Positions 1 to 64,000 of a stretch of DNA of 64,000 nt are shown here, piece after piece. The DNA is from Liolophura sinensis (lineage: Eukaryota > Mollusca > Polyplacophora > Chitonida > Chitonidae), in the NCBI RefSeq assembly GCF_032854445.1, contig NC_088305.1:26252628-26316627 (forward strand), given 5' to 3'. The position numbers and the translations under genes are program-made. Each line of letters starts with the position of its first letter. Positions within the stretch are counted from its first letter, which is position 1. The notes beneath the pieces are model-generated. The model searched no databases. It had not been told where the DNA came from and worked only from the letters and a program-made list of their open reading frames with translations.

Positions 1-185
1 CTGTAGCAGAGATTTACAATTAAAAACCCATAGGTGTTTTATGAGCATGCATACAGTACACGGATAATTGTGACATAATAAAGAAAAGCAGAAAAGAGTT
101 CATAGCTTTAGACTACATTGCAGCAGGCGAGAAGGATTTTTTGAGTTCCCCATTTTTTCGGAGTTGCCCTCTGTAAATCAGATTT

Positions 186-357
186 CATTCATCCATTGAT
201 TCATTCGTTCATCCACTCATTCGTCCATCCATTCATTCATCCATTCGTTCATTCATCCACTCACTCATTCATCCATCCATCCATTCATTCGTTCGTTCAT
301 TCATCCACTCATTCATTCATTCATCCATTCATCCATCCATTCATTCAGTCATTCAGT
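186..357. repeat. CATT/CATC microsatellite
   Basis: About 170 bases of ttcattcatccattcat-like tetranucleotide repeats, ending some 40 bases before the acceptor of GALNT exon w1. It gives a spurious open frame rich in His, Ser, Phe and Ile that should not be read as protein. Confidence 0.9.
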
Positions 358-397
358 CATTTCTTCATTTTGACGTGGATTCTCCTCTGTGTTACAG

Positions 398-569
398 GTC
401 TCCTCCCACCGCGCTCCCCGACTGGTCCCGGGGAAATGGGGAAGGCTGTGGTGATACCTGTCGAGATGCAGGAAGAGTCCAAGCAAAAGTTTAAAATCCA
501 CCAGTTTAATTTACTGGCCAGTGAGATGATGTCACTGAATAGATCGTTACCAGACCATCGGATGTCAGG
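398..569 (+). CDS. GALNT exon w1 (stem/catalytic junction)
   Basis: The acceptor is gttacag|gtc and the donor is cagg|gtaatg. The exon needs one base from an upstream exon and ends two bases into a codon. It encodes the [12 protein letters not shown] stretch and NRSLPDHR, typical of the start of the GALNT catalytic region. The open frame upstream of 398 is only a CATT/CATC microsatellite and is not coding. Confidence 0.93.
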
Positions 570-3500
570 GTAATGCAGAGTGCTTAGTAGAAGAGACACC
601 CATGATCCCCTCTTGTTCCCAATTGTACTGTCAATGTTGAAGTGATATTTAACTTCTGAGAAAGTCTCATGAGAGCCCATGGGTTTGGTGATATAAAAGA
701 GTAACAGGTTCTAAGGAAAGGCCTGTCAGTTTACACTGTTTTTACATGGACCTGAGATGCACATTCTCTATTACATGTATCTATATTGATGCTCATATAC
801 CAGTGCATTCCATCATAAAATTGCATCAGATGCTTTGTAGGTATGTATATATTGAAATCATATTTACCAGAGCATAAACTGAAAAATCCAGTTGTCCAAC
901 CAAGAAATCCATGATATTATTAAAAGTGATTGACCTCCACCCACCATAATGCTGGCCACCATCGTATAAGTGAAATATTCTTGAGTATGGCGTAAAACAC
1001 CAGTCAAATGAGTAAATCAAATAAATACTTTGCAGGCTACAGGTAACGAGAGATGTCCGGTCAAGTGGAATATTGTTTGTTTATCATAGACTACAGTCAT
1101 TTAACTGAAAGGGACAGCCTATTTACCAGATGGGGGTCACAAGGGTTGGAGCAGCTTTGTCAGATCTGCCTGTTATTTGCCTGTAGGCTATGTATCTGTA
1201 CAGTTTGCTATAGTCGTAAACCTGACCTCTGACATGCATGTACATGCCTTAATGCAAGGCTATAATTGGAGTAAAAGTAAAGCCTCTGACTCCATATAGT
1301 GTGAATAGCAATATTTTTTAAGAAAATTCGATTAAACTGAAATTATGTTCTCTTGGAGCTTTTACGTGTAAGTCCGTGACTATGCAGATTATTTTAGTAT
1401 GGCGTGATTGTTTGGGATCCAAAACGTTTTCTGGACTGTAGATCTTGCCCTGATCAGTGATGTGGAGTAAACCTGTAGTCGACTAAGTAAGCCAGTACAG
1501 AAAAGGTTGAAGTAAATTTTTTCGTCTAAAAATGTTCTAAACCTTGTCTGTTTCAGGTGTAAGTCAAAAGTCTACCCAAAAGCTTTGCCGAGCACGAGTG
1601 TTATAATAGTGTTCCACAACGAGGCGTGGTCAACGTTGCTGCGGACCGTGTGGAGCGTGATTAACCGCTCGCCACGGGACCTGCTGGAAGAGGTTATCCT
1701 GGTGGATGACGCCAGCGAAAGAGGTGAGGGGTGCAGGTGTCATAGGTTGGGGGAACCATTGTTGTACGCTCTGGCAATAAAATTGTTTCTAGTACACCCC
1801 TGTAGGGTACCTCTGTTGGAAGCGCTGTCAGTACAATCGTTTCTAACACCCTCTTCCAAATAAGGGGTGCCACTGTTGTATGCACACTGACAATGAAATC
1901 TTTTCAAATTCCCCCACCCCCAATAAGGGTGTCACTGTTGTAGGCACACTGACAATAAAATCTTTTCAAACTCCCCCTCCCCCAAAAGGGTGCCACTGTT
2001 GTAGGCACACTGACAATAAAATCTTTTCGAACTCCCCCTCCCCCAAAAGGGTGCCACTGTTGTAGGCACACTGACAATAAAATCTTTTCGAACTCCCCCT
2101 CCCCCAAAAGGGTGCCACTGTTGTAGGCACACAGACAATAAAATGTTTATGAACTGCCACTCTCCCAAAAATGGTGCCAATATTGTAGGCACACTGACAA
2201 TAAAATCTTTTCGAACTCCCCCTCCCCCAATAAGGGTGCCACTGTTGTAGGCACACTGACAATAAAATCTTTTCAAACTCCCCCTCCCCCGATAAGGGTG
2301 CCACTATTGTAGGCACACTGACAATAAAATATTTTCGCACTGCCACTCTCCCAATAAGGGTGACAATGTTGTAGGCACACTGACAGTAAAATCTTTTCGA
2401 ACTTCCACTCGCCCAAAAGGGTGCCACTGTTGTAGGCACACTGACAATAAAATCTTTTCGAACTCCTCCTCCCCCAATAAGGGTGCCACTGTTGTAGGCA
2501 CACTGACAATAAAATCTTTTCAAACTCCCCCTCCCCAAAAGGGTGGCACTGTTGTAGGCACACTGACTATAAAATCTTTTCGAACTCCCCCTCCCCAAAA
2601 GGGTGCCACTGTTGTAGGCACACTGACTATAAAATCTTTTCGAACTCCCCTTCCCCAAAAGGGTGCCACTGTTGTAGGCACACTGACAATAAAATCTTTT
2701 CGAACTACCCCTCCCCCAAAAGGGTGCCACTGTTGTAGGCACACTAACAATAAAATCTTTTCGAACTGCCACTCCCCCAATAAGGGTGCCACTATTGTAG
2801 GCACTGGCAATAAAAAACGTTTCTAGCACACCCTCTCCTTTTTAAAAATATTGTAATTTCTGCATTTTTAAAGAAGTATGCAGACTGTAGATGAAAAGGC
2901 TATTTTATTATTATTATTATTTTATTATTATGAAAATTGGACATTGCTTGTGACCTTGAAAACTTTAAAATTTTAAGAAATTTAAAGATACTTTTCTGCG
3001 TTACCACATATACATATAGAATACTGACACTGAGAAATTTGTTTCCAATACTTTTCAAATTGCTTTATGAACATGCATGCTAATAAGATCATTATACATT
3101 GTACACGTGTACAATATTTTATGATTCAAGTAGTCGGGGAGAAAATGTGATTCTTGGGCCTGAAAAAGCCTAAGAAAAGCCTGGAAATGTGAAATCTTCA
3201 AGGTGTACAAGCATTGTTTATTGCCCACATTTCTGATTTCAGATGAGTTGGGGAAGAAGCTGGATGACTACGTGGCAACCCTACCAGTGTCTGTGAGCGT
3301 ACTGAGGTCTGAGAGTAGGACTGGGCTGATTCGGGCACGACTGAAAGGTACATCTAATGTGCAGACCATTACACCATATGGCCTCATATCAGGAAGTTTT
3401 GCCAGTATCTGTACTTGGTTAACTGAGAATCTTTCTCCAGGTTCTAAACAGAGATTCTTGCTGGGTCACTAATAAAAGTGCTCTAAGCAGCCAGTTGATG

Positions 3501-6500
3501 ATACTCCTGGTTCAAAAGTCAAAAAGGTGGTTACTTTAAAATCTCTGCCTGCCTCAACCTGTTAGAATAAGCCTTACATCCACAGTATTAATGAAAAATT
3601 AAGATCTTTCTCTGATGTGGAAGAAACAGTCCCTGTGTGCTATGAATTAAATAGATTGATCAAAGCATTCAATTGACACATGTTTTTAATTTCATACTTT
3701 TACACAGGTGCTGAAAAGGCTAAAGGTAAAGTGCTGACGTTTTTGGATGCTCACTGTGAATGTACTGAGGGTTGGCTGGAACCACTCCTTAATGAGATAT
3801 ATAACGACAGGTGAGAATCATTCGGCAATTAACCACTGAGTGAAATGCATGTACATCATGCAGTATGCATAGTTTTCTCTTGTTTATGGTGTTTTATGAG
3901 TGACCCTTTACTGGTAGTCACACCTGTGAATGTAATAATCCGTTTAAGAGTTGCTGCACTTTCACTACATTTTATGTCTGTCACCCGTTCATTAAAGGTG
4001 TACTGTAAAAGTGAAAGTTATTTTTCAGTGTAAATTTGAGAGAAATACATGTGTATTGTAAATTATACATAGTTCTCGCTTGTTTATGAAGGGCCTGTTT
4101 ACGTGTACATGTACATGTAGTGATATATCTGTGAATATATGAAGCTAATAAAGACGTGTTGCCTTTCCACTTCACTCTTTGTCCGTCACCCATCTTTAAA
4201 CGGATACAGGATTCCCTTCAAAAAGAAAAGCCTCCAAATACATGTTCTGTTGTTGTGTGCCTACAGGTCTGCCGTGGTGTGCCCCATCATTGATGTGATC
4301 AGCGACGACACGTTTGAATACATCACCGGATCCGACATGACCTGGGGAGGGTTTAACTGGAAACTGAACTTCCGCTGGTACCCCGTCCCCCAGAGGGAGC
4401 TGGAGAGGAGGGGTGGGGACAGGAGCCTACCCACACGGTAAGATGATCATAACAGCTGCCCAGGGTCTGTGTGAAGAGCTATGGACTTGGCAAAGAGTGG
4501 TGTTTTTTTTTTTTTAGCATGAATCCTTCCACCCAGAATTCTGACTGCTTTCACGTGTTAAAAGAAAAGGTCACACCAGACTAGATGCATATATGTGTTG
4601 ATAATGTGTCCCACATAAAATTCAGAAAACATGCTTTTTTTGTCTTTATGATGTCGCATAATGGAGGTATTGCTGATCAAAGGAAGCAAAATCCCACACA
4701 TTGACAAAATCAGAAGCACCCCCAACTAATCAGTTTGATGAAGTCATGTCTGTAACCCGGGAACCCAGCTGATTCCACTTATGTCATTTGAATCCTGGAT
4801 TGCTATTTAACTATATGTGGGTGGTATATGGACTATGTGACATCATGTTTCTTGTTGCTTTAACTCGGCGCATCCCATGGCCTCATTAGAATTCCATATT
4901 AGAAATTCATTCTTTGACTTACCAGTGCAAGCACATCACAAAAATGTCTGTGGTCGTTCTGCTCTGTTTCCACATCTCTTTAAATCCACCTCTGAATAAA
5001 TTATATTATTTGTTGTCTTTTCTTCTAAAGTGCACTATTACAGCATAAATCTAACCACTGGTATAGACATGTGCATGTAAATTGATTTGTTACAGTAACT
5101 GGAGAGAAATGTTATCAGAAATGAACAAAATAATAAAGAGTTTATTTGACATAGTGACCGAAAGGTAAGCTGTATGTAAAATGACATGAAATTTTATTCT
5201 AGGTCTCCTACCATGGCTGGAGGACTATTTTCCATAAACCGGGAGTACTTTTATGAGATCGGGTCTTATGATGAAGGCATGGATATCTGGGGGGCTGAGA
5301 ATTTAGAAATGTCCTTTAGGGTAAGTTCTTTTTTTTGGGGGGTTTTATTTTTTGGTAGGTTAGATTTTCCTGTTGTTGTGTGTGTGAAAGACCAAAACAA
5401 AGTGGAGCACCTCAACTTAAAATTTATGACCGTAACCTTTGTTTAGTGGAGCATTGTATTTGGTTTAATGGCATTACATAGAGGGGTTAAAGTTCAGTGA
5501 TGCCGGGTAATTGGAAATGAAACAAATTCACCGCCCTCCATACACACACACCCCCTCACAAAAAAATAATAAAAACATAAATAAATAATCAAAATAAGAT
5601 AGGAAAACTTACAGTCTTCAATGTTGCTATCTTTTCCTTCAATACACAACGTGCTAAATCTTGTTTTTGGCTTAGTCAGTGCAGTTGTCCCCTTTTGTTT
5701 GGCTTTTTCACTTTTTTGTTTTTCACCAAGACATGAGACAAGGAATTGCCTCAGAATTTCAGCCGTTCTTTCACAGATGTACCTAAATAAGAGGAAATTC
5801 ATAATTTTCTCCATGGGTATCAAATTCAAGTGAAGATTGGTTGAATGTAGTGTGAAAGCCTGGTTAGGTTCTCGGGACAAGACAGTTGTGTGCCACAGCA
5901 TCCTGTTAGTGTCTATAGTCAGCTAGTGGAACTGTAGTAGACTGGTTGTAGAAAGTTAACATTTGAATTGTCTGACTGGCTTTCATATCTGTAGACAAAT
6001 GCGATGCAACAGACAAAGGCTGTGTACAATGGAGTTACTTTAAGATATGAAGAGGTGAATTTGTGGTGACCTAGTGGTGTGGTTGTGATGAGCTAGTGGT
6101 GTGCTTGTGGTGAGCTAGTGATGGATTTGTGATGCATTAGTGGCGAGCTAGTGGCGTGCTAGTTGTGGGTGGGGTGAATTAGTGGTGAGCTAGTGGTGGG
6201 CTTGTTGTGAGCTAGAGCTGTACTTGTGGTGAGCTAGGGGCGTACTTGTGGTAACCTGGTGTGCTTGTGAGTTGTGATCAGTGTGTGATGCATTAGTGGC
6301 AAGCTAGTGGCGTGTTAGTAGTGGGTGGGGTGAATATTAATGGTGAGTTAGAGGTGTACTTGTGGTGAGCTAGGGGTGTACTTGTGGTAAGCTAGTGATG
6401 GGTGTGTGGTGTTCTAGTGGTGTGTTTGTGGTGAGCTAGTGGTGGGCGTATGGTGAATTAGTGATGAGCTTGTGGCAAGCCTCTTAAGGACCTTAGTGTT

Positions 6501-9500
6501 TAACAAATGCCATTTGTATCACTCCTACTTTAATTAATGAAACTGTATAAAGGAACAGTCTGCTTGCACTGTTCCACTGATTTTTCATTTCTAATATGTT
6601 GATGATTTAAATGTTCATACAATATCAAGAAGTTGGGAAAATACAAAAGTACATGTAGGTATATGTGCTGAGTTGACCATGGCTTGATATGTGTATGACA
6701 GGTCTGGCAATGTGGTGGCACCCTGCTTATTGTACCATGTTCTCGGGTCGGCCACGTCTTTCGTGAAAACTCGCCTTATTCTTTTCCCGGAGGCCCTACA
6801 CGTATCATCAATCACAACACGGCCCGCGTCGCCGAAGTGTGGATGGACGAGTGGAAAGAGTTCATACGCCAGATCAACTCAGGTTGAAACCTATACTGCA
6901 ATGGCTGTATGCTGAACTCTAGTTATCGCCCCCTGCCAGCTTTCCAGGCCTCAAAAAAACATCGCAGGCTAAACTGTAACATAGTATAATGATTGTTTGC
7001 TGAGCTCCACGCCCAGTTATCCCACAACCCCCTCCCCACCGAGAGCTTCCCTGGTCGCAGAAACCCAATGGCTGACGCATAACATACTGTAATGATTGTC
7101 AGCTCAATTCCCTGCACAGTTACCTCCCTTTGAGTGCTTCCCTGGACACACAAAGCAGCTGGCTTATAACATGGCTGCTGTATTTGCTTCAGCAAATGCC
7201 ATGGAAAGCCTGGTATGCATTGCTCTGCAGATTATTTGCTCATCTGACTGATGTCTGGCATCTTTCTTCATTATACACACACATACATGTATATATATAT
7301 ATATATGTATATATATTCCTTTTGGCACACAAATGATTACATCCAATTTCATGCAGAAGAAAGTAGTGCTTCCAATGTATTGTGTGCATCATTCTACACA
7401 CATTGTAAATACTTGCATCAGCAAGACATAGTGCAGGTATGTGCACATGTATATAATGCACACAGCTTATGTAATCCATGTACGTGTATCTTCAGTACCA
7501 ATCAACTAAAGGTTCTCATTGGCATGCCACTAGCTTACCACCAGCACACCAGTAGCAGGCTTAATTCTAACCGCTATCTTTCGTCTAGGATGCATCTGTT
7601 GAGCGGGTTTTTTTTTTGTTCTGTGGAAATTGAGTCAATCCCACACCTTCGTTCATGCAGTTTTACAGGTGAAACACAAGCACACTACAGGCTGGCTAGT
7701 GGTTCGCTCCTGGGTGGCCTGTAGAGAACTTTAGCCTGGTTCATGCTGTACTGTATGTAAGTGTTTTTTGAGCATTTTTCTGCCCAGCTCCGCCCTGATT
7801 GGCTACAACTACATCTAGCCTGGAGCATGTGCATGCTGTATTTATCCTCACACATCCGTTATCTCCATGATTTTTAGGTCTGGATGTGCGGTGGTAAAGT
7901 CGAGATCGTGACCTGTTCACGAGTAGGTCATGTCTTCCGCAAGACTTCACCATACTCCTGGCCAGGGGGAGTAGCGAGGATCATCAACCATAACACGATG
8001 CGCATCGTCGAAGTCTGGATGGACGAATACAAAGAATTTTTTTACAAGATAAATCCAGGTCTGTCTGTCGTGTGCATGTTGTTGCGTTTGTTGTAAATCA
8101 TACATACATGTACACGTGTCTGTTGAGGCTTTGGTAATGGTAAAAATCCCTGGTCTAATAATACTTACTTATTACTGTTATAACATAGCATAGTTCTTAA
8201 GTTGCAAGTCATATGTGATCCTAAATTGTCTTTTCCAGTGTCTGTGTCATTCATTGCCGGTTGCTCATTTTCAAGCTGTTTGACTCTCTTGCTTGAAGCT
8301 TCATTTCCAAAATCTTTGTCCCTCATTGTTTTTGGGGGATTTATTATCGAGCTGTAGTTTTTCATTTACAATGTCTTTAACCCCTTACCTTTGGTTTTTC
8401 ATTTGAAAGTTATGACCCCATGCTTGGTTCTTCATTTTGAAAGTTTCTCACCTCCATGCTTGGTTTTTCATTTTAAAAGTTTTTGACCCTCATGCTTGGT
8501 TCTTCATTTTAACAGTTTTTGGCCCTCATTCTTTGTTCTTCATTTTAACAGTTTTTGACCTCCAGGCTTGGTTTTTTGTTTTAAAAGTTTTTGACCCTCA
8601 TGCTTGGTTTTTCTTTTTAAAAGTTTTAAACCCCCACGCTTAGTTTTTCATTTTAAAAGTTTGTGATCCTAATGCTTGGTTTTTCATTTTAAGACTTTTT
8701 GACCCCTGTGCTTGGTTGTTCATTGTAACAGTTTTTTGACCCCTTGCGTGGTTCTTCATTTTAGAATGTTTTGACCCTCATGCTTGGTTCTTCATGTTAA
8801 AGTTTTTAATCCCCAGGTCTGGTTTTTCATTTTAGAAGTTTTTGACCCTCATGTTTGGTGTTTCTTTTTAAAAGTTTTAAACCCCCACACTTGGTTTTAC
8901 ATTTTAAAAGTTTTTGACCCTCATGTATATTTCTTGATTTTAAAACTTTTTGACCCCCTTGCATGGTTGTTCATTGTAACAATTTAACCCCCATGCCTAG
9001 TTCTTCATTTTCATCATCTTTGACCTTCATGCTGTTGTATCTTTATGATTGCTGATGTCGTTCAGGGGTGTTCAACTTTCATATTGTTAAATAATTCTGC
9101 CAGATAAAAACGATTCTTTATATCAAGTTCTTTGAGCTTTGTTCCTCCTTTTTCAAGTTGTGACCATTATGTGGGTAGTTCAGTTTGTTGATTGTACAGC
9201 CCTTATTTTAGGATTTTTCAAAAAGAGCCTGCCATTCAGGAAAAAGCTTATAAATCAGAAATACAACAATAGGAAATCTTCTATTTGAAGGTGACTGCTC
9301 TTTCAACAAACAAAACTGTCATGAATCTATTGAGTTGGGTAAAAAGTAGGAAGTTAAAATTTGTTAAAATTGACATCATTTTTTACTTTGTATCATGGTG
9401 ATCATCTTGTTTAGCGATTAAAAGTTGACATTCCTAATGTCAATGAGAAATTATACTGTGTAGAGGGTAGGTCTAAATCCAAGATTATTCGTGTCATGAA

Positions 9501-12500
9501 CATAAACAATATGATAACATACCATATAGGTCATGCCTTGTATCTATTTTTTCGGCCTCTGCCTTAGTTTATGGGCTACGGATCATAAAATGGAACAAAG
9601 CTGCTTAGAGGGGATCAGGCGGTTGCCATATCGTATGTTCAAATATCGTATGTTTACAATATCCCGAATGCCAGCATTATATTAACACATACATCTAGTT
9701 AAAACATTCACTGGAAGATATCTATAACTTGTGACAAAGTAAAACTATCATACCCTATACACGGACACATGCAACAGTTAAAATCTAGCATACGTTTTCT
9801 ACACAGTGATCAAAAAGACTGGGCATTTAAAGATATTTACCTGTCCATGTGGCATATTTGAGGGTTCTTTTAGAGGATTTTAAAGAAAGTTTCAAATTAA
9901 ATATTGAATTGTGTTGAGGATTGCATGAACACTGCATTGAGGATTGCATGCAGATAAACACAGAAAACAATGAAGTGCATTGGAGAATGCTGAAGTGCTG
10001 TGCATCATGTTAAATAATATAGCAATGGAGCAAAATATGCTAATAGATTTCTAGCAGCTTGGGCTAATAGATTTATGGCAGCATGAACTAAGAGATTTAT
10101 ACATGCAGCAACTTAGGGTAATAGATTTATATCGAATTGGGCTAATAGATTTATTGTAGCATGGACTAAGATTTATATGTTCAGCAACTTGGGCTAAGAG
10201 ATTTATAGTAAGTTGGACTAATGACAACATTAATAGATTTATGGCATCATGGGCTAATGTACTTACAGCAACATGAGCTTAGACATTTATACAGTAGCAA
10301 TTGTGAATTTATAGATCATGGGTTAATAGATGTGTAATTAGCAACATGGGTTAATAAATTTATAGGAACATTGGATAATAAATTTATAGCAGTATGGGCT
10401 AGCAAATTTATAGCAAAAAGGACTAAAATATTTAAAGTGATTTGGGCAGTAGATAGATAGAAACGTTTGCAAATAGATGTGTTCAGTTAGGGATAATAGA
10501 TTTAAAGTTGCGACATGGGCTTATTGATTTATGATAATGTGAGCTAACAGATTTATACATACAAACATTGACTAATAGATCTATGGCAACATTGCTTGAT
10601 AGGTGTGTGGCAACATGGGATAATGATTTATGGCTACTTTTTAGAATTATGAACTTTTATTATACATTCTCAGTATTGACAAAAGGTAACAACCTATGTG
10701 TATTCTTGTAGGAGTCAGAAACGTCGATTATGGAGATGTCACGCCGAGGAAAAAGTTACGTGAAAAGTTAAAATGTAAAAGTTTCAGGTGGTACCTGGAA
10801 AATATTTACCCGGAGTCCCAGATGCCTCTGGATTACTACTCCCTTGGGGAGGTAGGTGGAACAGCAAGAAGTTACATGTGTACCTCTAAATTGCTGCGAT
10901 TATCTCCCTTGATTTTAGTGTGGTCTTGTTAGAGAGGGCATTGATTGCTTTTTCATTGCTCAGTTTGTACATGTACATGTATTTGATTGTATTTTTTTTT
11001 TAAAAAGGCTTTAATTTTTAAGTTTGATACCTTTCTGTACTGACTTGGTTATTCTTTTCTAAAATGTGAAGCATGGAGTATAACAAATTGTTTCGGAGTG
11101 GTTATTCATTACAGTTAATTTCTTTACAGGGTTGGGGTGGGGGAAGAAAACAAGATGGTTCCAGGTTCATGTTACACATATTTACTATAGCCACGTGTCC
11201 AATTTTCAGATTAAAAATAAAGAAACACACCAATGCTTAGACAGCATGGGACGCAAAAGTGGAGAGAAACTGGGGATGGTGGGCTGTCACAACATGGGAG
11301 GTAACCAGGTATGTTTAACACAGTTGTCTCCCCTTACACATGTATTTCGGGAGAAACACACTGCAAATATTTGATATGCTGAGATCTTAAAATGAGATGT
11401 TCAGATGTAAAATTTACATTGTTCTACAAGTATTCACTTTCTGAAAGTGATGGTACCAAGTTCAGATCATTGTGGATTCCCCTCGAGTTGTATGTGAGAA
11501 AGTTTACCCATGGCCTGCTGTTGAGTGTGGGTTCCTCCTACCCAAATACTGGCTTTGGTGATGTGAGTTAAATATGTTTGAGTGAAATACGGTTGAGTGT
11601 AGCATAAAGCACAAATCAGATAAAAAGATAAATAAAATTGATGATTCTAGGTAACCATTTTCCTGATAGATGAAAGCAAATGTTCATTTTTGAAAAGTTA
11701 AGTATTTATTCATGTGGCAAAAAAAAAGTCATTGTTATCATTGTCATTAAACCTCTATTATGTGACAGAACAACTATTCTTTATCGCAAATTTTCTTATG
11801 ACAATAAAGATGCATCTCTTTGACAGACTAGAGACTCTTTCAAGATAAAACATTTGTTGGGGCCTCCGTGGCCAGCATGGCTCAATCACCCAGGAGCCTT
11901 TCACTAATGTGGTCGCTGTGAATTCAAGTCTAGCTCATGCTGGCTTTCTCTCTTGGCTGTACATTGGAAAGTTTGCCAACAACCTTCAGGTGGTCAGTTG
12001 TTTCCCCCAGGCTCTGCCCTGTTTCCTCCCACCGTATTGTGGCCACCGTCATATAAGTGAAGTATTCTTGAGTACGGCGTAAACACAATTCAAATAAAGA
12101 AATAAATGTACGATAGATAGAGGGACTAAGCAATCAGTTTTATTTATATTTATGGTAAGCTTTTGACAAAGCACATTCTCTTATTTGGCAACACATCTTT
12201 TTTAAGTGACTGAACAAATGTGATGACATCAGAAAACCAGTGTTTATAGTTGACAAGGTGGGTTAGTCACTAGTAGACAGATCAGATTTTATATACATGA
12301 CCTTGAATGGCATTTCATTCATGTGACAGCCTAAATGGGTGTGATGAAATAACATTTCATTTGTGACAGACAAGATGTATGTGACATTGAATAACATTTC
12401 ATTTGTGACAGACAAGATGTATGTGACATTGAATAACATTTCATTTATGTGATAGACCAGATGTATGTGACATTGAATAACATTTCATTTATGTGATAGA

Positions 12501-15500
12501 CCAGATGTATGTGACATTGAATAACATTTCATTTATGTGATAGACCAGATGTATGTGACATGAAATAACATTTCCTTTGTGACAGACCAGATTTGTGACA
12601 TTGAATAACATTTCATTTGTGACAGACTGGATATATGTGACATTGAATAACATTTCATTTGTGACAGACCAGATATATGTGACATGGAATAACATTTCAT
12701 TTATGTGACAACACAGGTGTTTTCATACACAAAATCCAAAGCTCTGCAGACAGATGATGTATGTCTGGACGTGTCATCCGTCGGAGGTCCAGTTAAACTG
12801 TTCCATTGTCACGGGGTAGGGGGGAATCAGTTGTGGGAATATGACAAGAAGGTAACTGGAGAGTGCCACTGAAGGGGCGTAACTGTGCAATATGGTGTTG
12901 TTTGTTTTTCAATACGAGGTCATTCAGATAAATGTGTGTGATAAATGTAGATGCTATCAGAAACTACATGTAGTTCAAAGGAGTTTATGTGGACAAAAAT
13001 TGATTGGCCGGAGAAGAGTTTTCAATCTTTTACAATCTACATGTATGGCCTCCACGCATCTAAAATCTGAATGGCCTCGTCATGTGTATACCAACGTCCC
13101 CATGTGCAGATAAGCAGCTTTGAAATTTTGCCACCTTATTTGATATTGAATGTTGCACAAATTGCCTGCCTTTGTTATTACATGTAACTTGTGCATGTAT
13201 ATGTAAGGTTGTATGTGTACATGCATCACTGTGTTTGGTTAGTAAAATTTCAAAGCTGTGGTTACTGTCACCGGCCCTTTTAGGGGCTCAACACTTGGAA
13301 GGGTATGCAGGCAGAGGATACACAGACTCAGACAAAATTTCTGATTTTCATTTTCTCAGAATTTCTGATTTTGTATCTTATGTATATTTCAGAAGGGTCA
13401 AAATCCTGTGTTGTGTGCAAAAACAGCAAGAGGCAAGAAAAGCTTTTTGTAATTTACTGATTTCTAAGGGTGTCTATGAATCACACATAACCAAAATTTT
13501 GATCATTCCATCAATTTAAGAAAACTTTTTAAAAAACTTTTTTGAAAATTGATCAATCTGTTGTTGTGCACATGCACGTAGAAATTCCCGCTTTTTTTTG
13601 TAAATCACATTTGTAAAGAGTTCTTTGTGTCATCCTGTCTGCCCTGTCCATTAGAGTTGTCTCCCCTGTTATGGCTCCCTGACAGCTGTGCTGTTGTGTG
13701 CGTCACTAGTTAATATGACTGTTTCTGATGTTCTAATTGGCTTCCTTGATCAGGTGTTTGTTTACTCTAAGAAGAAAGAGCTGCGATTGGACGATGATAT
13801 TTGCCTCATCCTGCACACAAGGTCTAATGAACTCAAGCTGTTAAAATGTCCGCCAGTAAATGCTGAAAATATTTGGGAGTACAATAAAGAGGTAGATACT
13901 TCGCTAAGTCAGTAGATAGAATTAACGGATCTTCCCTCAGATGGGTGTGGTTACCTGGACATATTAAAAAAAAAACATCATAATAAGGCACTAACACATT
14001 GTGTGGCTTTATCTATGGTTCTAAACTGTTTATGCAATTACACCTCTCCTTCGTATAAACATACTCCAGCACAGCACACGATTTACTTGCAAACATGTAG
14101 CTTTGATTCGAATGGTGCAGGCGGAACAGTTACAAGTGTTGTAGTTCCCAAAAAAAGAATTTCTTTGATTTTTGCTCGGTTACCTCCCACCATAATGCTG
14201 ATCAACGTCGTATAAGTGAAGTATTCTTGTGTACAGAGTGAAACAGCAATCAGATAAGTTCAAATAAAAGCAATGGTTGTTGCACATTGTACCAGGAATG
14301 CTAGGGAAAACCCCATCTCGACTTTTCGTCTGTACGTCCTGTGTACACGCATTTTTTTTTCTTTTTTAATCCCCAAGACTGCAAAAAGGTGTGTTTTATT
14401 CTGTTACACTGTGTCCCACACAGAGCAATAAGGTGCTTTAGTGCAACAAGGTGCCAGATCGAATTACACACAGAGACAGTACAAAATATCCTATGACGCA
14501 TTTAATTTTGTTTCACATTGTAACTCTTGTGGCTGTGACACTCAAATCAAATTTACAAGTTTGCATTTAAACACGATTTAATATGACATAATCACAAATG
14601 CCAGAGTGCAACCGTAATATAAAGCTTATTCAACATTTGGACAGTAGCGTAATGTCTGAAATAAGCGAAATTATGTGAAATAATAATGTGAAATAAGCTC
14701 ATTATGCTTGTACTGTCCACTTCGGAACCGGTAGATCCAGGATTAATCCTGGGTCGTGGCACACTTAAGACTTTGAAAGAGGAAGTTGTAAATTCCTCGC
14801 TTGGTGTTCAACATGAAGGGGATAGTGCAACGACTGGTTGACCCGTATCAGTATAATGGCTTGGGCAGGGCAGCTTACTTGCCTGCGGTAAGTCGTTTCA
14901 GTGAAGCAACATTAGATAAAAGAGCGGTGGAAATCCGTCCTCCGTCAAGGAGGCACATGACATATACCCTAAGGATTCCTTCGTCGTCATATGACTGAAA
15001 AATTGTTGAGTATGACATTAAACCCTAGGCACTCACTCGCTCACTCCTCGAACCACAACAGTGTAGTGAAAGGGAGGTGTATTAGCAGCGTTATCACAAA
15101 TTTCATTTCATAGCATCACAGACAGCATTTTTGTTTAACATTTAATGTATTTTGAACATTTTAATGTACAGAATTTACATTCAACCTATAATTCATTAAC
15201 ATGAAAATACGTATCTAACTTTTTGGGGAAACAGTTAATTTAACAAAATATATGTAGCATTTAAATTCAACCCATTATATACGGTATATGAAGAGTTCGG
15301 GCACAAGAGCAGATGAACACCGTTCATGCCAGGATGTTAAAAATATTGAATTTATGGAATTTTTATATTTTTCAATAAATTCCCCCAACTTTATAAAAGT
15401 TAACTTTGTAACACCTACATTAGTACCTTCATATGCCTGCATTAAATATTAACAGAAGGTAAATGAAATTGAATTTAATTTAAAATGAAAAATTCTATTG

Positions 15501-17415
15501 GATTTCTCTGGTTTTGCTCCTGAACTCTTCATGTATAAGTGCATCATGTTGATCATAATAGGCTTGCATTTGTAGCTATTAACATCTAATTAACATCTGA
15601 TTAACATGCCACTGTCAATTTGTATATCTGTGCTATTGTGTACATGCACATTGGGTATATGTAGAGAACTTCACAAGTTTCAGAAAATCCTTCACTATGT
15701 AATACATGTACATTAACAGCAGAAAGCCAGTTAACAACATTTTTTGCCAAATTGAAAGCATTGCAGTTCACCTTTAAGGGTGCTCAGACACTTTACCCCT
15801 TGTTTTGTTGTTTTTGTTCATGTTTGAAATACATGTACCAAAATTCTTGGTTATGGGAATCTGTGGTGTAGTAGAATAGAAGAAGGACTAAAGGGAGGCA
15901 ACCAGAGTGTGTAGTTTGGGTTGTGGCAAACACAAAGAGAAAATGACAATACAGCTGATACATTTATTTGATTATGTCCTCTTTGCTATGTGGGTTTTAT
16001 TTTTAATCTGACGAGGTGTTGGGGATTGTGCTATGTGTTTGAATTATTGACCTTTTTGCAGTAAAGTTTCATGCTTTTCGTCAGGTAGCAACAGGATAAA
16101 AAATATGTCGACATCAAGTTGACGTCCCTTTGTTACGAGATGTTGTTGCTTTACAGCAAGGCAGGGTAAATCTTAGCGTTTTATGATGATCCCTTATATA
16201 CAATCATGAAAATTACCTGCCCAATCCTCGGAAACAAATATTTCAGGTAATAAAACATGACTATGGATAATGTTAATTATTGTATATACCCAGCCATGTA
16301 AAAATGCATCGATTTACCCCACGAACCACGGTGCAGTAACAAAGTTCACAGCTCAACGGGACGTCACCGCAACGTTGTAATGCCACAACTCATCAGCTCC
16401 ATATGGAGACTGATCACTGCATTAGCTTATGTACAGTAAGGCCTTGTGAAGTGAGGTTGGGTTTAGGATACTATGAAAGTGTATATGGATGCAGAGCGAA
16501 ACCTTCGCTACGTGGTACTGTATACTGTGCAGTACTGAGCAGAAACGTCCATACACTGTACCACAAAGTACAGTTGAGTGGAACTGTGTGAGAACTATAT
16601 AGTAAGGTAGGGTCGCCACAAAGTACTTGTGTGCCTGCCACAAAGTCATCGTGTGTCTGCCATAAAGTACTCGGGTATTTGCCACAAAGTACTTGTGTGT
16701 TTGTTACAAAGTACTCATGTGTCTGCCACAAAGTACTTGTGGTAGCTGTTGTGGAGTACTTCACAGTTAACCACTGCACTGTACGATTCACCCAGGGACA
16801 CTGCAGTACCAACACAAAATTACCACACAGTTCTGAACAACTGCTGCATAGCACCGAGGGTCAGTGTGTGGACTTTTTTGCCTTTCTTACAATGAATTTG
16901 AACCTGAATTGACATGTATGTGTACGGATGTAGATGAAGCTAAAGGGTGGCAGTTTTCTTTCTTCCATTTGTATTCAAACACCTGATCTGCTTTTGTTTA
17001 TGTGCAGAGAGTTGTTCCCCTTGGTTGTGGTTGATTTTGTTTGATGTGATATGTAAATGCATGTCTGATATTTTTATGCCTGTGATACGCTTTATCAAAT
17101 ACAGTGTATGTCATTATTGATATACCAGTACACATCATCAAATCAGTCTCTTAAAATAATTGCAGTATTGAACATTCTTGTGCACAGGATTATATTTAGT
17201 CATCAAATGTTTGAATTCTTAGCAGAGCATTATTGACACTTCCCCATCGCAGTGATTTTTTTGTCATCTGTGGTATACCTGGCAAGCATATTTGATCAGC
17301 TCTGTATCAGTAGTTTCTACAGCTGTAACTCTCAGTGTTCAAATTATTGAGAGGGACATGTAATTCAAATGAATAAAAACAATCTAACAAATCAGTTATT
17401 CGACTGCATATAGTT

Positions 17416-17446
<31 letters not shown>

Positions 17447-19347
17447 CAAAACAAATAACCAATGTGGTAGATGACCTGAAACTTCGCCCCCCAAAATAAA
17501 TTTCATTAGATATGACTTTTGATGCTGAAAGGTTTTTTTTTTTTTGTGAGTCTACCTTCACAACATTATCAACGGGCTTTCGGACTTGGGCAAAATGTAC
17601 GACAGCTTTATCCTGGGTGAAATTCGAGGTCGTTTACTACATTTATTTTCAGCGATATACTGTGGTCAATTTTCACGTCAATTATGTGTCTTCCTTCTGT
17701 TCAATTCAAGCATGCATACTTTCCTCATTTCTTTTGATCTGTCGCTGATTTTATTTGATCTCAATGTTTCTCATAGTGTGGTTTAAGTTTGTACATGTAT
17801 ATATCAGATTACTGTGAAAATACATGTATGTTTATAATTGGATTTATAACTAGCTGTTATATTATAGCTACCCTTGTTCATGGTGGGTAATTTAAGAAAT
17901 TTCATTTCTTCATTGAGAAATAAATGTCATCAGAAATTTCACCCTTTTGAAAGTATTTTCTGTTTAAATACTCAGAATTAATGAATTTTTTGCCTGTTTT
18001 TGATTGGCATCATTAAGACGGATTTTGTTTTTGTTTTTGTTGTGACCTCTGTGGGACCTTTAACCCAAGAATGACCTTTTTCAGCTCCGTATGACCATTG
18101 TGTTTCAGACTCTCCAGTTAAAACATGTGAATAGTAACCAGTGTCTTGGGAAACCAAAACCTCCAGAGGTTGATACCCCTTCAATAGGTGAGTCCAACCC
18201 TAGTGGGGTTATTGGCTCAGGAGGGCCTCTGTGGCTTAGTGGTTAGCATGATAGTGGAACACATTAACCCAGGAGCTTCTCACCAGTGCGCTGACTACAA
18301 GTTCGAATCCAGCTCATGCTGGAGTCCTCTCTGATCACATATGACAATTTCTCCTGGTTTCGTCTAGTCTGCCACATTTCATCCTGTAGCAATAATGCTG
18401 CTTGCCGTCGTATAATTGAGTTATTCTTAAGTACTGCTTAAAACTCCAATCAAAGAAATGAATAAATAAATTGCTGACTCAGCAGTATCTCTGATTCGCC
18501 ACAGTTATAATGTTCAGAAAATTATAGGTGGTAAAATCTTGGCACATGTAACATCCTTAACATTTTTAAAATCAGCAGAAAAATTTGATTTTCCACTTTT
18601 CCAATTATATACCAAGCTCTGCACTTGCCCAAATGAGTCCTAGCTATCTTACCATTATCCAAGTATATAGTCACAAGATTGGGTACAGCTTTGTCAGTCA
18701 CCACAGGAATTAATGCCAGTCGACATCGATGATTGCTGTCTAATTATTTTCATTTCTGCTGATAGTTAAAATAAAACTGAAATATTAAAATCATGTATTT
18801 ATTATCCTGTGTCATTTGTTAGAGTTGCCACAGTACACTAGTTTGAGAATGCTGTCAGTGGATTTAACTGTGGGAGTTTCCTCCCACATTATCTCTAGCC
18901 ATAAGTGGGAAGGACTGCAGCAACCTGTGGATGATCGTTGGTTTCCTTCCATAATGTTGGCTGTCGTTGTATAACTGAAATATTCTTGAGTACGGCATAA
19001 AACACCAATCAAATTCAATCAAAATTCCTTGCACTATAACGCTGGCCACCGTTGTGAAAGTCAGAAATTCTTGAGTATGGTGTAAAACATCAGTCGAATA
19101 TATAGATAAACTTTTGGAGAGGTTTAATCAAGAACTTCAATTACCTCATGTTTTCTGCAAAAAAAACTCTTTCTATGTTGGAACCAAACCAGGCCCTTCA
19201 TCCAATCCTTTCATTCAATCCCACAATGCCTAGTTCATACACACACTGATATTGTTTATGTTGTTGGTATATTATTTGTTTCTGTTTGAAGGCCCATGTA
19301 ATGACAGCATTGGTCAGCAGTGGATTCTAACAGACATGAAGTGGTGA
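398..19347 (+). CDS. GALNT1/GALNT13-like: Polypeptide N-acetylgalactosaminyltransferase (GALNT1/13 type), 3' part of gene
   Basis: This Golgi enzyme would start mucin-type O-glycosylation by moving GalNAc from UDP-GalNAc to Ser/Thr of proteins. Twelve exons, counting one from each of two alternative pairs, join in phase: 398-569, 1557-1723, 3243-3347, 3708-3810, 4267-4437, 5203-5320, 6702-6882 or 7878-8058, 10712-10851, 11210-11308, 12717-12851 and/or 13754-13891, 18109-18187, 19292-19347. They encode about 507 residues. In order there is a GPGEMGK stem edge, [13 protein letters not shown], the Mn-binding [40 protein letters not shown] and then three ricin-type lectin repeats with QCLD-like and QxW-like motifs. 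As I remember them, human GALNT1 and GALNT13 are the closest relatives. The signal anchor and start codon are outside the window. One oddity is Ala in WGAEN where Gly is usual. Family call very sure; which vertebrate paralogue it matches is undecided. Confidence 0.96.
570..1556 (+). other. GALNT intron with a SINE 3' fragment
   Basis: No coding sequence was seen. Positions about 925-1028 hold the 3' part of SINE family A (cctcc..ccataatgctggcc, then tataagtgaaatattcttga and an A-rich tail). Confidence 0.7.
1557..1723 (+). CDS. GALNT exon w2 (start of GT-A fold)
   Basis: It begins after tttcag, completing a Gly codon, then reads CKSKVYP, followed by [18 protein letters not shown] and [12 protein letters not shown]. 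These are the nucleotide-binding core strands of family GT27. The donor is AGAG|gtgagg, phase 1. A 61-bp minisatellite begins a few bases inside the following intron. Confidence 0.95.
1725..2832. repeat. 61-bp minisatellite inside GALNT intron, abutting a donor
   Basis: About 15-17 units of roughly 59-61 bp follow the exon w2 donor almost immediately. Each contains gtgccactgttgtaggcaca, then ctgacaataaaatctttt and a C-rich block. The first units near 1730-1870 are most diverged and the middle ones nearly identical, the usual pattern of outward tandem growth. Long open frames across it are artefacts of the repeat. Confidence 0.93.
3243..3347 (+). CDS. GALNT exon w3
   Basis: Acceptor tgatttcag, donor GAAAG|gtacat, phase 1 to phase 1. 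The sequence [15 protein letters not shown] through [12 protein letters not shown] matches the GALNT segment before the metal-binding motif. Leu-Ile-Arg-Ala-Arg is near-invariant in the family. Confidence 0.95.
3708..3810 (+). CDS. GALNT exon w4 with metal-binding DAH
   Basis: Acceptor ttacacag, donor GACAG|gtgaga. It encodes [24 protein letters not shown]. In GT27 enzymes the Asp and His of the DAH triplet ligate Mn(II) and bind UDP-GalNAc. Both residues are intact. Confidence 0.96.
4267..4437 (+). CDS. GALNT exon w5
   Basis: Acceptor ctacag, donor CACACG|gtaaga. It encodes [16 protein letters not shown] and the [15 protein letters not shown] stretch, which are strongly conserved catalytic-domain blocks of GALNT1/13-type enzymes. 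The exon reads through without a stop and joins both neighbours in phase. Confidence 0.96.
5203..5320 (+). CDS. GALNT exon w6 (Gal/GalNAc-transferase motif)
   Basis: Acceptor tattctag, donor TTTAGG|gtaagt, ending on a codon boundary. It encodes [16 protein letters not shown] and [15 protein letters not shown], the first half of the conserved Gal/GalNAc-T motif. The motif is completed by whichever of the two alternative exons at 6702 or 7878 is spliced on, both of which start Val-Trp. Confidence 0.95.
6061..6482. repeat. Degenerate GT-rich minisatellite
   Basis: Irregular units of about 20-26 bp built on gtggtgagctagtggtgtgc, in the intron between exon w6 and exon 7a. Confidence 0.8.
6702..6882 (+). 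CDS. GALNT alternative catalytic exon 7a
   Basis: Acceptor atgacag and donor ACTCAG|gttgaa give 181 nt, phase 0 to phase 1. The product starts [20 protein letters not shown] and contains [12 protein letters not shown] and [10 protein letters not shown]. The His of VGHVFR is the expected third Mn ligand. The FR..SPYSF stretch corresponds to the catalytic flexible loop of GALNTs. Length and phase are identical to exon 7b at 7878, with 42 of 60 complete codons encoding the same residue. The sequence is intact, with no stop and good splice sites, so it does not look like a decayed copy. Confidence 0.92.
7878..8058 (+). CDS. GALNT alternative catalytic exon 7b
   Basis: Acceptor tgatttttag and donor AATCCAG|gtctgt give 181 nt, phase 0 to phase 1. 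It encodes [20 protein letters not shown], then [12 protein letters not shown] and [17 protein letters not shown]. It resembles the vertebrate exon more closely than 7a does (EIVTCS, FRK, EFFY). Because 181 is not a multiple of three, a transcript can include 7a or 7b but not both without a frameshift. Confidence 0.94.
8400..9020. repeat. About 36-bp minisatellite
   Basis: Some 16 degenerate units built on catgcttggtttttcatttt and aaaagtttttgaccct, in the GALNT intron after exon 7b. The same unit yields short repetitive open frames that are not genes. Confidence 0.88.
10020..10640. repeat. Degenerate 27-32 bp minisatellite
   Basis: Loose repeats of gggctaatagatttatagca with variable spacing. 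It ends about 70 bp before the acceptor of GALNT exon w8. Confidence 0.8.
10712..10851 (+). CDS. GALNT exon w8 (catalytic-lectin linker)
   Basis: Acceptor ttcttgtag, donor GGGGAG|gtaggt. It encodes [20 protein letters not shown] and then [23 protein letters not shown] marks the end of the catalytic domain in GALNTs. The phase fits either upstream alternative exon. Confidence 0.95.
11210..11308 (+). CDS. GALNT exon w9 (lectin alpha repeat)
   Basis: Acceptor aattttcag, donor AACCAG|gtatgt; 99 nt, phase 0. It encodes a ricin-B-type repeat with HQCLDSMGR and GCHNMGGNQ. Both the CLD Asp and the GGNQ signature associated with GalNAc binding are present, so the alpha repeat should bind sugar. Confidence 0.93.
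11861..12110 (+). mobile_element. SINE family A copy, full length
   Basis: Head ggcctccgtggccagcatgg and B-box-like gaattcaagtc, then ctgccctgtttcctcccacc, tataagtgaagtattcttga and a caaataaagaaataaa tail. It lies in the GALNT intron between lectin exons w9 and 10a. Confidence 0.82.
12330..12715. repeat. 43-44 bp minisatellite abutting a splice acceptor
   Basis: About nine units of cattgaataacatttcattt and atgtgacagaccagatgtat. The last partial unit runs directly into the acceptor of lectin exon 10a (tttatgtgacaacacag). Confidence 0.88.
12717..12851 (+). CDS. GALNT lectin beta-repeat exon 10a
   Basis: Acceptor acaacacag, donor AAGAAG|gtaact; 135 nt, phase 0 both ends. It encodes [20 protein letters not shown] and [13 protein letters not shown], the standard beta repeat with CLD and QLW. 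It aligns directly with the GALNT1/13 beta repeat. A 43-44 bp minisatellite ends at its acceptor. Confidence 0.94.
13754..13891 (+). CDS. GALNT alternative lectin beta-repeat exon 10b
   Basis: The acceptor is cttgatcag, preceded by a T-rich tract, and the donor is AAAGAG|gtagat; 138 nt, phase 0. It encodes [20 protein letters not shown] and ends ENIWEYNKE. It shares the VF.Y.K.K.L frame, two Asp, CysLeu and WEY.K with exon 10a. It lacks the CLD Asp (CLI) and the GGNQ element, so it would be a beta repeat unlikely to bind sugar. Both exons are multiples of three, so exclusive use or joint inclusion would keep frame. It could be a decaying copy, but it has no stop. Confidence 0.78.
14715..15050 (+). 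mobile_element. SINE family B copy
   Basis: It contains ccggtagatccaggattaat, cctcgcttggtgttcaacat, cgtcaaggaggcacatgaca, cttcgtcgtcatatgactga and a ttaaaccc end. No complete protein frame. Confidence 0.7.
16616..16745. repeat. About 24-bp minisatellite
   Basis: Five to six units of gccacaaagtacttgtgtg with a tctg or ttt linker, in the GALNT intron. Unit copies differ by a few bases. Confidence 0.75.
18109..18187 (+). CDS. GALNT exon w11 (lectin gamma repeat, first part)
   Basis: Acceptor tgtttcag, donor CAATAG|gtgagt. It encodes [20 protein letters not shown] and then VDTPSI. This matches the [10 protein letters not shown] segment that starts the gamma repeat in GALNT1/13. The usual Asp of CLD is Gly here. 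Confidence 0.92.
18221..18470 (+). mobile_element. SINE family A copy, best-preserved head
   Basis: tRNA-like start ggcctctgtggcttagtggt and an intact B box agttcgaatcc. Then come cagctcatgctggagtcctc, a shortened middle, and ttattcttaagtactg with a gaaatgaataaataaa tail. It lies in the last GALNT intron. Confidence 0.85.
18880..19110 (+). mobile_element. SINE family A fragments, two 3' parts in tandem
   Basis: 18880-19025 has aacctgtggatgatcgttgg and gaaatattcttgagtacggc, then aaaacaccaatcaaa. 19030-19110 repeats the last part (aaattcttgagtatggtgta). Both are 5'-truncated. Confidence 0.75.
19292..19347 (+). CDS. GALNT last coding exon and stop
   Basis: Acceptor gtttgaag. It encodes [18 protein letters not shown], then TGA at 19345-19347. 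The QQW triplet closes the gamma repeat, as in vertebrate family members. The polypyrimidine tract is modest, but phase and homology fix the exon. Confidence 0.9.
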
Positions 19348-19639
19348 TTGGATGGCCGAGGGAAGAAAATATTCACAGGACGGGACAAGATTTTATTATA
19401 TGTCTAGGTGTATATACACATTGAAACTACTGTATATCCATGGCTGTGCTAGTCATGTGTACACATATGTTGCCCAGTTCTTCTAATTTCAGGACACCAT
19501 CCTTATCTTCTCAGACATACATTTTCCTGTAGATTTAAGGAAACAGAGTTTGTAGCTGGTACGTTAATCCAGGCTTATATGTGCTGTAGTAGGATTGAAT
19601 GGTGATGTTGTTCCTGAATCCATACTCTGGTGTGTACTT

Positions 19640-20095
19640 TGGCTGGGTTATTCTAGAACCTGTGGTGTACTTTGTCAGGGCACTAGCAGGATCGTTGTAA
19701 TAGTTCTACAACCTGTGGTGTACAGTGGGGTTGAAACTAGATCTTTGTAGTGATTCTAGAACCTTTGGTGTACTTTGTCAGGGTTCTAGCAGGATTGCTG
19801 TAGTAATTCTAGAACCTGTGGTGTAGGCTAGGGTTCAAGCTGGCTCTTGTTCATGAACCCATACTCTTGTGCGTACTTTGTCAGAGTTCATGCTGGATCG
19901 TGTAGTGATTCTAGAACCTTTGGTGTACTTTGTCAGGGTTAAAGCTGAGTCATGTTCATGAATCCATGATATGGTGTGTACTTTGTCAGAGTTCATGCTG
20001 GATCGTGTAGTGATTCTAGAACCTTTGTTGTACTTTGTCAGGGTTAAAGCTGAGTCATGTTCATGAATCCATAATATGGTGCGTACTTTGGTAAA
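19640..20095. repeat. Complex repeat with 105-bp period
   Basis: Units built on gattctagaacctttggtgt, actttgtcagggttaaagct and gagtcatgttcatgaatcca. The clearest pair starts at 19910 and 20015. It lies in the likely GALNT 3' UTR. Confidence 0.8.
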
Positions 20096-23000
20096 TCTTG
20101 TTAACATGATTCTAGAATTTTGATTGAAAAATGTAGAACTGGTAGTTTTATAAGTATCAGCAACACACTTCTGACTTTTCCATGGGATTTCAAACAATGC
20201 CTAGATATATTTCAGACATACTTGTGTGTATTTTCCTGTAATTTCCTGTGTTTTACAATTTGTACTCAAAAGTTCAGAACTCTGATCCCAGACGATGTGC
20301 AGGAACCCTGCTTTTGGAACACTGACTTTTCAATCGGATTAGAAGTGTACATGTTTTTGTTTTTTCCTGGTGGAATTGTTACAATACTGAAACTTGTTAA
20401 ACAGAGTTGTTTTGTGTCCAAAAAATCAGGAGAACAACTCAACATTGTGCTGTCAATGGCAAGCTTAAGGTTGTATCATATCATGCTACTTCAGATTGAA
20501 GAATTTTATATATATATATTCTGTACAAACTACGAGAATATTAATATGAAAAAAAATTGCATTCAGTGAAGTAATCATTGTTTGTGTACTATAAATGTCT
20601 GAAATACATGTAAATGTAGGTACATGTGTACTCGTTTGGGTGTGTGAGATATGGTAACGAGTTATCACTAACCCACTGAGGAGTTATCTGCACACAAAAC
20701 CTAAGTGAAATTATGGCCTAAAGATTAACATCAAAAATGTTGATGTTACTTCCCTTATTTTAATAATTGTATTTTCATCAGAAATGTACACAATAAATTT
20801 TGTTTCCTTTGATTTTGAATCCATAGGAAATTTAGATGAAAAATCTAGTCTAGTGTTCACCACAGACAAACTTAAAACCACTGAAAAAATAATAATTAGC
20901 ATACAATTTGTAAAAATATATGCAAAGAAGGTAAAATTTGGCAAATTGCAAAGTTAAAATTTACTGGTGTCATCCAAGGGTTTTAATCATTACATTTATA
21001 TACACTGCATCAGGTGAGTCATTATTATAAAATTTTGTTGGCGTTTCAGGGAACTTGAATTCAGAGAAATGTTTCCAGCAAGTTTTGCATTAATGATGGC
21101 TTTTTTTGAATTTTGACCTAATCTTTAGCCTTCAAATAATCTCTTATGATGTGGATTACAAATCACTCTTTCATAGTCTTTATGTAAATGTCATTTAGAC
21201 GGCACTCATACGGCATTTTTAACATCTTAATGAGATGCTAAAATTGCCGTTGTTTAGAGCATTCAATTGAGTTAAAATCTGTACAGTTATTTTATCTTCT
21301 TAGTGGAAAAGTTGAAGAACAACACTTATCTGGTATTGCAAAGGTTGTGTCCCTTGATTCATACTACCCATTAGGGATATATTTATTCCACAATGGGCAT
21401 ATTTTTAAAAGTAAAATGTAATTGTACATGAAATAAAAACAAGGCACAAAAAGATATCTTTGATTGGGTAGAATGGATCGGTTTTATGACATCACAATGA
21501 TGAGATTCTGTTAGCAATAAGAAGACTAACATGGTAGATAAATTTTGGACAAATTAATTTATTCCAAATCTTAGATCGGCTGCAGTCCTGTAGCAAAAAT
21601 TAAGTGTTTTGACGACAATGTCATTGTTAAAAATCACATGTATATAAATAGGTCACATTATGCATTGTGAAGACTGACATTATGGTACTGAAAGAAAAGT
21701 TATGAAATATATTAAAGAAAGATATGCTTTTGTATCTGTGATTTGATGCATATATCATCAGTCTGACATTGAGTGGGGGCTAATGGCTTTGACACTTCAC
21801 AGATAAAAATCATTACAAAATGACATGATTGAGTGAAAGATTTCTCATATTATCAACTGTGTATAATGTGATTCATGAAATATGAGCGCAGGTGGGTTTG
21901 TTAATGAGCTTAATACTGTCACTACTTATGATACTTATCATGCTGGAAGGTTTGTATCTATGTACTGTATATAAAAAAAGAGCTAAAATTCACACATGTA
22001 ACCATTTTTTGCCATGAACATTTACTTTGAACACTGTTAATTATTTCATTCTTTTGGGGTTTAGGCTTTACATTTCTTTAATAATAAATGAAATTCTCTT
22101 ATTTTTCCTATTTAAAATATGAATGACTGGGTTGTTTTATTGCCATGTATATGTCCTAAATACTTTGCTGGAGAGCAATGCACTTTACGAGATTTATTTA
22201 TGAAAATGGTGAATTCAAATGACTTCTCATAACACAATTTTTTCCGCTACTCTTGTTGACAATGGATATATTGATACTGAATGTACAAAGTGAAACTTGT
22301 TGGAAAGCAGTGAAGTTAAAACATACACTTTTTTATATTTGTTGAAATATCTAAACTCAGACTTGAACCCTGTAAGATGTGTTGGCCTAAGGCAATTAGA
22401 TCTTCTGAAAATATACTACCATATGAATTGTCTGTATACAGGTAAATAAATATATAGCCCACTTTGGACTTTTTATTTCCCTTGTATTTGAAAAGGGATG
22501 TTGGGTTGATGATCACCAATGTTATTTTGTGTTTTATGGGCCAGCTGACAATGAAAGATTATATTTCAATAATTTTCATATCTTTTTCAGAGATTGGAAA
22601 AATATTTACTCTGCCTGTAAAACAACAGTTTAGATTGGTGTCGCCTAGGCCAACATTAGCATTGGTTTGAACTGATATTGTTGTCGCAAAGACAAAAAAG
22701 GTAGTAACATTTTTTACAGCAAAATCATACATGGTGGGACGACTCTTGCAAACTTAACAATCCTGGGGTAAACGACAACATGTGATGAGGCTAAAAGGCA
22801 ACGTCTTTTTATTAGTTGGGGGGTGGGGGTGGGGGGGTGCTTGAAACATCAAGGAAAAATTGGTTCTAAACCATGCATGTATACATGAACTTTTATGACA
22901 CATCATTTTGTGATCAGTACTTTGGCATGGATTTGTTTTATTGATCATCGTTCAATTCACAGGTATATGTATGTTAAAAAACATATTTTTGTTTTGCAGA

Positions 23001-23408
23001 AAAACATGGATTGTGTTGAGTTGCCATCAGAAATAGAGAAATATTTATTCAAATTTGACCAATTTATTTAAGTATAATCATTTTAAGTGTTAGCTTAATT
23101 TGTAGTAAGAATTTTTGGATGATTTGTTTTTGTTATTTTTGTTTTGCTAAACAGCTGCCATACATTTTCTAGCAAGCGGCATTAATTAGTCACTGTAAAA
23201 TAATGGTAGGAAAATAAATTGTTGCAGAACATTGTTGTATTTCATGCTTTAGCCATAAGAGTATATGTACATTTACATTCTGACAGGTCGGCCTACTCAT
23301 CATATGCTTGTAATTTGGTTTCATTGGAAGGTAAATTACGATAACCATTCACTTGATAAATAATAAAAACCAAATTGTCCATTTTACAAATCGCTTGCTT
23401 AGTTTATT

Positions 23409-23565
23409 CTCCATTGTATGGACCCATGAACGGAGTGCATGAGTTTCTCGGGTGTTTGTTCTCCATTATAAGAACCCATGAACGGAGTGCATGAGTTTCT
23501 TGGGTGTTTGTTCTCCATTATAAGAATCCATGAACAGAGTGCACGAGTTTCTCGGGTGACACTTG
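23409..23565. repeat. 52-bp tandem repeat, three copies
   Basis: Copies start at 23409, 23461 and 23513 with ctccattataagaacccatg and then aacggagtgcatgagtttct. The first and third copies carry a few changes. Confidence 0.85.
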
Positions 23566-23624
23566 CATGTATCAGTATAACAAGCAGCCATGTTTAAGGA
23601 CAGTTATAGCCTACTGATGCTCCA

Positions 23625-24010
23625 CGTTCTTCTTCTCTAGCCATGTGTGGGAAGGTCTGCCAGCAACCTGTGGATGGTCATGGGTTTCCCCTAGGCTCTT
23701 CCCGGTTACCTCCCACCATAATGTTGGCTGTCGTCGTGTAAGTGAAATATTCTTAAAAACGGCGTAAGACACAAATCAAATAAATAAATAAACAAATACC
23801 ACATTAAGCTTCACTAAACTTTTTGTTTTTGTGGGGTTTAAGGTGTTTTTTAATATTATTTCAGCCACAGAACAATCATGTTCAGTGTCTCTGGCCATGA
23901 TGTGAAGCATGTATCCTCCAACCATAATGCTAGCTGTCGAAGCATAAGTGAAATATTCTCTACGTACTTGTAGGGCATTAAACACCAATCAAATAAGTCA
24001 AAAAATAAAT
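23625..24010 (+). mobile_element. Two SINE family A fragments
   Basis: 23625-23797 (gtgtgggaaggtctgccagc, acctgtggatggtcatgggt, caaataaataaataaa tail) and 23870-24010 (ataagtgaaatattctctac, aaacaccaatcaaataag). Both lack the tRNA-like head. Confidence 0.78.
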
Positions 24011-24374
24011 CAATAGTGCTACCACTCCCTGCAGCAAGAAGAAGATTGAATTGATATAGTGTTGGTTGTAATGCAAGCTTTCTCATTCAAGAATGATTGC
24101 TTAAAAGTCCTATTATCCCAGGATCATGAAGCTGCCTTAGATTTACAAGTCCAGTTTTACCTTAACTTGTGGTAGGCCTATTACTCCTGAATTCAGGTTT
24201 GAATTTAAACAACAAATTTTCATGTATTACTGATAAGGACTCATAAAAAAATCCTAAGATGTGTCATTGCAGTAAACTGCTTTGAAGTTAAGACTAAGTT
24301 TGACTTACCCTAAATCCTCAACCTGTTCGCATATGAAAGGGCAACTTTCAGTGCAGTTTATGCACACATATAAT

Positions 24375-24560
24375 ATGACGACGAAGGAATCCTTAGAGTG
24401 CATGTAACGTGCCTCCTTGTTGCAGGACGATTTTCCACTCCTCTGTTATCTTGTGCTGCTTCACTGAGATGCCTTACCGATTGAGTAAAAGAATCTTATG
24501 TGCTGAGAGCAGGACAAAACGACTGGCCTTTAACAAGTAATTGACAAACCCTCCCACAAG
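24375..24560 (-). mobile_element. SINE family B fragment
   Basis: Inverse copy with gacgacgaaggaatccttag, gtgcctccttgttgcaggac and ctgcttcactgaga. It is matched by 14890-15000 on the other strand. Confidence 0.65.
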
Positions 24561-27039
24561 TAGTGCTAACTCCACATACCTCTACACCAGCACTGCTGAG
24601 TGTTAGCGAAGGTTTAGAGGTAGCGGTACTTGGTGCTAAGTAAACAGGTTCTGAAGTAATTCTTGGCTTATATGTACCTGTGCCGTTGTATTTTGTCTGT
24701 TAACAGGCTCGGAATGTTCCGCACAGTGACTGTTCGGCAAACAGAAGTTAATCATGACTTCAGCTTTGACGGAGATAACTATTCTTGAATGAAAACAGTG
24801 AAAACGAATAGACTAACATATGCAAATGTGCCAGTACTATCAGTATAGAGGCCTGTTACAGCATAATATCTCATTGACATTAGGCTACCAACCATCAGAT
24901 GTGAAAATAACGCGAAACTAAATATTCCTGGTTCATGTACATGCCTGAAAAGAGCAGACCAGGCGTCCCATAAATTAGACAGGTAACTTATTCCAGGGAT
25001 TTGTTTATGGAGCTGGTTTGAAGCTAGTTCGCATATCGATGATAAAGCTCCCGGGGGATGAATTGTAATTTGCTGCAGTATAGCAAAGTCTAGATGGAAT
25101 ACAGTATGGCCTGGTTCGGAGTTCCCCATGATTATCCCCCGTTTCGTAACTCTTCGTCATTCAGAGGTACATTCCCTACTCAGACACTGTTGTCATTGTT
25201 GCGAAGGAAATTTGAGGTTTGTTTACATTCGTAATTTTAGCATTTGTTTGAAGTAGTTTCTTTTGTTTAAAGTTTTATTTGTTCACAAGCCCTAAATGAA
25301 GTAGTACGGTATAGTTTTAGTGCTTAATAAATGATTTATGACCTTCATGATTACACAGTGCAACGAAATTTGAACACCCAATGATCGGAAGAGATCAACC
25401 GCTTTCTCGCAGTCCGGCTTTTCTAGTCAGGTTTTAGGCTGTGTCAACTTACAGTTAAATATTTACATTGCAGTCACTTAACATTAGTTGACTAATTTGT
25501 TTTCTGGATGACTTCTTGGATACTTGCAGAAACATCGTAAACTGTATGATTTCATAACAACGTCTATTCTACAAATTTCTACTCCGTTCTTCATACTGGG
25601 CGCAATATTACAGCCACAGGGGCAACCTATGGTTAACCATACACAATTCACGTTTAATGCACAACCTTTGTTTTGACGTCTTTGTCAAGACCCATAATTG
25701 TGGTGAATTAAGACAAAGTGACTGCTGCTTCAGGGAATGCGGGTCATGATTGATGAAGTCTGGGCTGGTGTTCCATTAGTCAGAGATTGACATCAGATGT
25801 GGCAAAATTTTATTCGGCCAAGGTTGGCCCCAAACTATTGTCAGAGAGCACCTCGGGCCATTTAAAAACATAGGTTAGTTGCTGTGACAGATTGCAGCTG
25901 CATTTGAGACAAAAATTACCCATCAAATATGTCTACACAGCCCTAATATTCCTTATCTTTTTGTCTGTTGATTTATCACAAGCACAATGTCGATTGCATA
26001 TTTCCTAGGTTACGTGAGTCCAAGATTCCTTGGTGATGCTCAAAACTGAGAGCCTTGACATAATTGACAAGGGCAGGTAACTGTATCAGTTTCTTAAGTT
26101 GAAAGCGCTTTGGTGTTGGTTGGGGCTATTCTTGGGGGAACAAAATTTTTGACAAACCTAACCTCAGAGCAATCTTGACTGGCATGCCATTACTTATTGG
26201 AATATACATTGGGTTGACAACTATGTTGTACTGCAGAAAAACTTTACTGGATATGGCGTAAAACAGTTTTTTAGTATGGATGGTTTACCATAGGTTCCCA
26301 GTGTGGCTATAATACTGAGACAATCTGCATGCCCCACATGAAGAGAGGAGTTGAAATAGCCATTGGGTCTATGACATCTAAGCCTACATTGTAACTACAG
26401 GCCATAGCCCCAGGTTACTCTTAGTTTGAAAGGTAGAATCAGGTTTAAACCCCTGAACCCCATGTGCATTTCAGAACCGGTATGCAATTCTTCTGGTTCT
26501 ATCTTTAGCTGTCGTTGCCGTTTGTCCATCATCAGGAATTCGACAGAAATGACCCGTGTGCCTTACTTAAGAAAGCTGTTTTGGTGAGCTCTTGTGATGG
26601 TTTGTGAACTGCATATGTACTTCACTTCCAAATCTTTTATTAGCTTGATAGTTGGTTAATGTTGAATTTACTTCTAATTTGATGGTGGCCTGGGCCCTCT
26701 TTCATGTCTTTCACACAATTTTTTGTAAATCTGTTTTCTGTATCTTTTCTAGTAAATGACACTATAACCTAAACAGCATCTTTTTCAAAAAATTCATGAG
26801 AATTATGACGTACAAAGCTTTGTGGAAACTGGAGTAGTTCACTATCCACACACTCTGTTCATCGTGTGATAAATATCTCCTATTTTTAAAACAAATGTGT
26901 TCAGTCTTGTTTTGTCAGGGTATGCATTATGACTTTGGTTTTTACAGATGTACATGGCATGTTTACCCATTTGATGGCCGAGCTATCTAATCTGTCTTCA
27001 GTGACAGTTGAGGCTATAATCTGATGTTCGAGTCTGACA

Positions 27040-27106
27040 ATGAGTGGAAGAGATTTGAGAACATTTGTCACCAGTCACAGATTCTACAGCAATCCAGCCG
27101 AGAAAG
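27040..27106 (+). CDS. CCDC148 exon 1 (start codon), predicted
   Basis: ATG at 27040 opens MSGRDLRTFVTSHRFYSNPA and ends GAG AAA G before a gtctgt donor. The leftover single base joins exactly with exon 2, which needs one base to make an Asp codon, and the whole 12-exon chain then closes in frame. Support is phase, length and position; the extreme N-terminus is poorly conserved, so another first exon is possible. Confidence 0.6.
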
Positions 27107-30100
27107 GTCTGTTAATCGACATAAATGTCAAAGGTCTTTTGGTGAAAAGAGAGATGTGTTGAAATAATACCTCATATCAGTCATAATGTGCTCTGAGGTT
27201 TCAAATACCAAAATATGAGAGTTTCAGGGAGTGATAAAAACCAGCATTACCGCACTTCAAAAAAACATATGTCACAATGAATTGGGGTGTTCAACTCACT
27301 GACATTTGTTTATGAAATGGGTTTGTTGTTAACATGGCATCATATCCATTGTTAAAATTGTGTCCATGTTGCAATAAAGCTTTCAAATGTATGTAGGGTC
27401 TGTTTTGTATGAAACACAGTATAGCTCCCTAAGCTTTCATGTTCCCTGCCTTCTGTCACCTTCATCTTCCCTGCCTTCTGTCACCTTCATCTTCCCTGCC
27501 TTCTTTTACCTTCTGTCACCTTCATCTTCCCTGCCTTCTGTCACCTTCATCTTCCCTGCCTTCTTTCGCCTTCTGTCACCTTCATCTTCCCTGCCTTCTG
27601 TCACCTTCATCTTCCCTGCCTTCTTTCGCCTTCTGTCACCTTCATCTTCCCTGCCTTCTGTCACCTTCATCTTCCCTGCCTTCTTTCGCCTTCTGTCACC
27701 TTCATCTTCCCTGCCTTCTGTCACCTTCATCTTCCCTGCCTTCTTTCGCCTTCTGTCACCTTTGCGAAATGGCAGTGTAGGGCAGCACATGCATCAGTTT
27801 GAATGGCGGAGCTTGCTGATAGGTCACCTGTTCGTATCCTGATACTGATGGTTTGGCCAAAGCTTTAAGTTATGAGGTTTATCAGGTGGCAGGCAAGGTG
27901 CTGTGATTTCCTCAGGGCTGTGCCTGGTCTCCTCTACCCATAACAGTGTTATATGCAGAACAACATTGAAGGTTTTGGTCTGAAACTATAAATGTGACAG
28001 TATTATCGTTAATAGGGATTACACTTTCTGAATATAGCACAGATTCTAGTGCTGAAAATTGGCTGAGACCACTGTTTGGAACCAGCATCCTCAGTCAGGC
28101 AATTCACCAGCAGTACATGTTAACCGTCTAAACTTGTCTGATATATTCACATAAGGGAGTGATTCACCTATTGTCGTTTGTGATCATCAGAGGGGTAATG
28201 AATGTTCGCTGTAAAATCTACCAGTCAACTACCTTCTATTTTTGTGGAAGGCCTGTTGGTCGAGTGGTCTCAACGGTTAACATGTATTGCTGGCGATTAC
28301 GTGCCTGACTCTGAGGATGCTGGTTCGAAACCCTCAGTGGTCTCAGCCAATTTTCAGCACTAGAATATATGTTATATTCAGAAAGTGTAATGCCTATTAA
28401 TGATAATACTGTTACTTAATCCACTTTCTAAAATGACATCTAAACCTGTCTGATATAAATGTGACATTGTGACCGTGCATAAAGAAATTTTATGAAATGT
28501 AACTCAAAATGGTGCTTTCTGAGAGCTTTTAGGTCTGTGAATGAAAGAAATTTGTAAGGAAACTTAACTTTTTAAAATGCGATTATGATGTAAATCAACA
28601 TATTTTTTGTTGAATTTACATGTTAGTTTTAATACAGTTTGATTAATTTGGGTATCCATCAGTTTGTGAATTCAGTTTGATTTCCAGATCTAAGATTTCT
28701 CTGGATGTTGCCCTGCATAAGTGTGACTGATATCGCACAAATGAAATATTCATGACTACTAAATGACTTACCAATCAGTTAAATCATATCAGGAGCAAGG
28801 TCTCCTAAAGAACATATATATTTATGCGTGCATATATCCTATAGCACATGAATAGGCTGTGTGATACTGGATGTTCACTGTAAGTCAAACCAGGACGATC
28901 TCATGGCTTTCATTGAATTATGAAATGATAATCAAGTTTCCTAGTTCAAAGAATCGGGAGACCTGGGGTTCAAGTCCCAGTCAGGTCATACAAAGACAAT
29001 AAGAATGATACTTGCTGTTGCCTCGCTTGGCGCTCAGCACTGAGTGGCTAGAGCAAGGAAACCTGATTGGTTGGCAGCAGACATGGACTCTCCCTGCCAC
29101 AAGACAAACACAGTATATGTACACACACCAAATGACACCTCGTTATATGACTGAAAAATTTTTAAATAGAATGTTAAACCCTGTGAATACATACATACAT
29201 GCAAGAATCTGAAACTTTTCTTTACTGAAACTTTCAAAAGAATGTACGAATTTGTGAACTTTGTACTTTGAATGAGGCTGTAATGAACTGAGTTGTACTG
29301 ATAGAGAGATGTATTGTTTTTTTTTGTGAATGCATGTACATATAAGCTGGAAAAGCTTATAACTTATGGCTGTATTTGTTTTTCTTTACTCAGATACGTT
29401 AGTTCGCCGAGTGACTGATGGATTGGGCAGTGACAAATATGGTCAGGTGGATTATGAGAAACTCCGTGCCATGGCGACGGAGAAAAAATTCTCCTCCCAC
29501 AAATCCTTAATTAAGATGAAGAAAATTGAACAGATGTCAAAACAAACAAAAGAAGGCCACATTCTGAAGCAACACAAGATGATTTGGCAAAAAGAATTTA
29601 GCCGCTTGAACAGCCATCGAAAGAAACTACAGGCCGACATTGACATTCACATTAGACAAGGATTACTTGATCCTCAGTGCACGCAGCTTTTCCAAGATTT
29701 GGAAGATTTTGAGAATTTGCTTGCGTCAGATTTTGCAAAGTTCAAAGAGGCCACCACCAGTCCAATTTGGGCGCTGAGGTAGATTAGTTTTTTGTGATCT
29801 TAACTACTTCTGCAACTAATGATTTGAAATATTCTGAGAGAACTGTGGGGTGTAGAGAAATAGTATGCACCGTTTTATGATGTTTTATCTTCAATGATAC
29901 AAGACATCATTTTTAGTGTCATTTTCATGTTAATTGCATGCATAAATTTCACTGAAAAAAAAAGGCTTTAGTGGTTGAAAAGGTTGAAGATTTACTGTAT
30001 ACAGCCTACACCCATGGGGTCATCATTAAAAGATTGTTTGTTGCATGTAACCTGATGCTGTCAGAAAAAAACAGGGTCAGTCTGTAGGAAATTATTTATT

Positions 30101-33100
30101 TTCTTTCCGGCAAATGAAAAGGGCAGAATAACATGAATAACAAGGTAACATGGATAGGGAAATAGGAAAACATGGATAGGGAAATAGGAAAACATGGATA
30201 GGGAAATAGGAAAACATGGATAGGGAAAGGAACTTCAACCTTTAGCCTACATGTACCAAATAGAGCTCATAATTGAATTACCACAGAATTAAGATGTTCT
30301 ATCCATTTTGTCTGGTTTCTATCCACTCTCATGGTCTAATGAAACATTGGGGATCCCTGGATACTGTAAATCTTCAACCTTTTCAACCACTAAAGCACTT
30401 TTTTCTGTGAAATTTATGTATACATTTATTATGAAAATGAGCCTAAAAATGATTTTTCTGTGTCCCTAAAGACATAAGCTTTATAATACTGTGCAAATTA
30501 TTTCTCTACACCTCATAGTTCTCTCAGAATGTTTCAAAATATTGGCTGCAGGGGTGGATGAAAACGTTAAAGAATGAGGGTATGTAGCTTTTACTGCGTA
30601 AGCATGCCTCATGGAAATAATACTATTGCTCAGTTTATACTGAGAAAGGATAATTATTTCTTACACGGTAAATGGCCCAAACTTTCACCCATTGCTAAGC
30701 TACATGTACTTTAATGTATTTTGTCCTATTTATTTTGAGGTTTGGTTTGAAGGTAGAAATGACATCCTTCTTGAGGAATGTAAGTTTCAGAACCAAAAGA
30801 GATGTTCTGTGACTTTGTTTGTGTCCGAAGTGCATTTTTTTTGGATTGAAAATTTAGTTCATTGAAAGCATATTCTATTTTAATGAAGATACAATGATCT
30901 CAGTATTCAATGTATATGTATTAATGATTATTTCTCCAACAATTCTTTTTTTTTAAATTTTTTTAATTTTTTTTCAATTTCTACATTTATGGTGACAATT
31001 TTATTATGGATTGAGTTCATATGTTAACCAGAGAGGACCTGCAGTACTGGTTGACGGAGAATCAGGCTGAGTTGAGGAACGGTACTCCGGAGGCTGTGGA
31101 GAAACACGTGGAGATTCGCTGTATGGTGGATAACGTGTGGCATCAGCAGAGGGAGATTCTCAGGAGACTGCAGAATGACCGTGTGTCACTGGAGAGAGAA
31201 CTTAAGCTAGGTCTGATCGTCATTCTTATAGCATTTGATAAGCGTGTTTGTATAACAGTGTTTAAGCATTTGATTTGGGTGTTGAAGAATTTCCAGCTGG
31301 GGGCCTAAGCAGCCAAGGTAATACCGGCATGGTGAATGACCCAGGAGCCTCTCACTAATGTGGTGGCTGTGAATTCAAGTTCAGCTCACCATGGCTTCTT
31401 CTCTAGCCTGTTCGTGGGAAGGTGTGCCAGCACTCTGTGGATGGTCATGGGTTTCCCCCCTGCCTGTGCCCTGTTCCCTTCCACCATGATGCTGGCCGCC
31501 GTCCTATAAGTGAAATATTCTTGAGGACGACTAAACTGTTTGGCTGAGTTCATTTTTTGCCCAATAATAAATTACCTTTTCAGTTAGCTTATAAATGTAA
31601 TTATAAAATCATGTTCCAGAAACCTGAGGAAATGATGCAGCCCAACATTTGAGTGATAGATTCAAGCATATCACCCCATTGCATGGCTGAAAATTTCAGC
31701 CAATTTTCATGACAACTCAGGAGCAAGCAGTCTATTTATTTGACACAGTGCATACAATTTATCCCATCAAAAAATTTCTTCGACTGTCCTCCGCATACAG
31801 TTTGTGGGACATTGGTGACAGTATAAATTAAAGCCATTGATGGCACTTTGTTTGGCTGTTTGCACATATAATGTTTGTGGAAGACCACTTGTCTTCCTCC
31901 AATATGGCTGTCATACGTGTGTATATGTAGTTCGTCTGAAACTTGCCAAAAGTCGTTGGTTTATCCTTGACACTCCTCCACCCATAAAGCTAACCATCAT
32001 TGTATACAAAGTGAAAAGTCCTCGAGTGTTCTGTTAAACAACAGTCGTAGAAATAAATAAAATTTATTCAGTGTTCCACACATGTAACTATGTTCTTTTC
32101 ATAAGTTGTTGTTATTTTGAGTTATGTTGTTTTCTTTGTTTTTTCTTTCAGGAAGTTTAGCTGAGTTGTATAACGCGTATCTCCCAGAATCCCACATGCC
32201 GCGGGATCAAGGCATTCCCGAGGAAGCCTTTGACCTGGAGTGTCCTGATATGGATTTCAAGGCTTCAATTTTACAACAGTTTATCCTGATTGATGAAAAG
32301 TACCTGGAAAGACTGTCAGCATTGGAGGAGCAACACCGCTCTGTTTTGAGGTATTGGTTATGTAGTCTATTATTTCATTAGTGTTTAAGGCTGTAGCTAG
32401 TAATCTATCCCTCATACATCATAGACAGATTTGTGGTGGAAGAAACGGGAGTGGCTGATGGAGAAAGCCACTGCCATTTCAATGATACTTGATAAAACTC
32501 TTCACTTATTATATACATGCAGCTGGTTTGATCTGAACGAAAGGGTCTAGGCTAGATTTGAACCTGCTGCCTAGCATGCCTAGAGGACTAGAGGACACTG
32601 CTTGCTTACTAAGCCAGTGAGTTACGATTTGGCCAGGAATGGTTTTACTGGTTTTAATGAGGCTCACTATGAAAGGAAATCTAAATATAGTTGATAGCAC
32701 CAACGACCAATTTATTATGATTTTATGACTTATTAAAGTAAAAATTTAAAACGTTGTCACAGTGCTTAGTTCTTGGTTTTAGAAGGTGAAATTTTCACAC
32801 ATTTGTCTTAACATTTATGAGGTGGTCAAAATTATAATTTACAGGGCCTGAAAATAAACTTTAAAACCATGTTTCAAATTTTGACTTATGTCAAAACTGG
32901 CTTTGTGGAATTGACCCTAATAACATACTGTAGTATACAAACAAAAATATGTTTGTCGTGATTGACCCAACCAACACTGTAGACATGGCCAAAAGTTTTT
33001 ATTGTGATTTTGTTAGAATACGTCCCTCACTATTAATTTCCTTAAAATCCCAATCTTTATCATTAGTTAGAGTGAAAAGAAGACAAGAACTTACCATATT

Positions 33101-36100
33101 TTCTCGTATAGTGTCGGGTTATATCCTACAAAGCAACATGTATCATTTCTTTGGTACAATTTAAACTCTCCCAAAATAAAGTAAATGTAGAAGATAAGTG
33201 TTTTTTTTTTTCGATCTTGTTGTTTTTTTTTGTTTTTAATTTTTTTTTTAGTCAGGACCAGAATGGTGGATGGAGTGAAGATGATCATTTCATGTTCCAA
33301 ATTATTCATGAACAGTACCCTTGTGACCTCCCAAACAGAAGAGCTCTAATCCTGGACAGAATCAGCAAACATCTTCCTCACAAAACCAGATTCCATGTGG
33401 TTAGTTGAGCAGTGCTGTCAGTACTGGTTTTCAGGTTAAGCTTACACATCTTCTTATAGAGTAAGGGAGAAGTTTGTTAAAATCACAAATGTGTCCTTCA
33501 GATCTTCTCCCAAGTAGTTGTTGCACACACCTGTACAAGCAAGTATTTACGAAAGCTTTTCCCTTAGTTTGTGCCATGAATTGACTGCTTTCTTACAGAG
33601 ATGCTTTACTCCAGATGAATTTTAAAATGGAAGCAGATTACTCCACTGTGGTTTTATCAAATGGGACATTTATTGTTCAGAGTTGAGGAGTTCTGCACTT
33701 CAGCTGTTATATTTTAGTTTAATGGACATTGTTTGTTGATGTTTATGTTCAGTTTCTCTCCAGGTATTTCACTCAGATTCTCTCCCAGCAAAATTTAAAA
33801 GCTTATTACCCCATTGTTTTTTTCTTTTGTTTGTTGTAGAACATGAACAAGTATTACTGTAGCCCTGACATGTCCATCTATGACTGTGTAATGGAGACAT
33901 TTGTTTTTCTGTGTTGTCAGGTAGAACATGAACACTGGTGGTTAGGGTACAAGTATTACTGTAGCCCTGACATGTCCATCTATGACTGTGTAATGGAGAC
34001 ATTTGTTTTTCTGTGTTGTCAGGTAGAACATGAACACTGGTGGTTAGGGTACAAGTATTACTGTAGCCCTGACATGTCCATCTATGGCAGTGTAATGGAG
34101 ACATTTGTTTTTCTGTGTTGTCAGGTAGAACAGGGACACTGGTGGTTAGGGTACAAGTATTACTGTAGCCCTGACATGTCCATCTATGGCAGTGTAATGG
34201 AGCCATTTGTTTTTCTGTGTTGTCAGGTAGAACATGAACACTGGTGGTTAGGGTACAAGTATTGCTCTAGCCCTGACATGTCCATCTATGACTGTGTAAT
34301 GGAGACATTTGTTTTTCTGTGTTGTCAGGTAGAACATGAACACTGGTGGTTAGGGTACAAGTATTACTGTAGCCCTGACATGGCCATCTATGACCGTGTA
34401 ATGGAGACATTTGTTTTTCTGTTGTCAGGTAGAACATGAACACTGGTGGTTAGGGTACAAGTATTACTGTAGCCCTGACATGTCCATCTATGACTGTGTA
34501 ATGGGGACATTTGTTTTTCTGTGTTGTCAGGTAGAACATGAACACTGGTGGTTAGGGTACAAGTATTACTGTAGCCGTGACATGTCCATCTATGACCGTG
34601 TAATGGAGACATTTGTTTTTCTGTGTTGTCAGGTAGAACATGAACACTGGTGGTTAGGGTACAAGTATTACTGTAGCCCTGACATGTCCATCTATGGCAG
34701 TGTAATGGAGCCATTTGTTTTTCTGTGTTGTCAGGTAGAACATGAACACTGGTGGTTAGGGTACAAGTATTACTGTAGCCCTGACATGTCCATCTATGGC
34801 AGTGTAATGGAGCCATTTGTTTTTCTGTGTTGTCAGGTAGAACATGAACACTGGTGGTTAGGGTACAAGTATTACTGTAGCCCTGACATGTCCATCTATG
34901 GCAGTGTAATGGAGCCATTTGTTTTTCTGTGTTGTCAGATAGAACATGAACACTGGTGGTTAGGGTACAAGTATTACTGTAGCCCTGACATGTCCATCTA
35001 TGACCGTGTAATGGAGACATTTGTTTTTCTGTGTTGTCAGGTAGAACATGAACACTGGTGGTTAGGGTACAAGTATTACTGTAGCCCTGACATGTCCATC
35101 TATGGCAGTGTAATGGAGCCATTTGTTTTTCTGTGTTGTCAGGTAGAACATGAACACTGGTGGTTAGGGTACAAGTATTACTGTAGCCCTGACATGTCCA
35201 TGTATGACTGTGTAATGGAGACATTTGTTTTTCTGTGTTGTCAGGTAGAACATGAACACTGGTGGTTAGGGTACAAGTTTTACTGTAGCTCTGACATGTC
35301 CATCTATGGCAGTGTAATGGAGCCATTTGTTTTTCTGTGTTGTCAGGTAGAACATGAACACTGGTGGTTAGGGTACAAGTATTACTGTAGCCCTGACATG
35401 TCCATCTATGACTGTGTAATGGGGACATTTGTTTTTCTGTGTTGTCAGGTAGAACATGAACACTGGTGGTTAGGGTACAAGTATTACTGTAGCCCTGACA
35501 TGTCCATCTATGACTGTGTAATGGAGACATTTGTTTTTCTGTTTTGTCAGGTAGAACAGGAACACAGGTGGTTAGGGTACAAGTATTACTGTAGCCCTGA
35601 CATGTCCATCTATGACTGTGTAATGGAGCCATTTGTGTTTCTGTGTTGTCAGGTAGAACATGAACACTGGTGGTTAGGGTACAAGTATTGCTGTAGCCCT
35701 GACATGTCCATCTATGACTGTGTAATGGTGCCATGTGTTTTTCTGTGTTGTCAGGTAGAACATGAACACTGGTGGTTAGGGTACAAGTATTACTGTAGCC
35801 CTGACATTTCCATCTATGGCGGTGTAATGGAGCCATTTGTTTTTCTGTGTTGTCAGGTAGAACATGAACACTGGTGGGTAGGGTACAAGTATTACTGTAG
35901 CCCTGACATGTCCATCTATGACTGTGTAATGGAGCCATTTGTTTTTCTGTGTTGTCAGATAGAACATGAACACTGGTGGTTAGGGTACAAGTATTACTGT
36001 AGCCCTGACATGTCCATCTATGACTGTGTAATGGAGACATTTGTTTTTCTGTGTTGTCAGGTAGAACATGAACACTGGTGGTTAGGGTACAAGTATTACT

Positions 36101-39100
36101 GTAGCCCTGACATGTTCATCTATGACCGTGTAATGGAGAAATTTGTTTTTCTGTGTTGTCAGGTAGAACATGAACACTGGTGGTTAGGGTACAAGTATTA
36201 CTGTAGCCCTGACATGTTCATCTATGACCGTGTAATGGAGAAATTTGTTTTTCTGTGTTGTCAGGTAGAACATGAACACTGGTGGTTAGGGTACAAGTTT
36301 TACTGTAGCTCTGACATGTCCATCTATGGCAGTGTAATGGAGCCATTTGTTTTTCTGTGTTGTCAGGTAGAACATGAACACTGGTGGTTAGGGTACAAGT
36401 ATTACTGTAGCCCTGACATGTCCATCTATGACTGTGTAATGGGGACATTTGTTTTTCTGTGTTGTCAGGTAGAACATGAACACTGGTGGTTAGGGTACAA
36501 GTATTACTGTAGCCCTGACATTTCCATCTATGGCAGTGTAATGGAGCCATTTGTTTTTCTGTGTTGTCAGGTAGAACATGAACACTGGTGGTTAGGGTAC
36601 AAGTATTACTGTAACCGCCACAAATCGATTCTTCATGACTGGCAGAGAGATCGACGAGAGCTAATGAACAAAGCTAAGGTGGTGTTCTCTGAGGCCTGTG
36701 TCACCCAGGAACTGGAATCTGCCTTGGAAGACTGCAAACAGAAGCAGAGAGACCTGTGTAAAACGCTGTATGATAAGGTAATTACAGCAGAGAGACAGTG
36801 TAAAATGCTGTATGGTAAGGAAATTTACATCTGGAGAGATGTGTAAAACGCTGTATGATATGGTAATTACCCGCAGAGAGACAGTGTAAAATGCTGTATG
36901 GTAAGGAAATTTACATCTGGAGAGATGTGTAAAATGCTGTATGATAAGGTAATTACGGCAGAGAGACAGTGTAAAATGCTGTATGGTAAGGAAATTTACA
37001 TCTGGAGAGATGTGTAAAATGCTGTATGATAAGGTAATTACCGCAGAGAGACAGTGTAAAATGCTGTATGGTAAGGAAATTTACATCTGGAGAGATGTGT
37101 AAAACGCTGTATGATAAGGTAATTACGGCAGAGAGACAGTGTAAAATGCTGTATGGTAAGGAAATTTACATCTGGAGAGATGTGTAAAACACTGTATGAT
37201 AAGGTAATTACGGCAAAGAGACAGTGTAAAATGCTGTATGGTAAGGAAATTTACATCTGGAGAGATGTGTAAAACACTGTATGATAAGGTAATGACGGCA
37301 GAGAGACAGTGTAAAATGCTGTATGGTAAGGAAGTTTACATCTGGAGAGATGTGTAAAATGCTGTATGATAAGGTAATTACGGCAGAGAGACAGTGTAAA
37401 ATGCTGTATGGTAAGGAAATTTACATCTGGAGAAATGTGTAAAACACTGTATGATAAGGTAATTACTGCAGAGAGATAGTGTAAAATGCTGTATGGTAAG
37501 GAAATTTACATCTGGAGAAATGTGTAAAACACTGTATGATAAGGTAATTACTGCAGAGAGATAGTGTAAAATGCTGTATGGTAAGGAAATTTACATCTGG
37601 AGAAATGTGTAAAACACTGTATGATAAGGTAATTACTGCAGAGAGACAGTGTAAAATGCTGTATGGTAAGGAAAATTACATCTGGAGAGATGTGTAAAAC
37701 ACTGTTTGATAAGGTAATTACAGCAGAGAGACAGTGTAAAATGCTGTATGATAAGGAAATAACATTTGAGGAGACATGTACAAAACACTTTATGGTAAGG
37801 TTATTATGTCCAGAGAGATGTGCAAAACACTGTATGGTAAGGTAATTATGTCCAGGGTGACCTGTAGAAAATGCTGTATGATATTAAAGGTAATTAGGTC
37901 TGGTGATACATGTTCCTGTGTAAAATGCTGTAGGATAAGATAGTCGAGATTACGTCCGGAGACATCTACATAAAACGCTGTAGAATTAGATATTATATCA
38001 AGATTTCATTTGGTGAGAGACCTGTGTAAAATGCTGTGTGATAATTTGGTAAAGATTGCGTCCAGAGAGACCTGTGTAAAACACTGTGTGATAAATCAGT
38101 GAAGATTATTTTCAGAGAGACCTGTGTAAACACTGTGTGATAAAGCAGTAAAGATTATTTTCAGAGAGACCTGTGTAAAACACTGTGTGATAAAGCAGTG
38201 AAGATTATGTTCAGAGAGACCTGTGTAAAACACTGTGTGATAATGCAGTAAAGATAACGTCCAGAGAGACCTGTATAAAATACTGTAGGTAGTTGGGATT
38301 AGGTCAGATGAAGTTTTCTTAAGTTGTTTTTAATCAAGTTGTTAAATAGTATGATTTTATTTGTGTAATGGCATGATATGTAACATAACTAAAACTCTGA
38401 AATCAGTATGTACCTTAACTGGGTGGATGTCATGTCGGGTGTATTTTGGCATCACTATGAGTTTGTTTGCAGTGGAAAAAAATGTTGAAAATAATTTTAA
38501 AAACTCCAGGAAAAGAAAGAAACAAACAAAAACAAGCTACTATGTCGTTGGATGTTGTCAGGTGGTGAAATGGCGAGAGCAGAAAATGGAGGCGATGTTG
38601 CTGGAGAATCAGATAGAGGAGAGAAGACGAAAAGAAGCTGAGGAGCAGATGAGGCTGGAGGATGAAAAGGAGAAAAAGAGACGCAAAGTGGAAAAAGAAA
38701 AGGTTGCTCGAAATTTTTCTAGTACAGCTATCTCATCATAAATTACTGTACAAGTATATGATGTAAAATTTACCAAATAAAGTATATTTTTAGAGGCAAA
38801 TAAAACACTGTTTTTTGATGCTGAAACTTAAATTTTTCCACTAGAATATCATTCCAAACATCAAGACACCTTTCTAAATCATGGAAAAAATTTTGAGTCA
38901 AATACAGTAAGTCAGTAAAAAATAGAAATGTTCTGAAATAGAATTCTGTCTCACTGTAAGCATATTTCTGCATAATATTTCAGCAGTTTTGTAATGGAGT
39001 CAAATTAAGGTGAAATGTAAACAGTTTCATTCTGTTAAAAGAAAAGTTAAATTGCATTTGTGCTAGAATATTCATGGGTATATGCACACTAAAATAGCAA

Positions 39101-42100
39101 TGAGAAGGATGTTCCAGTGTGTTTGAGCACAGATTTGTAAATAATGTTACATTAATTCATTATAGATCCATAAATTTCAAGAAGAGAAAAACCTTGTGAA
39201 GCAGAAAGCTGAGGAAGAAGAACAAAGAAAACTTGAGGAGATGAAGCAGATGTTAGCTGAGCAGGCGGAGTATGATCGGCAAAGGTGAGGAATATTCCTT
39301 AGTGTTTTGTTTTCATAATGTGTAACTATATCTAGTTGTAAGTATGAATGTGACTGCTGGCTCATTGGGCTTGCTCCTCTCACTAGGCTTGCTCCTTTCA
39401 TTGGGCTTGCTCCTCTCACTGGGCTTGCTCCTCTCATTGGGCTTGCTCCTTTCATTGGGCTTGCTCCTCTCATTGATTGCAGATTAAGAAGGTCAGAGGT
39501 TTGAATCAGCTTTTCACTGGTACGGCAGCTGTGGCTTTAAGACAGGAGGTTGTCAGGAACGATGGCATGGTGGTTTACTCTGGTGTGTCCGGTTTCATCT
39601 GCCCATAAACATGGCTGACATTCTTAAGAAATTGTAGTGAAGAGTATGGTTTTTATTTGCCTATGCCGTGGGTCATATTAGGTCATGATGACCATGTCTC
39701 AGTCTGTCAGTGATGTTTCTGATACATTGTTACACGACATGGTGTCATATCTGGTGTTTCTGCTATGGTCACAACAGGGTGTCATATCAGGTGTCTTTGG
39801 TATACTGTAACTGAGTGTGCATCAACGGAATGATATGGGGTGTTTTAGTGCATGTGTGATGTGTTAACAATCAGGGGAGAGTACTGTGAATATGACTGCA
39901 TCTTATTCTATCACTGCAAACACTGCAAATAACTTAAAGAAATAATGGTTAGTGTGATCATAAACTTCAAATAATCGATTGACTGTTACATTTCTTCAAC
40001 AAATGCATTCTGTTTGTTCCAAAGTTATGAACAAACTTTTGAAAATCTTGTGAACATAATCGTTTTCGTGAAAAATGAACAATAATTTACATGGCAGATT
40101 TTGATTTCTTGTTCTGCAGAGTGAAATATCGAGAGGAGGTGTGTCAACAAAAGGATGAAGACAGGAAAGCCAAGGAAAGGGAGAGAATCAGGGAAGAAGA
40201 AGAGAAAGAGCGTAGACTGGATGCGCTCAGAGAGCAGGTCAGAATTCCATAAGTTATCTGTGTGTGGAGAAGGGTACATGTGAGTTTAAACGCTGTATAA
40301 TTCCCCATATACATGTGCCCTTTTTTTTGGATAGCAATTTTGTTCGTACAACGTTTATTACATAGAAAGAAATTCCAGCACATATATAAAGCTGAGCTAA
40401 GGAAAAATCAAGTAAGCCATGTCGATGGTACGTAAGCTCTGATATGGTGGCGTTACCTCACAATAATGCGGTATGGAATGCAGTGTCTCAAAGAAAATTG
40501 ATGTCAGTCTGCGCAGTGTCAGCAACGCAGGGTTCAAAGTCCGTGTCACAAAGAAAAATCATGTCTGTCTGCACAGTAATACATGATTGACATAACCTTT
40601 ATCCTGGCTGTAGGATGGCCTGCAGCTCCGACAAGTGCATGTCAGCATGATCAGCCAGTGGCAGTTGAGGATCATCAATGATGTAGGGACAATTTATAAT
40701 AATCCCCTTGTTCGTATTTTTCTGTACAGAATTTTTCTTGTGTTTTTACTGTCTGGTACACTGATAACAGATTTATCATTATTATTTTCAGCTCAAGACC
40801 TCTTTCAACAAAACTACCGTTATGATTTTCCATTTCACATGTTATTTCAGTATAGATGTATTTATTTATTTATTTTATTGGTGTTTCATGCCTTACTCAA
40901 GAATATTTCGCTTAAATGACAGCAACCAGCGTTAATGATGGGAGAAAACTGGGCAGAGCCCAGGGAAAACCCACGACCATCCACAGGTTGTTGGCAGACC
41001 TTCCCACTTATGTAGATGTATTTACATTTTGTTTTCAAAATTTGGCTTTCCTGTTTCAGGTCAGAATTGTGGCTGAATCAGATCCGGCCAGAGTGGTTCG
41101 AAATACGGAGGTCAGTTGTTGTCATAATTTCAGCCCAAAGTGTCACATTAATTTGCAGCTAAAAATCCACCTTTTCACGGCAAAATTTTAGTCAATTAAC
41201 CGTAATACATCAGGCATGGGAATTTTTTCTCCTGTTTATAGATTTCAGACTTTGTAGTTTAAAATGTGAAAAACAAAAAGCAACGGGCTTCATCAGACCT
41301 GCTGATTGCTATTGTTATTTGGAGTTAGGGTGATGAATTTTCAGACTTTTTTGAAACACTTCAGACATACTTCTGACAATCAATTCCCATGCCTGTAAAT
41401 ACAATGAGTGGTACATCATGTGTTGACGTTGTTGTAAAAGGCTAACTACACTTTGACTTGTACACTGTACACGACCTGAAAATCAACAGAATGGGAGACT
41501 TGAGGACGAGGTACACAAAAGTTCCAAATCACAGTGTAACACACAGTTTTCTTCTGTGTCACACTTACATTTCCTTACACCAAACACACTGCAATGTTTG
41601 TAAACTTCATGTTAGCTTCAGCACTGATACACCAATAATTGTGATGAAATTAAGAAAAAAACAAAAGAACAAAAGAGCTCACAGTTTTGAACGGTTTTGT
41701 TACAGGTGGCGAAGGAGATTTATGAGTTCCATAATGGGCTATAAATCATTCACTCAGTCAATCAATCAGTTTTTAATAATTTTGCAGGCCTGGAGGAACA
41801 GACTGTTGGGAGAAGAAGCAGATGTAGAATTGCAGAAGCCTCTGTTTGATGTGCACACCTTCACAGAGAAACAGGTTTGTAAACTGTACCATACTGAACT
41901 GAATTTGTTTTTCAAACTATTCTTCTGCCGATGATTTACACTGTACATATACTTAATGGTCTGGTCACACTTACATTTGCTTACACTATACTTGTACTTA
42001 ATGGTCTGGTCACACTTACATTTGCTTACACTATACTTGTACTTAATGGTCTGGTCACACTTACATTTGCTTACACTATACTTGTACTTAATGGTCTGGT

Positions 42101-43327
42101 CACACTTACATTGGCTTACACTATACAGGTATGGAGTGGTCTGGTCACACTTACATTGGCTTACACTATACAGGTATGGAGTGGTCTGGTCACACTTACA
42201 TTGGCTTACACTATACAGGTATGGAGTGGTCTGGTCACACTTACATTGGCTTACACTATACAGGTATGGAGTGGTCTGGTCACACTTACATTGGCTTACA
42301 CTATACAGGTACGGAGTGGTCTGGTCACACTTACATTTGCTTACACTATACAGGTACGGAGTGGTCTGGTCACACTTACATTTGCTTACACTATACAGGT
42401 ACTGAATGATCTAGTCACACTTACATTTGCTTACACTATACTTGTACTTAATGTTCTAGTCACACTTACATTTGCTTACACTGTACAGGTACTGAATGGC
42501 CTAGTCACACTTACAACTGCTTACAGTATACATGTACTTAATGGTCTAGCCACACTTACATTTGCTTACACTATACAGATACTTCATGGTCTAGTCACAC
42601 TCACATTTGCTTACACTGTACAGGCACTGAATGGCCTAGTCACACTCACATTTGCTTACACTATACATGTACATGTACTTCATTATCTAGTCACACTTAC
42701 ATGAGCTCCATAAATGTACATGCTTGCCCAATTTTGTCACATTTCTTGTGATTCAAATCAGCTGCTATTGACTACCACCATAAGAACTGTAGAGGTTTTA
42801 CATATACTTGTAAGTAGTGGTAGTTCTGATATGACAGAGCCTTGAGAACGACAGAACATGCATTTGACTCATATGACAGTATACAGGATTATTAGTGGAG
42901 GATAGAGCAGACAGTATTCATAGAGATTCCATTTCAGTACTAACAAGTAGGATTTGATCAGTAGAGTAAAACAGTTTGTTGCAAGTGTGTTGTTCAACCC
43001 AAAATAAAAAAAAAAACAAAAAAAAACATAAAATTCAAATCACATTTCAGTAGAAAAGATTATGGAATACTTTTCATTCATTTATGAAAAGTTTAAAGAT
43101 TAAGTCATGTTTACTGTACATGTACCTTCCCAGAAACGTAACATTGTTTGATCACATACTTTTTTTATATGTAACAGGTGATTGGTGACCCCAGGGTGAG
43201 GCTAGAGGCCAGGCTTAGGGAGGCAGGGGTGATGCAGTCAGACTATGCTAGGCATGTCATGTCCAAGATAAAACCCATCCACCCACCCAGGAGAGACATG
43301 GAGTCAACAGTGTTCAAATATAACTAA
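27040..43327 (+). CDS. CCDC148: Coiled-coil domain-containing protein 148 (CCDC148-like), complete coding region
   Basis: Twelve exons (27040-27106, 29394-29778, 31032-31210, 32152-32350, 33252-33399, 36571-36777, 38562-38702, 39166-39284, 40120-40237, 41060-41110, 41788-41874, 43178-43327) sum to 1851 nt, exactly 617 codons with the stop. Human CCDC148 is about 590 residues. Recognised blocks, by comparison from memory, are KQHKMIWQKEFSRLN, the LECPDMDFKASIL region, SEDDHFMFQIIHEQYP, LPHKTR, SEACVTQELES, a long charged Glu/Arg/Lys coiled coil, KPLFDVHTFTEKQ, DPRVRLEARLREAG and the C-terminal RRDMESTVFK. The protein's molecular role is not established; presence in ciliated animals suggests a ciliary or cytoskeletal part, which is inference. 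The gene carries several minisatellites that copy its own exon edges. Confidence 0.93.
27430..27765. repeat. Polypyrimidine minisatellite with 60-bp higher-order unit
   Basis: Two 25-bp units (ccttctgtcaccttcatctt plus ccctg) and a 10-bp piece (ccttctttcg) form a 60-bp block repeated about five times with almost no changes. The strand is nearly all pyrimidine. It sits in the first CCDC148 intron. Confidence 0.93.
28000..28415. repeat. Inverted pair of a tRNA-derived element
   Basis: 28000-28136 and 28272-28415 are inverted copies of about 135-145 bp separated by about 135 bp. The plus-oriented copy starts with a tRNA-like head (ggtcgagtggtctcaacggt) and has a B-box-like ggttcgaaacc. The pair lies in CCDC148 intron 1 and could form a long hairpin in RNA. 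Confidence 0.8.
28940..29195 (+). mobile_element. SINE family B copy
   Basis: It has a B-box-like ggttcaagtcc, then ttgcctcgcttggcgctcag, ttatatgactgaaaaatttt and a ttaaaccct end. It shares these blocks with the copies at 14715-15050 and, inverted, at 51275-51570 and 59330-59650. Confidence 0.65.
29394..29778 (+). CDS. CCDC148 exon 2
   Basis: Acceptor tttactcag, donor CTGAG|gtagat. It encodes TLVRRVTDGLGSDKYGQVDY, then EKLRAMATEKK, KEGHILKQHKMIWQKEFSRL and TSPIWALR. The VDY..LRA..E.KK and KQHK.W..E..RLN patterns match human CCDC148 as I recall it. Predicted helical and rich in Lys and Gln. Confidence 0.92.
29800..30000 (-). mobile_element. MITE-like element, copy 1
   Basis: A ~200-bp block ends with gtggttgaaaaggttgaag and contains ttctgagagaactgtggggt. 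The copy at 30366-30590 is its inverse. No coding capacity. Confidence 0.6.
30138..30235. repeat. 22-bp tandem repeat
   Basis: Four units of ggaaaacatggatagggaaa plus ta, between two inverted MITE-like copies in the CCDC148 intron. Confidence 0.85.
30366..30590 (+). mobile_element. MITE-like element, copy 2
   Basis: It begins tactgtaaatcttcaacctt, then ttcaaccac, and ends gtggatgaaaacgttaaaga, giving imperfect terminal inverted repeats around ~220 bp. It is noncoding and resembles the copies at 29800 and 51205. Confidence 0.6.
31032..31210 (+). CDS. CCDC148 exon 3
   Basis: Acceptor ttaaccag, donor AAGCTAG|gtctga. It encodes EDLQYWLTENQAEL through QQREILRRLQNDRVSLEREL. The start LR-EDLQYW matches the LRADLKY junction of the vertebrate protein. 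The acceptor has a weak polypyrimidine tract, but phase fits on both sides. Confidence 0.87.
31300..31535 (+). mobile_element. SINE family A copy
   Basis: tRNA-like head with cccaggagcctctcactaat and a decayed B box, then gtgtgccagcactctgtgga, tggtcatgggtttccccc and tataagtgaaatattcttga. The 3' tail is truncated. It lies in the CCDC148 intron. Confidence 0.75.
32152..32350 (+). CDS. CCDC148 exon 4
   Basis: Acceptor tctttcag, donor TTTGAG|gtattg. It encodes SLAELYNAYLPESHMPRDQG and then FDLECPDMDFKASILQQFIL and KYLERLSALEEQHRSVLR. The LECP.....K.SIL core is conserved with vertebrate CCDC148. Confidence 0.92.
32520..32645 (-). mobile_element. tRNA-derived SINE head (possible)
   Basis: Read on the minus strand, gtaactcactggcttagtaa followed by ggttcaaatct resembles the A and B boxes of a tRNA-derived SINE. 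No clear tail. Confidence 0.4.
33252..33399 (+). CDS. CCDC148 exon 5
   Basis: The acceptor is a long T tract ending tttttag; the donor is CATGTG|gttagt, phase 0. It encodes SEDDHFMFQIIHEQYPCDLP, then NRRALILDRISKHLPHKTRF. SEEDH....I..QYP.DL..RR....D......PHK.R is the most conserved block of the family. Confidence 0.94.
33838..36570 (+). repeat. 102-bp minisatellite copying the CCDC148 exon 6 splice acceptor and start
   Basis: Units begin at 33921, 34023, 34125, 34227, 34329, 34429, then every 102 bases to 36469; the true exon starts at 36571. Each is 43 bases copied from the exon start (gtagaacatgaacactggtg onward) plus 59 bases ending ttctgtgttgtcag. So each brings its own AG acceptor; two have an A at the next base. 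A degenerate partial unit starts at 33840. One 2-base deletion sits near 34421. From 34429 to exon 6 the plus frame stays open, encoding 34-residue units. The minus strand is open too, so openness alone does not show coding. Confidence 0.96.
36571..36777 (+). CDS. CCDC148 exon 6, with minisatellites on both edges
   Basis: The acceptor is tgttgtcag before GTAGAACATG; the donor is GATAAG|gtaatt. It encodes VEHEHWWLGYKYYCNRHKSI, then LHDWQRDRRELMNKAKVVF, SEACVTQELESALED and KQKQRDLCKTLYDK. Human CCDC148 has VEHE..C and a LTEACATHEMES counterpart. The first 43 bases plus the acceptor are repeated upstream as a 102-bp array. The last ~30 bases plus the donor are repeated downstream as an 85-86 bp array. 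If an upstream acceptor is used, the exon would be longer by multiples of 34 codons. Confidence 0.9.
36778..37860 (+). repeat. 85-86 bp minisatellite copying the CCDC148 exon 6 donor
   Basis: About 12 units follow the exon. Each is a dimer of two related ~43-bp halves, gtgtaaaacgctgtatgata plus aggtaatta and gtgtaaaatgctgtatggta plus aggaaattt, both derived from the exon end. Each unit therefore carries copies of the 5' splice site. Confidence 0.94.
37861..38290 (+). repeat. Diverged continuation of the donor-side repeat
   Basis: Looser units of roughly 45-52 bp built on cagagagacctgtgtaaaac and actgtgtgataaagcagt. They retain the exon-end motif GAGACCTGTGTAAAAC better than the inner array does. 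Confidence 0.85.
38562..38702 (+). CDS. CCDC148 exon 7 (coiled coil)
   Basis: Acceptor gttgtcag, donor AAAAG|gttgct, phase 0 both ends. It encodes VVKWREQKMEAMLLENQIEE followed by a run of Arg/Lys/Glu (RRRKEAEEQMRLEDEKEK). A charged single helix or coiled coil is expected, as in the vertebrate protein. Confidence 0.9.
39166..39284 (+). CDS. CCDC148 exon 8
   Basis: Acceptor cattatag, donor GCAAAG|gtgagg. It encodes IHKFQEEKNLVKQKAEEEEQ, RKLEEMKQMLAEQ and AEYDRQR, matching the LEELKKLMAEQ segment of human CCDC148. An 18-bp minisatellite lies 70 bp into the next intron. Confidence 0.9.
39357..39476. repeat. 18-bp tandem repeat
   Basis: Six to seven units of attgggcttgctcctctc, 70 bp downstream of the CCDC148 exon 8 donor. 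Confidence 0.88.
40120..40237 (+). CDS. CCDC148 exon 9
   Basis: Acceptor gttctgcag, donor GAGCAG|gtcaga. It completes Arg and reads VKYREEVCQQKDEDRKAKER, then ERRLDALREQ. The R.KYR.E and KE.RL.ALR.QV patterns match the vertebrate protein. Confidence 0.92.
40857..41012 (-). mobile_element. SINE family A copy, 3' part
   Basis: Inverse orientation: tttatttatttattttattg, ggtgtttcatgccttactca and aacccacgaccatccacagg. It ends some 47 bases before the CCDC148 exon 10 acceptor at 41059. Confidence 0.8.
41060..41110 (+). CDS. CCDC148 exon 10 (51 nt)
   Basis: Acceptor ctgtttcag, donor ACGGAG|gtcagt, phase 0. It encodes VRIVAESDPARVVRNTE. It aligns with the human VAVVAQFDPVRMMSDT stretch, so it is placed despite its small size. 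Confidence 0.88.
41788..41874 (+). CDS. CCDC148 exon 11
   Basis: Acceptor ttttgcag, donor AAACAG|gtttgt, phase 0. It encodes AWRNRLLGEEADVELQKPLF and DVHTFTEKQ. LQKPLF..+T+.E.Q is conserved in the family. A 45-bp minisatellite starts about 70 bp after the donor. Confidence 0.91.
41941..42710. repeat. 45-bp minisatellite in CCDC148 intron 11
   Basis: About 17 units of ggtctggtcacacttacatt, tgcttacactatacaggta and a short linker. Unit length is a multiple of three, which explains the long plus-strand open frames. The centre is nearly identical and the right side is diverged. Confidence 0.93.
43178..43327 (+). CDS. CCDC148 last exon
   Basis: Acceptor tgtaacag. It encodes VIGDPRVRLEARLREAGVMQ, SDYARHVMSKIKPIHPP and RRDMESTVFKYN, then TAA at 43325-43327. 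The DPR.R.E..LREAG and R.DMESTVFK ends are clear family signatures. The last ~45 bases are tandemly copied into the presumed 3' UTR. Confidence 0.95.
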   Translation: MIGDPRVRLEARLREAGVMQSDYARHVMSKIKPIHPPRRDMESTVFKYN

Positions 43328-43800
43328 AAACAAAGAGTCTTGTCCAGGACAAACTGCCATGTCCATGAAACCAATCCACTCACTCAGGAGACATGGAGTG
43401 ATCAGTGTTCAAACAGAACTAAACACAAACAGTTATGTCCAAAATGACACCCACCCATCCACCCACTCAGGAGACATGGAGTCAACTGTGTTCAACAGAA
43501 CTAAACACAAACTGTCATGTCCACTCACTCAGGAGACATGGATTCAACTGTGTTCAACAGAACAGAACACAAACTGTCATGTCCAAAATGACACCCACCC
43601 ATCCACCCACCAAGGAGAGTCATGGAGCCAACTGTGTTCAGCAGAACTGAACACACACTGTCATGTCCAAGAGACACATCCACTCACTCAGGAGACATGG
43701 AGTCAACTGTGTTCAACAGAACTAAACACAAACTGTCATGTCCAAAATGAAACCCCAGCAACCCACCCAGGAGACACATGGCATCAGCTGTGTTCAAATA
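43255..43800 (+). repeat. Tandem copies of the CCDC148 C-terminal coding end
   Basis: The real coding end (ccacccaggagagacatgga, then gtcaacagtgttcaaatata) is followed by about six partial copies of roughly 60-82 bp. They read ctcaggagacatggagtcaa, then ctgtgttcaacagaactaaa and cacaaactgtcatgtccaaa. They lie after the TAA, in the presumed 3' UTR, and each has lost the original stop context. Confidence 0.9.
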
Positions 43801-45080
43801 TTACTGTAAATTACACAGTACTGCATGTAAGGAACTCTGGCTTTGATACATGTAAAGCACAGATGTGTGTGTATTACTTACTATGAATTTCAAAACTCAC
43901 CACCTAAGCTGAAGTTCTGCATTCATCTGTCTTGCCTTGGCCTTGCTACCAACTGTATGTCTTCTCCCTAAACAGAAGTCCCATCAAGAAACAAGGGAAG
44001 GGCCATAATCTAAATGAGAGATAGAGTTGTATGAGACGTGAAAACTGGATCTTGTTATTTCAGGTGCTCGTGTCCACGTACATGCAATTGTTTGTCAAGC
44101 AATAGTAAAAGAAACTTCCTCATCCCAAATAACCCATCATCATATCACTTTATCATACCTCATAGAGTGATTGTTGGTTTCCATTGGTCAGTGCATGGTC
44201 ACATGATATCCTCAAAACATGTACAATGGTCACACGTTCAAGCCAGCAACGACTCGCTAACAAAGTATATCCCACGTTCGCGAGGCAACAGCCAACGATC
44301 TCATGCTGATATTCAACGATGCCATGTTTATTGCTCAGCAGTTCATTACCACTGTGTGTGTGTGCTCTGAGGTTCACTTGTTTGTGATGTAAACAACCGG
44401 ATGATGGCTGGCACCACTGTATCGATGGTACAAATTCAGCGATTTAAAACACCAACTGAGAAAGTACACTAATTTTTCCATATAATAAAATGTGAAGTGC
44501 ATGCTGGGGAATGAGATATCGGGAATTTTCAGCTCTCTAACTTGTGCTTTGCACTTGTTGCACTTCTCTCAAACTGACAATTCCCCAGCATCCCTCAGCA
44601 TGCACTGTATGTATACTCTGTATCCCAGTGTTCATTATAACAACAAATGCAATAACATTTTCCTCAGAAACCAACTTGGCCGATGTATAAAGTGTTGAGT
44701 GGAGTTTAATTGCAGACACCTGTTACGAGTGTGGAAGTAGCGAACTACTGACATGCCACTGAGGATTCATAGCGTGTGTGGCACTGTAAAATAAAACATC
44801 AAATGACATTTTTTGAAGTGCTATTCATATTGGCTATGAAACAAAAAAAAAGCAACCTCGGGTATATAATATATACACTATACTCAGTTTATGTATATCC
44901 ATGTTTATGATTGAATACACACCAGGGTTATAAACCCAAATAATACCTTTAGAATTGGACTTATTTTGTTAAAATTGATGACTGAAACAATTGATGTTCA
45001 AGGCAACTTTCGTACATAGAGTATTTATTACATTGTTGTTAATGCCATACTCCGTACTCAAGAACTTGATCTTAGGTATA
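43801..45080. other. CCDC148 3' flank
   Basis: No gene found. AATAAA-like sites occur near 44484 and 44790; neither can be called the poly(A) signal with confidence. Confidence 0.5.
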
Positions 45081-45082
45081 TG

Positions 45083-45555
45083 CAGGCCAGGTAAGCAACG
45101 ACACATGTACATGTACATGTAGATTTACGAGCGGAAGAAATCAACTTGCGCAGGCCAGATAAGTGACCTTACATGTAGATTTATGAGTGGAAGATACCCA
45201 CTTGTGCAGGCCAGGTAAGCGACGCTACATGTAGATTTATGAGTGGAAGATACCCACTTGTGTAGGCCAGGTAAGGGACGTTACATGTAGATTTACGAGT
45301 GGAAGATACCCACTTGCGCAGGCCAGGTAAGCGACGCTACATGTAGATTTACAAATGGAAGAAATCGACTTGCATAGGCCAGGTAAGAGACTCTACATGT
45401 ACATTTAGAAGTGGAAGAAATCAGCTTATGCAGGCCAGGTAAGCGACGCTATATGTAGATTTACAAGTGGAAGAAACCAACTTGCGCAGGCCGGGTAAGC
45501 GAAGCTTCAAGTAGATTTACGAGTGGAAGATACCAACTTGCGCAGGCGAGTTAGA
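45083..45555. repeat. 56-bp minisatellite rich in donor-like sites
   Basis: Eight to nine units, with starts at 45083, 45151, 45207, 45263 and 45319, read caggccaggtaagcgacgct, then acatgtagatttacgagtgg and aagatacccacttgcg. Most units contain CAG|GTAAG, a consensus 5' splice site on the plus strand. Confidence 0.9.
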
Positions 45556-45714
45556 CTAGTGGCAACTAATTCCAGCTTTCCCACTTGTTATCCACATGCT
45601 TGCTCACAATATGGGTGGAATTACAAATGATCTTTAAGATCATAATAGGGAGCAGACAGCCACACGAGCACCACCGCCCGCGTTATAATAGTCACCAAAT
45701 TTAAAAGGAAAAAA

Positions 45715-45980
45715 TTAAAGCGGGCAAACCTATTTATCTGAGTGGTGTTTAAGAAGGCCAGCATTATGGTGGGAGAAAAGCGGGCAGTGCAAAGGGAGAA
45801 AACCCACGACCATCCATAGGTCGCTCTCAGACGTTTCCACATACGACCTGAGAGGAAGCCAGCATGAGCTGGACAGTGAGTGCGTTATTGAGAGGCTCCC
45901 AGTGCCATTTCGCTGCACTGGCATGCCAACAGTTGTTGAGTGGCGTACTCTTCACCACTGAGCCATATCTTGCTCCTACT
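45715..45980 (-). mobile_element. SINE family A copy, near full length
   Basis: Inverse copy: ggccagcattatggtgggag, acccacgaccatccataggt, gaggaagccagcatgagctg, ending in a tRNA-like head (actcttcaccactgagccat). The 3' tail is truncated. Confidence 0.8.
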
Positions 45981-46117
45981 TCATAGGATAGATTATTGCA
46001 TTTCAGTTAAAAATGCACTTTCACAAAAAACCTTAAAATGACACTTTTGATACCAATATTTCAAAAATTTTTTTTTTTTTGCAAGAAATTAATCACACTT
46101 CACACAAGAAACTAAGA

Positions 46118-48538
46118 AACCGTATGAGGTAATGGAACTGATCAGAATTAAGCAAAAAGACCCCATGAGCTAATGGAATTGATCAGAATTAAGCAAAAAG
46201 ACCCTATGAGCTAATGGAACTGATCAGAATTAAGCAAAAAGACCCTATGAGCTAATGGAATTGATCGGAATTAAGCAAAAAGACCCTATGAGCTAATGGA
46301 ATTGATCGGAATTAAGCAAAAAGACCCTATGAGCTAATGGAATTGATCGGAATTAAGCAAAAAGACCGTATGAGGTAATGGAACTGATCAGAATTAAGCA
46401 AAAAGACCCCATGAGCTAATGGAATTGATCAGAATTAAGCAAAAAGACCCTATGAGCTAATGGAACTGATCAGAATTAAGCAAAAAGACCCTATGAGCTA
46501 ATGGAATTGATCGGAATTAAGCAAAAAGACCCTATGAGCTAATGGAATTGATCAGAATTAAGCAAAAAGACCCTATGAGCTAATGGAATTGATCAGAATT
46601 AAGCAAAAAGACCGTATGAGGTAATGGAACTGATCAGAATTAAGCAAAAAGACCCCATGAGCTAATGGAATTGATCGGAATTAAGCAAAAAGACCCTATG
46701 AGCTAATGGAACTGATCGGAATTAAGCAAAAAGACCCTATGAGCTAATGGAATTGATCGGAATTAAGCAAAAAGACCCTATGAGCTAATGGAATTGATCG
46801 GAATTAAGCAAAAAGACCCTATGAGCTAATGGAATTGATCGGAATTAAGCAAAAAGACCCTATGAGCTAATGGAATTGATCGGAATTAAGCAAAAAGACC
46901 GTATGAGGTAATGGAACTGATCGGAATTAAGCAAAAAGACCCTATGAGCTAATGGAATTGATCGGAATTAAGCAAAAAGACCCTATGAGCTAATGGAATT
47001 GATCGGAATTAAGCAAAAAGACCCTATGAGCTAATGGAATTGATCGGAATTAAGCAAAAAGACCCTATGAGGTAATGGAATTGATCGGAATTAAGCAAAA
47101 AGACCCTATGAGCTAATGGAATTGATCGGAATTAAGCAAAAAGACCCTATGAGCTAATGGAATTGATCGGAATTAAGCAAAAAGACCCTATGAGCTAATG
47201 GAATTGATCGGAATTAAGCAAAAAGACCCTATGAGGTAATGGAATTGATCGGAATTAAGCAAAAAGACCCTATGAGCTAATGGAATTGATCAGAATTAAG
47301 CAAAAAGACCCTATGAGGTAATGGAATTGATCAGAATTAAGCAAAAAGACCCTATGAGGTAATGGAATTGATCAGAATTAAGCAAAAAGACCCTATGAGC
47401 TAATGGAATTGATCAGAATTAAGCAAAAAGACCCTATGAGGTAATGGAATTGATCAGAATTAAGCAAAAAGACCCTATGAGCTAATGGAATTGATCAGAA
47501 TTAAGCAAAAAGACCCTATGAGCTAATGGAATTGATCAGAATTAAGCAAAAAGACCCTATGAGGTAATGAAATTGATCAGAATTAAGCATAAAAGACCCT
47601 ATGAGCTAATGAAATTGATCAGAATTAAGCAAAAAGACCCTATGAGCTAATGGAATTGATCAGAATTAAGCAAAAAGACCCTATGAGCTAATGGAATTGA
47701 TCAGAATTAAGCAAAAAGACCCTATGAGCTAATGGAATTGATCGGAATTAAGCAAAAAGACCCTATGAGCTAATGGAATTGATCAGAATTAAGCAAAAAG
47801 ACCCTATGAGCTAATGGAATTGATCAGAATTAAGCAAAAAGACCCTATGAGGTAATGGAATTGATCAGAATTAAGCAAAAAGACCCTATGAGGTAATGGA
47901 ATTGATCAGAATTAAGCAAAAAGACCCTATGAGGTAATGGAATTGATCAGAATTAAGCAAAAAGACCCTATGAGGTAATGAAATTGATCAGAATTAAGCA
48001 AAAAGACCCTATGAGCTAATGGAATTGATCAGAATTAAGCAAAAAGACCCTATGAGCTAATGGAATTGATCAGAATTAAGCAAAAAGACCCTATGAGCTA
48101 ATGGAATTGATCAGAATTAAGCAAAAAGACCCTATGAGGTAATGGAATTGATCAGAATTAAGCAAAAAGACCCTATGAGGTAATGGAATTGATCAGAATT
48201 AAGCAAAAAGACCCTATGAGGTAATGAAATTGATCAGAATTAAGCAAAAAGACCCTATGAGGTAATGGAATTGATCAGAATTAAGCAAAAAGACCCTATG
48301 AGGTAATGGAACTGATCAGAATTAAGCAAAAAGACCCTATGAGCTAATGGAATTGATCAGAATTAAGCAAAAAGACCCTATGAGGTAATGGAATTGATCA
48401 GAATTAAGCAAAAAGACCCTATGAGCCAATGGAATTGATCAGAATTAAGCAAAAAGACCCTATGAGCTAATGGAATTGATCAGAATTAAGCAAAAAGACC
48501 CTATGAGCTAATGGAATTGATCAGAATTAAGCAAAAAG
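46118..48538. repeat. 41-bp satellite, about 59 copies
   Basis: The unit is gaccctatgagctaatggaa followed by ttgatcrgaattaagcaaaaa, very homogeneous; one +1 indel lies near 47588. Variable sites (gagCtaa/gagGtaa, gatcAg/gatcGg, ggaaTtg/ggaaCtg) mark domains. The GG variant dominates on the left and AG on the right. A gaccgtatgaggtaatggaa marker unit recurs at 46118, 46364, 46610 and 46897, spacings of 6, 6 and 7 units, so a 246-bp higher-order unit existed. No coding potential. Confidence 0.97.
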
Positions 48539-48639
48539 CACCACTTGAAAATAGCTAACTTTAGGTGAAATGCTGTACAGTAATGGCTGATTCTATGTAG
48601 AAGGAACATTTATATTATAATCTTACACAATATATAGAG

Positions 48640-48908
48640 TTGAGGTGCCTTTGTGGCTCTGGTGTTGGCACGACAGCATGTTGCAATGACGCAGGAGACT
48701 ATCACCATCATGTGGTAGCTGTGAGTTTAAGTCCACCTCATGCCGGCTTCCTCTCCGGCCATACGTGGAAAGGTCTGTCAGAAACCTGTGGATGGTTGTG
48801 GGTTTCCCCGACCCCGGTTTCCTCCCACCATATTGCTGGTTGCTATAGTATAAGTGAAATATTCTTTACTAGGCCCTACAATGTAAAACGTCAATCAAAT
48901 AAAATATA
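48640..48908 (+). mobile_element. SINE family A copy, full length
   Basis: It has a tRNA-like head (gtgcctttgtggctctggtg) and a decayed B box (gagtttaagtcc). Then come tcctctccggccatacgtgg, acctgtggatggttgtgggt, tataagtgaaatattcttta and a tcaatcaaataaaata tail. Confidence 0.82.
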
Positions 48909-51200
48909 TGGAGTTGTGAACAAATGACCTCAAAACAACTTTTTATCGAGGAAGATTTTTAATTTGTGACTGGAATTTCAAGAGCACGAAAGAATGTAGT
49001 ATATATTGGTCTGACGGTACAAAAATACATGTATTAAATGTACAACAAACATGACTCAATGGCATTAATTATGTTTGAGATTTACTGTAAAACAAAATAG
49101 TGGTCAACCACGTCAAAACTGAGCAATCAATTTTCAGCAGTACAGGCTTACATGCTTACCTGGCAAGATTCATGTTAAAGCTGCATTTAGTTTGAACATA
49201 CACAGCTTGATTTTCAGAAAAGTTTTAACATTATAATAGTTTTCATAATTGTTTTACAGTTAATATCAGGTGCATATAGTCATAACCTATATGGCTTAAG
49301 CCTGATTCTAAGAAATTCAATGCACATGTGCAATTCTGATCATGGTACAAGCAATTAAATTAATAGGCAGCTTTAGGACATTTTGCATAAATTATTTAGT
49401 ATTGTATACAAATTATGAAAACGAACAAAATCATTTCTGCTTAAACAGAAAAATTAAGACTAATTATACACTTTATGTGTTGTAATATTTTGTCAACTGA
49501 TTTGTTTCTGGTGTCTGATGTTACAAATGTAACAAAACTGTCAAATTATTTACAAGACGAGGCCTTGACATCAAACAGACTAAAATTAAAATGCTTCATA
49601 ACAAACACAAACTACTATAAAAGGCAAGCCAATATAACTACACCCCCCCTCCCCTTTCCCAACAACTCAAAAATAAAATACATAAACAAAAATGTCAACA
49701 CAAAAAGCAGATCACACAATGTACTCATTTCAGGCAAGTTGTCAGCCGATCATTTCACTGGTTTTGGAACAAAAATTGAAAAAAAGTTGAACACAATTAA
49801 CAGAAATGTTTTGAAGTCTGAAGTTTTGTGAAAGTTATGAAAGTATTATTAAGAGGAAACAATTTTCTCAAACATCACTGATTTCATCTTTCAGTTCAAC
49901 TGTCTGACTTAATTAAAACCATAAATAATATAATATTAATATTTATAATAATGATATAAAATCAACAGATTAATACTGCAATCAAAAAAGGCAAGATATA
50001 CAAAGTGGTTAACATGGACTAGGTGTGGAGCATTAAAACAAACAAGGATATAAAACAATCTAGACCTGACTAACATGTACCTGTATTCATAATTCTGAGA
50101 TAATGGAAAGGTTGAAATATTGCATGTACATTTCAAGCTTCTGGGAAAATTTAAACTACTTAATCAACTATCTACACAGAAAAAATTCTGGTACATGTAA
50201 ATGGTGTTGATGACCCACACTTTCACACAGGAATTTTGGTTAACCCATCTGTTGTATCTCCACAACATCTTAACATTACCTAATGTTCAACGATGTATAT
50301 AGTAGGTGTATAGACCTCCACACGTAGATGCTTTTTACCTCCTCTTTTCTCTCTATAAATGTACTCCATTATAAAATTTAAAATTAATTCAATGAACTCC
50401 AGATCTACTCTCTAACTAAACACCATACCTGTACTATAAACTTATGAAAACTGTCAACAATTCATGACAATATATATCTATATATATATATATATATACC
50501 TGTGATGAAATGAAAACTAACTCTGATTTATGACAAGGGAGAAATGTCGGTGAAATACACTCGCAACATCCTTTTCTTAAATCACTATAAATCTACACCA
50601 GTTGTCTTTAAGTCAGAAAATGGGTCAATGCTATTTCAGCACACAGAATTTCAGCCAGCCAACAATTCATACAACACAACATTTTCAACAGTAGGTGAAT
50701 TTGGTCAGACACAGTGAAATGTCCTACTACCCAGACAACATGAGGTGTAAACTGGGTTTGTTCTCGTGAACAATGGCACACACTTCTGTATCAAAGACAG
50801 TGTGTTCAAATGCAGTTAATACAGCCATCAATAAACTAGTCCAATAACATCATACGCATACCTGTGCAATAGGACTACAGTAGAACAACATTAAACAAAA
50901 TGAACACAAATACACACACATATCATATTAAATACTCAATGACTATCAAACTCTGAACTGTTTACCAGCACCAAAATTGGCCATCTCGTCATATTTATAA
51001 GTTATTTTAAAAAAGAGAAAGAAAACCTATTGAATATCCTAATAAACACACAATGCTTTAAGAGAAGTGCAAGTTTATCACATACTGAAGAGCACAATTA
51101 AGAAACAGCTCATGCTGGAAAATGATGAAAATTTGATACAGCATCTCTAGTTCATAGTTTATTTCTATATACTGTAAACTGTTCTTCCACGAATCCATAT
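48909..51200. other. Spacer without recognised genes
   Basis: A+T-rich sequence between convergent genes. It contains a TA-repeat near 50470-50500. No coding exon or RNA gene was recognised. Part of it could be TTLL4 3' UTR if that transcript is very long, but nothing shows this. Confidence 0.5.
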
Positions 51201-51204
51201 TCTT

Positions 51205-51785
51205 CTGTCAAGACAGTTACTGTGAGTCTTCAACCTTTTGAACCAATATTGTTCAATATTGTCCTGAACAATTTTTTAGTCACATGACGACGAGGAGCCT
51301 TTAGAGTGCATCTAATGTGCCTTCTTGTTGCAGGACAGATTTCTTTTATCTAGTGCTGCTTCACTGGGACGATTTACTGAAGGCATGTAAGTCACCCCGC
51401 CCGAGCCATTATACTGATACGAGTCAACCAGTTGTTGCACTATCTCCTTAATGCTGAACGCCAAGCGAGGAAGTTACAACTTCTTTTAAGGTGGGACCTG
51501 ACCCAGGAATGGCCCTGGATCTACTGCTCCTGAAGCAGATGCTCTACCAAGTGAGTTACCACGGCCAGTCGCACTTTTCCAGTGGCATTTATGCGTACAT
51601 TTATTATGAAAAAAGACACCGAAAATGATTTGTTTGTGTCACTTAACATAACATGCATTTCATGCATAACAAGCTTCATAAAACTGTGCAAACTGTTTCT
51701 CTGCACCACACAGTTCTCTTGCAATGTTTCAAAATACTGGTGGCAGAAGTGGTTGAAAAGGTTGAAGAATTAAGGTATATACAGT
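51205..51785. mobile_element. MITE-like element split by a SINE
   Basis: The left end has gagtcttcaaccttttgaac and the right end agtggttgaaaaggttgaag, like the elements at 30 kb. About 300 bases (51275-51570) between the halves belong to an inverted SINE family B copy, suggesting a nested insertion. After the SINE the MITE sequence resumes with gcacttttccagtggcattt. Confidence 0.6.
51275..51570 (-). mobile_element. SINE family B copy
   Basis: On the minus strand it starts with a tRNA-like head (gtaactcacttggtagagca) and continues with cttcctcgcttggcgttcag and the cgtcgtcatgtgact end. Its 3' part is shared with 14715-15050 and 24375-24560. Confidence 0.75.
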
Positions 51786-54780
51786 TATCAAAACAGTGAC
51801 ATATTGTCTTATCTAGAGAGCATGCAACATTGTTGTGTCAGTGACATACATTGTCCTGTCAAGGCAGCAATACTGTTCTAATATCACATAATCCTTGAGA
51901 CCGATTTGGACCCATTTTTACCCTGTTCCGTGAACTACATCATGTTGCACGGTGACATTCATTCAAACACATATATAACAGATATAGAATGAAATGTTCC
52001 ACATTATCAAGGAGTCCTGGCCATGCATGTACATCACAGACCATGTTTGAAAGCCATATTTAATTTCATTTCATAACTCAATATTTTAATATTTCATCAT
52101 CAAGGCACATGTCACATCAAATCTGCAGTCAGTCCATACACTTATCACAAACTTTTATCATATTCAAACATTTCCACAAACGGTGGATCACAACTGACTT
52201 TGCATGGTTTTAAAATATCACTTACAGTTTGGATTTAAATTAAATTGCCAAGTTATAAAGAATAACCTGAGGCCTTTATAATCCCTGAAATGTGGAAGAA
52301 TTTATAGTCAGGCCAACAATTTACATTGTCAATCTGAACAAATCTTGGAATCAAAATTGAAGGACACTTTTACCAAAGGTCTTCACCGTTTGACCATTGG
52401 TGAACAGAATGTACAAACATGTCCAAGGATTAACTCGCAATAAATAATATATGCACCTGTTCTTTGCAGGAAAAAAGAATGCATAAATATTAACATATGT
52501 ACCAGCTATATTGTGTACACTACCACTACATATCTATATATCTACCAAATCAGTATATACAACCAACAAAATAAATACCCTACTGTCAACACACGTATGT
52601 CCTACAATACATTAAGTTAGCATGTATCTTTCAATTAATCAACATTTTCTTACTGATCAAAGTACAAAATATATACATGGAATTTATGAAAAATCTTTGG
52701 GGATTGTACACTGCAGAGAAAACAATGTAAGCTGTATACATGTCATGAAGATTCTTCCACATTTAAAAATAAAATTTAGTACAGCTGGCATATCTGCCAA
52801 AACTCACCAAAAATATTCATCAGGTACATGTATTACTTGCATCTGAACACAATGCACTAACAATGTATACAAGAGAATACTGTACGTATATATATCTTTA
52901 TCAATTCAATCATGACAGATCACAAAATATAGCTATATTGTAGAAATGATTTCTCCCTGAGAACATAACGTGTCAATTATATAATATGTCCATTTTTGCT
53001 GAATTAATTTCTTCCTTTTTACACAACTATGGCTACTCATAGTGAAGGTACACTGCACATGTGCCATTCATGCCTGTAAACAGATTTCTGCCATAATCAA
53101 GACATAAGTTAAAGGTAAAATCCAATGTAGCAGATGGTGCAGATAAAACCCATATATACATCAACGTATTATGTATCTCAGTAGACAAAAGACCTATGTA
53201 ACAGTGGTCAATCCGATTCAGCACTGTAGGGGCACATCCCAAATATATCACGCACATGCACCATTTACTATTTTACACACATGCATATGATCAAAATAAA
53301 GGGACATTTTGTGTACCATTTTGTACACAAGTACATAAATATATCATATTTGTACACAGGTACACAAAAAAAAATTAGAACTCCATCCCGCAGCCAGGGA
53401 TAAAAGCTGGTATATCCGTCTACCACACTGATATGAATTACTATGCTCGCAATAAATAATGTAAAATGTGAAAAAAATCAAAAATAAAAAAAATAATAAT
53501 AACTACACTTCATGTGTTTGTGTATATGTGTGTACATGTTATGACAGGGTTTGGTCCAGAGGAAAACAATCAGATGGCTTTCATTAGTGAATAGGTTGTT
53601 CTATACGGACAGCACGTGTGCCTAATGTTCAAATTCTTCCAGTAGAAGACCATGGTTATTAATTCAGCAGCCATGGTCTGTAACTCGGCTTATCATAATT
53701 ACTGTTATAGCATTTTACGAGATGGCATCCCAGCATAGAAAGCCTGAAATATGTAAATGACAGCAGCTTCCATGGCTCTTGCGAATTCACTCAGGCCAGG
53801 TATTTGCTTGTTATGTTTGGATTTAAAGCATTGCTTTAACAGTGAGGTTTAAGATCTGCAGACAGTCATAAATGAACGAGTCAACTGATCAAATTTTTAC
53901 TCACTTTTCATTTGATTTGAAAATGTCTTCAACAGCACGCAAATAATTCCCCACACCCTCCCCAAAACAAAAATAAACAAAATATCGAAGAGAGCTGAAT
54001 ACTTGTATTTCACTTAAAGTTTAATATGCACGTAATGACTGAATTTCAGAAGGTAAGGCCTTCACGTGATCCCATACTTCTGATAGCAACATTTCTGTTA
54101 TTCTGATCAGAAATTAATCAAATTTCACAAAAACATCTTGATCAGAATCAGGCAAAATGTGCCACTTCAAAACTGCTAACTTTAGGTGAAATACAGTTGT
54201 AAACTATGGTAACATGCAGGAACTAGTTTGTATCTGTGAACTAACAAAGCCCTCAGATAGTGCACAAGCACTGAAGTACTACAGTGGAGAGAAATGATGT
54301 ACTATCATGCATCTTCAAACTCTTGTGAAGCCAGTCATTGGTTTTGGGGTGGATTTAAAAAACTCCATGGAGATCTAATTCCCAACTTCAGATATACAAA
54401 TATGCCTTTTCCAAAATCTCAATAGCAAAATATAAGTTACTTCATCTTTTTCAAATAATCTGCAGTTCTTGGAAAGTCTGTATACCTTACGTAGGAGCAA
54501 TGAGGGAGGTAACTCTGAGATCTGTGATGACAGACAACTGTCAACAATTTTGCAATGTTTCAAAATATGTTTTTTACACAAATTTTTTTTTGTAAATTTA
54601 TTTACATATACAGTATTTTCTGCATTATTTTACCAGGTATGTATATCCGCAATTTATCCAACAGGGATCTTTACGTGTACTCAAAACTTTTCAATAGTGT
54701 CTCCAGTCTTTGAAACGAAACACAGCAATTTCATATGTATGCATGTACTTCTGGACAACAAAGAAATCACCATCACATTC
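51786..54780. other. Spacer without recognised genes
   Basis: No gene was recognised. At 54105-54210 a single-copy relative of the 46-kb satellite region is present (see findings). The rest is A+T-rich unique-looking sequence. Confidence 0.5.
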
Positions 54781-54879
54781 CTGAAACACAATTTCATCGT
54801 ATAAATTTTATCTCATGCTTCTGTTTTAAGATGCTACAAAGATCAGCTACCTGCATTTGTATTAGTGCAATGATGTGAT

Positions 54880-56640
54880 ACTGTGAAACATGCTGACGTG
54901 ATACAGCTGCACTGTAGGTAGGTATGGACTGTACACTGGTGTGATAATGTGACACATACAGAGGTGATACAGGATGATACAGCTGCTCTGTAGGTAGTAC
55001 GGGCTGTACACTGGTGTGATACTGTGACATGCTGAGGTGATACAAGATGATACAGCTGCTCTGTAGGTAGTGTGGGCTGTACTCTGGTGTGATACTGTGA
55101 CGTACTGAGGTGATACAACATGATACAGCTGCTCTGTAGGTGGTACGGACTGTACTCTGGTGTGATACTGTAACACATGCTGAGGTGATACAGCTCCACT
55201 GTAGTAGTATGGGCTGTACACTGGTGTGATACTGTGACACGTGCTGAGGTGATACAAGATGATACAGCAGCTCTGTAGGTAGTACAGGCTGTACACTGGT
55301 GTGGATGATACAGCAGCTCTGTAGGTAGTACAGGCTGTACACTGGTGTGATGATACAGCTGCTCTGTAGGTAGTACAGGCTGTACACCGGTGTGATGATA
55401 CAGCAGCTCTGTAGGTAGTACAGGCTGTACACCGGTGTGATGATACAGCAGCTCTGTAGGTAGTACAGGCTGTACACCGGTGTGATGATACAGCAGCTCT
55501 GTAGGTAGTACAGGCTGTACACCGGTGTGATGATACAGCAGCTCTGTAGGTAGTACAGGCTGTACACCGGTGTGATGATACAGCAGCTCTGTAGGTAGTA
55601 CAGGCTGTACACCGGTGTGATGATACAGCAGCTCTGTAGTAGTACAGGCTGTACACCGGTGTGATGATACAGCAGCTCTGTAGGTAGTACAGGCTGTACA
55701 CCGGTGTGATGATACAGCAGCTCTGTAGGTAGTACAGGCTGTACACCGTGTGATGATACAGCAGCTCTGTAGGTAGTACAGGCTGTACACCGGTGTGATG
55801 ATACAGCAGCTCTGTAGGTAGTACAGGCTGTACACTGGTGTGATGATACAGCAGCTCTGTAGGTAGTACAGGCTGTACACCGGTGTGATGATACAGCAGC
55901 TCTGTAGGTAGTACAGGCTGTACACCGGTGTGATGATACAGCAGCTCTGTAGGTAGTACAGGCTGTACACGGTGTGATGATACAGCAGCTCTGTAGGTAG
56001 TACAGGCTGTACACCGGTGTGATGATACAGCTGCTCTGTAGGTAGTACAGGCTGTACACCGGTGTGATGATTACAGCAGCTCTGTAGGTAGTACAGGCTG
56101 TACACCGGTGTGATGATACAGCAGCTCTGTAGGTAGTACAGGCTGTACACCGGTGTGATGATACAGCTGCTCTGTAGGTAGTACAGGCTGTACACTGGTG
56201 TGATGATACAGCTGCTCTGTAGGTAGTACAGGCTGTACACCGGTGTGATGATACAGCAGCTCTGTAGGTAGAACAGGCTGTACTCTGGTGTGATACTGTG
56301 ACACGTGCTGAGGTGATACAAGATGATACAGCAGCTCTGTAGGTAGTCACAGGCTGTACACTGTATGATACAGCTGCTCTGTAGGTAGTACAGGCTGTAC
56401 ACTGGTGTGATGATACAGCAGCTCTGTAGGTAGTACAGGCTGTACACTGGTGTGATGATACAGCTGCTCTGTAGGTAGTACAGGCTGTACACCGGTGTGA
56501 TGATACAGCAGCTCTGTAGGTAGTACAGGCTGTACACCGGTGTGATGATACAGCAGCTCTGTAGGTAGAACAGGCTGTACTCTGGTGTGATACTGTTATA
56601 CATGCTGAGGTGAAACAGCTGCTCTGTAGGTAGTTAGGGC
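54880..56640. repeat. 45-bp minisatellite downstream of TTLL4
   Basis: About 35-38 units of gatacagcagctctgtaggt, agtacaggctgtacaccggt and gtgat. The right two-thirds (55260-56560) are very uniform and the left part is interspersed with longer diverged linkers (tgtgacatgctgaggtgata). Because 45 is a multiple of three, the minus strand shows open frames of hundreds of codons in two frames; these are not genes. Each unit contains the palindrome acaccggtgt. Confidence 0.95.
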
Positions 56641-57044
56641 TGTACACTAGTCTGATACTGTGACACAAGCTATGGTGATACAGCTTCCCACAAAATAGTA
56701 TCATTCCTTCAGTGGGGATCCTGTGACACAGACAGGAGTGATACACTATCATAATGATATCGTGATACACTGTATCATCAGAGGAGATCTAGCCACAGCC
56801 ATGATACATCACAGCCATGAATGATACAAAACTTGATACACATGTTACATGACACACCCACACACATAACCAGACACATCATCAAAGACTAATTGATGAG
56901 GCCTTCTTGGTTGGCTTCCTGGATGGTTTTCCGTCGGTGACTCCTGTCCAGCTGTGACCTGGTGTGTCGTCCGAAGACAGTTGTGACGAGTGACGTGTGT
57001 GGGGATGGCTGATGCTCGTTTAGTGGTGGTAGACGGACTCCTAG

Positions 57045-57228
57045 TCACCTGGACGCCCCATCAAACTTACTCCCCGGGGGGCGTGGGGGCTTGCCCTTGA
57101 CACCTGATAACGTCACAGTGGGCTCAGCATTATTAGCCTTCATGACTGCTGACACGCCCTTGGGGCGCTTTGTGTAGATTGCAGAGGACAACTGGCTGCA
57201 ACTGGTAGAATGCTGCTGGTTAACATTT
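57045..57228 (-). CDS. TTLL4 last exon, predicted
   Basis: Acceptor ccatttcag. It encodes NVNQQHSTSCSQLSSAIYTK, then GVSAVMKANNAEPTV and KGKPPRPPGSKFDGASR, and stops with TGA at 57045-57047. A GGGGA|GTAAGT donor-like site 28 bases before the stop could instead splice to a further exon not seen. Homology is weak here. Confidence 0.7.
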
Positions 57229-60200
57229 CTGAAATGGATTTTCGAAAATATTTAAAACAATGATGTGAAAGATAGACAAGTCAAGGCTAGCCCCAGTCTA
57301 AGCTGAATCTTAGGCGTGGCAGACTGTATGGTATAGCCCAGGAAATCCTCCACTCTCAGCAAATCAGCATCCATTCTGCATTCCTTTAAAATACTTTTGA
57401 AAGACTGTGGTTTTACCTGTTTTAGTTTGTATTAGACGAATTAAACATTAACGAAAAATACACAAACTATTGCACTCGCCTAAAAATTTACCCCAGAACA
57501 TGCATTGTAGGCATTGTGGCAAAAAAAAGTCAATATTGCTTTGCGCTATAGTTCTCATATCTCCATTACGTTATTATCCTACTTAACAGACAACGATTAA
57601 CGGTTCTAAGATCAACAGAACTCTCTCAGAATCAGGCAAAATGAGCCCGAGTCAAACAAAATTTCAAGTCATATGAAGCATATAAAATGAAAAGTGAAAA
57701 CAAAGACTTGATTAAAATCAGTACACCTGCATTAGCAGAAACGGCTTTACTATATCAAGTAAATCTGGAATAAAAAAAAAATTCAAAAATTTACCGATGA
57801 AAATAACCACATACCTAGCTTTACTGAGATCTGCGTCACTGTCTTTGTGATTTTTAGGTATGGGTGCACTGGTCATTCTTGGATCTCGGAAACTCATGTT
57901 GGAGGAGGAAGGCGGAGTCCACTGGGGAATGAATTATGGTTGGCTTATTGACTGAATGACTGACACTTAATTTTCCACATCAAACAGGTCTAACTGCACA
58001 CATTCAATGAACTTTTTTTAGCGAGTATGGATTTCTAACCACAAATCTCCAGTATAGCCTCTATAGATCAAAATGAAATCATAATATGAGGTGTTAATAG
58101 GTACCATACAAATGAAACATATAGTCTAGATTTGAGTTAACATTAGTTTTTTGTAGTGCTAGTACACTTATTAACAAATGACATCAGTATTTAAGCTTAA
58201 CAGATTTTTCTGCTACTCTGCTTACCTGATGATTATGATCATCCGTTGGCACGTCAAAATGAATGCCGGCTGCACAAAAGGATTCCAACATTTTGATACC
58301 TTAAAAAAACAAAGGCATGGATTGATTAGCAATAAAAGATCATTATTACTGTTATTTAGGACCTCGTTTGGTTTATTCGGCTGAAAAATTACTACTGCCT
58401 TAGCCAATCGTCTGAGGGTGATATCAACAGATTGAAACCAGCTCTTTCCAGTTCTGATCTAGTTTTAATACAGCCAAAAGGACCACCAGGTCACACTGAT
58501 AATTTCAAATTTCCTGAATTTTTCCACACCTATTTTTCAGACATATAACTGGAATTAATATTCGAAATTGGAAAACAATTTTCTCTAAGAGAAAGACAGC
58601 AAACTACACGGGTAGACAGCCTTTTAAGTACCGGTTAGTTCTGTTGTCTATCAATCAGCCCAAAGTGCACATGCCAAGCCGATTCTAAATTTCAAGGCTT
58701 TTCCTGGTTGTTATGAGGCATAATCTGAAGACCTGGAGCATAATATGCATTTCTAAGACCAAAAATAGCCTGCAAAGGTATTAATTATTTAAAAAAGTTA
58801 AACTCAACATACTGTCTTTATTTCAGGAGAAAAAATGACTTTTTTTTGGTCTGTAACTCAAATGAGATTGCCTTTCATGCCTTCAGTAATCTGAGCAAAA
58901 AGAACAGTTTGATGACGTTCATACCTTTAGACTCAAGTCGGTTAAATCGCTGCACCCACTGGTCCAACAGCAGGTTGTAATACCTCTGCTGCTCGAAGAA
59001 CCTCATGTAGCGATTGGTGGTTGGGGTGGGGTACACCCGTTGGAAGCCTCCTTTACGGCTGTCCTCATCAATGCTCTCGGTCAGAATACGGATGTCATCC
59101 GGGGTGAGGGTGTCAAGGATGGTCTGCAAAATGTGCTGTAAAAATAAAACAAAATTGAAAGTACTATGAAAAACATGTAACACTTGCCATATGCAGAGAT
59201 GAGTACTGTTTTAAGCGGAAGTGCATGTATTCATGTAGATGTTTGCGATCGCCGCTTGAAAAAAACAAAGAATTAAAAGACTACAAGGATTTAATGTATG
59301 TATATATGCTTGCGTTTTCATGTCCTACTCAACAGTTTTTCACTCATATGATGACGAGACGTCATTAGGTGTGTTGACATACATGTATACTATGTCTTTT
59401 TCTGGCAGGGTGAGTTCATGCTGCCGAAGTGGTTCCACCACTGAAGTATGATACCAAGGACACCAGACACGACACCCAACCCAGTCACACTATACTCACA
59501 CTGGGCCACTGAAACTCCCTGTTTCCTTGCTCTAACCCGTAAGTGCTGAGTGCCAAACAAGGTAGCATCAAGTACCATTTTTAAAGTCTTTGGTATGGCT
59601 GTTCCTCTGTTTTCAAGGCAGGTGCTCTAATCATTATGTAACCAAAGAGGTTAGAGGGATTTAAAGTGCATGCACATGTGTGTTTCCACCCATTATTGGA
59701 CTACCGGCAAATTTACATCTTCCAAACTGGTATCTGAGTTGGTTAAGTGCATGAATAAATAAAAGCCTGCAGAAAATGGCCTCACAGTTTTCACTGATGA
59801 GAAGCAGTAGGCTCGATGAAAGCAGAGTGCACATGTGAAGCCAACTGGCAGGTAAATGCAATTAGTGCACTAGTAGAGAAGAGGGAGGTTGTGTTTGCTA
59901 GAGTACTTACCTCATCTTGGTACCTCTGGCAGTAGTACGCATGTTTGGCACGCTCATCGGGCGCCAGCTGACTACAAAACTGGCGCTTGTCCATGCAGTA
60001 ATTCGTGGAGGGCAAGTAATTACTAAGAACACAAAACACAGAGAGGAACTCATCAGAGATGACAACATGTTTGTGTATCTGCATGGAAAAAAGGACAAAC
60101 TCAAAAACTGAACATAAATTTATAAGAGGGGAGTTTTGAATTTTGAGCTCTTTTCACTAAAAGCCAAAAACAGTCCTTCTGCCTCATGTGACCTCTCAGA

Positions 60201-63200
60201 GATGTTAAAAGGCAACTAGTTTTGATCACATTTATACTACAACAGGGCAGTCTGGAAAAGATTTAAAAACGAACATTGGAGAAACCTGAAGAGATGAATA
60301 TTTTCAGCTTGAAAAGGTCAGAGAAAAGAGGTGTAATTTGTGACTCTGGAACATGGTAACACAGGCCATCTGTAAATTAGTGTCAAACAACATTTTTCAC
60401 AGGTCACATGATACAGTTGGACCATTCGTAGCCCTCCCTCCAAACTTCCCCATGGAATCATGAAATATGGGTACTACAGATCCCACCTAACAGGCTTTGA
60501 TATGTTGTTCCTCACAAATCATGAAGGCATTATATTCACTGTCACTGTGTTAACATTTAGTCCTCACAATACATGTGCACCACTACCAAACTTTTTTGCA
60601 TGTCTACATTTTTCTTCATTATACACACTTGGACAGGTTATCCACATTTTACGCTCTTTCAAACTATTTTTTTGTTTCATAGTATTTGTATGAAAAATTT
60701 TGGGAAAGAAATTCTGACAATGAGATTTAGACAAGCTATGGCGCTTCAGGAGTCAAAGCCTATTTGTAGCTGGTTGTTCCACATCCTCAAACAAGGGCGC
60801 ATAACTCACCTGAGATCCGTGGTACTTGAGCTTCCTGATGTCGTGACGTCATAGCGATCTGGAATTCGAAACCCAGCCATGTTGAACATATCCTTAATCA
60901 TGTTTCCTTTGATGTTAATGTCCAGCTGTGAGTTGGAATGTAAACTAGAAACAAAGAAAAGACATTTTTTTTTTAAGCAGACAGCACCGCTCTGGTTTTT
61001 CATGTTCCCACATTATCTTAAATAAAAAATCCCAAAATCTTCTTCTACAGTCCCAGGAATAGCCCCTTTCCTGTTCTCAAGAGATCTGTACAGATCATGC
61101 TGAAGTCATTTAAATACTGTTTAGCAGCAACGTATGCCTACAAAAATTGTTCTATGATTCTCAAATTCAGTCGATCATGTACAGTCCTCTAACATATCTT
61201 ACACATTAAAATTTTTAATATTGTATGCCATATACCATAGATATTATATTTATTTCTGGGCATTTTTAAAGTACAATACACACAAACACCGAGTCTGAAT
61301 GAAAACGTAAATATGAAAACAATTACGCAAGTTTTTGCTGTCAAAACTCATACACTGTGCACTCCTTTACAGCTGTAAAATGAACCAGCTCAGAGGGGCC
61401 TCAGACACATGAACCAGCTCAGACATGATGCCGACATTGTGTTGGCCCGATGTGGAGTAAGAGTAGACCCAGTTAAACATGACCCAGTAAAACATGACCC
61501 AGTAAAACATGACCCAGTTAAACAAGACCCAGTTAAACACATCCCAGTTAAACACGACCCAGTTAAACAAGACCCAGTTAAACACATCCCAGTTAAACAC
61601 GACCAGTTAAACACGTCCCAGTTAAACACAACGAACAACATCGTGTTGATACAGTGCCTACGTCATGTCGGCAACATGTCCTGATTTCATTTGGCTATTT
61701 GTTTGGTGTACTGCACAAACCAAACTGAGCTTTAAGCCTACCCTTTTCTCCGCACATCTGGGATTTACCTCACTCAGAATAAGACAAAGACTCGGAATAG
61801 AACTCATGCTTGTAAAAGGTCAAAAGTGTCGAAATGAAACTTTGATGGACAAATACTACCCCTAAATCCATCTTTAAATTCCTGGGGTCACTTTCACAAA
61901 ACTTCCTAAGTCACATTTCTCATAACTTTTTTCATAAAAGATGTCTAGGTTATAGTGTCACAAGGCGACGTTATTTACGAGAAAAGTAACGAAAACTGAT
62001 TTATGAAGTTTTGTGAAAGTGGGCACAAACTTTACTGGGATAAAAACTGTAGTTTTTATGTATGTTTAGAGACAGTGATATGTTATGACAGTAACAAAAT
62101 ACTATATAGAGCCATACAAACATGGGCTGGAGTAGCTGGATACAGCCCATTTGGCCGTTTGGGCTGCAGATCCTCCAATAGAGGCGTTCTGAGTTCGAAT
62201 ACTCTTTCATTTCAGGTAAAAAAAGTCCTACTGTATATTGTAAAAAAAAAACTTAATTGACGTTGTGTCTCACCGTGTTCCAGATGCACAAATGACACCT
62301 CACAAATGTTCAGCTTCTCAACTTGCTCCGTTGTTCGTCTACTTTAATTTACTTTTTTCAGTCTTTTTTTCACATTTTTGACAAGGCACATCATATAATA
62401 GGACTTTTTTCACCTTTAGCAATGGAAGGGTTTGAACTCGAAACTACCCCATTAGACCAGTTTATGTCCTTATGTCCGTCCTTCACCTTGGGCTGATGTT
62501 GACTTCCAGGATCCATGGCCTCAAGGCCTCGTCCAGTAGAATGTCAAACCCAAATAGCTCGTGAACGCTGTAGCGACTCTTCACATTGGCCTTGATCAAA
62601 CTGTTCATACAGGCTTCCGCGCTGCATTGGGAAGAAAAAAACAAAATTTGTACAGCAAGTATTCAAACATATATTGCAACTCCTCACATATATGTGAGTA
62701 CTGAAATTATCCACAAATATATTGCAATTATCCACAAATATACGTCAATTATCCAAAACATGCATCATTGCAGCTATCCACAAATAGACTGCAACTTTCC
62801 AACCATATATTGCAACTACATGTATCTACACATATACATGTATATGTATTTTACTGGTGGCCCAGTAACTTTATTATCTAGGGACCAATGGACAAACTGG
62901 TAGAAGAGCAACATGCATTGCTTCAGAGCGATAATATTACAGAATTCTGATTGGATTATTTCTTTTCACATGCTAGTTTCATTATGCTCCATATAGAACG
63001 GCCTATAGAGCAGAGGATCTATGGAGCAGAGGGTTTTTGGAGGAGAGGGTTTTTGGAGGAGAGGATCTATGGAACAGAGGGTATTTGGAGCAGAGGATCT
63101 AAGGAACAGAGGGTCTATGGAGCTGAGGATCTATGGAACAGAGGGTCTTTGGAACACCCATCAGGACACAATACAAGTGTACATGTACGTCAGTAAGAAC

Positions 63201-63783
63201 TTGCAAGGTGTGAGCTTCCTCTCCGGCCATACGTCGGAAGCCTGCATAAGCTGGACTTGAGCTCACAGCCATCGCCTTGGTGAGAGGCTCTTGGGTCATT
63301 ACGTTTGGGTCACTCTAACGCGCTAACCAACTGAGCCACGGAGGCCCCGGTCTCTAAATCACACCATAGCATTTGAGTTCATAACAATGCTAATATGGGT
63401 TGCCGGAAACCAGGCAAAGCTTGGAAAAATCTACTGGTCTTTACCGCATAATGTTCATTTTACTTTTTTTCATTGGTGCTTTATGCCATACTCAAGAATA
63501 TTTCACCTATATGTCAGCGGTCAGCGTTATGGTAGGAGGAAACCGGGCAGAACCCAACAAGACAGCCAAATCCATCTGCAGGTTTTTGGCAGAACTTCCC
63601 ATGTATAACTAAAGAGGAAGTCAGGATGAGCTCAGCTTGAACTCAAAGCAATCTTAACTGATAATGGTAACAGTGGATACATACCTAATGACTGTCTTGA
63701 CAATGAGATCCTTCACACTGTCCCAAATGGCAGATGAGTTAATACCCTGCTTCCTCATGTAGCACCAGAGTGCCTTCAGACTC
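57045..63783 (-). CDS. TTLL4: Tubulin polyglutamylase TTLL4-like, C-terminal part of gene
   Basis: TTLL4-type enzymes add glutamate side chains to tubulin and some other proteins, using ATP. Eight minus-strand exons (63685-63783, 62487-62621, 60810-60944, 59911-60022, 58925-59135, 58226-58299, 57815-57921, 57045-57228) join in phase and encode 351 residues plus a stop. They contain the end of the TTL/ATP-grasp domain (HELFGFDILLDEALRPWILE then VNISPS), where the Glu and Asn of LEVN are expected Mg-ATP ligands. Next come SLHSNSQLDINIKGNMI and the TTLL4-typical LTPDDIRIL, YMRFFEQQRYYNLLLDQW and KGIKMLESFCAAGIHF. The remembered human TTLL4 C-terminal half aligns throughout. The N-terminal half lies beyond the right edge. 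Confidence 0.94.
57815..57921 (-). CDS. TTLL4 exon, low-complexity tail
   Basis: Acceptor attccccag, donor AGCTAG|gtatgt. It encodes WTPPSSSNMSFRDPRMTSAP, then KNHKDSDADLSKAR. The tail is poorly conserved across species; the exon is placed by open frame, splice sites and phase. Confidence 0.78.
58226..58299 (-). CDS. TTLL4 exon (74 nt)
   Basis: Acceptor tttttttaag, donor CATCAG|gtaagc. It completes a Gly codon and encodes IKMLESFCAAGIHFDVPTDD and then HNHQ. It aligns with human KGVDLLRSWCYKGFHMGVVS. It supplies exactly the phase needed between its neighbours. Confidence 0.87.
58925..59135 (-). CDS. TTLL4 exon
   Basis: Acceptor tttttacag, donor CTAAAG|gtatga. It encodes HILQTILDTLTPDDIRILTE, then DEDSRKGGFQRVYPTPTTNR and YMRFFEQQRYYNLLLDQW. 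The LTPDD.RIL, DE.SR.G.F.R..P and RFFEQ.RY.N.L blocks are characteristic of TTLL4. Confidence 0.95.
59330..59650 (-). mobile_element. SINE family B copy in TTLL4 intron
   Basis: Inverse copy with the tcatatgatgacgag 3' block, ccttgctctaacccgtaagt and gtgctctaatcattatgtaa as a decayed tRNA-like head. Confidence 0.6.
59911..60022 (-). CDS. TTLL4 exon
   Basis: Acceptor gtgttcttag, donor GATGAG|gtaagt. It encodes NYLPSTNYCMDKRQFCSQLA, then PDERAKHAYYCQRYQDE. It occupies the position of the human segment that ends K.AYYLTQ. The first part is a lineage-specific linker. Confidence 0.88.
60810..60944 (-). CDS. TTLL4 exon
   Basis: Acceptor gtttctag, donor TCTCAG|gtgagt. It encodes SLHSNSQLDINIKGNMIKDM, then FNMAGFRIPDRYDV and a Ser/Thr-rich tail. 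It matches the SLHS.SPLD..IKG.MI.D.LN.AGF block found after the catalytic core of TTLL4/5. Confidence 0.94.
61465..61635. repeat. 16-bp minisatellite in TTLL4 intron
   Basis: Ten to eleven units of gacccagttaaacatg with small changes (cagttaaacacatcc). The unit also produces repetitive open frames on both strands. Confidence 0.88.
62487..62621 (-). CDS. TTLL4 exon with ATP-grasp catalytic motif
   Basis: Acceptor caatgcag, donor CCAAG|gtgaag. It encodes AEACMNSLIKANVKSRYSVH, then ELFGFDILLDEALRPW and ILEVNISP. FGFDI..D and LEVN are the metal- and ATP-binding signatures of the TTL family and are intact. Confidence 0.95.
62990..63160. repeat. 18-19 bp purine-rich minisatellite in TTLL4 intron
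   Basis: Eight to nine units of gaggatctatggagcaga or gagggtttttggaggaga. The repetitive open frame here is not a gene. Confidence 0.85.
63205..63650 (-). mobile_element. Two SINE family A copies in TTLL4 intron
   Basis: 63205-63350 holds the tRNA-like 5' half on the minus strand (ggcctccgtggctcagttgg). 63465-63650 holds the 3' half (tatgccatactcaagaatat, then ggtaggaggaaaccgggcag). Confidence 0.75.
63685..63783 (-). CDS. TTLL4 exon (leftmost gene part in window)
   Basis: Acceptor gtgttgtag, donor ATTAG|gtatgt. It encodes SLKALWCYMRKQGINSSAIW, then DSVKDLIVKTVI. It aligns with the ALKALWNYLSQKGVNSDAIW region of human TTLL4. Its first 37 bases plus the acceptor are repeated upstream to the window edge. 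Confidence 0.92.
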
Positions 63784-64000
63784 CTACAACACAGTAATAA
63801 ACCTGTTAGTAACCTGCTTCCTCATGTAGCACCAGAGTGCCTTCAGACTCCTACAACACAGTAATAAACCTGTTAGTAACCTGCTTCCTCATGTAGAACC
63901 AGAGTGCCTTCAGACTCCTACAACACAGTAATAAACCTTTTAGTAACCTGCTTCCTCATGTAGCACCAGTGCCTTCAGACTCCTACAACACAGTAATAAA
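63747..64000 (-). repeat. 67-bp tandem repeat copying a TTLL4 splice acceptor and exon start
   Basis: Copies begin at 63747, 63814, 63881 and 63948 and run off the window. The unit is 37 bases of the exon start plus 30 bases of intron with the tgttgtag acceptor. The last visible unit has a 2-base deletion. Confidence 0.93.

Follow-up and report, generated by a model that had tools for sequence, protein, structure and literature searches.

Tandem arrays across both splice junctions of a chiton exon look like a fairly common, nearly neutral genome feature

Tandem repeats multiply both ends of one exon in the chiton Liolophura sinensis. The window, a stretch of 64,000 nucleotides on contig NC_088305.1 (positions 26,252,628 to 26,316,627), comes from a genome assembly of 609.5 Mb in 632 scaffolds that was published as Liolophura japonica and later corrected to L. 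sinensis. It holds a gene whose exon 6 is flanked by repeat arrays that extend into the introns toward exons 5 and 7 (Table 1). The call of exon 5 leans on frame and splice signals, its codon score being only -0.07; a first-pass annotation of the window had placed this exon at 33252-33399, and we retain that end while taking 33256 as the start. The same annotation named the gene CCDC148, a name that is unconfirmed and stays a label: a Pfam search of the gene product gave 0 families, and a PDB search returned no match below E 0.08. Mouse Ccdc148 is placed at cilia in passages of one report (PMC11781205), which has no bearing on the array.

On its upstream side, exon 6 is preceded by a long series of copies of its own acceptor. 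Each 102-bp unit consists of 59 bp of intron end and the first 43 bp of exon 6, confirming the unit structure given in the first-pass annotation. The acceptor motif TTGTCAG|RTAGAACA occurs in 27 copies from 33921 to 36571, spaced at 102 bp with a single 100-bp step. Of the resulting 26 units, 25 measure 102 bp and one (at 34329) 100 bp; 19 distinct sequences are found among them, in the order ABCDEFGHHHIHJKFLMNOPQRRKFS, which includes the runs HHH and RR and the block KF twice. TRF places the limits of this array at 33847-36613. A degraded extra acceptor copy near 33838, TTGTAG|AACATG when read directly from the sequence, joins the 26 full-motif decoys, and an earlier count of 27 near-identical decoys was about right. 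Every decoy carries a match of 37–47 bases to the start of exon 6, and 20/26 are identical to the true acceptor over positions -20..+6 (5/26 over -30..+43). AG is kept at 26/26 decoy acceptors; at 25/27 acceptors it is directly followed by GT, and at the other two by AT. When the genome, assembled as one haplotype, was searched with the 102-bp unit, all 28 matches fell at this locus, as did all 9 matches to a joined exon peptide with which a retrocopy of the spliced form was sought. Three units, when folded as RNA, gave an unremarkable result (z -1.25).

Much of this array is open in the frame of the exon. Phase 0 is open to 36777 from all 22 acceptors between 34429 and 36571, and the five acceptors upstream of these (33921-34329) run into a stop because a 2-bp deletion moved the frame. 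The first-pass annotation had described an in-frame minisatellite in which an acceptor is multiplied together with coding sequence, and its anatomy was right, down to the translation of the 34-residue unit.

The donor end of exon 6 is also multiplied, out to 38286, a feature absent from the first-pass annotation. The donor motif AAG|GTAAT has 13 occurrences, true donor included. This side is without the open in-frame property of the acceptor side: splicing at any of the 12 downstream AAG|GTAAT donors would introduce a stop 22 codons beyond the normal end, at codon 92 of the lengthened exon. The 85-bp unit is itself composed of two diverged half-units of ~42 bp each; the second half has AAG|GA in place of AAG|GT, but the adjoining ATG|GTAAGG makes a new donor-like site.

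Table 1. Exons and arrays at the exon 6 locus (positions within the window), and junction-spanning arrays at sampled exons
Feature	Position or locus	Strand	Description
Exon 5	33256..33399	+	donor GTG|GTTAGT, phase 0 at end; called from frame and splice signals
Acceptor-side array	33838..36613	+	26 decoy acceptors and the true one; 102-bp unit
In-frame decoy units	34429..36570	+	21 units (714 codons), open with exon 6; reading frame; codon score -0.20
Exon 6	36571..36777	+	207 bp (69 codons), both ends in phase 0; bounded by the innermost acceptor and donor
Donor-side array	36755..37847	+	85-bp unit, ~12.8 copies; last 25-35 bp of exon 6 and donor AAG|GTAAT
Outer donor-side array	38015..38286	+	50-bp unit in 5.5 copies; exon 6 end, copied with more divergence
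Exon 7	38562..38702	+	acceptor TTGTCAG|GTGG, phase 0; codon score +0.44
Junction arrays, acceptor side	L007, L008, L030, L042		sequences read by eye
Junction arrays, donor side	L016, L023, L027, L037, L042, L044, L049		sequences read by eye

Tandem repeats are abundant in the window as a whole, where 24 merged arrays (period at least 15, score at least 100) fill 22.9% of the sequence; among them are a 41-bp unit repeated 59 times at 46119-48538 and a 45-bp unit repeated ~23 times at 55258-56294. Elsewhere in the assembly, contig C99 (loci L001 and L002) carries at least seven COX1 copies, mostly spaced at ~15.5 kb, as in a head-to-tail run of the mitochondrial genome; this run is a concatemer formed during assembly or else a nuclear insertion. 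The mitochondrial contig, C632, is 15,209 bp long.

Arrays also span splice junctions at other exons of this genome. We surveyed exons encoding the kinesin motor (at least 132 matches) and dynein AAA_6 (at least 90 matches), chosen regardless of repeats. The 35 kinesin and 15 dynein loci of the survey cover 275,370 bp and hold 124/132 and 84/90 of the matches, respectively (8 and 6 others were left out), which after merging represent 207 exons whose edges are the ends of profile matches and not annotated exons. With the array threshold set at a period of at least 15 and a TRF score of at least 100, these loci contain 63 arrays filling 43,669 bp. An automated comparison flagged 12 crossings of exon-match edges, of which 11 were kept after the sequences were read; the crossing at L021 was dropped, the profile match there having run past the donor. 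Junction-spanning arrays are present at 11/207 sampled exons (5.3%, 95% interval 2.7–9.3%). Arrays near an edge that on reading by eye proved not to cross it were set aside at L005 (three), L012, L027 (two), L030 (after 1279), L035, L046 (two), and L051.

Individual loci add further detail. In one dynein gene (L042) two exons are affected, one by an acceptor-side array and the other by a donor-side array (2959-3380 and 4344-4720). A kinesin gene (L016:6319-8140) has a donor-side array with a 73-bp unit and a second-order copy 1,680 bp away, which comprises >100 bp of exon end with 141/142 bases identical and is a possible step toward a duplicated exon. At L036 the exon match at 2564-2755, on the minus strand, has its donor crossed by an array whose copies each carry CAG|GT; the array is small and young-looking (2.4 copies of 30 bp), and its TRF score of 81 lies below the threshold of 100. 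It was left out of the counts and tests. Arrays below the threshold were listed for the kinesin loci only.

The placement of arrays shows at most a mild deficit of edge crossings. Rotation of the arrays within their loci gave 11.5 ± 3.1 expected crossings against 12 observed, while arrays swallowing an exon match numbered 1 against 17.0 ± 3.1 expected. The sole array that seemed to swallow an exon match, at L016, is a 1,680-bp second-order copy of the exon end. When placements over or inside an exon match were barred, 11 crossings (including L021, not L016) stood against 14.8 ± 3.2 expected (P = 0.16). Arrays are therefore kept out of exon bodies and cross splice sites at about chance frequency, which leaves room for a mild cost.

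We followed the spare sites in 13 arrays, the two at exon 6 and the 11 from the sample, each of which holds 3 to 42 intact spare splice sites. Spare AG and GT sites are neither retained nor purged relative to neighboring bases: the conservation of the dinucleotide within its unit has a mean percentile of 0.51 (13 arrays, true copy included). Scored with splice-site models trained on the sample's other exons, 115/260 decoys equal or exceed their own true site. The true acceptor of exon 6 is itself strong (10.4; sample median 7.9, upper quartile 9.9), and 24/26 of its decoys reach that score. Across the 13 arrays the true site stands at a mean percentile of 0.63 among its own decoys (0.73 in the 8 donor arrays and 0.46 in the 5 acceptor arrays); on average it is thus somewhat stronger than they are, a lean to be expected of a site held by selection beside decaying copies. 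Among donors the strength of the site itself may play a part, with L016, L027, and L044 as clear cases.

One possibility is that several of the 22 open acceptors of exon 6 serve in splicing, so that in-frame isoforms gain as many as 21 additional 34-residue units. This was the proposal of the first-pass annotation, under which array length would become protein length. Use of a decoy would join the end of exon 5 to a unit continuing TACTGTAGCCCTGACATG, and use of the true site to an exon continuing TACTGTAACCGCCAC; an isoform containing array units would show a join to a unit running into CCCTGACATG. Frame and openness hold for all 22 acceptors, and the intact AG and high scores of the decoys, measured against a true acceptor above the sample's upper quartile, also favor such use. 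However, shuffling the intron portion left 35% of 102-bp units open, and combined with a one in three chance of a length divisible by three this yields a chance of ~0.12; an array of this kind would be free of stops with a chance of 0.15-0.21 in the absence of selection. When up to three nearest decoys per array fitting a motif that we wrote were considered, frame is kept and openness maintained in 1/13 arrays, namely on the acceptor side of exon 6. Periods are divisible by three in 3/13. At L036 both spare donors are in frame and open, which speaks mildly for a protein-lengthening role; with this array included the fraction is 2/14, close to the 12% expected. The exon 6 array was noticed because it is in frame.

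The units themselves vary like noncoding DNA. Compared with their consensus, the 25 full-length units (the 100-bp unit left out) carry 24 distinct changes, 23 nonsynonymous and 1 synonymous. A synonymous share of 16–24% is expected without selection, and there is therefore no sign of purifying selection on the units. The 714-codon open stretch has a codon log-odds within the range of open noncoding DNA (medians are +0.19 for exon matches and -0.13 for open noncoding stretches). The body of exon 6 beyond base 43 scores +0.25 and its first 14 codons -0.50; these 14 codons and the low value of exon 5 show that the score is noisy for short stretches. Variation in array length as a source of variation in protein length thus finds no support here, and we regard the production of lengthened isoforms as very unlikely.

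Instead, we are fairly confident that the arrays grew neutrally, by tandem duplication outward from the edges of the exon, and that the exon body confines splicing to the innermost sites. Under this model, separate tandem duplications would have crossed the acceptor edge and the donor edge of exon 6 and then grown into both introns. A duplication across a splice site would leave an intact site attached to the exon body and would on that account be tolerated. Additional copies would extend into the intron, homogenize block-wise, and decay; with the innermost copy still attached to the exon body, the gene would keep working, and the outer ones would be free to expand, homogenize, and decay as noncoding DNA. 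The outer sites would be passed over because the exon body is bounded only by the innermost acceptor and the innermost donor. We infer such exon definition as the cause of splice choice, and the most likely joins are 33399 to 36571 and 36777 to 38562. Arrays at both edges, decoy acceptors that match the true one in strength, neighbor-like decay of the spare sites, and comparable arrays at 11/207 sampled exons are observed directly. Rather than a lengthening device, junction arrays look like something fairly common and close to neutral in this genome.

Another reading is stepwise removal of the array by recursive or dual-specific splicing, with early choices corrected. Most units present AG|GT, and a decoy acceptor, once used, would therefore leave a donor able to splice onward; GT follows 25/27 acceptors, and AG|GT sites splice both ways in human polyubiquitin repeats, as described in PMC10809524. 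However, the rebuilt donor GTG|GTAGAA matches the sample donor AAG|GTAAGT poorly, and AG|GT stands at the true site in L007 but in none of the other three sampled acceptor arrays, which makes this route very unlikely. It is scarcely credible that the assembler collapsed, expanded, or invented the arrays: depth is only 14x and copy number may be off, but the mean HiFi read of 8,347 bp compares with ~4.5 kb for both arrays and the exon, 19/26 units are distinct, and similar structures occur at 11 other exon edges.

We give an even chance to a broader reading, in which arrays with 3–42 intact spare sites, many of them matching the used site in strength, lie beside about 1 exon in 20 of this genome at little or no selective cost, so that splice choice there must be made by the exon body or innermost pairing and not by site strength. 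If this is true, the genome would amount to a large-scale natural experiment in exon definition and in the gain of introns and exons from junction repeats. The arrays offer many ready-made tests of how the spliceosome chooses one site among dozens of equals, and they supply raw material for new introns and exons.

Related structures have been described in other animals. Human UBC, as described in PMC10809524, resembles the chiton array in its AG|GT unit borders (25/27 here), a length divisible by three, and a frame kept on use or skipping. Its units, in contrast, are coding monomers that are conserved, and RT-PCR has shown isoforms, whereas the chiton units vary as noncoding DNA. Internal tandem repeats in human segmental duplications, according to sections of PMC2812944, likewise lie at exon–intron boundaries and are able to alter introns; the cases given there are recently duplicated primate genes with transcript-supported altered splicing, whereas the chiton arrays are known from DNA.

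The exon 6 arrays belong with the junction-spanning minisatellites that are known in lancelets as mirages. In passages of PMC3087553 and PMC3902484, lancelet mirages (in Adh3, troponin C, the globins BflGb6 and BflGb9, and PGBD5) are minisatellite-like copies across an intron–exon boundary, at acceptor or donor, with units of tens to ~160 bp, many of which carry AG or GT; regular splicing is left undisturbed, and length polymorphism is reported. As in those accounts, chiton units span the splice site, with 59 bp of intron and 43 bp of exon at the acceptor and 25-35 bp of exon end plus the donor on the other side. Also shared are a splice signal kept in 27/27 acceptors and 13/13 donors of the aligned chiton arrays, and turnover within the cluster, seen here as 19/26 distinct units and repeated blocks. 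Unlike the lancelet cases in these passages, the present one is in a mollusc, multiplies both ends of one exon, reaches 27 acceptors, and comes with a rate from a 207-exon sample. The open-licence PMC literature that we searched places mirages in lancelets only, with no report from a mollusc. As far as that search extends, the phylum, the multiplication of both ends of one exon, and a rate from sampled exons accompanied by a decay test are new.
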